A stretch of 37,920 bases of DNA from Gammaproteobacteria bacterium (GTDB taxonomy: Bacteria > Pseudomonadota > Gammaproteobacteria > Xanthomonadales > SZUA-36), in assembly GCA_024275935.1 (NCBI GenBank), contig JAJRYF010000015.1:1-37920 (forward strand). The letters run 5' to 3'. The translations under genes and the position numbers were made by a program. The first letter of the stretch is position 1. Every line of letters begins with the position of its first letter. Positions 1-37,920 of the stretch are shown here, piece after piece. The notes below the pieces were generated by a model. It was not told the origin of the DNA. It did no database searches and worked only from the letters and a program-made list of their open reading frames with translations.

Positions 1-131
1 ACACCCTTGCCGTTCAGCTAATCGTTCCCCTTGTCGGGCCGATAGCGGACTTTCACCGCCAAGTCATCCAACCACCACCACAGTGATCGGAACAGCGCCC
101 GTCAAGGCGCTACGCGCCATGCCTGGCGCAC
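1..131 (-). mobile_element. Group II intron, 5' end (domain I), truncated by window edge
   Basis: Read on the minus strand, the element opens at 131 with GTGCGCC, the GUGYG-type 5' end of group II introns. It continues with self-complementary blocks (GGCGC and GCGCC at 106-129) that can form alternative stems. Further in are a GGTGAAAGTCCG box (about 47-58) and a run ending in GGCAAGGGTGT at the window edge, both typical of bacterial group II intron domain I. The rest, including the usual reverse transcriptase/maturase ORF, would lie beyond position 1. The 5' splice site falls a few bases after the T-tract of a probable terminator behind the first pilin gene; class C introns favour such sites. 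The intron identity is recalled from family sequence features and was not checked by a search; the class is not assigned. Confidence 0.75.
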
Positions 132-135
132 CAAT

Positions 136-157
136 AAAAAAACCTCGCAACACGAAG
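136..157 (-). terminator. Probable intrinsic terminator of the distal pilin gene
   Basis: On the minus strand, CTTCG and CGAGG form a short stem (one G-U pair) around a 5-nt loop, followed directly by seven T. It lies about 30 bp past the pilin stop codon and immediately before the intron 5' end. The stem is short, so strength is uncertain. Confidence 0.5.
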
Positions 158-188
158 CTAAATCAAACCAAATAAAACTCTAAATTTA

Positions 189-656
189 TTAGGGACCACG
201 GCAAATTTGCGGCAAATGGATCGCCTCAGCACTATTAGTCTCGGCACATGCCCACTCAATTCGTGACAAACCAGCCCCAAACTCACCTCTGAACTCTAGG
301 ACTGGGTCATTTGAAGTGGCCCCTGTATCTTGTGAGCTTACTGTTATTACAGGATCAGTACAATCACCGCTGAACCCTACTGAGGCAACATGTTTAGTTG
401 GAGTGAACTCGTAGCCAGTGTTACCTGGTCCCATTGTAGGAGAAGCATCTGGGTTTACTTGACATGATTCGGAGATGGCCAACTTAGCAGCGGCAGCAAC
501 TGAGACTGACTCGCCTACTTTGGTTCTAACTGTGTAATTCTGATATGCGGGTATAGCCAAAGCCATCAAGATAGCTATAATCGCGATTACGATCATTAGC
601 TCAATCAGCGTAAAACCATCCTGGCCCCTTTCTGATTTAATTTTACTATAATTCAT
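189..656 (-). CDS. pilA: Type IV major pilin-like protein (second copy)
   Basis: This 155-aa type IVa pilin is the subunit of a pilus fibre assembled at the inner membrane. It has a 14-residue charged leader ending in Gly. The mature protein begins with Phe and carries Glu at +5 (FTLIE), the PilD prepilin peptidase signature, within a long hydrophobic helix. Four cysteines lie in the C-terminal half. It aligns along its whole length with the pilin at 806-1270, so the two are tandem duplicates with diverged C-terminal halves. No convincing Shine-Dalgarno sequence precedes the ATG, and no sigma-54 promoter was found in the 149-bp gap. Expression may therefore depend on read-through from the upstream copy. 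It could serve as an alternative or minor pilin. The gene ends at a probable terminator followed by an intron. Confidence 0.88.
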   Translation of the reverse strand: MNYSKIKSERGQDGFTLIELMIVIAIIAILMALAIPAYQNYTVRTKVGESVSVAAAAKLAISESCQVNPDASPTMGPGNTGYEFTPTKHVASVGFSGDCTDPVITVSSQDTGATSNDPVLEFRGEFGAGLSRIEWACAETNSAEAIHLPQICRGP

Positions 657-753
657 GGTAAATCCATTTGAATTATTAGACTAATTGTGCATATTTCTGA
701 ATGTCTAAACCACTGCAGGAAAATGCAAAATAGACTTTTTTGGTGAAATATAA

Positions 754-784
754 TCGAGAACCCCGCCAGTGAGCGGGGTTTCGA
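754..784 (-). terminator. Stem-loop after pilA, possible leaky terminator
   Basis: AACCCCGC (759-766) pairs with GCGGGGTT (773-780) around a 6-nt loop. The stem extends through TCGA on both sides with one bulged base. It sits 20 bp past the pilA stop. On the minus strand the downstream DNA is only modestly T-rich, so it may act as a partial terminator or an mRNA 3' stabiliser that sets the ratio of the two pilins. Confidence 0.6.
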
Positions 785-805
785 TGAAATTTGAAGTGCC
801 TAGTA

Positions 806-1270
806 TTATGGGCGACAAACCTGAGGCAGGTGTACAACTTCCGCACCAGCGGTATCTGAACAAGTCCACTCAATGCGACCGTCACCAACTGTATATGCAC
901 CAAGAAACTGTAAAGCAGGTTCTGTGGCAGCACCAGTACCGCTTGTACCACCTGAAGTAACAACAACTGTAGGTGCAGCACAAGTACCACCAATTACCGA
1001 GCTTGCTACATACTTAGTTACTGTAAAGCTATAACCAGTAGTAGCATTAGTAGGTACGACATTAGGATCAGACTGACAAGTTTCGGCGACGGCCAGCTTG
1101 GCAGCACCTGCAACTGAAACAGCTTCACCTACCTTGGTACGAATGGTGTAATCCTGATACGCAGGGATAGCCAGAGCCATCAAAATTGCGATAATCGCGA
1201 TTACAATCATCAGTTCGATTAAGGTAAAACCAGACTGGTTGCGTTTAATTTCTTTAATATTTAAGTTCAT
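806..1270 (-). CDS. pilA: Type IV major pilin
   Basis: This 154-aa type IVa pilin has a 14-residue leader ending in Gly, then FTLIE with Glu at +5, and a hydrophobic N-terminal helix used for membrane storage and fibre packing. Four cysteines lie in the C-terminal part, the last two near the C-terminus as in the D-region disulfide of Pseudomonas-type pilins. A strong GGAGG lies 8 nt before the ATG. This is the promoter-proximal copy: a sigma-54 promoter and PilR-like sites lie upstream, and pilR-pilS are the next genes. It is therefore the likely main pilin for twitching motility, adhesion or DNA uptake. A stem-loop follows the stop. The near-identical N-terminal third of the neighbouring pilin indicates duplication. 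Confidence 0.93.
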
Positions 1271-1371
1271 TATATGTCCCTCCAGGGCATTATTTATCTA
1301 ATTGCTGGTGTTACTCGTCCTTGGCAACACTACTACTAGAATACTAGATTATTCGAAAATTCGAAAGAGCT

Positions 1372-1395
1372 AGTGTGGTAATTAGTTACCACACT
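1372..1395. repeat. Perfect 10-bp inverted repeat in the pilA leader
   Basis: AGTGTGGTAA (1372-1381) and TTACCACACT (1386-1395) are exact reverse complements around a 4-nt loop. It lies about 100 bp upstream of the pilA start, inside the predicted 5' untranslated region. It could be an RNA hairpin affecting pilA mRNA or a DNA-binding site. No T-tract follows on the minus strand, so it is not a clear terminator. Confidence 0.6.
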
Positions 1396-1561
1396 GCTCG
1401 GCTTACTCCACTCCCCAAGTACTTCAGCTCCCGTATCTAAGTCCCTTTAGCATACTTGCGTATATTCAAGGTTGCTTATAATTTAAGCACATTCTACTTA
1501 ATTCGGCACATTCCCTTTGGGACGAATATTTGCTAAATTCCCCTTTAGCACTCTACTAAAT

Positions 1562-1576
1562 GCAACATTTATGCCA
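1562..1576 (-). promoter_or_regulatory. Sigma-54 promoter of pilA
   Basis: On the minus strand the sequence is TGGCATAAATGTTGC followed by A. It matches the sigma-54 consensus TGGCAC-N5-TTGCA at all but one conserved position, with the correct spacing between the -24 GG and -12 GC. Transcription would start near 1550, giving an unusually long leader of about 280 nt. Sigma-54 control of pilA through PilSR is established in Pseudomonas and related genera, and pilSR is adjacent here. Confidence 0.8.
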
Positions 1577-1663
1577 TAAATATTAAAACACATTATCTAC
1601 ATGTAATTGAAGCATATTTTATATTTATATGGTTTTTTATTAAAAATTTCCCAACTGCCATAT

Positions 1664-1712
1664 TGTCACAGACTGTCGTAAACTGACAAAAATTGTTAGT
1701 ATGCTGATGACA
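1664..1712. promoter_or_regulatory. Candidate PilR activator sites upstream of pilA
   Basis: Four TGTC/GACA tetramers cluster here (1664-1667, 1674-1677, 1685-1688, 1709-1712), partly as inverted pairs. They fall roughly 115-160 bp upstream of the predicted pilA start site, the normal range for a sigma-54 enhancer. PilR of Pseudomonas aeruginosa is known to bind repeated (C/G)TGTC motifs upstream of pilA. Assignment to PilR here is inference from motif and position. Confidence 0.5.
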
Positions 1713-1785
1713 GTTTTAGCACCAGTTTGTACTCAACTGCCTGCCTGTGGCGGCAAGCTACCCGAGAACTCCGTACCCGTATAAT

Positions 1786-1882
1786 TTCGGGCTTGTACCC
1801 ACCCGCCGGTGCGTTACGCCGCGGCAATTGCTCCTGCATTGCTCTACCTCCTGCATCCATGCAGTCTTGCGGCTAACGCACC
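1786..1882. repeat. Dispersed palindromic repeat unit A, 3' of pilR
   Basis: The first 44 bp (1786-1829) match 9714-9759 at about 80% by eye, sharing TTCGGG, TTGTA, GCCGGTG and GCGGCAA. GGTGCGTTACGCCGC (1808-1822) also pairs with GCGGCTAACGCACC (1869-1882), with one bulged base, to form a large hairpin. The unit lies just past the pilR stop. It resembles the GGTGCGTTA...TAACGCACC palindromes scattered in many proteobacterial genomes. Confidence 0.6.
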
Positions 1883-1897
1883 CTTGTATCTTCCACG

Positions 1898-3286
1898 CTA
1901 TTCAATCTCGTATTTACTCAATTTATACCGCAACGACCTAAACGAAAGACCTAGCTTTTTCGCCGTTTCGGTTTTATTGTAATGGCATTCTTCCAGGGCC
2001 TTTTTCAGAATTCTTCTTTCAATTGTTTCTAAATGATGGTCGAGGTTATTTGGGGTTTCGCCGCCGTCCTCATCGCTGTCGAGCACGGTGTCCAATGTCT
2101 CACCGCTAATATCCAGCATCAGGTCTGCGACATCAATTTGGCCTTCTGCCAGGGTCATTGCCCGTTGTAGTATATTTACTAGCTCTCTAACATTGCCATG
2201 GAAGCCATGATCTTGCAGGGCTTTGCTGGCCTCGGGGGTAAATTCAGGGGGCTTATCGATACCTAGCTCGGCCGCTAGTTGGCCGCTAAAATGGCGTACC
2301 AACAGGGGGATGTCCTCTGGGCGCTCGCGTAGCGCGGGGGTTTTAAGTTCGATTACATTCAGCCGGAAATATAAGTCGTTCCTGAATTCACCTGAGTCTA
2401 CCAATGGTTTTAAGGTTTTATGGCTGGCGCTCAAAATCCGTACATCTATGGCTTGCTCTTTATCTGAGCCAATTGCCCGCACGCGTTTTTCTTGAATTAC
2501 CCGCAATAGTTTTACCTGCATTGCTAATGGCAAATCAGCTACTTCATCTACAAGCAGGGTACCGCCGTTAGCACTCTGGAATAGTCCTGGGCGGTCTTCG
2601 TGGGCTCCGGTAAAGCTGCCCTTTACATGCCCGAAAAATTCACTTTCCATTAAATCAGCAGGAATTGCGCCACAGTTCACTGCGATAAAATTCTCCTCGG
2701 AACGAGGGCCTAACTGGTGAATTAATCGGGCTACTAATTCTTTGCCGGTGCCGGAATCACCGCTGATAAATACCGGCGCCTGGCTGCGGGCTAGTTTTAA
2801 GGTCATGCGGCGTACTTGGTCCATTGCGGGTGATTTGCCAATTAAGGCTTTTAGCTTCTGGGCCATTTCTGCAGACACAGTTTCATTTGTTGTCGCGCTT
2901 GGCTTTGGTTTGCTGAGCTTTAGGGCTATACCTACCAGACGGCGTAAATCATTGATATTTACTGGCTTGGATACGAAGTCGAAGGCACCTAGCTTTAAAG
3001 CCATAACTGCATCTTCAACTTTGCCGTGGGCGGTAAGCACCGCTACTGGCAGATCTGGGTGTTGCTGGCTTATTTCGGCTACCAGATCCAGACCGTTGCC
3101 GTCAGGTAGTTTCATGTCGGTAAGGCAAAAACCGAATTCTTCCTGTTTTAGCTTTTCTCGTGCCTGGGTGAGGTCGATGGCTGTAGTTACTTGCAGACCC
3201 ATTCTTGACAGGGTGATGTCCAATAGCTCCAGAATGTCCGGTTCATCATCTATTACCAGAATTTTTTGACTTATAACTTCTGACAT
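1898..3286 (-). CDS. pilR: Sigma-54-dependent response regulator PilR
   Basis: This 462-aa NtrC-family activator turns on sigma-54 transcription of pilin genes. It has a receiver domain (residues about 5-120) with the acidic pair DDE near residue 13 and phospho-acceptor Asp57 (LTDMKLPDG). The AAA+ domain has a Walker A (SGDSGTGKE), a GSFTGA loop that contacts sigma-54, and a Walker B (LLVDE). A Fis-type helix-turn-helix occupies the C-terminus (TETAKKLGLSFRSLRYKL). The length is normal for PilR. GGGG precedes the ATG at a suitable distance. It lies 162 bp downstream of pilS on the same strand and upstream of the pilins, so the pair and its target are contiguous. PilS should phosphorylate it. 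The identification is firm; the PilR name rests on the context as well as sequence. Confidence 0.93.
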   Translation of the reverse strand: MSEVISQKILVIDDEPDILELLDITLSRMGLQVTTAIDLTQAREKLKQEEFGFCLTDMKLPDGNGLDLVAEISQQHPDLPVAVLTAHGKVEDAVMALKLGAFDFVSKPVNINDLRRLVGIALKLSKPKPSATTNETVSAEMAQKLKALIGKSPAMDQVRRMTLKLARSQAPVFISGDSGTGKELVARLIHQLGPRSEENFIAVNCGAIPADLMESEFFGHVKGSFTGAHEDRPGLFQSANGGTLLVDEVADLPLAMQVKLLRVIQEKRVRAIGSDKEQAIDVRILSASHKTLKPLVDSGEFRNDLYFRLNVIELKTPALRERPEDIPLLVRHFSGQLAAELGIDKPPEFTPEASKALQDHGFHGNVRELVNILQRAMTLAEGQIDVADLMLDISGETLDTVLDSDEDGGETPNNLDHHLETIERRILKKALEECHYNKTETAKKLGLSFRSLRYKLSKYEIE

Positions 3287-3448
3287 TGCACCCCAACCTA
3301 ATTATTTGTGTAATTTAGATTATATGGTAACAGTAGGAATACAACCAGTATTACCACAATCGTCTGGTGGAGGCGCGATATGATGTGGATGATGTTTTAC
3401 CGGTATCTTTGGGGGTTCGCTCATCCACCATGGCTTCCGGGCTGGTAA

Positions 3449-5125
3449 TCACCCTACGCGCGATAGCGATGCGCCGGTGACATCCTGCTCATCGCGGTTA
3501 CGGGCGGCGGCTGGTAAGATCATCCGAAACAGTGCGCCGCTCTGGTGCTGTGAAATTGCGCTTATTTCTGTCTGGTTAATTGCACACAGTTGCTGGGTGA
3601 TATACAAGCCTAAGCCTGAACCCTGTTTGTGAGTTGAATAAAATGGTTCGAAAATATCCGCAATAATTGCCTCGTCAATCCCCACGCCATTATCCTGTAC
3701 ATCAACTATAGGCTTGCCAGTACCTAGCTGAACATTAAGACCAATTATTACATCAATCATAGCCTCGGCAGTTTTCGCATGGGTGGTGGCATTTTCTAGC
3801 AGTTGGTGAATAACCTGCTGAAACTGGCTGCGGTCAAATAGCCCATAAACCGGGGTCATGGGTAGTTCTAATCGAATATTTAAGCCAGAATCCGGCATCA
3901 TTTTTTTATATTCAGTGACTAAAGTCTGCAGCTCACTATTGAGCAATAAGACTTCAGCTCTGGATCTTTGTTGCCGTGATAACTGGAAGATATTCTCAAT
4001 AATATTGTTAATTCTTTCACTTTGATTGCTGATGATATCCAATAAGCGGCGGTTGCCTTCACTTAATGTCGTGGACTCCTGCAGCAATTCACCAGCATTA
4101 ACAATAGCCGCTAGCGGATTTCTAATTTCGTGGGCAATGCTGCCAGAAAGCTTGGCCAGTGTATCGGTGGCAATAGTGCTAGCCTGGCGTGAAAGCTTGG
4201 CCGTATCTTGCAGGAAGACCAGGGTTGCCTGAATTTTAGTTCCGGGAATGGTGATAAAGCTGGGGATTACCGGTGAATGCCCAAGGGTTAGTGCTACTGG
4301 TTCGTCCGGGACATCCCGGCCCGAGCGCCAGGCGCGTAGTAGTTTCATTAATTCAGGAGCTATCTCGGTAATTTTATGGTCAGTTGTATTTGGCGAACCT
4401 AGCAAAAACCAGGCAGATTCATTCATTAGTCGGACTTCGTCATTGGCATCAATAACCAATACCCCGGCACGCATGCGCCGGATAATAATTTCATTTACCT
4501 GCTCAAGGTTGCCCAAATCTACCCTGTGTTGCCGGGCGAGTAACTCGTACTGCTGGTTCCAGCGTGCCAAGGCACTAAATGTTAACGCTCCCAGCATAAA
4601 GGTGGTGGCGTAAATACCTGCTACCAGCCAACGGTTAGCATCCCCGTCACCGTATAAAACATACCAACCAGTGAAGCCAAGCACGAATAAAGCGGAGGCG
4701 GAGGCCAATATTATTGCGAATTTCCTGGATAACACCAAAGCGGCTGCCGAGCACCAGAAAATTAGTAACAAACCAGTGCCATTAGCCAGGCTATCGAGGG
4801 TATAAATCAGCACCCCGGTAATCAGCACATCGGTAATGAACGCAAACTGCGCCAATATATGCGGTTGCTCAGGGTTACGGTTTAGCAACACTATCATCAA
4901 GATGCTATCTACCAGATAAACGATAGCGGTAGATTTGGCAATATTGAATAATTCGCTAGCGGTACTTTGATAACTGCCGAAAAACAATACAAACAAGATG
5001 ACCAGTGCGATCACCAGTCTGAAGGCATTGAAGTAAAGCATCAAGCGCCGAGCAAGCGAACGCGACAACGGGTAGTTGCTGGTCGCAATGTGGCGCTGCT
5101 TGGTATTTTGCAGACTTAGACCCAT
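3449..5125 (-). CDS. pilS: Membrane sensor histidine kinase PilS
   Basis: This 558-aa kinase should phosphorylate PilR. About six hydrophobic segments fill residues 25-200. A PAS-like region follows (about 210-310), then HisKA with the phospho-accepting His in SIAHEIRNPLAA (about residue 335), and a HATPase_c domain with the N box (LLENATTHA) and G boxes (DNGVGID and GSGLGLYI). In Pseudomonas aeruginosa PilS senses pilin subunits in the inner membrane through its transmembrane part. A GGGTGGG run precedes the ATG. It is separated from secA upstream by 273 bp that hold two stem-loops. The last 20 or so residues after the kinase core look variable and carry no recognisable motif. Confidence 0.92.
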   Translation of the reverse strand: MGLSLQNTKQRHIATSNYPLSRSLARRLMLYFNAFRLVIALVILFVLFFGSYQSTASELFNIAKSTAIVYLVDSILMIVLLNRNPEQPHILAQFAFITDVLITGVLIYTLDSLANGTGLLLIFWCSAAALVLSRKFAIILASASALFVLGFTGWYVLYGDGDANRWLVAGIYATTFMLGALTFSALARWNQQYELLARQHRVDLGNLEQVNEIIIRRMRAGVLVIDANDEVRLMNESAWFLLGSPNTTDHKITEIAPELMKLLRAWRSGRDVPDEPVALTLGHSPVIPSFITIPGTKIQATLVFLQDTAKLSRQASTIATDTLAKLSGSIAHEIRNPLAAIVNAGELLQESTTLSEGNRRLLDIISNQSERINNIIENIFQLSRQQRSRAEVLLLNSELQTLVTEYKKMMPDSGLNIRLELPMTPVYGLFDRSQFQQVIHQLLENATTHAKTAEAMIDVIIGLNVQLGTGKPIVDVQDNGVGIDEAIIADIFEPFYSTHKQGSGLGLYITQQLCAINQTEISAISQHQSGALFRMILPAAARNRDEQDVTGASLSRVG

Positions 5126-5179
5126 ATACTTTTTCCCACCCTAATCGATTCCGTTCAATTAATTTGGTGTTCCTTCTTT

Positions 5180-5230
5180 TTTAGTTGGCTTTGTAGGTGA
5201 TGTGATTATTAAAGCTTTCACCCAACTAAA
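5180..5230. repeat. Inverted repeat in the pilS leader
   Basis: TTTAGTTGG (5180-5188) and CCAACTAAA (5222-5230) are perfect reverse complements. The enclosed segment can form a second small stem (GGTGA with TCACC). It lies about 55 bp before the pilS start and could be part of its 5' untranslated region. No function can be named. Confidence 0.4.
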
Positions 5231-5326
5231 GCCTGACACTGAATATAGCACACATTGTGGGTATTGCGTGTTTCTATTGTTGGGCAGGGGGGGCTTCTGG
5301 AAAGTTAGTCGTAAGCGGAAACTCCC

Positions 5327-5383
5327 GGTGCATCCGCTTTGCTTGACAGCACCCTACGGTACTTTATTTTTCTGTAGGATGCT
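5327..5383. repeat. Dispersed palindromic repeat unit B, 3' of secA
   Basis: This unit contains GGTGCATCCGCTTTGCTTGAC followed by AGCACCCTAC, a decayed form of the common GGTGCGTCCGCTT...GACGCACC palindrome. AGCACCCTAC (5348-5357) also pairs with GTAGGATGCT (5374-5383) at 9 of 10 positions. The core resembles 14841-14876. It starts 16 bp beyond the secA stop codon and may serve as a 3'-end structure for secA mRNA. Confidence 0.55.
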
Positions 5384-5398
5384 TGAGCATATGCTGAC

Positions 5399-8095
5399 TT
5401 AGGTTAGCTTACCGTGGCATTGCTTGAATTTCTTGCCAGAACCACAGGGGCAAGGTTCGTTACGCCCAACTTTGCGTCCCTCGCGGACGAATGTCTCGTT
5501 ACCATCAATAGCAGCATCCGGCGCTGCTCCTATAGCCGATGCTTGGGCGTGCTGGAATTCCATATCACTTGCGGTTTTATTGCGCTCATCTACGGCTGCA
5601 ACATCTGCTTCTGCCTGCACCTCTACTCTGGCCAGTATTTTCACAACTTCCTGGCGGAAAGTGTCCAGCATATCGGTGAACATTTCAAAGGATTCTTTTT
5701 TGTATTCCTGGGTTGGCTTCTTCTGCGCGTATGAGCGCAAGCCAATGCCCTGACGCAAGTAATCCATATTTGCCAAATGGTCTTTCCACTGAGAATCGAG
5801 CACATTTAACATTAGCGCTTTCTCAAAATGACGCATAACCTCAGTTCCAGCTTCTTCCTCTTTGGCTGCAAAGAATTTCTCTACTTCAGTCCATACTCGG
5901 CTTTGAATAGTCTCGGTATCAAGCTGATCTTCATCTAGCCAGGAGCTGACCGGAACTTTAATCATGTATTCGCCAGCCAGGGCTTTTTCCAGGCCCTCGA
6001 TATCCCATTGCTCATCAATGCTACCGGGAGGAACATATTGTGCAAGAAAATCGTCAAATACCATTTCTTTGAAGTCTGCAACCATTTTTTCAACTTCACT
6101 GGCTGCCATTAATTCGTCTCGTTGCTCATAGATGACACGGCGCTGGTCATTAGCCACATCATCATATTCCAGCAGGTGCTTACGCATGTCGAAGTTATGC
6201 CCTTCAACCTTGCGTTGGGCGTTTTCTATGGCTTTAGATACCCATGGGTGTTCAATTGCTTCATTTTCTTCCATGCCGATACGCTTCATCATGGCCGCCA
6301 TCCTGTCGGACGCGAATATCCGCATCAGACTATCTTCCAGAGAAAGATAGAAGCGTGATGAGCCTGCGTCTCCCTGACGACCGGAACGACCGCGCAACTG
6401 GTTGTCAATCCGGCGTGACTCATGCCGCTCGGTACCGATAATGTGTAAACCACCAGCCTCCAAAACCTGTTGGTGACGATCTTGCCAGGCAGTTTTTATG
6501 CTTGCTATTTTGTCATCATTGGCAGCCTTACCAAGATCGCGAATTTCAGCATCAAGGTTGCCACCCAAAACGATATCCGTACCCCTGCCCGCCATATTAG
6601 TGGCGATGGTGATAGCACCGGGGCGGCCAGCATTTTCCACAATCAGGGCTTCGCGTTCGTGCTGTTTGGCGTTTAGAACTTCATGTTTAATGCCGGCTTT
6701 TTTCAGCTTATTAGCGATTAATTCTGAGGTTTCGATAGAGGTTGTGCCTACCAGTGCTGGTTGACCGCGCTCAATACAGTCTTTTACATCTTCGATAATA
6801 GCTTTGTATTTTTCATCAGCAGTCAGGAAAATCAAATCTCCGCGATCTTCACGAACCATTGGCTGGTTAGTTGGAATAACTACCACTTCCAGACCGTAAA
6901 TTGACTGAAATTCAAATGCTTCGGTATCTGCAGTACCGGTCATACCCGAAAGCTTGTCGTATAGTCGGAAGTAATTCTGAAAGGTTATCGCTGCCAGAGT
7001 TTGGTTTTCACGCTGTATGGGCACGCTTTCTTTGGCTTCAATAGCTTGATGCAAACCGTCCGACCAGCGCCGCCCAGAGAGCGTTCTGCCAGTAAACTCG
7101 TCAACAATAATAACTTCGCCGTCTTTAACAATATAATCAACATCCTTGCTAAACAGATGTTCGGCTCGCAAACCGGCGTTCAGATGATGCACCAAAGACA
7201 AGTTCTGCGCCTGATAGAGGCTATCTTCCGGACCAATTAGTCCCTGTTTAACCATCAAGCCTTCTACTTTAGACATACCTTCTTCGGTGAGGTATATCTG
7301 CTTGGTTTTCTCGTCCACGGTGAAATCACCGGGGCCGTCTTCTTCTTTTTGAGGTTCTAGATGCGGGATCAACTTATGAATTTTCACATAAAGGTGTTGG
7401 CTTTCGTCAGCCGGGCCGGAAATAATTAACGGAGTACGGGCTTCGTCAATCAAAATCGAGTCGACTTCATCAACTACTGCAAAGAACTGACCACGCTGGA
7501 CTTTTTCATCCATACTGAAGGCCATATTATCGCGTAGGTAATCAAAGCCGAATTCGTTGTTGGTGCCGTAGGTAATATCAGAGGCATACGCAACCCGCTT
7601 GGCTGCCGCTGTCATACCTGGAACCACCACGCCAACTGTAAGCCCCAGGGCTTCAAATACCGGCTGCATCCAATCAGCATCACGCTGGGCAAGGTAGTCA
7701 TTAACTGTAACTATATGCACGCCTTTTTTAGGTATCGCATTTAGATAGGCAGCCAGGGTGGACATAAGGGTTTTGCCCTCACCTGTTTTCATTTCTGAAA
7801 TCTTGCCTTGGTGTAAAACCATGCCGCCAATCATTTGTACATCGTAGTGCCGCAGGCCCAGAGTTCGATTTGAGGCCTCGCGAACTACTGCAAAGGCTTC
7901 AGCCAGAAGGCTGTCCAAATCTTCGCCCTTTTCAAAACGCTGCCGAAAATCATCAGTTTTTGCTTTGAGTTCAGCGTCATCAAGAGCCTGCATCTGGACC
8001 TCGAAATCGCTTATTTGCACAACATCTTTGCGCATTTTCTTCAACAAGCGGTCATTTCGACTGCCAACAAATTTGGTAATAAGATTATTCAGCAT
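5399..8095 (-). CDS. secA: Preprotein translocase ATPase SecA
   Basis: This 898-aa motor drives post-translational export of proteins through SecYEG. Nucleotide-binding domain 1 has Walker A MKTGEGKT at residues 102-109 and the DEVD box at 209-212. The preprotein cross-linking domain, NBD2 ([10 protein letters not shown], then [11 protein letters not shown]) and the helical wing and scaffold follow. The C-terminal tail carries the zinc-binding SEC-C motif [13 protein letters not shown], used to contact SecB. The length is normal. The start is the only in-frame Met consistent with the conserved N-terminus ([16 protein letters not shown]), but no clear Shine-Dalgarno sequence precedes it. No secM-like gene is present; an M23 peptidase gene lies 132 bp upstream instead, the order seen in Pseudomonas. 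Confidence 0.98.
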
Positions 8096-8142
8096 GATGT
8101 GTATTAATTCTGTATGCGAGTATTAAAAAAAGAGTGTATCTC

Positions 8143-8170
8143 AGGCTGTATTTATGGGGTTAAATAGCCT
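8143..8170. repeat. Stem-loop between the M23 peptidase gene and secA
   Basis: AGGC-TG-TATTTA (8143-8154) pairs with TAAATA-GCCT (8161-8170) around a 6-nt loop with a 2-nt bulge. It lies about 50 bp upstream of secA. It could be a weak attenuator or mRNA processing structure in the secA leader; there is no T-tract on the minus strand. Confidence 0.35.
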
Positions 8171-8227
8171 AAATACAAGCCCTGACCAATATCTCAGGAT
8201 ATTATAGTAGAACTAAGGTTGGCAAGG

Positions 8228-9133
8228 CTACCTTATAAATTTCCAGGGGTTTATATTCTTGCCGTCCTTGTGTACTTCAAAGTGCACATGCGGGGCAGAT
8301 GCCCGCCCGGTTGAGCCTAGTTTTGCGATTACCTCACCCGAGCGGACGCTATCACCGGGCTTTACTACTAAATCATCGTTATGCGCGTATCTAGTGACAT
8401 AGCCATTGCCATGGTCGATATCTACAGCTTTACCGTAACCGGTACTGGTGCCAGCCCAAATTACTACGCCATCAGCAACCGCCAACACTTCAGAGCCGCG
8501 CTTGCCTACAAAATCAATACCTGCGTGGTGCGCGGGTTTACCGCTAAACGGATCGGTACGCTTGCCGTAGCGGGAAGAAATCCAGCCCTTGCGTACTGGC
8601 CAGCCTTTTGGGGTGGTTACCAGATCAAGCTCGCGCCCCATCAGCAATGCCTCAAGACCATTAAATTTTAGCTGTTGCGCCTGCAAAGACTGCGAGAAAT
8701 TATCAATATTATGATCCAAAACTGACAAACTACTGCCCAGCATTGAGGCCATTTCAGGGCCACCAACCGGGGCATCCTGGGTGAAGTTAAATTCCTGAGA
8801 ATCCAACTTGCCCTGCTCTACCAGTCGCTGCCCAAGCGCGTTCATACGGGTAGCACCAGCCTGCAGACTGGCGAGCCTGGCGGCCATACCGTTTACTTGT
8901 GCTTGAGTTACGGTCTCAAGTTGAGTAAGCCCTTGCTTCTGCTGCTCCAGTTCCGCAGTCAATCCAGCTAATCTAGCGGCTGTATCAGGACTGATATCGG
9001 TGGAATATTTACCTATTACGAATGCGCCAGAAACCAGCACAGCAACCGCCATCGCTACTGTGAAGTTACGAAATAAGTTATTCATTTTTCTTACAGGGGT
9101 AGATTCCTGCGGTGTATCTGCGTTACTCTGCAT
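8228..9133 (-). CDS. Membrane-anchored M23 (LytM-type) peptidase
   Basis: From this start the protein is 301 aa. It is a cell-wall endopeptidase, or a regulator of one, acting in the periplasm. A single transmembrane segment lies near residues 25-45, followed by a coiled-coil region (about 60-160) and a LytM domain in the last 120 residues. Zinc ligands appear intact: HHAGIDF holds the first His and the Asp, and HVHFEV the final HxH, so catalysis is plausible. An ATG at 9154 would add seven residues; 9133 is preferred because AAAGG lies 9 nt before it. The ATG at 9085, directly before the membrane segment, is another option. The next gene downstream is secA and the divergent neighbour is dciA, the arrangement seen in Pseudomonas. 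The exact wall substrate is unknown. Confidence 0.85.
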   Translation of the reverse strand: MQSNADTPQESTPVRKMNNLFRNFTVAMAVAVLVSGAFVIGKYSTDISPDTAARLAGLTAELEQQKQGLTQLETVTQAQVNGMAARLASLQAGATRMNALGQRLVEQGKLDSQEFNFTQDAPVGGPEMASMLGSSLSVLDHNIDNFSQSLQAQQLKFNGLEALLMGRELDLVTTPKGWPVRKGWISSRYGKRTDPFSGKPAHHAGIDFVGKRGSEVLAVADGVVIWAGTSTGYGKAVDIDHGNGYVTRYAHNDDLVVKPGDSVRSGEVIAKLGSTGRASAPHVHFEVHKDGKNINPWKFIR

Positions 9134-9135
9134 AC

Positions 9136-9591
9136 ATGGGCACCTTTCATTCATCTAAAAAATGGCGTTCTCGATCTGTTCGAGAATTAACTCAAACCGA
9201 CAATCATCTGGCCGGTCTGCTACGGCAGGCTTCAGGCTATGAACACCTGTATCGCCAGCTAGTCCCCCTTCTGGGCCCGGAATTAGCCCCTCAAGTAAGA
9301 GTAGCTTGCTTGCGTGACGGAGAATTAATCCTGTTAACTAATTCTCCCGCTTGGGCAAGCCGGGTCCGTATGGCAAACTATCGTTTATTGGCAAAACTCA
9401 AACACCACAAGGATAATATCCAAAGCATAAAGGTGCGTGTAATACCGCAAAAACAGCCACCAGATGCCGCAATCTTACGGCGTCCTCTTTCAGAATCTGC
9501 CCGCAAAAGCTTACAGCAATTCGCGGATTCCTGTACCGACAAGAATCTAAAAGCAATAGCTAATAGTCTGTCAAAGCACAAAGGCCGATGA
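9136..9591 (+). CDS. dciA: DUF721 protein DciA (replicative helicase loader)
   Basis: This protein of about 151 aa belongs to the DUF721/DciA family, which recruits and loads DnaB helicase in bacteria that lack DnaC. The family KH-like core covers roughly residues 30-100, with the typical VACLRDGELILLTNSPAWASRVR block. The C-terminal tail is basic and probably flexible. A GTG at 9112 would give a longer form; the ATG at 9136 is chosen because it fits the family N-terminus and does not overlap the chosen divergent start. There is no clear Shine-Dalgarno sequence. dciA next to an M23 gene and secA is conserved in Pseudomonas, which supports the call. Its promoter would have to lie inside the divergent peptidase gene. 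Confidence 0.83.
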   Translation: MGTFHSSKKWRSRSVRELTQTDNHLAGLLRQASGYEHLYRQLVPLLGPELAPQVRVACLRDGELILLTNSPAWASRVRMANYRLLAKLKHHKDNIQSIKVRVIPQKQPPDAAILRRPLSESARKSLQQFADSCTDKNLKAIANSLSKHKGR

Positions 9592-9713
9592 TTTTAGCAG
9601 ATTAGAGGCGAAATTCCCATTTTCTAGTCTCTGTCATGCATAAGTCATTGTTTATGCATATGGGTACTTAGTTCTCATAGCGATTTCAGATGACCACTCG
9701 TCCCCCCAGAAGG

Positions 9714-9759
9714 TTCGGGTTTGTATCAACCAGCCGGTGGGTTGCGCCTGCGGCAACTT
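9714..9759. repeat. Dispersed palindromic repeat unit C, 3' of ubiI
   Basis: This 46-bp unit matches 1786-1829 at about 80% by eye, with the same orientation relative to the preceding minus-strand gene. GTTGC and GCAAC within it can pair. It ends 9 bp from the ubiI stop codon. Upstream in the same gap, ATGCATAA (9636-9643) and TTATGCAT (9652-9659) form a perfect 8-bp inverted repeat. Confidence 0.6.
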
Positions 9760-9767
9760 ATCATAAA

Positions 9768-11003
9768 TTAATCTTTTAGAGAACCGCGAATTATTTCCCG
9801 CAAGATCTCACCTTTGGCCAAACGCGGGGCATCGCTGTGCTGGCCTGCGGCATGTAACAGCAGGCGATCTTTGGTGAACCAGCTCTTGTTGGTTATACGC
9901 ATACCCAACCGGCGGATTTTGCTGCTTATTTGCCCGGGCAAGGCAAATAGCTCATGAATGGCGTGAAAGCCTTTAGTCATTAGCACGCTATCGGAACGCC
10001 GCCAGCGGGCATAATGGCGTAAAGCTCGGTCCAAAGAGTTCTTATCAGCCGCTAACAAGCTTTCAGTTAGGGCTGCGGCATCCAGTAAGCCTAAGTTCAC
10101 CCCCTGCCCTGCCAATGGATGCACGGCGTGGGCGGCATCGCCTAGCAACACCACTCTGCCACTGAGAAAGTGTTCGGAAATCCTGGTCCGCAGCGGAAAT
10201 GCGGCTCTTTCAGAGACCCCGATAACTTTGCCGAATATCTCTCTGCAGGCCTCACTAAGCTCTTGCATAAACTCAGGCTCTGCTAATCTCAAACGGCGTT
10301 TGGCATCTGTATCTGACTGGGTCCAGACTATTGATGAGCGACCGTCACTCAGCGGCAATAATGCCAGCGGGCCACCAGGCAAGAAGCGTTGCCAGGCAAT
10401 CCCGGGGTTGTATTTCTCGGTTTTAATTACCGCTACCAGACCCTGTTCGTTGTATTCCCAAATCTGTTGCTCAATCCCAACCAGTTTGCGAGCTACACTG
10501 AGCGCACCATCGGCTGCGGCCAGAACTTTGCAGTGTAGTTGCTTACCCGAGACCATAGTTACAGTTACCCCGGTAGCTTCCTGCTCTATCCCAGCGAGTT
10601 TTTCAGGGCAATATATATTCACATCGCCACTGGACTCCATCCGGTTCCAGAGGCAGTCTTGAACCAACTGGTTTTCAACAATATAGCCCAGTGCCTCGCG
10701 ACCGAACTCTTCTGCCAGAAAATCCAGCCCTTTGCTGGAGCCCTGCTCTTCAACATGCATTTCTCGGTAGGCACAGTGGCGTTGGCGCTGGATGCACTTC
10801 CAGGCTCCAGCTTGTTCTAATATGGCCCGTGAGCCGGCGGAAATTGCCGAAACCCTGAGCCCATAGTCTGCATCAGGGTCGAACTTCTGGGGCCGATGAG
10901 CTTCAAGCAATGCCACGGTATAGCCAGCACGCGCCAGCAACGCGGCTTGAGTTGCACCAACCATGCCGCCGCCAACTACGCAAATATCATAGGCTTTGCT
11001 CAT
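9768..11003 (-). CDS. ubiI: Ubiquinone biosynthesis FAD-dependent hydroxylase, UbiI/VisC type
   Basis: This 411-aa flavoprotein monooxygenase hydroxylates the ring of a polyprenylphenol intermediate in ubiquinone synthesis, using FAD, NAD(P)H and O2 at the inner membrane. The N-terminal dinucleotide fold has GGGMVG at about residues 11-16, and the second FAD motif is GDAAHAVHPLAGQGVNLG near residue 290. YGLRVSAISAGSRAIL and LGYIVEN match UbiI/VisC better than UbiH. It overlaps ubiH by 4 bp (ATGA), so the two are probably translationally coupled, and it ends the ygfB-pepP-ubiH-ubiI operon. Substrate positions differ among species for this family (UbiI, UbiF, UbiL and UbiM are all related), so C5 hydroxylation is inferred. 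Confidence 0.85.
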   Translation of the reverse strand: MSKAYDICVVGGGMVGATQAALLARAGYTVALLEAHRPQKFDPDADYGLRVSAISAGSRAILEQAGAWKCIQRQRHCAYREMHVEEQGSSKGLDFLAEEFGREALGYIVENQLVQDCLWNRMESSGDVNIYCPEKLAGIEQEATGVTVTMVSGKQLHCKVLAAADGALSVARKLVGIEQQIWEYNEQGLVAVIKTEKYNPGIAWQRFLPGGPLALLPLSDGRSSIVWTQSDTDAKRRLRLAEPEFMQELSEACREIFGKVIGVSERAAFPLRTRISEHFLSGRVVLLGDAAHAVHPLAGQGVNLGLLDAAALTESLLAADKNSLDRALRHYARWRRSDSVLMTKGFHAIHELFALPGQISSKIRRLGMRITNKSWFTKDRLLLHAAGQHSDAPRLAKGEILREIIRGSLKD

Positions 11004-12253
11004 TTTGGCTTTCCAATACTTAATTTTTGACCTCTGGCAAGCTTCGGTAAGCGGCCACGAAAACCCATTGCCGATAATGCCAGGCGACGCTTCAGAGGTG
11101 GGAAGAGCTGGTGTAATGCCATTCCCCCACTACACAATAAACCAGCCAACCAGCCGGGATTAGCAAACAAGCGTGCCAGCCCATCTGAGTAGCTAATGGT
11201 TTGCTGTTGATCAGGCTTTCGCCACTGGTCAAAGGCCTGCAATAGCCCGGCACTGCCGATATCGGCAGTTTCAGCTTCAACCAGAACCTCCGCTAAGGCT
11301 ACGGCATCCCTTAATGCCAGATTAAATCCTTGAGCAGAATTTGGATGAATTGCATGTGCCGCATTCCCGATTAACACCACCCGCTGAGATATATTGCTTT
11401 GCGGTTGTACCAGATACAGCGGATAAGCTGTCCGCCGGCCAACTTTACTAAACCTGCCTAACAGCTCACGGGTTTTGTGGCCGACCCTTTGGTTCAATAA
11501 ATCCAGCAACTGCTGGTCAGGAAGCTCTAGCAAGGCTGATTCCTCACCTTTTGGTACAGTCCAGACCATACCGCAACGCCCGCCAACATGTGGCAAAATT
11601 GCTAATGGTCCGGTAGCTGTGAATTGTTCAAAGGCGCGTTGCTGGTGATCTTTTTCCGGGCTTACATTGGCGATCACTGCGGTCTGCTGGTAATCATAAA
11701 TCCGGGTTGGAATAGACAGCATTTCACGCACACTAGAGCGCGCTCCATCAGCCGCCACTACCAAGCTTGCGCTAAGCTCCAGATTGCCAGTTTCAGTTTC
11801 GCACTGGATAACTACCTGATCTTTATCAGGCTTAATAGCTGTCAGTTTTGCCGGGCAAAAACGGATGACATTATCAACTGCCTGCAAACGCTTCAGTAGG
11901 CTGTTGCCAATTGCCCGTGCTTCAATAACCGCGCCAAAATTCTCAAACCCCAAATCAGCAGCAGCTAACTGCACTTGAGCCGGCTTACCCAGCTCGCTAA
12001 CATAGATCTCCTCGATCGCAGTAGCACTTGCTTGCAAATCATCCCAGATGCCAAGCCCCTGCATTATTCTGCAAGAAGTCCATGCCAACGCCAGGGTGCG
12101 GTCGTCATAACTAGGTTGATCACTAGCTTGCGGTGCTACTGCTTCAAGCATAGCGACAGAAAATTTACTGCCAGCCAGTGCCAATGCCAGAGATGCCCCG
12201 GCCAGACCACCACCAACAATTATTAGATCAAACTTGTGCTGTTGTTGCGACAT
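11000..12253 (-). CDS. ubiH: Ubiquinone biosynthesis FAD-dependent hydroxylase UbiH
   Basis: This 417-aa protein is likely the 2-octaprenyl-6-methoxyphenol hydroxylase of the ubiquinone pathway. It has an N-terminal GGGLAGASLALAL FAD fold, the central segment AVIANVSPEKDHQQRAFEQF, which closely resembles E. coli UbiH, and the second FAD motif GNAAHAIHPNSAQGFNLALRD. The usual GDAAH is GNAAH here, as in E. coli UbiH. Membrane association is expected as part of the Ubi metabolon. Spacing to pepP upstream is 2 bp, and it overlaps ubiI by 4 bp. The pepP-ubiH-visC order is conserved in enterobacteria and Pseudomonas and fixes the assignment. The length is close to that of other UbiH proteins with a modest C-terminal extension. 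Confidence 0.92.
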   Translation of the reverse strand: MSQQQHKFDLIIVGGGLAGASLALALAGSKFSVAMLEAVAPQASDQPSYDDRTLALAWTSCRIMQGLGIWDDLQASATAIEEIYVSELGKPAQVQLAAADLGFENFGAVIEARAIGNSLLKRLQAVDNVIRFCPAKLTAIKPDKDQVVIQCETETGNLELSASLVVAADGARSSVREMLSIPTRIYDYQQTAVIANVSPEKDHQQRAFEQFTATGPLAILPHVGGRCGMVWTVPKGEESALLELPDQQLLDLLNQRVGHKTRELLGRFSKVGRRTAYPLYLVQPQSNISQRVVLIGNAAHAIHPNSAQGFNLALRDAVALAEVLVEAETADIGSAGLLQAFDQWRKPDQQQTISYSDGLARLFANPGWLAGLLCSGGMALHQLFPPLKRRLALSAMGFRGRLPKLARGQKLSIGKPK

Positions 12254-12255
12254 GA

Positions 12256-13557
12256 TTAACCCGCCATCAAGCGTTCAATCTCCACGACGGTTTTAGGCAA
12301 GTCGCTACTTAATATTTCATGACCATTCTTAGTCACCACTACATCATCTTCAATCCGTACCCCGATACCCCGCCAGCGCGGTTCCACCGAGTCACAGTCA
12401 GGAGCAATATATAAACCCGGTTCAACGGTTAAGGCCATTCCGGCCTCTAGCTGGCGTGATTCTCCGTCTATGGTGTAATCACCAACATCATGTACATCCA
12501 GCCCTAACCAGTGGCCGGTTTTGTGCATATAAAATTCTTTGTAGGCTTCCAGGTCTATAAGTTCATCTATTTCTCCGCTGAGCAAACCTAGCTCTACCAA
12601 ACCGGCGGTAAGAGTGCGCACTACTGCATGGTGTGCAGCCAGCCATTTGCTGCCTGGCTTGATTTCCTCAAGTGCGGCTAACTGAGCTTCCAGCACTAGC
12701 TCATAAATTGCTTTCTGCTCTGGGCTAAAACGCCCATTGGCGGGAAAAGTTCTGGTGATATCGGAGGCATAACCCTGTGATTCACAGCCTGCGTCCATCA
12801 AAATCAGGTCCCCATCGTTAATTGCTTGGTTATTGTCGATATAGTGCAACACACAGGCATTATCACCCGCACCGACAATCGGCTGATATGACCAGCGACA
12901 TTGATTACGATAAAAAACCCGTAATAGCTCGGCGTGCAATTCAGCTTCATTTTTTGCCGTAGGTGCACGGCGCATAGCTGCAACATGGGCTTCTACTGCC
13001 ACTTTGGCAGCTTTACGCATCGCCCGGACTTCATCGCGGGACTTAAATAAGCGTAATTCGTGTAGGTTGTGCTCTAAAGAAACTAGTTCTCCAGGTATAT
13101 GCGCGCCTTTGGTATCGTGCAGCTGATTCATCCAGCTCATTACCTGACGATCAAACTTTGGCTCGCAACCTACATTGTAATAAATCTTGTCAGCGGTCTG
13201 CAGCAGGTCAGGCAGGCGTTTATTGAGCTCATCAATTGGGTGGGCTTGCGCCATCCCAAAATCGCTCACCGCACCTGCTATTCCCGCCCGCTTGCCATCC
13301 CAAATTTCACGATCAGGGTCTTGGGGGCGACAGAACAAAACCGCCTTGCTTGCTCCCTTCTCAGTAAATAACACCAACACTGCCTCGGGTTCGTTAAAGC
13401 CGGTTAAATATAGAAAGTCACTATCTTGACGAAATGGGTAAAGGACATCACTGTTGCGCGTCTTTTCAGTAGCGGCTGAAACTAAAACAATGCTACCGGC
13501 ACCGGTCATATGTAACAAATCTTCTCGCCGTCTGGCAAATTCAGCTGCTTTTATCAT
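12256..13557 (-). CDS. pepP: Xaa-Pro aminopeptidase PepP
   Basis: This 433-aa M24B metallopeptidase removes N-terminal residues that precede proline. It has the AMP_N domain (residues about 5-135) followed by the pita-bread catalytic domain. The five metal ligands can be picked out: two Asp in LMDAGCESQGYASDITRTFP, His in HKTGHWLGLDVHD, and Glu in VEPGLY and in GIGVRIEDD. The length matches E. coli PepP (441 aa). It lies 24 bp downstream of ygfB and 2 bp upstream of ubiH, so it is almost certainly cotranscribed. The start ATG is preceded by a weak GAAG. The enzyme acts in the cytoplasm; no signal peptide is seen. Confidence 0.95.
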   Translation of the reverse strand: MIKAAEFARRREDLLHMTGAGSIVLVSAATEKTRNSDVLYPFRQDSDFLYLTGFNEPEAVLVLFTEKGASKAVLFCRPQDPDREIWDGKRAGIAGAVSDFGMAQAHPIDELNKRLPDLLQTADKIYYNVGCEPKFDRQVMSWMNQLHDTKGAHIPGELVSLEHNLHELRLFKSRDEVRAMRKAAKVAVEAHVAAMRRAPTAKNEAELHAELLRVFYRNQCRWSYQPIVGAGDNACVLHYIDNNQAINDGDLILMDAGCESQGYASDITRTFPANGRFSPEQKAIYELVLEAQLAALEEIKPGSKWLAAHHAVVRTLTAGLVELGLLSGEIDELIDLEAYKEFYMHKTGHWLGLDVHDVGDYTIDGESRQLEAGMALTVEPGLYIAPDCDSVEPRWRGIGVRIEDDVVVTKNGHEILSSDLPKTVVEIERLMAG

Positions 13558-13581
13558 GATTGTTTGGTCTTCATATTTGGA

Positions 13582-14166
13582 TTAGTGTAGCCGCTCGTCA
13601 GTCTCAGGGCCTCTTAAGGAGCCTCTGATTAAGGCTTCCCGAAATAACAGTAGCGCAACTCGGCAGTATTCGGATATCTGCATAAAGTCTTCCTCATCCG
13701 CCTCACTGCCTTCGATTGGTTCTTCAGCCACTCTGGCTATCGCGGTGAAATCGCCGATGGCTTCGCGAGCCTCGCCATCTATATTGGCAAGATATTCACT
13801 GGCAAATTCGCTTAGCCCCACCAACACTGCGCTACACCACTCGCCTAAACAACTTGTGCGGGCACTTAGTTTGGTTTCATCATCTGGCAACCAAATCTCA
13901 AACTCGCATTGGTCATCAAGCAACTGGTTTTTACTCACTTCCAGCAATATACCCAGTTGCGAAGACATACTTGATTCAAGCATATCTACTATGCCAATTT
14001 TCTCTAAAACTTCTACAAGTTCAGATAGTTCAAGCTCAGGCTTAGCGCAAATAAGGCCGCAAATAAGGCCGTGTAAAGAGGATAACTCAAGCGCATTAAC
14101 CGCCGTGCCACACTCTGCCAGGCAAACTTCAAAATCAGGTAAGTGAACAGTATTCATACCTGCCAT
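13582..14166 (-). CDS. ygfB: UPF0149 (YgfB) family protein
   Basis: This 194-aa acidic, largely helical protein of the UPF0149 family has the family features LSSLHGLICGLICA near residues 28-42 and the C-terminal FMQISEYCRVALLLFREAL segment. E. coli YgfB sits upstream of pepP, as here, and Pseudomonas aeruginosa YgfB affects beta-lactam resistance by controlling an amidase; neither role can be read from the sequence. It starts the ygfB-pepP-ubiH-ubiI operon and faces the TIGR02449-zapA genes across 91 bp of AT-rich promoter DNA. Two candidate starts lie three codons apart (14166 and 14157); the second has AGG too close to be ideal, so the first is kept. Confidence 0.85.
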   Translation of the reverse strand: MAGMNTVHLPDFEVCLAECGTAVNALELSSLHGLICGLICAKPELELSELVEVLEKIGIVDMLESSMSSQLGILLEVSKNQLLDDQCEFEIWLPDDETKLSARTSCLGEWCSAVLVGLSEFASEYLANIDGEAREAIGDFTAIARVAEEPIEGSEADEEDFMQISEYCRVALLLFREALIRGSLRGPETDERLH

Positions 14167-14222
14167 TTTAACACTGGAAGGCTTACAAATAGAAATATTT
14201 CTCTATTTAAGCATTATTGTAA

Positions 14223-14251
14223 TTGACCAAAATTACAAGACAAATTATAGT
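14223..14251 (+). promoter_or_regulatory. Sigma-70 promoter for the TIGR02449-zapA genes
   Basis: TTGACC (14223-14228) and TATAGT (14246-14251) are separated by exactly 17 bp, a near-consensus promoter. The start point would be at about 14257-14259, on or next to the ATG at 14258, so the message would be leaderless or nearly so. Confidence 0.7.
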
Positions 14252-14257
14252 GTTGGC

Positions 14258-14479
14258 ATGAATTCCTTAGAAGATACCCGCAATGACCTTGAGCGTCTGG
14301 AGCTTCAGCTGCAACAACTGCTGGATACAGCCGATAAATTACGCGAAGAAAACCGCTCCCTGCAGGATCGGCAATCGGCTCTGGTAGCCGAACGCGCCAA
14401 GCTGTTAACCGAGAATGATGAGGCTAGAACCAGAGTAGAAGCAATGATCCATCGCCTCAAAGGGCTGGAACAAGCCTAA
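14258..14479 (+). CDS. TIGR02449 family small coiled-coil protein
   Basis: This 73-aa protein is almost entirely heptad-patterned coiled coil (LERLELQLQQLLDTADKLREENRSL and onward). It fits the TIGR02449 family found beside zapA in Pseudomonas-like genomes and resembles ZapB in size and shape. A role in cell division with ZapA is plausible by neighbourhood but unproven. The ATG has no Shine-Dalgarno sequence; a near-consensus promoter places the transcription start at the ATG, suggesting leaderless translation. zapA follows after 39 bp on the same strand. Confidence 0.8.
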   Translation: MNSLEDTRNDLERLELQLQQLLDTADKLREENRSLQDRQSALVAERAKLLTENDEARTRVEAMIHRLKGLEQA

Positions 14480-14518
14480 CCCCAATTTGACCTGAATAAC
14501 GAAAACCGGAAACTTTCC

Positions 14519-14812
14519 ATGACCAAAGGCCCAGAACCAATCTCTGTGATGATTCTTGATCGCGAATATCAGGTTACCTGTACTGCTGATGAGCGCCAGT
14601 CTTTACTCCAGGCTGCCAGTGTTCTGGATCAGCAAATGCGAGAAATTCGCAGTAGTGGGCGTTTAATGGCGCTGGAAAGGATTGCGGTTTTAGCAGCTCT
14701 GAACCTAACCGATGAGAAGCTTAAAGCTGAAAAAATTGATATCGAAAGAAAACAAATTGACGAACGCGTGAAAAAACTTGCTAATCGCCTTGAAGAAGCT
14801 ATGGCGTCTTGA
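14519..14812 (+). CDS. zapA: Cell division protein ZapA
   Basis: This 97-aa protein binds and bundles FtsZ at the division ring. The N-terminal globular part (residues 5-45) contains ISVMILDREYQVTCTADERQSLLQAA, matching the ZapA core ('V.ILG..Y...C...E...L..AA'). A coiled-coil tail runs from about residue 48 to the end, through which ZapA dimerises and tetramerises. GGAA lies 8 nt upstream of the ATG. It follows the ZapB-like gene, probably in one transcript. In many gammaproteobacteria zapA is followed by the 6S RNA gene and an fthC gene; neither is seen here. Confidence 0.9.
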   Translation: MTKGPEPISVMILDREYQVTCTADERQSLLQAASVLDQQMREIRSSGRLMALERIAVLAALNLTDEKLKAEKIDIERKQIDERVKKLANRLEEAMAS

Positions 14813-14840
14813 TGCCAGTAAGTACAAAATCAGAAATTCA

Positions 14841-14876
14841 CAGTGTGTCCGCTCTGCTTGACGGCGCCCCACCTTA
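14841..14876. repeat. Dispersed palindromic repeat unit D, 3' of zapA
   Basis: This unit resembles 5327-5359: both share GTG, TCCGCT, TGCTTGAC and GC-CCC-AC at the same spacing (about 27 of 36 positions by eye). It starts 28 bp after the zapA stop. The palindrome is more decayed than in the other copies. Confidence 0.45.
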
Positions 14877-14888
14877 AACCGGAATTAC

Positions 14889-14917
14889 TTGCAATTGCCC
14901 CCCAAACCATATATATA
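14889..14917 (+). promoter_or_regulatory. Candidate sigma-70 promoter for the HNH nuclease gene
   Basis: TTGCAA (14889-14894) and TATATA (14912-14917) are 17 bp apart. Transcription would start near 14924, about 80 nt before the TTG start of the HNH gene. A second -10-like TATAGT lies 4 bp further on. Confidence 0.45.
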
Positions 14918-15002
14918 GTATACAGAGAATAAAAAAACACTAGATATTGGGCTTGGAAAAACCTGATAACTTCTTTACAGGATTGCTGGAAGAGGGACTA
15001 AA

Positions 15003-15617
15003 TTGCAAAATTTGCAACAACAAGTTTTACGCACCGATGTATCCGGGATGCCGCTTGAGTGGATCAATTATCAGGATGCTGTTCGCCTGATCACGCTTGA
15101 TCAGGTAACTTATAGCCTCGGCAGCACAGTATTTCGAATACGCGGAGGCATCAGGGCGATTACCGGCCAACGCAGTATAATTTCTGTCAACGCTATTCTC
15201 GCAACTCAAGGCAAGCACCCCCACTCGCATCTTTTCAAAAACGGTTACATCCCTCCACTCTCTAATCAATCTCTGTTCCGCCGCGATCAGTTTCTATGCC
15301 TCTACTGCGGTAAACGCTTCCCCAGACATCTACTATCTCGTGACCATGTAAAACCTCTTAGTCAGAAAGGCGCAGACCGATGGAACAATGTGGTTAGTGC
15401 CTGCAAACGCTGCAATAACCATAAGGCTGATTACACCCCTGAACAAGCTGGTATGCAATTACTGGCGATCCCATTTACCCCTACCCATGCTGAGTATGTT
15501 TATCTCCAAGGTCGTAGAATTCTGGCTGATCAGATGGATTTTTTATTAGCGCATTTCCCCCGTAACAGCGTACTGCGAAAGCGGGTAGAGGATAGAAAAA
15601 GCCTGCTAGGGGAATAG
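15003..15617 (+). CDS. HNH endonuclease
   Basis: This 204-aa protein has an HNH nuclease domain in the middle. A first zinc pair C99-x2-C102 is followed by the catalytic core D114-H115 (RDHVKPLS), an Asn near 129 (WNNVV), and a second zinc pair C134-x2-C137 with H140 (CKRCNNHKADYTP). The N-terminal 90 residues do not match a domain I can name. The start is a TTG with a strong GAGGG 6 nt upstream; the first ATG, 15 codons in, has none, so TTG is preferred. It is followed 20 bp later by a 5'-3' exonuclease gene, suggesting joint expression. Similar stand-alone HNH proteins are widespread in gammaproteobacterial chromosomes; the target is unknown. Confidence 0.82.
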   Translation: MQNLQQQVLRTDVSGMPLEWINYQDAVRLITLDQVTYSLGSTVFRIRGGIRAITGQRSIISVNAILATQGKHPHSHLFKNGYIPPLSNQSLFRRDQFLCLYCGKRFPRHLLSRDHVKPLSQKGADRWNNVVSACKRCNNHKADYTPEQAGMQLLAIPFTPTHAEYVYLQGRRILADQMDFLLAHFPRNSVLRKRVEDRKSLLGE

Positions 15618-15637
15618 AAACCTGTTAACCTGCAACG

Positions 15638-16531
15638 ATGCCAATTACTTCAGATACTGCACTGCTGGTTGATTCCAGCATTTACATTTTTCGCTCATGG
15701 TTTTCCAATGACCCTGAGGATTTTACCAACCATCAGGGACAACCCACCAATGCCGTTTATGGCTTTACCGGTTTTTTGTGTACTTTGCTTGAGCAAACCC
15801 GGGCCACCGAAATCGGACTGGCTTTTGATGAATCGTTAAGCAGCAGTATTCGCAATGACATTTACCCGCAATACAAAGCTAACCGGGACCCAGCACCAGA
15901 AGAATTAAAGCGCCAATTTAATTGGTGCAAACAAATTGGCGCGGCCATGGGCATCAGCTGCTTTACCGATGGCCGCTACGAGGCAGATGATCTGATTGGC
16001 ACCCTCGCCTGGCACCACCGCCAGCGCGGCAAACATTTATGTCTGGTGACCGCAGATAAAGATCTTACGCAGTTAATTGAAGGTCAAGAAATATGGTGGG
16101 ATTTTAGCCGCCGTACACAGCTTGACCGTAATGGAGTGAAGGCCAAGTTCGGGGTCTTTCCGGAGCAAATTGCTGACTATCTGGCAATAACCGGTGATAG
16201 TGTGGATAACATTCCCGGAGTTCCAGGTATTGGCCCCAAGGGCGCCAGTGCCCTGCTAAACCACTTTGGATCTTTGGACAGTCTTTGGGAGCGCTTAGGT
16301 GAAATTGGTTTTCTGAGCATTCGCGGAGCCAAATCAATGCAAAATAAATTAACTGATAACCGAGATCTAGTAAACCTATCGCGCCGCCTGACAGAGATTT
16401 ATCTTGATGTCGAAGCAGTTCTAGACTCTCCAGATATCCAACGGCGCCCGGTTAACCATGAGGCGCTTAATGAGATCTTCGACCAATTAAATTTTGGACC
16501 AATGCTGCGACGCAGATGTCTTAATCTTTAG
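15638..16531 (+). CDS. 5'-3' exonuclease / flap endonuclease (Xni-like)
   Basis: This 297-aa protein is related to the 5' nuclease domain of DNA polymerase I and to E. coli ExoIX (Xni). The PIN-like N-terminal part has acidic metal ligands in ALLVDSS (about residue 11), LAFDES, RYEADDLIGTLA and LVTADKDLTQLI. The helix-hairpin-helix (H3TH) DNA-binding motif is GDSVDNIPGVPGIGPKGASALL near residues 190-212. No polymerase or 3' exonuclease domain follows. It is longer than E. coli Xni (251 aa). It probably removes flaps or RNA primers together with Pol I. Its stop overlaps the stop of the convergent gene by 4 bp. The Shine-Dalgarno sequence is weak. Confidence 0.88.
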   Translation: MPITSDTALLVDSSIYIFRSWFSNDPEDFTNHQGQPTNAVYGFTGFLCTLLEQTRATEIGLAFDESLSSSIRNDIYPQYKANRDPAPEELKRQFNWCKQIGAAMGISCFTDGRYEADDLIGTLAWHHRQRGKHLCLVTADKDLTQLIEGQEIWWDFSRRTQLDRNGVKAKFGVFPEQIADYLAITGDSVDNIPGVPGIGPKGASALLNHFGSLDSLWERLGEIGFLSIRGAKSMQNKLTDNRDLVNLSRRLTEIYLDVEAVLDSPDIQRRPVNHEALNEIFDQLNFGPMLRRRCLNL

Positions 16532-17958
16532 GGGCGTCCTTGTGGGGCCACCCCCTGCTGCTGGCTCTTTTGCATAATTTGCTTAACCATTTCCATATCC
16601 GGGGTAACCAAATTCTGGGCCTCGTCTACTCTGGTTTTAACAATCTGTACCGGCTTAAAATTAGCCGCTGGGATTTTCCCGCTACTATCAACTAAACCCC
16701 AATGGCTGTTGGCAAAGAAGTACATCTCATGGCCGCGAATTACGCCATAGTTAGGGTTATCAAATAATGGCTGCGACACTAATAGTGGCGCCATAGCCTT
16801 AACTTCAACACCATCTGCGTCCAATTCAAGACGCAAAACCCTTGCAGGGTTAAAGCCATTTTGGATTATCACCAGAGAGTCTTTCCAGCGGTACATACCA
16901 TCTATACCACTTGAATTAAGCGTATCGGGCATTATTGGTGGGCGCATACCACCATTTTCAAGATTGATAATATACAGACCTTTACTGTAGTCACTAAGGT
17001 AAAGGTAGTCATTCTTCTTATTTAGCACCAACGAACGAATACTTAACAGGCTCGGGTAGGCAGCGAATATTTTGGGTGATTTATCACCTATTTCCATTTT
17101 ATAAATAATTGGCGCCTGTGAACTGGCAATATATACAGTGCCGTCGTCTGCCAGTGCCAAGTTTGCGAAATAATGAGGGTTGCCGTCCAGAGCCATCGGG
17201 TAGTTTTTTATTAGCTTGCCACTCTTCAGGTCAAACTTGAGTAATGCAGAGCGTCCAAAATCTGCTTGCTTATAGCCAGCAAAATTTGGCACAGCCGCGC
17301 TGCTAACCCAAAATATATTGCGTTTGGCATCTACTTTAATATCGTAAATTGCCCACATTCCATTATCATCGTTGGCCAGCAACAATGGAGTAACCTTACC
17401 TGCTTCGGTTATTCTAAATAAGCGCCCATCGCTGATTGTGCCTATAAGAAATGCTTTATTTATCGGATCCCAATCTATTGCTTCCGGCAAGACCACATCA
17501 TCTGGCAGCTTAACTACTGGCTCTAATTCACCCGCCGGCTCGGCAGCCAGCACCATCATGTTATTTACATGATCATATACTTGCGTACCACGGATATTCT
17601 TAGAGTCATCAGTGGAGTTAAAGTCGTAAGCCGCTCCCTGACGCTGGAGCTTAAGCATGAGGTCATAGGCTGCGGTTTTGTCTCCCACCAGAGAGTACGC
17701 CAAGGCCAAGCGGTACATATACTCGGTATCTAAGGGCCGCAACTGATGTAATTTTTGCATGATACGAACAAAGGCTCGGTATTTTTTCCGGGTATAAGCC
17801 CTGCCTGCCAACTGCTTTAACTTGACTACCGAATCTGGTAGCTCGATAGTCTTGGCACTATCCGCCTCTACCTGTTTTTCCGGCAATAATTGTGCGCTTA
17901 CCGAGCTACTTGTGAAGGTAGCAAAGGCCACTATAGTGGCAAGTATTAAAGTTTTCAT
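16528..17958 (-). CDS. Secreted beta-propeller protein (SMP-30/NHL-like), unknown role
   Basis: This 476-aa protein has a clear Sec signal peptide (MKTLILATIVAFATFTSSSVSA, cleavage after about residue 22). A helical segment (about 40-105) resembles a short TPR-like repeat pair (GRAYTRKKYRAFVRIMQKL and YRLALAYSLVGDKTAAYDLMLKL). The rest is rich in repeating beta motifs (for example GTVYIASSQAPIIYKM, YLYLSDYSKGLYIINLENG) consistent with a six-bladed propeller of the SMP-30/gluconolactonase/NHL type. It should be periplasmic or exported. AGGAAG sits 6 nt before the ATG. It converges on the exonuclease gene with a 4-bp overlap and diverges from the Nudix gene. Catalytic residues could not be assigned, so enzymatic function is open. 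Confidence 0.7.
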   Translation of the reverse strand: MKTLILATIVAFATFTSSSVSAQLLPEKQVEADSAKTIELPDSVVKLKQLAGRAYTRKKYRAFVRIMQKLHQLRPLDTEYMYRLALAYSLVGDKTAAYDLMLKLQRQGAAYDFNSTDDSKNIRGTQVYDHVNNMMVLAAEPAGELEPVVKLPDDVVLPEAIDWDPINKAFLIGTISDGRLFRITEAGKVTPLLLANDDNGMWAIYDIKVDAKRNIFWVSSAAVPNFAGYKQADFGRSALLKFDLKSGKLIKNYPMALDGNPHYFANLALADDGTVYIASSQAPIIYKMEIGDKSPKIFAAYPSLLSIRSLVLNKKNDYLYLSDYSKGLYIINLENGGMRPPIMPDTLNSSGIDGMYRWKDSLVIIQNGFNPARVLRLELDADGVEVKAMAPLLVSQPLFDNPNYGVIRGHEMYFFANSHWGLVDSSGKIPAANFKPVQIVKTRVDEAQNLVTPDMEMVKQIMQKSQQQGVAPQGRP

Positions 17959-18055
17959 TTATTCTTCCTAAAGCTCTAATCAGCTAGCCTGTTAGTTTAC
18001 CAAACTATCAAGTCGCTATTGGGGGTGTTTCATACTCTGGACAACAAATTATTCT

Positions 18056-18583
18056 ATGCAAAAACCAAGCTACCATTACCGCGGGAGATTTATTAGCCTG
18101 CTGGAGCGCGATAACTGGGAATACGCTGAGCTAGAAAACAGCCAGGGGCTAGTTGCTATTATTGCCACTACCGAGACACAAGACATCGTTCTGGTTGAAC
18201 AGTTCCGTATTCCGGTAAATTCTAGGGTAATCGAGCTACCAGCCGGGTTGGTGGCTGATAGTGCTGAATTTCAAGGCGAATCGGTAATCACTGCGGGTCG
18301 CCGAGAGTTATTTGAAGAAACCGGCTTTGAAGCTCGCAACTGGAGTGAAATCATGACAGTCCCGCTGAGCGCTGGCCTTACCAGTGCAATGCTTGGGATG
18401 GTGCGCGCGACTGGCCTGCATCGCAGCGGCGAAGGTGGCGGGGATAGCAGTGAAGATATCCTCACGCACATTATCCCACTGACCGAACTTGGGCCATGGC
18501 TAGAGCAGCAGCGTGAACTTGGAAAGCAAATAGACCATAAGGTCTATGCTGCTCTTTACTGGATAGCTAACCCCTTACTTTAG
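18056..18583 (+). CDS. Nudix hydrolase, ADP-ribose pyrophosphatase-like
   Basis: This 175-aa Nudix protein probably hydrolyses ADP-ribose or a similar nucleoside diphosphate derivative. The ADPRase-type lead-in QFRIPVNSRVIELPAGLV is followed by the catalytic helix ESVITAGRRELFEETGFEA, matching the Ex7REUxEExGU half of the Nudix box. The first half (PAGLVADSAEFQGE) has about five extra residues between the Gly and the Glu compared with the standard Gx5E. The metal-binding REL-EE residues are intact. The gene runs opposite to its neighbours on both sides and overlaps the end of the convergent MAPEG gene by 9 bp. The Shine-Dalgarno sequence is weak. The substrate is uncertain. Confidence 0.83.
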   Translation: MQKPSYHYRGRFISLLERDNWEYAELENSQGLVAIIATTETQDIVLVEQFRIPVNSRVIELPAGLVADSAEFQGESVITAGRRELFEETGFEARNWSEIMTVPLSAGLTSAMLGMVRATGLHRSGEGGGDSSEDILTHIIPLTELGPWLEQQRELGKQIDHKVYAALYWIANPLL

Positions 18584-18964
18584 TAAAGTATAAATATTCC
18601 CTATTGATGCCACTAACAACACTAGCCAGGTCAGTGATGTACCAATAAATCGTCCAAGCGAGGTGCCGGCAGAGCGGCTCAAACCAAAAGCATGTAGCAA
18701 CCTGGCAACAACCAAGGCCGCTGCAAGATATGCAGCCATTGTTGCGCCGCCATTGCGTTGCAGCAAGAAAATCAAAATCAAGCTCATGGGCACATATTCG
18801 ATAAAATTAGCCTGCACTCTGGTAGCCAGTATAAGTGGCATATGTTTGCCAGTACCAACACCTATTCTCTCCCGTCGACGAATGCTTACAATACGAAAAG
18901 AAAGCCCGACTAAAATCAAACCCAAAAGTGCAGCACTAATGCCGATAACTAAATTTGTATCCAT
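18575..18964 (-). CDS. MAPEG family membrane protein
   Basis: This 129-aa protein has four hydrophobic segments (about residues 5-27, 45-68, 72-92 and 105-127) and the MAPEG pattern: RIVSIRRRERIGVGTG after TM1, RVQANFIEYVP before TM2, and VARLLHAFGLSRS after TM3. The family includes glutathione transferases and peroxidases; bacterial members are poorly characterised, so activity is not claimed. GAGGA lies 6 nt before the ATG. It starts 26 bp after the methionine gamma-lyase gene on the same strand and is probably its operon partner. It overlaps the Nudix gene end by 9 bp. Confidence 0.85.
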   Translation of the reverse strand: MDTNLVIGISAALLGLILVGLSFRIVSIRRRERIGVGTGKHMPLILATRVQANFIEYVPMSLILIFLLQRNGGATMAAYLAAALVVARLLHAFGLSRSAGTSLGRFIGTSLTWLVLLVASIGNIYTLLK

Positions 18965-18990
18965 GTTTTATCCTCAATAAATAATATCTC

Positions 18991-20205
18991 TCAGGCCGCT
19001 GAAATATTGACCTTCCGCATTGCTTTATCTATCGCCTGCTGTAAATCGGCAATAATGTCCTCAACACCTTCCAAGCCTACAGCAAGACGAATCAAACTAC
19101 TACTAATGCCAGCTGCTTGTAGCTCATCTGGAGCATAGGTTGAGTGGGTCATGGATGCCGGGTGCTGAATCAGAGTTTCAACATCGCCCAAACTAACTGC
19201 CAGGCGGCATAAATGAACCTGGTTCATCATCGCAACAGCCTGTTCAAACCCACCTTGCAGTTCAAAGGCAATCACCGCACCGCCTGCAGACATTTGCGAA
19301 CCAATTAGAGCGTGACCGGGGTGAGAAGCTAAGCCCGGGTAAGCCACACTCTTGATGCCCGGGTGCTGCTCTAGCCAAGCGGCCACCTTCTCTGCATTCT
19401 CCACATGCCTTGCCACTCTTAATGGCAGGGTTTTTAGGCCCCGCATTAATAACCAGGCATCGTGTGGTGAGATTATTGCACCTAAGTCTTTGCGCATTGT
19501 AGATTTAATCTCAGCAATCATCTCTTCTCTTCCACAGGCAATACCAGCAATAACATCGCCATGGCCGTTAAGAAACTTGGTTGCTGAATGAACCACCAGG
19601 TCGGCGCCTAAAACTGCTGGGTTCTGCAAAACTGGCGACATAAAGGTGTTATCAACCACGGTAATAATTTTTCGTTGTTGGCAGAAATCTATAAGTCTGC
19701 TTAAATCCAAAACCTCCAAGCCGGGGTTCAAAGGGGTTTCAATATACATTACTTTGGTATTCTCGCTAACCGCCATTTCCAGCGCAGATTCTGCTACCTC
19801 ATCTACTAACTTAACTTTGATCCCGAACATGGGCAGATGGTGTTGTAACAGAGAATATGAGCAACCATATAGTGCCGATGTTGAAACAACTTCATCACCG
19901 GCTTTGAGCAAAGTTAGTAGTGTTGCAGATATCGCACCCATGCCGGATGCGAATGCTGCGGCGCTTTCAGTTTGCTCCAGCGAGGCCATTCTTTGCTCTA
20001 ACTCACGCACCGTGGGGTTATCTAGGCGGCCATAAATGAATCCATCTTCAGCACCACTAAAGCGGTCTGCGCCCTGGGCTACATTCTCAAATACGAATGA
20101 TGAAGTCTGGTATATAGGTGGCGACAAAGATCCGTTCGGGTAGGACTGTTTATTCGGCCCGTGGATTGCGAGTGTGTTTATATTCGTGCTTTTATTTTTG
20201 CTCAT
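18991..20205 (-). CDS. megL: Methionine gamma-lyase
   Basis: This 404-aa PLP enzyme of the Cys/Met metabolism family splits methionine (and often homocysteine) to 2-oxobutyrate, ammonia and methanethiol or H2S. The PLP lysine is K210 in HSATKFLNGHGD. The tetrad-type residues Y113 and C115 are in LYGCSY; this Cys is a marker of methionine gamma-lyase, while cystathionine enzymes usually have Gly. A KD pair before LGAIISPHDAWLLMRG also matches the Pseudomonas putida enzyme, as does HPASMTHSTY near the C-terminus. AAGG lies 9 nt before the ATG. An Lrp-family regulator gene precedes it by 37 bp on the same strand, recalling the mdeR-mdeA pair. ahcY and metK upstream put it in a methionine-cycle neighbourhood. 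Cystathionine gamma-lyase activity is the main alternative. Confidence 0.87.
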   Translation of the reverse strand: MSKNKSTNINTLAIHGPNKQSYPNGSLSPPIYQTSSFVFENVAQGADRFSGAEDGFIYGRLDNPTVRELEQRMASLEQTESAAAFASGMGAISATLLTLLKAGDEVVSTSALYGCSYSLLQHHLPMFGIKVKLVDEVAESALEMAVSENTKVMYIETPLNPGLEVLDLSRLIDFCQQRKIITVVDNTFMSPVLQNPAVLGADLVVHSATKFLNGHGDVIAGIACGREEMIAEIKSTMRKDLGAIISPHDAWLLMRGLKTLPLRVARHVENAEKVAAWLEQHPGIKSVAYPGLASHPGHALIGSQMSAGGAVIAFELQGGFEQAVAMMNQVHLCRLAVSLGDVETLIQHPASMTHSTYAPDELQAAGISSSLIRLAVGLEGVEDIIADLQQAIDKAMRKVNISAA

Positions 20206-20242
20206 AACTTATCGCCTTAGGGCTGATCACGAGCACCAATAT

Positions 20243-20716
20243 TTAGCTCAGTGGCAGCTCGGTACTGGTTTTAATTTCTCGTAACACCACACTGGTGTGA
20301 ATTCTGGCAATCCCCGGCATTGGAATTAATTGCCGGGAAATGAAATCATGTAAAGCTTCTGTATTAGCCACCAACACTTTGAGAAGATAATCATACTCTC
20401 CGGTCAGATGGTGGCACTCAAGCACCTCTGGCATTGCCACAAGCTTGCCCAGAATCTGCTGCATATGCTCTGGCTGGTGCAGCTCCAGGCTTAGCTCAAT
20501 AAAGCACAGATTATCTAAACCTAAGCTACGCCGATCTAAGCGGGCGTAATAACCGATAATAACGCCATTTTGTTCTAAACGCTTAACTCTGGCTAAACAA
20601 GCAGGCGCGGATAAGTTAATTTTTTTAGCCAAAGCCGAGTTACTGATTCGCCCTTGCTGCTGCAATATAGCCAAAATAGCCAAATCGCTTTTATCTAACT
20701 TGGGTTTATTTTCCAT
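20243..20716 (-). CDS. Lrp/AsnC family transcriptional regulator
   Basis: This 157-aa regulator has an N-terminal helix-turn-helix (SNSALAKKINLSAPACLARVKRLEQNGVI, residues about 22-52) and a C-terminal RAM ligand-binding domain (about 70-150) containing CHHLTGEYDYLLKV. Such proteins form dimers to octamers and respond to amino acids. AAGGA lies 9 nt before the ATG. It is placed 37 bp upstream of methionine gamma-lyase on the same strand, so it likely controls that gene in response to methionine or a related amino acid, by analogy with MdeR of Pseudomonas putida. The upstream 301-bp gap is AT-rich next to the gene and holds a plus-strand small-RNA-like unit further out. Confidence 0.9.
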   Translation of the reverse strand: MENKPKLDKSDLAILAILQQQGRISNSALAKKINLSAPACLARVKRLEQNGVIIGYYARLDRRSLGLDNLCFIELSLELHQPEHMQQILGKLVAMPEVLECHHLTGEYDYLLKVLVANTEALHDFISRQLIPMPGIARIHTSVVLREIKTSTELPLS

Positions 20717-20789
20717 ATTTTACTTATCCTTGCAATTTATTTCGTATACATATCAATATATAAACATATATTACACTTAATGCCTTTAT

Positions 20790-20819
20790 TTGCAAAATTA
20801 TATTAGAATTTATGATAAT
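20790..20819 (+). promoter_or_regulatory. Candidate plus-strand promoter of an intergenic RNA
   Basis: TTGCAA (20790-20795) is followed by overlapping -10 candidates TATGAT (20811-20816) and GATAAT (20814-20819, 18-bp spacing). It reads away from the Lrp gene, towards ahcY, where no plus-strand protein gene exists. A start near 20826 would feed the structured region that ends at 20983. Confidence 0.45.
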
Positions 20820-20825
20820 TTTATT

Positions 20826-20983
20826 AAGAATTATTAACCAGAGCTCTCAAGCGTCTGGGTGGCGTTGCACGGTAGTTGTGAACTGAGATAAACAGGGCAG
20901 TACTCGCAGTATTAATCTGCACGCGGTCAGAGCTCAATCGCTAGCTGCTTTCGAGCTACCTCGCCTGTGAGGCGAGGTTTTTT
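20826..20983 (+). ncRNA. Candidate small RNA between the Lrp gene and ahcY
   Basis: About 158 nt lie between a plausible plus-strand promoter and a strong plus-strand terminator, with no ORF of note. Internal features: CAGAGCTC occurs twice (20839-20846 and 20928-20935) and, being largely palindromic, can close an outer stem. GCGTTGCA (20862-20869) can pair with TGCACGC (20918-20924) with one bulge. TAGCT and AGCTA form a small hairpin just before the terminator. It is more G+C-rich than the AT-rich DNA before it. It does not resemble 6S RNA, SRP RNA, tmRNA or a tRNA. A regulatory RNA for the methionine genes would be a guess. The alternative is that this is a leader of the Lrp gene read on the minus strand. 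Confidence 0.45.
20958..20983 (+). terminator. Strong intrinsic terminator, plus strand
   Basis: ACCTCGCC (20958-20965) and GGCGAGGT (20971-20978) form a perfect 8-bp stem with a TGTGA loop, followed by six T (20978-20983). On the minus strand the T-tract is on the wrong side, so this ends a plus-strand transcript, not ahcY. Confidence 0.8.
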
Positions 20984-20990
20984 GGGGCAA

Positions 20991-21008
20991 TAGAGGTGAA
21001 TACCTCTA
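20991..21008 (+). terminator. Second hairpin, possible back-up terminator
   Basis: TAGAGGT (20991-20997) and ACCTCTA (21002-21008) form a perfect 7-bp stem with a GAAT loop, followed on the plus strand by a T-rich stretch up to 21019. It lies 9 bp past the ahcY stop, so it may also protect the 3' end of ahcY mRNA. Confidence 0.5.
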
Positions 21009-21017
21009 GTTTAGTTT

Positions 21018-22445
21018 TTAGTAGCGGTAATGATCTGGCTTATATGGGCCATCAACGCTAACACCAATATATTCAGCCTGGTCAGGAGTCAGCCTGGTTA
21101 AATGCGCATTGATTCGCTGCAGGTGTAAAATAGCGACTTTTTCGTCCAGATGCTTAGGTAGTGTGTACACATCTTTACCGTAATTACCGCCCCGCTGCCA
21201 TAATTCCAGTTGCGCCAACACCTGATTAGTAAAGGAGTTAGACATAACAAAACTAGGATGACCGGTGGCACAACCAAGGTTTACCAGACGACCTTTAGCC
21301 AACAGGATAATCCGCTTGCCATCGGGAAAGATTACATGATCGACCTGATCTTTAATATTTACCCATTCGTATTTTTCCAGACCAGCAACATCAATCTCAT
21401 TATCAAAGTGACCGATGTTGCACACAATCGCTTCATTGCGCATTCTCAACATATGCGCTTCAGTGATTACATTATAGTTACCGGTAGCGGTCACCACGAT
21501 ATCAATCTGGTCGATTACATCGTCTACAGTAACCACCCGGAAACCTTCCATTGCCGCTTGTAATGCGCAAATCGGGTCTATCTCGGTTATCACTACAGTA
21601 GCGCCAAGCCCACGCAGAGATTGGGCGCAACCCTTACCAACATCGCCATAGCCACAAACTAGGGCGACTTTACCAGCAATCATTACATCGGTAGCTCGTT
21701 TGATACCATCAACCAATGACTCACGGCAACCATATAAATTATCGAACTTGGATTTGGTGACTGAATCGTTTACATTGATCGCTGGAAACGGCAGCCGACC
21801 TTCATCACGCAAGCGATATAAACGATTTACGCCAGTTGTGGTTTCTTCAGTAACACCCTGAATGTTTTTAAGAATATTGCTATACCAGCCAGGCTTATTG
21901 ACCAACTGCGCGCGGATGGACTTATACAAGGCCACTTCTTCCTCGCTGTCAGGGTTATCCAACACCGATAAATCAGTTTCGGCTTGGGTACCCAACATAA
22001 CCAACATGGTGGCATCGCCGCCGTCATCCAAAATCAGATTCGGGGTGCCGCCATCGTGCCAGTCCATCATCCGGTGGGTGTAGTCCCAATACTCATCCAG
22101 AGTTTCGCCCTTATAAGCAAACACTGGTATTCCCTGATCGGCAATAGCTGCTGCTGCATGATCTTGAGTTGAATATATATTGCACGACACCCAACGAACT
22201 TCAGCACCCAGGGCAATCAGGGTTTCAATTAGCACGGCGGTCTGAATAGTCATATGCAAAGAACCCGCAATGCGAGCGCCCTTTAATGGCTTGGAATCGC
22301 CATATTCAGCTTGTAAAGCCATCAAACCTGGCATTTCGGACTCAGCAATACCAATTTCCTTATGTCCCCACTCGGCCAGGCTAATATCTTTAATCAGGTA
22401 ATCTTGTTTATCAGTTGTTGATGTATTCATAGGTAGTTTCTCCAA
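21018..22445 (-). CDS. ahcY: Adenosylhomocysteinase (SAH hydrolase)
   Basis: This 475-aa NAD-dependent enzyme splits S-adenosylhomocysteine into homocysteine and adenosine, relieving product inhibition of methyltransferases. Conserved segments include [36 protein letters not shown], the Rossmann motif [16 protein letters not shown], and the C-terminal KPDHYRY that closes the NAD site of the neighbouring subunit. The length is that of the longer bacterial form. GGAG lies about 9 nt before the ATG at 22445; a second ATG five codons downstream is possible. metK is the next gene upstream on the same strand, and the whole 176-bp gap between them is taken up by a long palindrome. No SAH riboswitch pattern was seen in the leader. 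Confidence 0.97.
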
Positions 22446-22460
22446 AAAGTAATAATATTA

Positions 22461-22621
22461 GGAGTCTCTGGTTTATTCTGGGTGAAGCAGATTGAGATTT
22501 ATAATTTTCAAGAGCAAGGCGGTAAGTGCTAGTAATAGCAACGCTATTGCTAGTACTTGCCAACGCAGCTATTGAAAATTATAGGCTCAAGATGCTCATT
22601 CACGAATAGATCAGAGGCTCC
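22461..22621. repeat. Giant near-perfect palindrome filling the metK-ahcY gap
   Basis: Two arms of about 79 bp (22461-22539 and 22543-22621) are inverted copies separated by only AAC. By eye about three quarters of aligned positions match. The best blocks are GGAG-CTCTG-T-TATTC at the ends, TATAATTTTCAA in the middle and AAGT-CTAG-AATAGC at the tip. In these blocks all six single-base mismatches would be G-U pairs in a plus-strand RNA and A-C in a minus-strand RNA. The right arm ends at the metK stop codon and the left arm 15 bp before the ahcY ATG. TTA flanks both ends, so a MITE-like insertion is possible; a structured RNA is the alternative. Confidence 0.8.
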
Positions 22622-23797
22622 TTACAGGCCAGCGAGAGATCTTAATTGCTCGGCGCGATCAGTTTGTTCCCAGCTAAATGCTCCGGTATCGGCATTATAG
22701 GTTCGGCCAAAATGGCCATAGGCGGCGGTTTGCCGGTAAATAGGTTTGATTAAGTCCAGCATTTGAATAATCCCGTATGGAGTCAGGTCAAACTGCTCGT
22801 TAATCAACTTGCCAATAAGCTCAACCGGAACCTTTTCGGTGCCAAATGTTTCTACCGAAACCGAGGTTGGCTCGGCTACGCCAATAGCATAGGAAATTTG
22901 AATTTCGCAGCGATCTGCAAGCCCGGCGGCAACAATATTTTTAGCTACATAACGGCCAGCATAAGTTGCCGAACGATCTACTTTTGATGGGTCTTTGCCG
23001 GAAAATGCACCGCCACCATGCCGAGCCATGCCGCCATAGGTATCGACGATAATTTTCCGCCCGGTCAAACCTGCATCACCAACCGGACCACCAATTACAA
23101 AACGACCGGTAGGGTTAATGTGATATTTGGTGTCGCTACTTAGCCACTGCGCTGGTAACACCGGATCAATAATCTCGGTGCGTACCAGTTCTTCCAAATC
23201 TGACATGGAAATATCTTTTGAATGCTGGGTAGAAAGTACTACCGCGTCTATGCCCACAGGCTTGCCATCCTCATAGCGGAAGGTCAGCTGCGATTTGGCA
23301 TCTGGGCGCAAGTAAGCTTTACCATCATCCAGATTGCGACGAACCCAAGCTTGGCGCTTGACCAACTGGTGGGAGTAGTGAATTGGTGCTGGCATTAACA
23401 CCTCGGTTTCATTACTGGCATAGCCAAACATCAAGCCCTGATCACCAGCGCCCTGGGCTTTGGCTTCCTCGCGATCAACCCCACTATTAATATCACCAGA
23501 TTGCTTGCCAATTATATTTATAATTCCACAGGTCTTGCCATCGTAGCCCATCTCCGATGAGGTGTAGCCGATGTCGCAGATTACTCCGCGAATCAGGTCT
23601 TCCAGATCTACCCAGGCAGAGGTTGTGATTTCACCGCCAACGATAGCTACCCCGGTTTTTACAAAGGTTTCACAGGCAACCCGTGCTTTAGGATCGAGCT
23701 CCAAAATAGCATCAAGAATGGCATCGGATATCTGATCTGCCATTTTGTCAGGATGACCCTCAGAAACGGACTCAGAAGTAAATTGAATACTGCTCAT
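22622..23797 (-). CDS. metK: S-adenosylmethionine synthetase
   Basis: This 391-aa enzyme makes S-adenosylmethionine from methionine and ATP. All three repeated domains are present, with the signatures [20 protein letters not shown] at the N-terminus, [12 protein letters not shown] near residue 117, and [23 protein letters not shown] near 260. The length is standard. The start follows the conserved N-terminus; the only purine-rich stretch upstream (AAGAGA) is 11-12 nt from the ATG and lies in the 3' arm of a perfect 9-bp inverted repeat, so translation may be sensitive to that hairpin. It lies 167 bp downstream of the Mrp operon and upstream of ahcY on the same strand, and should act with AhcY in the activated-methyl cycle. 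Confidence 0.98.
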
Positions 23798-23805
23798 TAT
23801 AGTTA

Positions 23806-23833
23806 ATATCTCTTAATTCGGATAAAGAGATAT
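23806..23833 (-). promoter_or_regulatory. Hairpin in the metK leader overlapping the ribosome-binding region
   Basis: ATATCTCTT (23806-23814) and AAGAGATAT (23825-23833) are perfect reverse complements with a 10-nt loop. On the metK mRNA the 3' arm holds AAGAGA, the only Shine-Dalgarno-like stretch before the ATG, so folding would hide it. This suggests, but does not show, translational or thermosensor-like control. No known SAM riboswitch consensus is visible. Confidence 0.5.
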
Positions 23834-23964
23834 ATTTTACCCGCACAGACCATTATGCACCAGTAATTTCACATACTTTCTGATATATATGCCGTATTTC
23901 TACCGATTACCTAGCTTACACGCCAATAACCAGTCAGCACTTACGGCTGCTAGCGGCATGGTTT

Positions 23965-25665
23965 TCAGTGAAGGAAGCTAAGCAACAGGTAACTAGCGAG
24001 AATTACCACAACCCACATAACCATGCTGCCAAGAGGATAATTGCGCGAAAGCAAGCCACTAAGCCTTTCATGCCTTTGGGCAAGATTAGCTAAACGCATT
24101 TCCAACCGCACCAGAAAAGTCTGACGCAATGCAGCATCAACCTTATTCACCGTCGAGAGCAGATATTGGATTGCGGTTGGTAACATCCGGCGATATATCC
24201 AGTCGGTATCCAAATTTGTAGACCGCAACTCAGGCGGATACAAGCCCCTGAGGTTAAGTATTACGAAAGCCAGGGCGGCGAAGAACAGCAATTGAGTCTG
24301 TGCCAGCACATGGGTTGCATCATAGGGGTTATAACCTGTGTCATAGGGTAACAGCGAATATAGTGCTGCGGGATAGACACCAATAGCAATACACAGAACT
24401 GCCGCAATCGACATGGCTATTAACATATTAGCAGGTGGATCACTGGTGCGAATTCCTGAATCATGAGCAAAGAAAGCAAAATATGGAATCTTAATGCCGG
24501 CGTGATGGAACACACCTGCTGAGGCAAATAGCAACACCAGCCATATCCAGTCATATCCATTTTCCAGCGCAGCGGTCATCACCATCGATTTGCTAACAAA
24601 GCCACTAAATAGCGGGAAAGCGGAAATGGAGGCCGCACCAACAATACACAACACTGTAGTTTTAGGCATGGTTTTATACAGCCCGCCCAAACTAGAGCCG
24701 TTTATACGCCCCGTCATATGCAGCACCGCACCCATGCTCATAAATAACAGACCTTTAAAGATTACATCATTAAAAGCGTGAGACACCGCCCCATTAATGG
24801 CCAGTGCTGTACCAATACCAATACCAACAACCATGAAGCCCACCTGGTTTATCAGGCTATAGGCCAACACTCGGCGTAAATCATTTTCGATCACGGCAAA
24901 GAAAATTGGGAAGAAAGTCATGACCGCGCCAATATAAATCAATAGCTCTGTACCGGGATATGCACGCGCCAGCGCATAAACGGCAACCTTGGTGGTAAAG
25001 GCACTTAGAAAAACTGTGCCTGTAACCGTGGCCTCGGGGTATGCATCTGTGAGCCAGCCATGAGCTATGGGGAAAGCACATTTAATCCCGAAGGCCAGGA
25101 AAATAAGCCAACCAGCTATTCCATCCAGCCCGATATAGCCAAATTCCAAGCTGCCATTTTCAGCCCCGTAAAACAAGGCTCCAGCCAAAAGAATAACTCC
25201 AGAGAGCACCTGAATAATGAGATAACGCATCCCGGCTCTGTAGGATCGCTCGGTTTTGCGCGCCCAGATAAGAAATACCGAGGTAATGGCCAGGAACTCC
25301 CAAAACACAAACAGAGTCAACAAGTCGCCGGCGAACACAGCGCCCAGGCCGCTACCAGCGTATAACATTGCCGCTACCTGTTGCGTGGTATCGCGGACAT
25401 GCAAGGCGTAGACCACTCCAAAAAATGCGGCAATATGAAATACATATCCAAACATCAGGCTCAATTTATCGACCCGATAAAGAGTCAGCTGATAATCAAG
25501 AAAAGCGAACTGAACAAGTAGTCCCTCCGGTACCGACCACAGATGAATGGCACTGATAACAGGAATGGCAACCATAATCACACTGCGCAATAAGCCACGG
25601 GTTACCAGAACAAGAAGCGCACCTATAAAGAAGGGGACAAACGGAGGTATTTCAAGCATCCACAT
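23965..25665 (-). CDS. mnhD: Mrp-type antiporter, third NuoL/M/N-like subunit (MnhD family)
   Basis: From ATG 25665 this is 566 aa; a GTG at 25674 is another start. It is a polytopic proton-conducting transporter of the NuoL/M/N and MrpA/D superfamily. The core includes FVFWEFLAITSVFLIW (the conserved TM5 glutamate) and CAFPIAHGWLTDAYPEATVTGTVFLSAFTTKVAVYAL (the TM7-TM8 lysine region). Beyond the usual core of about 480 residues it carries a C-terminal extension with an amphipathic, basic stretch (RLEMRLANLAQRHERLSGLL) and a final membrane helix, reminiscent of the lateral helix of NuoL. It is the last gene of the operon and overlaps the small-protein gene before it by 14 bp. Na+/H+ antiport is inferred from the operon. 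Confidence 0.85.
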   Translation of the reverse strand: MWMLEIPPFVPFFIGALLVLVTRGLLRSVIMVAIPVISAIHLWSVPEGLLVQFAFLDYQLTLYRVDKLSLMFGYVFHIAAFFGVVYALHVRDTTQQVAAMLYAGSGLGAVFAGDLLTLFVFWEFLAITSVFLIWARKTERSYRAGMRYLIIQVLSGVILLAGALFYGAENGSLEFGYIGLDGIAGWLIFLAFGIKCAFPIAHGWLTDAYPEATVTGTVFLSAFTTKVAVYALARAYPGTELLIYIGAVMTFFPIFFAVIENDLRRVLAYSLINQVGFMVVGIGIGTALAINGAVSHAFNDVIFKGLLFMSMGAVLHMTGRINGSSLGGLYKTMPKTTVLCIVGAASISAFPLFSGFVSKSMVMTAALENGYDWIWLVLLFASAGVFHHAGIKIPYFAFFAHDSGIRTSDPPANMLIAMSIAAVLCIAIGVYPAALYSLLPYDTGYNPYDATHVLAQTQLLFFAALAFVILNLRGLYPPELRSTNLDTDWIYRRMLPTAIQYLLSTVNKVDAALRQTFLVRLEMRLANLAQRHERLSGLLSRNYPLGSMVMWVVVILASYLLLSFLH

Positions 25666-25948
25666 CTTTAGCACCTGCCTTCAGTTCGCTTTTCTCTTCT
25701 TCATTCGCATAATAATCTTCTGGCCGCATCAGGAAACCTCGCATCCAGGTGGAAACCAGCACTAGACAAACACTGCCAATAAAACCATAAATCGGGTAGA
25801 AGCCCCATATATTTTCCCAGCTGTGATAAATATGACGATTGATCACAAAATCCAGCCCAAAGAGCAAAAGACAAAGCCCGTAAAACACATATAAAAGGCG
25901 TTTCACATTCTTCGGATTATCAAATATATACTGCTTGTCATTATTCAT
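25652..25948 (-). CDS. Small two-helix membrane protein of the Mrp operon
   Basis: From ATG 25948 the product is 98 aa, with two transmembrane helices (about residues 17-35 and 50-72) and an acidic, lysine-rich C-terminal tail (YYANEEEKSELKAGAKDVDA). Further upstream Met codons lie inside the preceding gene and are less likely. I do not recognise the family. It starts inside the end of the preceding MnhD-like gene (8-bp overlap) and overlaps the start of the last one, so it is tightly coupled to two proton-channel subunits. An accessory or assembly subunit of the antiporter is a reasonable inference. The canonical Mrp operon (A-G) has no such gene. Confidence 0.75.
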   Translation of the reverse strand: MNNDKQYIFDNPKNVKRLLYVFYGLCLLLFGLDFVINRHIYHSWENIWGFYPIYGFIGSVCLVLVSTWMRGFLMRPEDYYANEEEKSELKAGAKDVDA

Positions 25949-27431
25949 GGGCTGGTTGTTCCCGCATTTCCAAAATGGCCGTAGCCAACTCATATAACGG
26001 TTGCGGATAAACAAATAGAGCCAGACAACCAATTGCAGTAATGCTTAGCGCGATTAGAGACGCTAATGGTGCTTCTTTTATCCCGGCATTATCTGCCACA
26101 AAACCTTTCCCCGGGAAGAACGCTCGATATGGTATTGGCAACAAATAGGCAATATTGAGCAATGAGCTAATCATCAGCACGACCAAAATAGTCCATTGCG
26201 CCGTATCTATTGTCCCCATCAGCAAAAACCACTTGCTCCATGTACCGCCTGTGGGCGGTAGACCAATTATGCTGAGACTGGCAATAAAAAAAGCCGCCAT
26301 GGTAATGGGCATTTGCCGGCCAATACCACGCATTTCACTGACCTTCGATTTATGGGTCGCGACCAGTATGGCCCCGGCACAGAAAAACAAAGTGATTTTA
26401 CCGAAGGCATGCATAGCGATATGCATGGAACCACCGATAACCCCAGCTGAGGTGGCAAGCAAGGCGCCGATGGTGACATAACCCAATTGACTAACAGTGG
26501 AGTAAGCCAGTCGAGCCTTCAGATTATCCTGGCGCATGGCAACTAGTGAGGCCAACAATACGGTTGCACCTGCCAAATAGAGTAGAAACTGAGTGCTGGG
26601 TAATTCCGATAACAAATCAATGCCAAAGATAAACACGCAAATCTTTAACACCGTAAATACTCCGGCTTTTACCACTGCAACCGCGTGTAACAGTGAACTC
26701 ACCGGGGTTGGCGCGACCATAGCGGCAGGTAGCCACCGATGAAAGGGCATAATGGCCGCTTTACCGATACCAAAAATAAACAATACAAGAATAATAGCTA
26801 AAACTGTTTTATTGACGCTGGAATCAAATACACCACCTGGGGTAAGTTCCAGCGTACCGGCCACAAACCATGTACTTATAATGGCGAACAGGAAAAAAGC
26901 AATCGAGGTGCTGAGTAATATACCTAGATAAACCCGCCCGCCCTTCTTTGCCTTTTCTGTTCCCGCATGGGTAACCAGTGGATAGGTGGACAGGGTTAGC
27001 ACTTCGTAAAAAATAAAGAGAGTGAACAGGTTACTAGAAAAGGCTATCCCCATCACACTGCTTATAGCAATGGCAAAACAGATATAAAAGCGGGTTTGAT
27101 TTTCTTCATGATGCGCCCGCATATAGCCAATTGAATAGACCGTTGTAATCAGCCAGAGGAAACTGGCGATTAAGGCGAAGATCATTCCCAGTGGCTCAAT
27201 TGAAAAACTCAACTGCAATCCCGGCAGAATCGCCAACCATTGAACACTGATGCTTTCACCAGCCTTGAGACCAAGGTAAAGATTAATCACACAATAAAGT
27301 ACCGCCAGGCTGGTCACAATAGTGACACCTTCACGCAAATTAGGATTTCTACCAGTGGCCGCGATACCCAAAGTCGCCAGCAGCGGTAAAATTATGGTTA
27401 GCTGCAGCATGGTCTCAAGGGAAAGACTCAT
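25941..27431 (-). CDS. mnhD: Mrp-type antiporter, second NuoL/M/N-like subunit (NuoL/MrpA-core like)
   Basis: This 496-aa polytopic protein has about 14 helices. Key segments are LFIFYEVLTLSTYPLVTH (TM5 glutamate) and KAAIMPFHRWLPAAMVAPTPVSSLLHAVAVVKAGVFTVLKI (TM7-TM8 lysines). The HAVAVVKAGVF wording is closer to NuoL and the N-terminal half of MrpA than to MrpD, so this may stand in for the missing MrpA core. It lacks the MrpA C-terminal DUF4040 part, which is encoded separately as a fusion to MnhB. It overlaps the gene before it by 4 bp and the next by 8 bp. Transport of Na+, K+ or H+ cannot be told from sequence alone. Confidence 0.87.
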   Translation of the reverse strand: MSLSLETMLQLTIILPLLATLGIAATGRNPNLREGVTIVTSLAVLYCVINLYLGLKAGESISVQWLAILPGLQLSFSIEPLGMIFALIASFLWLITTVYSIGYMRAHHEENQTRFYICFAIAISSVMGIAFSSNLFTLFIFYEVLTLSTYPLVTHAGTEKAKKGGRVYLGILLSTSIAFFLFAIISTWFVAGTLELTPGGVFDSSVNKTVLAIILVLFIFGIGKAAIMPFHRWLPAAMVAPTPVSSLLHAVAVVKAGVFTVLKICVFIFGIDLLSELPSTQFLLYLAGATVLLASLVAMRQDNLKARLAYSTVSQLGYVTIGALLATSAGVIGGSMHIAMHAFGKITLFFCAGAILVATHKSKVSEMRGIGRQMPITMAAFFIASLSIIGLPPTGGTWSKWFLLMGTIDTAQWTILVVLMISSLLNIAYLLPIPYRAFFPGKGFVADNAGIKEAPLASLIALSITAIGCLALFVYPQPLYELATAILEMREQPAHE

Positions 27432-28906
27432 GGGCTAATTCCTAACAGGCTATGAGCCGCAGCTTGTGCCACCTGAATACTCAGACGCGTATCTATGCCA
27501 AAATAAATATTTGCTCCCACCAATAACCAGATGGGTATCAAAAATGCTAATGGAGCTTCCTTGGCCGGCTCCTTACCTGCTACTGGATCTTTGAAATAGG
27601 CAGCTTCAATAATTCGCCAAACATAAACTATGGCAAATAAGGAGCCCAGCAGTATAAGTACAGCCACCGGCCACCAGCCATTTTCAATAGAGGCCATTAC
27701 CAGATACCACTTGCTGACAAAACCAACCGTCAGCGGCACGCCAATTAAACTTAAACCACCCGCAACTATGGCGGCCATGGTAAAGGGCATTTGCCTGCCC
27801 AAGCCATTAAAGCTGCTCAGTTGAACACTGCCAATACGGTACATCACCGCTCCTAATGCCAGAAACAGCGCGCCCTTCATCAAGGCATGATTAAACAAAT
27901 GCAGTAGCGTTGCCATCAGCCCGGCGGTTGTGCCGATACTGAAACCGACAATCATATAACCAACCTGGGCCACACTGGAATAGGCAAACACATGCTTTAC
28001 ATTTTTTTGGTATACAGCAGCCGTTGAGGCCACAAACACCCCGACAAGACCGAGCACCACAAACAGTGTTTGCAACGGTAAGGTGGTGAATGAAAAGGAA
28101 ATGCCAAAAATCGAATAGGTGAAACGAATAAGTAGATATACGGCAACTTTGGTGGCGGTAGCCGCTAGAAAAGCCGTTACTATTGATGGGGCATAAGCAT
28201 AGGCGTTAGGCAGCCACAAGTGTAGGGGGAACAGAGCAAGTTTCAGGCACACCCCAACCACAAAAAAAGCAAAAGCGGCAAAGATAGTGCGGGTTTGGGC
28301 AACCTCTGGCAGGAGCACAGCCAAATCAGCCATATTCAAAGTGCCAGTCATCTGGTACATAAGGCCGATACTGATCAGAATGAATGTGGCCCCGATTGTA
28401 CCCATTATCAAATACTGATAGGCAGCCCAGAGGGCGCGCCTGTCTTTGCCCAAGGCAATCAGAGCGTAGGTGGACAGGGAGGATATTTCCAGGAACACGA
28501 ATACATTAAACACATCCCCAGTTGAAACAATACCCAACAAGCCCGTTAAGGCAAACAAAAACAGAATATAAAAATATATCTGCCGATTTTTAGGGATTTC
28601 TTTGTCTATGCTGGTCTGAGCGGCAATTAATACTACAGTGCTCATTGCAGTAATAATTAGCGACAGAAATGCGCTGAGCCTGTCAATTCGGTACTCAATA
28701 CCCCAAGGGCCACTCCAGCCACCCATCTCGTAGATTATAGGACCTGAAACCATCACCTGCTGCAGCAGGGCCACACTGATGAGAAATGCCAGACCGCTAA
28801 CGATGAGCGTGAACATCCATACAAGATGCGGCCTCCTCAGAAATAAACACAGAGGTGCCGCCATCAATGGTATAAGAACTTGCAAAGCAGGGAGATGGGT
28901 TAACAC
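27428..28906 (-). CDS. mnhD: Na+/H+ antiporter subunit MnhD
   Basis: This 492-aa protein is closest to true MrpD/MnhD. It has VFVFLEISSLSTYALIALG with the TM5 glutamate, LKLALFPLHLWLPNAYAYAPSIVTAFLAATATKVAVYLLIRF with the conserved lysines, and YSSVAQVGYMIVG later in the core. About 14 transmembrane helices are expected. It overlaps mnhC by 7 bp and the next NuoL-like gene by 4 bp. Together with MnhC it corresponds to the NuoN/NuoK-like part of the complex. Confidence 0.92.
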   Translation of the reverse strand: MLTHLPALQVLIPLMAAPLCLFLRRPHLVWMFTLIVSGLAFLISVALLQQVMVSGPIIYEMGGWSGPWGIEYRIDRLSAFLSLIITAMSTVVLIAAQTSIDKEIPKNRQIYFYILFLFALTGLLGIVSTGDVFNVFVFLEISSLSTYALIALGKDRRALWAAYQYLIMGTIGATFILISIGLMYQMTGTLNMADLAVLLPEVAQTRTIFAAFAFFVVGVCLKLALFPLHLWLPNAYAYAPSIVTAFLAATATKVAVYLLIRFTYSIFGISFSFTTLPLQTLFVVLGLVGVFVASTAAVYQKNVKHVFAYSSVAQVGYMIVGFSIGTTAGLMATLLHLFNHALMKGALFLALGAVMYRIGSVQLSSFNGLGRQMPFTMAAIVAGGLSLIGVPLTVGFVSKWYLVMASIENGWWPVAVLILLGSLFAIVYVWRIIEAAYFKDPVAGKEPAKEAPLAFLIPIWLLVGANIYFGIDTRLSIQVAQAAAHSLLGISP

Positions 28907-29259
28907 TCTTTATTATCCTTTATTTGAATCTCTTCTTCCTCGATGCTTCCGTAAGCTTCTTTAATGCGTACGACAATCGCGAGCCCCAGGGCTGTAGTCG
29001 CCAGGCTCACCACAATAGCTGTCAGAATTAAAACATGGGTCAAGGGGTTCGAATACAGCTCCACACCCTCGACCAATATGGGCGCCGTGCCGCCGTCGAC
29101 CTTGCCTAAACTAATATAAAAAATAAAAACAGATGTCTGGAAAATATTCAGACCGATAATTTTCTTGACCAGGTTACCATTGGCAATAACGATGTACAGC
29201 CCGATCATCATCAACACCACAACAATCCAGTAATTATAAAGCCCCAATACCGTCGTCAC
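28900..29259 (-). CDS. mnhC: Na+/H+ antiporter subunit MnhC (NuoK-like)
   Basis: This 119-aa protein has three transmembrane helices and is homologous to NuoK. YWIVVVLMMIGLYIVIANGNLVKKIIGLNIFQTSVFIFYISLG covers TM1-TM2 with the conserved Gly and Asn, and VLILTAIVVSLATTALGLAIVVRI is TM3. The C-terminal tail is acidic. It overlaps the DUF4040-MnhB gene by 4 bp and mnhD by 7 bp, showing tight operon packing. Confidence 0.92.
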   Translation of the reverse strand: MTTVLGLYNYWIVVVLMMIGLYIVIANGNLVKKIIGLNIFQTSVFIFYISLGKVDGGTAPILVEGVELYSNPLTHVLILTAIVVSLATTALGLAIVVRIKEAYGSIEEEEIQIKDNKEC

Positions 29260-30233
29260 AGCTTATCCCCTTCACTACTAAAGCCTATGCGGCTGGCAAA
29301 GTTAAAAAAGATGATGATCACAACCATTGCAACGGCGATACCAACCCCCAACTCAATTAAAAGAATACCCAAATGTTGTCCTGCGACCGGATCAGCAGCC
29401 AAAACATTATAATCAAGGAAATTACCCCCGCTCAACATAGAAACCACGCCCACACCGCCATAAAGCAAGACCCCGACAGCAGCGAATAATTGAACAAAAG
29501 ACTGGTTAATAACGCGGCGCGCCACACTCATGCCAAACAGCATGGCATAAAGAATTATAGCGGCGGCAAAGATAACGCCTGCCTGGAAACCACCCCCGGG
29601 CCCGAAGTCTCCGTGGAACTGCACATAAAGGGCGAATAGCAGAATAAAAGGAATCAGTATTTTGCTAACAATACGCACCACCAAGTGCTCTTCATGCATT
29701 GATTCGTTAATAGAATCTATTTCAGAATCATCTTTCTCGCGGCGCGAGAATGACAATAAGGCCAGCACCCCGATGCCGGCGGTAAAGATAACAACAACCT
29801 CGCCAAAGGTATCAAAACCTCTGTAGCTTGCCAGTACAGAAGTAACAATATTTTCGACACCAATTTCCATAAATGAGTCATTAAGATACCGCTGTACAAC
29901 ATGGAGGTTGGCAGCTGAATTGACATCTCCATAGCTAGGCATATCCAAAGTAGCGTAAATCAATAAAGCACCAGTGACACAAACAACAGTCAAAGCCAAT
30001 AGAGGCTTATGCCCTGAAGTTTTCTCTGAGCGACCAGTCATTGCAATTGTTGTTAGCATGAGCAATGTGGATATACCAGCCCCTACAGATGCTTCTGTAA
30101 ATGCCACATCCACGGCATCCATACTTACAAAAAGGCTGGCAGAGAGCAAGCCGTAAATACCCGCCAGCATAGCTACTGCAAACAGGTCCTTCAGCCGCAC
30201 AATAGCAATAGCTACGCATACCAAAAAAGCCAA
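29256..30233 (-). CDS. mnhB: DUF4040 (MrpA C-terminal part) - MnhB fusion subunit
   Basis: This protein is 325 aa from the TTG at 30233. Residues 1-80 match the DUF4040 module of the MrpA C-terminal region (IVRLKDLFAVAMLAGIYGLL, then DVAFTEASVGAG). The middle (about 90-160) resembles the MbhE-like part, with YRGFDTFGEVVVIFTAGIGVLALL. Residues 175-325 are an MnhB domain with VQFHGDFGPGGGFQAGVIFAAA. So the C-terminal MrpA modules are fused to MnhB and split from the NuoL-like core. The start is uncertain: the frame is open back to a TAA at 30264-30266 with no ATG or GTG, and GGAG at 30268-30271 suits initiation at an ATC near 30260. That would complete the first membrane helix. Confidence 0.88.
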   Translation of the reverse strand: MAFLVCVAIAIVRLKDLFAVAMLAGIYGLLSASLFVSMDAVDVAFTEASVGAGISTLLMLTTIAMTGRSEKTSGHKPLLALTVVCVTGALLIYATLDMPSYGDVNSAANLHVVQRYLNDSFMEIGVENIVTSVLASYRGFDTFGEVVVIFTAGIGVLALLSFSRREKDDSEIDSINESMHEEHLVVRIVSKILIPFILLFALYVQFHGDFGPGGGFQAGVIFAAAIILYAMLFGMSVARRVINQSFVQLFAAVGVLLYGGVGVVSMLSGGNFLDYNVLAADPVAGQHLGILLIELGVGIAVAMVVIIIFFNFASRIGFSSEGDKL

Positions 30234-30247
30234 TAAGGTAATGTCTA

Positions 30248-30592
30248 CTATAAATGAGATGATTTATCTCCAGTTTTGGTTTCTGCTTGAACAAGTAGAG
30301 GCTGGAGACCGCTATTCATCGCAGCTTTGGCGATGGCGTGACTTGCAGTAGGGCTAATGAACAGTGTCATCAGCAATATCATTACCAGCTTCATCATTAC
30401 GATCATTTCTGGGTTTTGCAGCATTAACCCGATTAAGATCATGCTTGCCGCCAGAGTATCAGATACACCTGCCGCATGCATACGAGTATAAAAATCAGGA
30501 AATCTAATAATGCCAATTCCGCCCGATAAGCAGAGGAAACTCCCTAATAACAGACACAGTGCACTGCCTATACCAATAACCATATCCATCAT
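30248..30592 (-). CDS. mnhG: Na+/H+ antiporter subunit MnhG
   Basis: This 114-aa small membrane protein has three helices and the MnhG signature GGIGIIRFPDFYTRMHAAGVSDTLAASMILIGLML. The tail (LLVQAETKTGDKSSHL) is hydrophilic. It overlaps mnhF by 4 bp. Its last codons contain GGAG, the likely ribosome-binding site of the next gene. Confidence 0.93.
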   Translation of the reverse strand: MMDMVIGIGSALCLLLGSFLCLSGGIGIIRFPDFYTRMHAAGVSDTLAASMILIGLMLQNPEMIVMMKLVMILLMTLFISPTASHAIAKAAMNSGLQPLLVQAETKTGDKSSHL

Positions 30593-30882
30593 GAACTATT
30601 TTCCCCTGAATCTTTTTCTTGAATATCATGCTTAAACACCGGGGAGTTGGAAAAACGCAGCACCCCAATCACGCTGATAAAATTAATCAGCGCGTAAACG
30701 ATGGCAATATCCAGAAATTCAGGTCGCCCCATCACAAAACCTAACAGGGAAATGAGTAGCACCGTTTTTGTACCAAACATATTAACCGCAAGAATACGAT
30801 CATAAAATGTTGGCCCCAGGAACCCCCGAATGATTGTTAGAGCCATAACAACAAGCATGGCTACGGTTGCAGCTATCAACAT
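30589..30882 (-). CDS. mnhF: Na+/H+ antiporter subunit MnhF
   Basis: This 97-aa protein has three transmembrane helices and the family core GPTFYDRILAVNMFGTKTVLLISLLGF followed by FLDIAIVYALINFISVIGVLRF. It overlaps mnhE by 7 bp and mnhG by 4 bp. It acts with MnhE and MnhG in the membrane domain that is required for antiport but not homologous to complex I. Confidence 0.93.
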   Translation of the reverse strand: MLIAATVAMLVVMALTIIRGFLGPTFYDRILAVNMFGTKTVLLISLLGFVMGRPEFLDIAIVYALINFISVIGVLRFSNSPVFKHDIQEKDSGENSS

Positions 30883-31352
30883 AATTTTTCCAGCTTACTT
30901 ACCCTGCGGTCCATCTCACCAGCTTTTAGGGATTGAATGTTTTCACTTATTAAGGCATGTACTATTAAGCGATCAGCATCAATACTTATCGTTACTGTTC
31001 CAGGGGTCAATGTAATTGAGTTTGCATATATTACTTTCCCCATATCAGTCTTTTGGCTTGCGGTAATAGTTGCCAAAGTTGGAGAAATAGAGCCCTTACC
31101 AAGCCATATCTTCTTTACTACAGAAATATTTGCCAGAATTATTTCTTTGATGAGCCAGACATAATAAACCAGTATTTTGCCTGAGAGATCCAGCGGCTGT
31201 GATTCGTGATCAACCACATTCATTCTGTGTACTATATATACAACGACAACAATGGAAACTGCCCCCAGAGATAAAATGAGCGGGGTATAGTAGCCAGAAT
31301 TGAGTAGCCAAAAAACCACTAGGCCCAATGATAAACTGATAGTGTATCGCAT
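30876..31352 (-). CDS. mnhE: Na+/H+ antiporter subunit MnhE
   Basis: This 158-aa protein has two N-terminal transmembrane helices and a cytoplasmic domain with the MnhE motif YANSITLTPGTVTISIDADRLIVHAL. AAGAG precedes the ATG. It is the first gene of the nine-gene operon mnhE-F-G-(A'B)-C-D-D-x-D, which runs without gaps larger than about 15 bp. Promoter elements should lie in 31353-31430, where a perfect inverted repeat TCTGCTCT/AGAGCAGA (31376-31405) occurs; it could be an operator. Confidence 0.9.
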   Translation of the reverse strand: MRYTISLSLGLVVFWLLNSGYYTPLILSLGAVSIVVVVYIVHRMNVVDHESQPLDLSGKILVYYVWLIKEIILANISVVKKIWLGKGSISPTLATITASQKTDMGKVIYANSITLTPGTVTISIDADRLIVHALISENIQSLKAGEMDRRVSKLEKLC

Positions 31353-31375
31353 TAGATTTGCTCTTATCCCTCACA

Positions 31376-31405
31376 TCTGCTCTGGCTTAAATTTCGGAGA
31401 GCAGA
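31376..31405. promoter_or_regulatory. Inverted repeat upstream of mnhE, possible operator
   Basis: TCTGCTCT (31376-31383) and AGAGCAGA (31398-31405) are perfect reverse complements 14 bp apart, 24 bp upstream of the mnhE start and just before a small plus-strand ORF. A regulator-binding site or a leader hairpin would fit; no family can be named. Confidence 0.35.
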
Positions 31406-31428
31406 TTACCCAAATATATTAGCTGGTA

Positions 31429-31599
31429 ATGATACCTCAGAAGCCCGAGGGACTAAACAATTTTATCTTTAGAAAATTAAATTTGCAGCTTAATCTATAT
31501 GCTGGGCTGGAGTTTGGCACGCTTAAACGCCATCAGCTTGAACTGCTGGCAATCGCCATCGATACTGGGGTAACACTCCCAGTGTGGCAAAACCAATGA
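31429..31599 (+). CDS. Small ORF (56 aa), hypothetical
   Basis: ATG at 31429 opens 56 codons ending in TGA at 31597-31599. The product has a basic N-terminal half and a protein-like C-terminal half (YAGLEFGTLKRHQLELLAIAIDTG, then VTLPVWQNQ) with balanced composition. It is the only plus-strand ORF in this region and sits between mnhE and the CBS gene, both on the minus strand. There is no good Shine-Dalgarno sequence (only AGCTGG just before). I do not recognise the family. It could be a real small protein, a decayed C-terminal fragment of a lost gene, or chance. Confidence 0.35.
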   Translation: MIPQKPEGLNNFIFRKLNLQLNLYAGLEFGTLKRHQLELLAIAIDTGVTLPVWQNQ

Positions 31600-31626
31600 T
31601 TAAGCAGAACCCTTATACTCGGAAAA

Positions 31627-32061
31627 TCAATAACCACCAGCGATATAATTACTTAGCTGATCTAATTCCGCTTTCTTCTCAAACAGCAAGTATTTAACTA
31701 CATCACCAATTGAAATAATTCCGCAGAGCGATCCATCATCCAGTATTGGCAAATGCCGGTAGCGATTTCTGGTCATCAACTCCATGCAGTACTCAAGATC
31801 ATCATCCAAAGTCGCACACAGTACTGGGCTGGACATGACTTCAGATAGTGTCGTTTTTCTTGAGGAGCGGAATTTAAGTGCAATTTTGCGCATGTAGTCG
31901 CGCTCTGAAAACACACCGATAAGCTCTTCATCCTCAACTACCAACAGGGCGCCAACATTGCGTTGCGCCATCATTCTAATAGCCTCGAAAACCGTGCTTG
32001 AAGGTGGGACAGTAATTACATTCTGCCCTTTTATTTGGAGAATTTCCCTTAAAGTGCTCAT
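31627..32061 (-). CDS. CBS-domain pair protein
   Basis: From ATG 32061 the product is 144 aa and consists of two CBS domains in tandem (residues about 8-62 and 75-132), which bind adenine nucleotides such as AMP, ATP or SAM. Motifs are VFEAIRMMAQRNVGALLVVEDEELIGVFSERDYMRKI and YCMELMTRNRYRHLPILDDGSLCGIISIGDVVKYL. An ATG at 32115 would add 18 residues; 32061 is preferred because GAGG lies about 9 nt before it and the family begins at this point. Stand-alone CBS pairs are common regulators. It stands alone; no partner is visible. Confidence 0.88.
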   Translation of the reverse strand: MSTLREILQIKGQNVITVPPSSTVFEAIRMMAQRNVGALLVVEDEELIGVFSERDYMRKIALKFRSSRKTTLSEVMSSPVLCATLDDDLEYCMELMTRNRYRHLPILDDGSLCGIISIGDVVKYLLFEKKAELDQLSNYIAGGY

Positions 32062-32120
32062 ATCAATTACCTCAGACTGAGGCTTAAATTTACGCCTGTC
32101 TGAGGGAAAACGCAAGTCGA

Positions 32121-32187
32121 TGTGCCTGCGGGGTGCGTGAATTCCGGGTCGCGATGGGCATTTGCGGGACTAAAGCCCCACTTCCGG
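32121..32187. repeat. Dispersed palindromic repeat unit E, 3' of the small membrane protein gene
   Basis: This unit contains GCGGGACTAAAGCCCCAC, a form of the GGGGCTAAAGCCCC hairpin found scattered in many proteobacterial genomes, next to a GCGGGGTGCG stretch. It starts 8 bp past the stop of the gene at 32195. It is not closely similar to units A-D but has the same position just 3' of a gene. Confidence 0.45.
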
Positions 32188-32194
32188 AGGTCGG

Positions 32195-32509
32195 TTATTC
32201 TCGGTCGATTACTTCAAAGTCGCCCTCAATTACTTCACCGGTGGTGGGCTTAGGTGGGCTCTGGCTTGACTGCTGCTGAGTGGACTTTACAGCCTGGCTC
32301 ATAGCCTCATTCATCTGTTTGCTGACTTTCCGTAGCCGCCAGGACATAAATACCCCGCCAACTAATGCAATAGCTAAAAATATCAAAAAGAACACAAACC
32401 CAAAGGCTATTACCAGCACTGCCAGTACTGCTGTGAGCACCAGTGCTATTGCCCTTACAAAAGGGTTAGATGGCGGTTGTGGCGAGCCTGAATTCAAATA
32501 AAGTGGCAT
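32195..32509 (-). CDS. Small membrane protein, unknown function
   Basis: From ATG 32509 the product is 104 aa. It has two adjacent strongly hydrophobic segments (about residues 15-55), then a basic stretch (MSWRLRKVSKQM), a Gln/Ser-rich linker, and an acidic tail (GEVIEGDFEVIDRE). An ATG at 32617 would add 36 residues that have no Shine-Dalgarno support and an unlike composition; GGAAC precedes 32509. I do not recognise the family. It resembles the many short two-helix proteins with a disordered acidic tail. Confidence 0.6.
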   Translation of the reverse strand: MPLYLNSGSPQPPSNPFVRAIALVLTAVLAVLVIAFGFVFFLIFLAIALVGGVFMSWRLRKVSKQMNEAMSQAVKSTQQQSSQSPPKPTTGEVIEGDFEVIDRE

Positions 32510-32741
32510 AAGTGTTCCAAAATATCCTGAACTAGATAGATTGGGCTGGTTTATCTGCTTTTCAATCATCTGTTGCTGAAAAACCCTAGTACCTATGGGA
32601 AATTCTTTTGCAACCATAGCGATATATGCGTGAAGTAATCATCGATAACTTCATCGGCAGACAAAACAATATTCAACGGCTGCCGAAACCTCTCCCTCAT
32701 AATCGGTTTTTGCTGGCGTTATTTCCAGAATTTCCGCAGTC

Positions 32742-33485
32742 TTAGTGCTTGCTTGCAATCTTTAGTATAACAGCCAAGCTTTTTCTAACATCCTGTGAGT
32801 CAGTTTGCCAATTACTAACACTAATACGCATCGCAGTAACACCCCTCCAAATAGTTTGACCAACCCAGCAAGTACCTTCTTTCTGAACCGCATCAAGAAT
32901 GCTCAAGTTAACTTCATCTGAACCAAAGTTTACTACCACCTGATTCATCACCACCTCATTCATAACCTCATAACCAGCCGCAGTAAAGGCTGTGGCAAAC
33001 TCTCTGGCGCAGGCACAACAGCGATCAACTAACTCTTCAACCCCTGACTGGCCAAGATGGTGCAAGACCGCATAAATATCCAGCCCTCTGGCCCGCCTTG
33101 ATAGTTCAGGGGTATAATCTGACGGGTTCCTGCCGGCGTTCTCAGTGGGTAAATAAGCAGCAGTTGCAGGTGTGGTTTTCTCAAGCCCAGTGTTTTGATC
33201 CCAAATTGTCCCTAGCCAATTAGCGGCAATACTAACCGGATACGAGCCGCCAATCACAAAGCCAAAAAATCTTGAAGAGGCCATTTTCATGGTAGCCGGG
33301 GCAACTAGGGCATTCAGTTTCTCAATTACTTCAAGCTCATCTACTTGATTGTGTTGTAGCTCAAAATCCAGCTCCTTCAGATTCGCCCGATCCTTATCGC
33401 TAACCTGAATCGCCTTATCATTCATGCTTTCTAAAAATGATACTGAAAATTGTTTGGTTTTATTTAATATTTTTTGTATTTTCAT
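32742..33485 (-). pseudogene. PLP-dependent decarboxylase with large internal in-frame deletion
   Basis: This 247-aa ORF begins and ends like an aromatic-amino-acid/glutamate decarboxylase-type protein. The N-terminal part (SRFFGFVIGGSYPVSIAANWLGTIWDQNTGLEKTTPA) is followed directly by the C-terminal part (AAYLPTENAGRNPSDYTPELSRRARG, later NQVVVNFG). Full-length relatives are about 450-480 aa. The missing 200 or so residues include the cofactor-binding region and the PLP lysine (usually in DxHKW), so it cannot be a normal decarboxylase. The join falls at CCTGCAACTGCTGCT, a short repeated stretch suited to slippage or recombination. It starts 4 bp after the SLC13 permease gene and is probably still transcribed. 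Either a recent pseudogene or an assembly artefact is possible. Confidence 0.8.
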
Positions 33486-33489
33486 TTGC

Positions 33490-35334
33490 TCAAAACATAA
33501 GGTTCAGAACCAGCAGCATTACCACCAAAAATAACACGCTCATTATGCTTCCCACCTTCACATAGTCTTTCACTGTATAACCACCTGGGCCCATAATCAG
33601 GGCATTAACCTGATGGGTCGGGATAATGAAAGCATTGGAAGTTGAAAGGCCGATGATCAAAGCATACATAAGCGGGTTACCGTTGGTTGCTAACGCCAGG
33701 CTAATGGCAATGGGTACCAGAATTGTGGTTGCCCCGACATTTGACATTATCAATGTGAACAGGGTTGCCATAACCGCCAGGGTAATTTGCAGGGTGAGGT
33801 CTGAAGGGTGCCCTAATATCATCAATACTTGCTGGGCAATCCAGGCTGCGGTGCCGGTAAAGAGCATAGCTTGCCCCAGCGGGATAAGGCTGGCGAGCAG
33901 GAATACTGTTTTCCAGCTAACTGCGGCGTAGGCCTCGTCCATACTCAGGACTCTGGTTAAAACCATACCAATGGCGCCAACCAGTAAAGAAATAGATAGC
34001 TGAAAATCGGTAAATAGAATCATGAATAATGAAATTGAGAAAAACAACAATGCCGGAACCACCTTATTCGGGCGCTGCTCTTGTGCGGGCAAATCGGTGG
34101 CGACTATAAAGTCCCGCTCTTTGGCCAATACTGCCAAATCTCTCCAGGTACTATGACTTACCAATGAGTCACCTAATTCCAGCTTAACCTGGCGCACATC
34201 TTCGGTAATCACTTCCGCCTGCCGATTTATAGCCAGAACTGAGATTCCATAGCGTTTGCGCAGCTGCACTTCAGCCACAGTTTTACCGATTAAATTTGAT
34301 CCCGGCGGAATCACCACTTCCGATATACCCGCCCGCGCAGGATTAAACAGGCCGGCAAAGGCTTTCAGCCGTGGCTGCGCCCGGCAATGGGTTGCCAGTG
34401 CAAATTCACCTACCTGCTTACGCGTTCCCATTACCCCAAGAATTGACCCCAACCAGATCATCTCATCTGCCGGCGGCCCCAGACGGGGTTCATCAGTATT
34501 ACGAATACCTAACAGCAATGGAGCCCCAGGGAGTTTTTCGGCATCGCCTATTTTCATTCCTACCAGAGGGCTATCAACCGTTACCAACAACTCATATACA
34601 TTGCCTTTGATTCCATATACTTCTGAAAAATAGCTTTTGGTTTTGGCTTTCTTTTTGCTTTTCTTCAGCTCCGTAACCGGCAATAAACGCCGGCCAAAGA
34701 GTAGAAAAAATAAAATCCCGGTAGCCAACAACGCCAAGCCTACTGGGGTGACATCAAAAAGATGAAATCCGTCCATAGTCTGAGCACCGGGGGGCAAGGT
34801 TTCGTTGGCATCATCAATCAAATCATTGAGTAGAATCAATGGCGATGAACCAACCATGGTCAAAGTACCGCCCAGAATGGCGCAAAAACCCATTGGCATT
34901 AGCAAGCGGTTTTGATGAATTTCGGTGCGCCCGGAAATTCGGCTAACTACTGGCATAAATAATGCCGTAGCTCCAACATTTTGCATAAACCCGGAAATAA
35001 TCCCCACGGAACCGGAAACCAGAGTCATAATTCGACTTTCTGTAGAACCGCCAAGCTTGAGGATTTTAGCTGCCACCACATTCATCACCCCGGTACGATC
35101 CAGACCCTCGCCCAGAATCATTACCGCAATGATGGAAATTACCGCATTAGAGGCAAAGCCATCAAACAAATCATTAGCTGGCACCAGATCGGTTAAGCCC
35201 AGCAGAACCAGAATAATAATCGCGGCCACATCAACCCGGATTTTAAGCCGCTCGAACACAAACAGCACTACCGTCAATACCAGTATCCCAAGTACTAGCA
35301 TCATATCGCTGGTTAGTGTGAGTCCGCCTTCCAT
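33490..35334 (-). CDS. SLC13-type permease with TrkA-C domains
   Basis: This 614-aa inner-membrane transporter has two halves of hydrophobic helices (about residues 10-215 and 415-614) flanking a soluble middle with two TrkA-C/RCK-C domains (about 230-300 and 315-395, the second with PGSNLIGKTVAEVQLRKRYGISVLAINR). Membrane motifs such as QNVGATALFMPVV and MSNVGATTILVPIAISLA are the paired SNVGAT-type signatures of the DASS/SLC13 family, which moves dicarboxylates, sulfate or other anions with Na+. Relatives with TrkA-C inserts are often annotated as sulfate or citrate permeases; the substrate is not clear. AAGGA abuts the ATG, so a start at 35304 is possible. It is followed by the broken decarboxylase gene. 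Confidence 0.88.
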   Translation of the reverse strand: MEGGLTLTSDMMLVLGILVLTVVLFVFERLKIRVDVAAIIILVLLGLTDLVPANDLFDGFASNAVISIIAVMILGEGLDRTGVMNVVAAKILKLGGSTESRIMTLVSGSVGIISGFMQNVGATALFMPVVSRISGRTEIHQNRLLMPMGFCAILGGTLTMVGSSPLILLNDLIDDANETLPPGAQTMDGFHLFDVTPVGLALLATGILFFLLFGRRLLPVTELKKSKKKAKTKSYFSEVYGIKGNVYELLVTVDSPLVGMKIGDAEKLPGAPLLLGIRNTDEPRLGPPADEMIWLGSILGVMGTRKQVGEFALATHCRAQPRLKAFAGLFNPARAGISEVVIPPGSNLIGKTVAEVQLRKRYGISVLAINRQAEVITEDVRQVKLELGDSLVSHSTWRDLAVLAKERDFIVATDLPAQEQRPNKVVPALLFFSISLFMILFTDFQLSISLLVGAIGMVLTRVLSMDEAYAAVSWKTVFLLASLIPLGQAMLFTGTAAWIAQQVLMILGHPSDLTLQITLAVMATLFTLIMSNVGATTILVPIAISLALATNGNPLMYALIIGLSTSNAFIIPTHQVNALIMGPGGYTVKDYVKVGSIMSVLFLVVMLLVLNLMF

Positions 35335-35381
35335 TCCTTGTTAATGCTCCGTTTTTATTCTAAAACAACATGCGCCAATGG

Positions 35382-36110
35382 TTATTTGCGTACAAAAATT
35401 AAATCCCAAACTCCATGCCCAAGCCGCAATCCGCGCCGCTCAAAATGGGTCTCCGGCCGCCAGTCTGGACGCTTAATATAATCCATACTAGCTGAAAGGT
35501 TGCTGAATACCGAATGTGCCTGCGCTACTGCCAACATGGATTCGGCATATTCTTGCCAGTCGGTCGCCATATGCAAGCGCCCACCAATGGCTAATTTTCT
35601 TGCTAACAGATCCAGGAAAGCTGGCTGTACTATCCGGCGTTTGTGGTGGCGTTTTTTGGGCCAGGGGTCGGGGAAATACAAACGCAACTCCGATAAACTT
35701 TGATCCGCGATCATTTGCTCCAGCACATCAATTGCATCTACGCAAACCAAACGGACATTCTGCAAACCCTGCTTTTCGATCTTCTGTAATGCCGCACCTA
35801 CTCCTGGTGGATGCACTTCAATCCCAATAAAATTGCGTTCCGGCTCCAGAGCTGCCATATGCACCAGGGCATCGCCATTGCCAAAACCGATTTCAAATAC
35901 CAGCTCACCAGGGCGACCAAAAACCTCTTCCCAGTCAACCAACTGCGCCTGCCAATCGACCCCATATAGAGGCCATAGAGTTTCCAGCGCTCTGGTCTGA
36001 GCACTGGTCAGGCGACCCTGCCTAAGCACAAAGCTACGGATCGGGCGGCGACCGGGTTTACGCTCGGAAAATGGGTTAGAGTCTGCCATGCGCTTAGAAA
36101 AAAGCACCAT
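35382..36110 (-). CDS. trmB: tRNA (guanine-N7-)-methyltransferase TrmB
   Basis: This 242-aa SAM-dependent enzyme forms m7G46 in tRNA. The SAM-binding motif FEIGFGNGDALVHMA lies near residues 72-86 and the family signature LYFPDPWPKKRHHKRRIVQ near 145-163. The C-terminal THFERRGLRLGHGVWDLIF is also typical. ATG codons at 36110 and 36089 are both possible; neither has a strong Shine-Dalgarno sequence. It lies between pyrB (57 bp upstream) and the SLC13 gene (47 bp downstream), all on the minus strand. Confidence 0.95.
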   Translation of the reverse strand: MVLFSKRMADSNPFSERKPGRRPIRSFVLRQGRLTSAQTRALETLWPLYGVDWQAQLVDWEEVFGRPGELVFEIGFGNGDALVHMAALEPERNFIGIEVHPPGVGAALQKIEKQGLQNVRLVCVDAIDVLEQMIADQSLSELRLYFPDPWPKKRHHKRRIVQPAFLDLLARKLAIGGRLHMATDWQEYAESMLAVAQAHSVFSNLSASMDYIKRPDWRPETHFERRGLRLGHGVWDLIFVRK

Positions 36111-36167
36111 TTATAGGCGCGGAAAATAAAATAAATCTGGCTCCAGCATTAAGGCTAAGCATAAACA

Positions 36168-37085
36168 TTAATCAGTATTTTCCAGTAAGGTCGAGAAAAT
36201 CGCCATCCGTGCCGGCACACCCATTGCCACCTGCTGGCGAATCAATGATTGTGACCCATCAGCAACCGCATCACTAATCTCAACCCCCCGATTAACCGGA
36301 CCAGGATGCAAGACTACACAATCTGCATTTGCCAATTGCAGTCGCTCAGTATTCAAGCCCCAACGCTGCTGATATTGAAGTATATCTGGCAACTTGGGCG
36401 CAGTAATTCGCTCATGCTGTATCCGCAACATCATCACGGCATTCGCGCCAGCAATGGCAGCATCAAAATCTTCAGTCATAAGACTGGCATTTTCAGGTTG
36501 CGCATCGGGTAACAACTGTTTAGGCCCCACCAGACGAATATCCTCTACCCCAAGCCGTGGCAACAATTCCAAGGCCGAGGCTGCAACCCGCGAATGTCTG
36601 ATATCCCCGGCTATCACTAAGCGCAAACCATCAAGTTTGCCAAAGGCCGACTGCAACACCGCAGCATCCAACAATGCCTGGCTGGGATGCAGATTATCGC
36701 CATCACCAGCATTAACCAACTGTAAGCCCGGGGCAGACTCAGCCACTAACTGCTCCAACACGCCGGGCTGTGAATGCCGAACCACGGCAATATCTACCCC
36801 TATTGCTGCCAGGGTTTCCAGTGTGTCTCGCAGGTTCTCGCCTTTCTCGATGGAAGAGTTAGAGGCGCTAACATTAACCACATCCATACCCAGCCGCCGT
36901 GCGGCGACCTCAAACGATACTCTGGTGCGGGTACTGGCCTCATAAAACAAATTAGCCACCATTCGCCCGACCAACAAACTACTGCCACCCAAAACCATTG
37001 GGCTGAGGCTGTATTCACGAGTCCGTTGCAGCAACGCCTCGATCTGGGTGTCACTTAACTGTTTGCAGGAAAGAAAATTTCGCAT
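36168..37085 (-). CDS. pyrB: Aspartate carbamoyltransferase catalytic subunit
   Basis: From ATG 37085 the product is 305 aa. It joins carbamoyl phosphate and aspartate in pyrimidine synthesis. Carbamoyl-phosphate and aspartate binding motifs are EASTRTRVSFEVAARRLG, the GDGDNLHPSQALLDA block, and HPGPVNRGVEI near the C-terminus. The reading frame extends nine codons further to a TTG, which is less likely. In Pseudomonas pyrB is followed by an inactive dihydroorotase-like pyrC' that forms the complex; here trmB follows instead. No pyrI is seen either, so the enzyme may be a simple trimer or partner with a pyrC elsewhere. It is placed 43 bp after ruvX. Confidence 0.95.
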   Translation of the reverse strand: MRNFLSCKQLSDTQIEALLQRTREYSLSPMVLGGSSLLVGRMVANLFYEASTRTRVSFEVAARRLGMDVVNVSASNSSIEKGENLRDTLETLAAIGVDIAVVRHSQPGVLEQLVAESAPGLQLVNAGDGDNLHPSQALLDAAVLQSAFGKLDGLRLVIAGDIRHSRVAASALELLPRLGVEDIRLVGPKQLLPDAQPENASLMTEDFDAAIAGANAVMMLRIQHERITAPKLPDILQYQQRWGLNTERLQLANADCVVLHPGPVNRGVEISDAVADGSQSLIRQQVAMGVPARMAIFSTLLENTD

Positions 37086-37128
37086 AAGCGATATTTTAAC
37101 CTGATAAACCAAGCGACTTTAAGTTTAA

Positions 37129-37581
37129 TTATGTTAGATGCGAGTGCTGCAACCAATGCTCGGTAATCAGTCTGGCTGCCGCGGCATCCAAGGTTTTGGC
37201 CGCTTTGCGTGTTACGCCGCCTTGTTGGCGTAGACTTTTGAATTGCTCGCTAGCATCCATCGAAGTAAAGCGTTCATCTTGTAGCTCTACTGGCAAGCCA
37301 AAACGACCGTGTAAGCGCCCGGCGAATTTGCGGGCAGCTTTTGAGGTATCTGTTTCTTCGCCATCTAAATCAAGCGGCAGGCCAACGATTAGAAGCACTG
37401 GTTTCCACTCTGTTAGTAAATCTTCAATTGCAAGCCATAACTCCGGTGGATTGTTCTTTACCACTACCAGTGAGCTGGCCGTGCCACTGATAAGCTGACC
37501 TACGGCTACACCGATACGCTTGCTACCATAGTCAAACCCCAGAATCAGTCCAGCGGCTGGCTTGGGTTTAGCCGAATTCAT
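37129..37581 (-). CDS. ruvX: Holliday junction resolvase-like YqgF/RuvX
   Basis: From ATG 37581 the product is 150 aa with the RNase H-like fold of the YqgF family, implicated in pre-16S rRNA 5' end processing. Motifs are GFDYGSKRIGVAVG with the first catalytic Asp, LLIVGLPLDLDG, and DERFTSMDA. Upstream Met codons lie inside yqgE and are rejected; the chosen ATG starts 2 bp after the yqgE stop, the usual coupled arrangement. The yqgE-ruvX-pyrB order is conserved in Pseudomonas and relatives. Confidence 0.94.
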   Translation of the reverse strand: MNSAKPKPAAGLILGFDYGSKRIGVAVGQLISGTASSLVVVKNNPPELWLAIEDLLTEWKPVLLIVGLPLDLDGEETDTSKAARKFAGRLHGRFGLPVELQDERFTSMDASEQFKSLRQQGGVTRKAAKTLDAAAARLITEHWLQHSHLT

Positions 37582-37583
37582 TT

Positions 37584-37920
37584 TCAGGCGCTGCCAACCT
37601 GGTTGGTTAACTGATTGATATTGATACCAAGCTTGTCTACAGAGCTTTTCCAACGCTCGCTAGTATGACGATTAAAGATAATCTCGTTATCTGCATCCAC
37701 AGTTAGCCAGGCATTTTCACGCAGTTCATTTTCCAACTGCCCTTCTGACCAACCGGCGTAACCAAGTGCCACTAGGTACTTTTCTGGGCCTTCGCCAGCT
37801 GCAATTGCTGCCAGTACATCACGCGAACTGGTCACCATTAACTCATCGCCAAGGCGTAGGGATGAATCCCATTGCTGGTCCGGTGTATGCACCACGAAAC
37901 CCCGCTCAGGATGTACCGGG
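37584..37920 (-). CDS. yqgE: YqgE/AlgH family protein (C-terminal part, cut by window edge)
   Basis: The frame is open to the window edge, giving about 111 C-terminal residues starting with PVHPERGFVVHTPD, the family's core motif. Later signatures are LAAIAAGEGPEKYLVALGYAGWSEGQLENEL and NAWLTVDADNEIIFN. Full-length members are about 185-190 aa, so about 75 N-terminal residues lie outside. The function is unclear; AlgH was named from alginate regulation in Pseudomonas. It overlaps nothing and is coupled to ruvX by a 2-bp gap. Confidence 0.93.
   Translation of the reverse strand, partial: PVHPERGFVVHTPDQQWDSSLRLGDELMVTSSRDVLAAIAAGEGPEKYLVALGYAGWSEGQLENELRENAWLTVDADNEIIFNRHTSERWKSSVDKLGININQLTNQVGSA

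Follow-up and report, generated by a model that had tools for sequence, protein, structure and literature searches.

The 161-bp palindrome between metK and ahcY is a MITE-like insertion, one copy of a small mobile repeat. Taken together, the data are best explained by a MITE-like insertion with a conserved structured core whose fold is selected on one strand, and we regard this explanation as very probable.

Results

In the window (the whole 37,920-nucleotide stretch of DNA analysed here), the gap between the two genes, whose identities were confirmed by Pfam, contains an imperfect palindrome (22461-22621) with a 3-nt AAC tip. It begins at the metK stop codon, ends some 20 bp short of the ahcY ribosome-binding site and has TTA at both borders; read in reverse complement, the right-hand TTA is the metK stop codon TAA (Table 1). 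An earlier sequence-only reading had described a palindrome of about 160 bp filling this gap, and its coordinates, AAC tip, TTA borders and position were all correct. The arm identity of about 75% given there agrees with the value obtained when small gaps were allowed (identity at 57 of the 75 positions aligned outside the tip, 76%); without gaps, 48 of 79 positions are identical (61%), and no other ungapped palindrome of equal size in the window reaches even 40/79.

The plus-strand RNA folds with -92.4 kcal/mol (z -14.8; none of 200 shuffles was as good) and the minus-strand RNA with -57.8 kcal/mol (z -8.1), and thus the fold is far beyond chance. The metK-ahcY message would carry the minus strand, which folds more weakly. 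The six single-base mismatches in the best-paired blocks had been read as all of the G-U type in a plus-strand RNA. Over the arms as a whole, 10 mismatches are of the G-U type on the plus strand and five of the A-C type, four of the latter in or beside the unpaired internal loop; the plus-strand fold has 10 G-U among its 70 pairs.

Table 1. Coordinates of the element, its parts and the flanking genes in the window
Feature	Position	Strand	Basis or remark
ahcY, adenosylhomocysteinase, flanking gene outside the element	21018..22430	-	Pfam
Target site duplication TTA, left copy	22458..22460	.	Family consensus 4 bp YTAR, here 3 bp preserved
Whole MITE-like hairpin element, A-type ends, single-core form	22461..22621	+	Model R1 match 1-161, E 1.5e-46
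Left terminal inverted repeat GGAGTCTCTGGTTTATTC	22461..22478	+	End comparison among copies
GA, 5' half of tandem G-A mismatch opposite 22591-22592	22490..22491	+	Sheared pairing inferred
Conserved structured core	22500..22586	+	Model R2: 80.7 bits, E 1.3e-18 on +; 31.8 bits on -
CAAGGCG, 5' side of conserved internal loop	22515..22521	+	Alignments of copies
Tip stem GTAATAGC-AAC-GCTATTGC with conserved U-G pair	22532..22550	+	U-G in 30/31 copies
CAACGCAG, 3' side of conserved internal loop	22561..22568	+	AACG..G conserved though outside the search pattern
Right terminal inverted repeat GGAGCCTCTGATCTATTC	22604..22621	-	End comparison among copies
Target site duplication TTA, right copy	22622..22624	.	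metK stop codon TAA, reverse complemented
metK, S-adenosylmethionine synthetase, flanking gene outside the element	22622..23797	-	Pfam

A BLAST search of the 161 bp against the 2.42-Mb MAG of the window found whole and truncated copies at 17 distinct places, and further copies, up to 95% identical and adjoining unrelated genes, are present in three sister genomes. Moreover, model R1 matched in 21 of 39 genomes of the family. The ends of the A-type elements are conserved, with terminal inverted repeats of about 18 bp (GGARNCTCTGATYTATTC), and are flanked by 4-bp target duplications, of which 36 of 74 were exact and 19 had one mismatch, while 5 were of 3 bp. The duplication consensus is YTAR, which is fitted by 91 of 148 flanks; the duplication of the window copy is a degenerate form of it, with the 3-bp TTA instead of the 4-bp YTAR of the family. 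Dispersed copies at unrelated sites, terminal inverted repeats, a target duplication and an element-free site in relatives together identify the repeat as MITE-like, the alternative that the sequence-only reading had offered.

Copies lie beside genes in either orientation: 34 are antisense and 21 sense in tandem gene contexts, and elsewhere 17 are divergent and 17 convergent. A gene-relative orientation bias was considered as a sign of host-level function and set aside, the bias in tandem contexts being weak. Some copies are internally deleted (L023), in tandem (L051) or carry other small repeats, as is expected of mobile repeats. Head-to-tail neighbouring insertions of two elements were seen at L051 769-1089 and at L210 near 5300-5500, and the small secondary repeats inside copies (L144-L153, L196, L239) read CACCAAnAGTAGGCGCnTTnAGGCGAGRCG and GACTGCAGGGATGCAGGAGGTAGAGCAACGCATGGAGCAGT. 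In genome G172, A-type ends form 58-bp pairs (C4:3316-3373, C6:68588-68645, C15:7241-7298 and C19:31647-31704), which are too short for the core and are an internally deleted form that may still be mobile.

The element was absent from the metK-ahcY gap in all 29 relatives with a readable gap, including two sister genomes. The spacing between the aligned genes is 53 and 68 bp in these two sisters and about 44-157 bp in other relatives, compared with 194 bp at the window locus. Therefore, the window copy is a lineage-specific insertion, which kept the metK stop codon through its target duplication. Eight more distant relatives in the family (L292, L294, L305, L306 and L312-L315) carry a SAH riboswitch (RF01057) in this gap, and no Rfam match was found in the gap at the window locus or in its two sister genomes; the riboswitch seems to have been lost in the genus of the window genome.

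The interior of the element is conserved as a structure. When 31 full copies, taken from eight genomes, were aligned, 45 consensus pairs emerged, 22 of them with double-sided changes, and the tip stem with its U-G pair (30 of 31) and the loop motifs around CAAGGC and AACGCAG are near-invariant. The core folds into a hairpin whose stem is interrupted by two internal loops, one conserved and asymmetric (CAAGGC/CAACGCAG) and the other small, and whose tip is fixed. Scanning a genome collection with one loop side and the tip as the pattern gave at least 115 matches; the tip and CAAG columns were chosen by this pattern and are on their own not evidence of conservation, but the opposite loop side, AACG..G, is conserved among the listed matches although it is absent from the pattern. 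Across 38 diverse cores with several end types, a three-helix structure was recovered in which 87% of cells are paired; double-sided changes occur in 269 cells, compared with 92 after shuffling and 66-96 in the slid controls. No family in Rfam 15 scored above its gathering score for the element, and a permissive search gave sub-threshold matches only; no paper describing the core was found in a search conducted mostly outside subscription journals. In the two-core elements of L134-L142, the conserved loop sequence (TGCAACGC, AACAACG) could also pair differently, since a near-perfect complement of it (GTGTTGCA/GCGTTGCA, CGTTGTT) lies downstream.

A single transition in a palindrome produces a G-U mismatch on one strand and an A-C mismatch on the other, with equal chance for either in the absence of selection. 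Among 127 hairpins, whose arms were aligned with a score blind to this difference, we counted 743 mismatches of the G-U type versus 380 of the A-C type (96 versus 17 elements); these and the strand counts below are raw counts from copies related by descent and are not fully independent. When cores were oriented by the loop motif only, 111 of 126 non-redundant cores folded better on the strand that the motif defines (p 5e-17), with a median advantage of about 10 kcal/mol; the 126 include a few chance matches in coding DNA, which count against the bias. Consensus pairs of the subfamilies showed G-U to A-C ratios of 11:1, 3:2, 9:0 and 6:2 (29:5 in total). Departures of single copies from their subfamily consensus were less biased (70:37), suggesting that selection acts chiefly in those lineages from which new copies arise. 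The earlier hint of selection for the plus-strand fold is supported for the repeat family as a whole and not for the metK-ahcY operon in particular.

Among the elements that contain this core, the terminal repeats are of at least eight types and the target duplications of at least two, and the core is present either once or as two inverted copies. The end types include GGARNCTCTGAT (YTAR target) and GGGNACCTCTATTAAT, the B-type, with exact duplications in 18 of 25 cases at AT-rich 4-bp targets unlike YTAR; further ends around the core are TATACCTCGAAAGG, TATACCCGTAGCG, TAATACCATTCCGC, ATACCAATTTGATTAA, CTAGTGTGCTGTCCCG and AGTGTCCTGTCTGG. Larger elements contain two inverted cores, one inward from each end. 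The complete, single-contig genome G183 carries 22 near-identical 263-bp two-core elements with identical terminal inverted repeats (ends CTAAGACAAACGATAAC...; for example C1 160157-160419; loci L353-L376), which we read as inserted at CTAG-like targets with duplication of TA, and two-core elements of about 265 bp are also present in G018. Another core-bearing family, with ends TAGGGCCTGTTAACACTA (L140-L143, L364, L373), serves in G183 as an insertion target of the 263-bp element. Since elements with unrelated terminal repeats and other duplications share the core, it is a module associated with several transposition systems.

Model R2 matched in 92 of 274 sampled Gammaproteobacteria (about a third), representing 75 of 222 genera, where the match numbers per genome among scored candidates are often lower bounds, and in 84 of 349 genomes of a phylum-wide sample. 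Outside the Gammaproteobacteria, nearly all matches fell in many genomes of one family, which is probably Mariprofundaceae as judged by comparison with the genomes of the pattern scan. Carriers among the matches listed include Psychromonas hadalis, Colwellia, Endozoicomonas acroporae, Sedimenticola selenatireducens DSM 17993, Hydrogenovibrio, Methylophaga, Thiotrichales, Chromatiales and Mariprofundaceae. Viral contigs, plasmids and phages gave no match of the element.

In none of the genomes examined, the complete G183 among them, did a transposase gene lie between matching ends, and searches with PF05598 and PF01609 together with scans for terminal-repeat pairs detected no autonomous IS partner. 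A 1.27-kb pair in L227, considered as an autonomous element, was rejected: it encloses an ordinary membrane-protein gene and represents two facing elements. In G183, no terminal-repeat pair encloses a transposase despite the 22 near-identical copies, which are a recent burst with no partner in sight. Repeated IS copies tend to drop out of MAG assemblies, although G183 is a single contig, and a partner may have been lost or left unassembled.

Discussion

The compensatory changes and the strand-biased G-U pairs, as a statistical pattern, indicate that selection has acted on the fold in those lineages that produce new copies. We propose that a non-autonomous element inserted after the metK stop codon in the window lineage, duplicating the TTA of a YTAR-like target. 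Elements of this type probably moved by means of an IS5-type DDE transposase supplied in trans; since no transposase with the same ends was found, it is the similarity of target sites that points to IS5. The varied elements would likewise depend on DDE transposases acting in trans. Such an element combines ordinary ends with a conserved structured interior, one strand of which folds into a long hairpin, and the core is a module joined with several transposition systems, alone or as an inverted pair. The fold would then act as RNA in transcripts running through a copy, where the core might process or insulate the read-through transcript, allowing insertions in crowded intergenic DNA to be tolerated. 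This is the least certain step, and we put it forward tentatively, at rather less than an even chance; that the core makes insertions tolerable is a guess.

Other explanations have to be weighed against this proposal. An RNA with a regulatory or antisense role in the metK-ahcY message specifically, as the sequence-only reading had suggested, would fit the location between two SAM-cycle genes and the strong fold on the antisense strand, and a known regulator, the SAH riboswitch, occupies the gap in some relatives. However, the element is private to the window genome at this position, being missing there in all 29 relatives; it is not the SAH riboswitch, the gap has no Rfam match at the window locus or in the two sisters, and the same element adjoins unrelated genes in both orientations. 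As a conserved feature such a regulator is already refuted, and in any specific form we consider it extremely improbable.

An ordinary MITE could also have its palindromic interior kept by DNA processes only, such as template switching between the arms or a cruciform that joins the ends, with no RNA function. The anatomy of terminal repeats and target duplications agrees with this, and hairpin-templated repair would yield compensatory changes without selection on RNA. Such processes are strand-symmetric, yet G-U exceeded A-C mismatches 2:1 over the 127 hairpins and the great majority of non-redundant cores favoured one motif-defined strand; the conserved unpaired loop motifs are also left unexplained, and we therefore find this account unlikely. 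Alternatively, the fold may act as single-stranded DNA, the folded core strand being recognised by a transposase or a replication-linked enzyme, in the way that HUH transposases and integron integrases recognise folded strands. Strand specificity and the tandem G-A mismatches are compatible with this, in inverted pairs each end has a core lying inward of it, and no transposase with matching ends was found. On the other hand, target duplications of 2-4 bp and varied terminal repeats point to cut-and-paste DDE transposition on double strands, and IS200/IS605 elements are not known to make a target duplication, unlike the elements here; we doubt that this account is correct. For the same reasons, target duplications and variable terminal repeats, integron attC sites and IS200/IS605 were set aside as models of folded-strand logic. 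We consider a folded RNA the most likely form in which the core acts, and single-stranded DNA a possible one.

It is conceivable, although we would not yet call it probable, that the core is an undescribed, portable structured RNA module, carried in MITEs by several unrelated bacterial transposition systems in Gammaproteobacteria and a further lineage (probably Zetaproteobacteria), and that its transcript from one strand is advantageous. The advantage might lie, for example, in insulating or processing read-through transcripts or in binding a host protein. The usual view of MITEs is that they are passive remnants of insertion sequences, selected at their ends only, whereas here the middle is conserved and the ends change, and the fold is apparently selected on one strand. 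Should the core function as RNA, it would be a widespread, unannotated structured element, expected in very many transcripts, and would offer a direct route to what makes small mobile elements tolerable or successful. A further lesson is that palindromes between operon genes can mimic regulatory RNAs.

The target duplication of IS5 is YTAR (PMC10359306). The A-type elements share it at the family level, the window copy having a degenerate form, and differ from the IS5 family in that the window element has no transposase gene and none with the same ends was found. The core itself is not tied to IS5, because in the B-type relatives the targets are other AT-rich 4-bp sites, and the G183 family appears to duplicate TA. 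With ERIC/RU-1, YPAL/RU-2, NEMIS/Correia and RUP, the element shares the form of a 100-170-bp non-coding, mostly intergenic palindrome that has terminal inverted repeats with TA or short duplications and a stable RNA fold. E. coli genomes carry ERIC, and the window element had no match in 5,426 E. coli genomes, which argues indirectly against homology to ERIC/RU-1. The difference from bacterial MITEs is that one structured core is common to elements with different terminal repeats and duplications, in Gammaproteobacteria and a second lineage; the reviews on bacterial MITEs that were consulted contain no description of a core module shared across MITEs with different ends. In Candidatus Thiomargarita nelsonii, long-hairpin MITEs (the dsrA intron P9 hairpin repeat) occur on more than 100 contigs with TATAG direct repeats, and no parental IS was found for them (PMC4853749). 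This repeat is, by description, likewise a long intergenic hairpin and could be a member of the same class. In terms of function, the nearest precedents would be ERIC and NEMIS, for which effects at the transcript level have been reported or proposed: the effect of ERIC depends on its orientation, and NEMIS RNA has been proposed to be cut by RNase III (PMC2229807).
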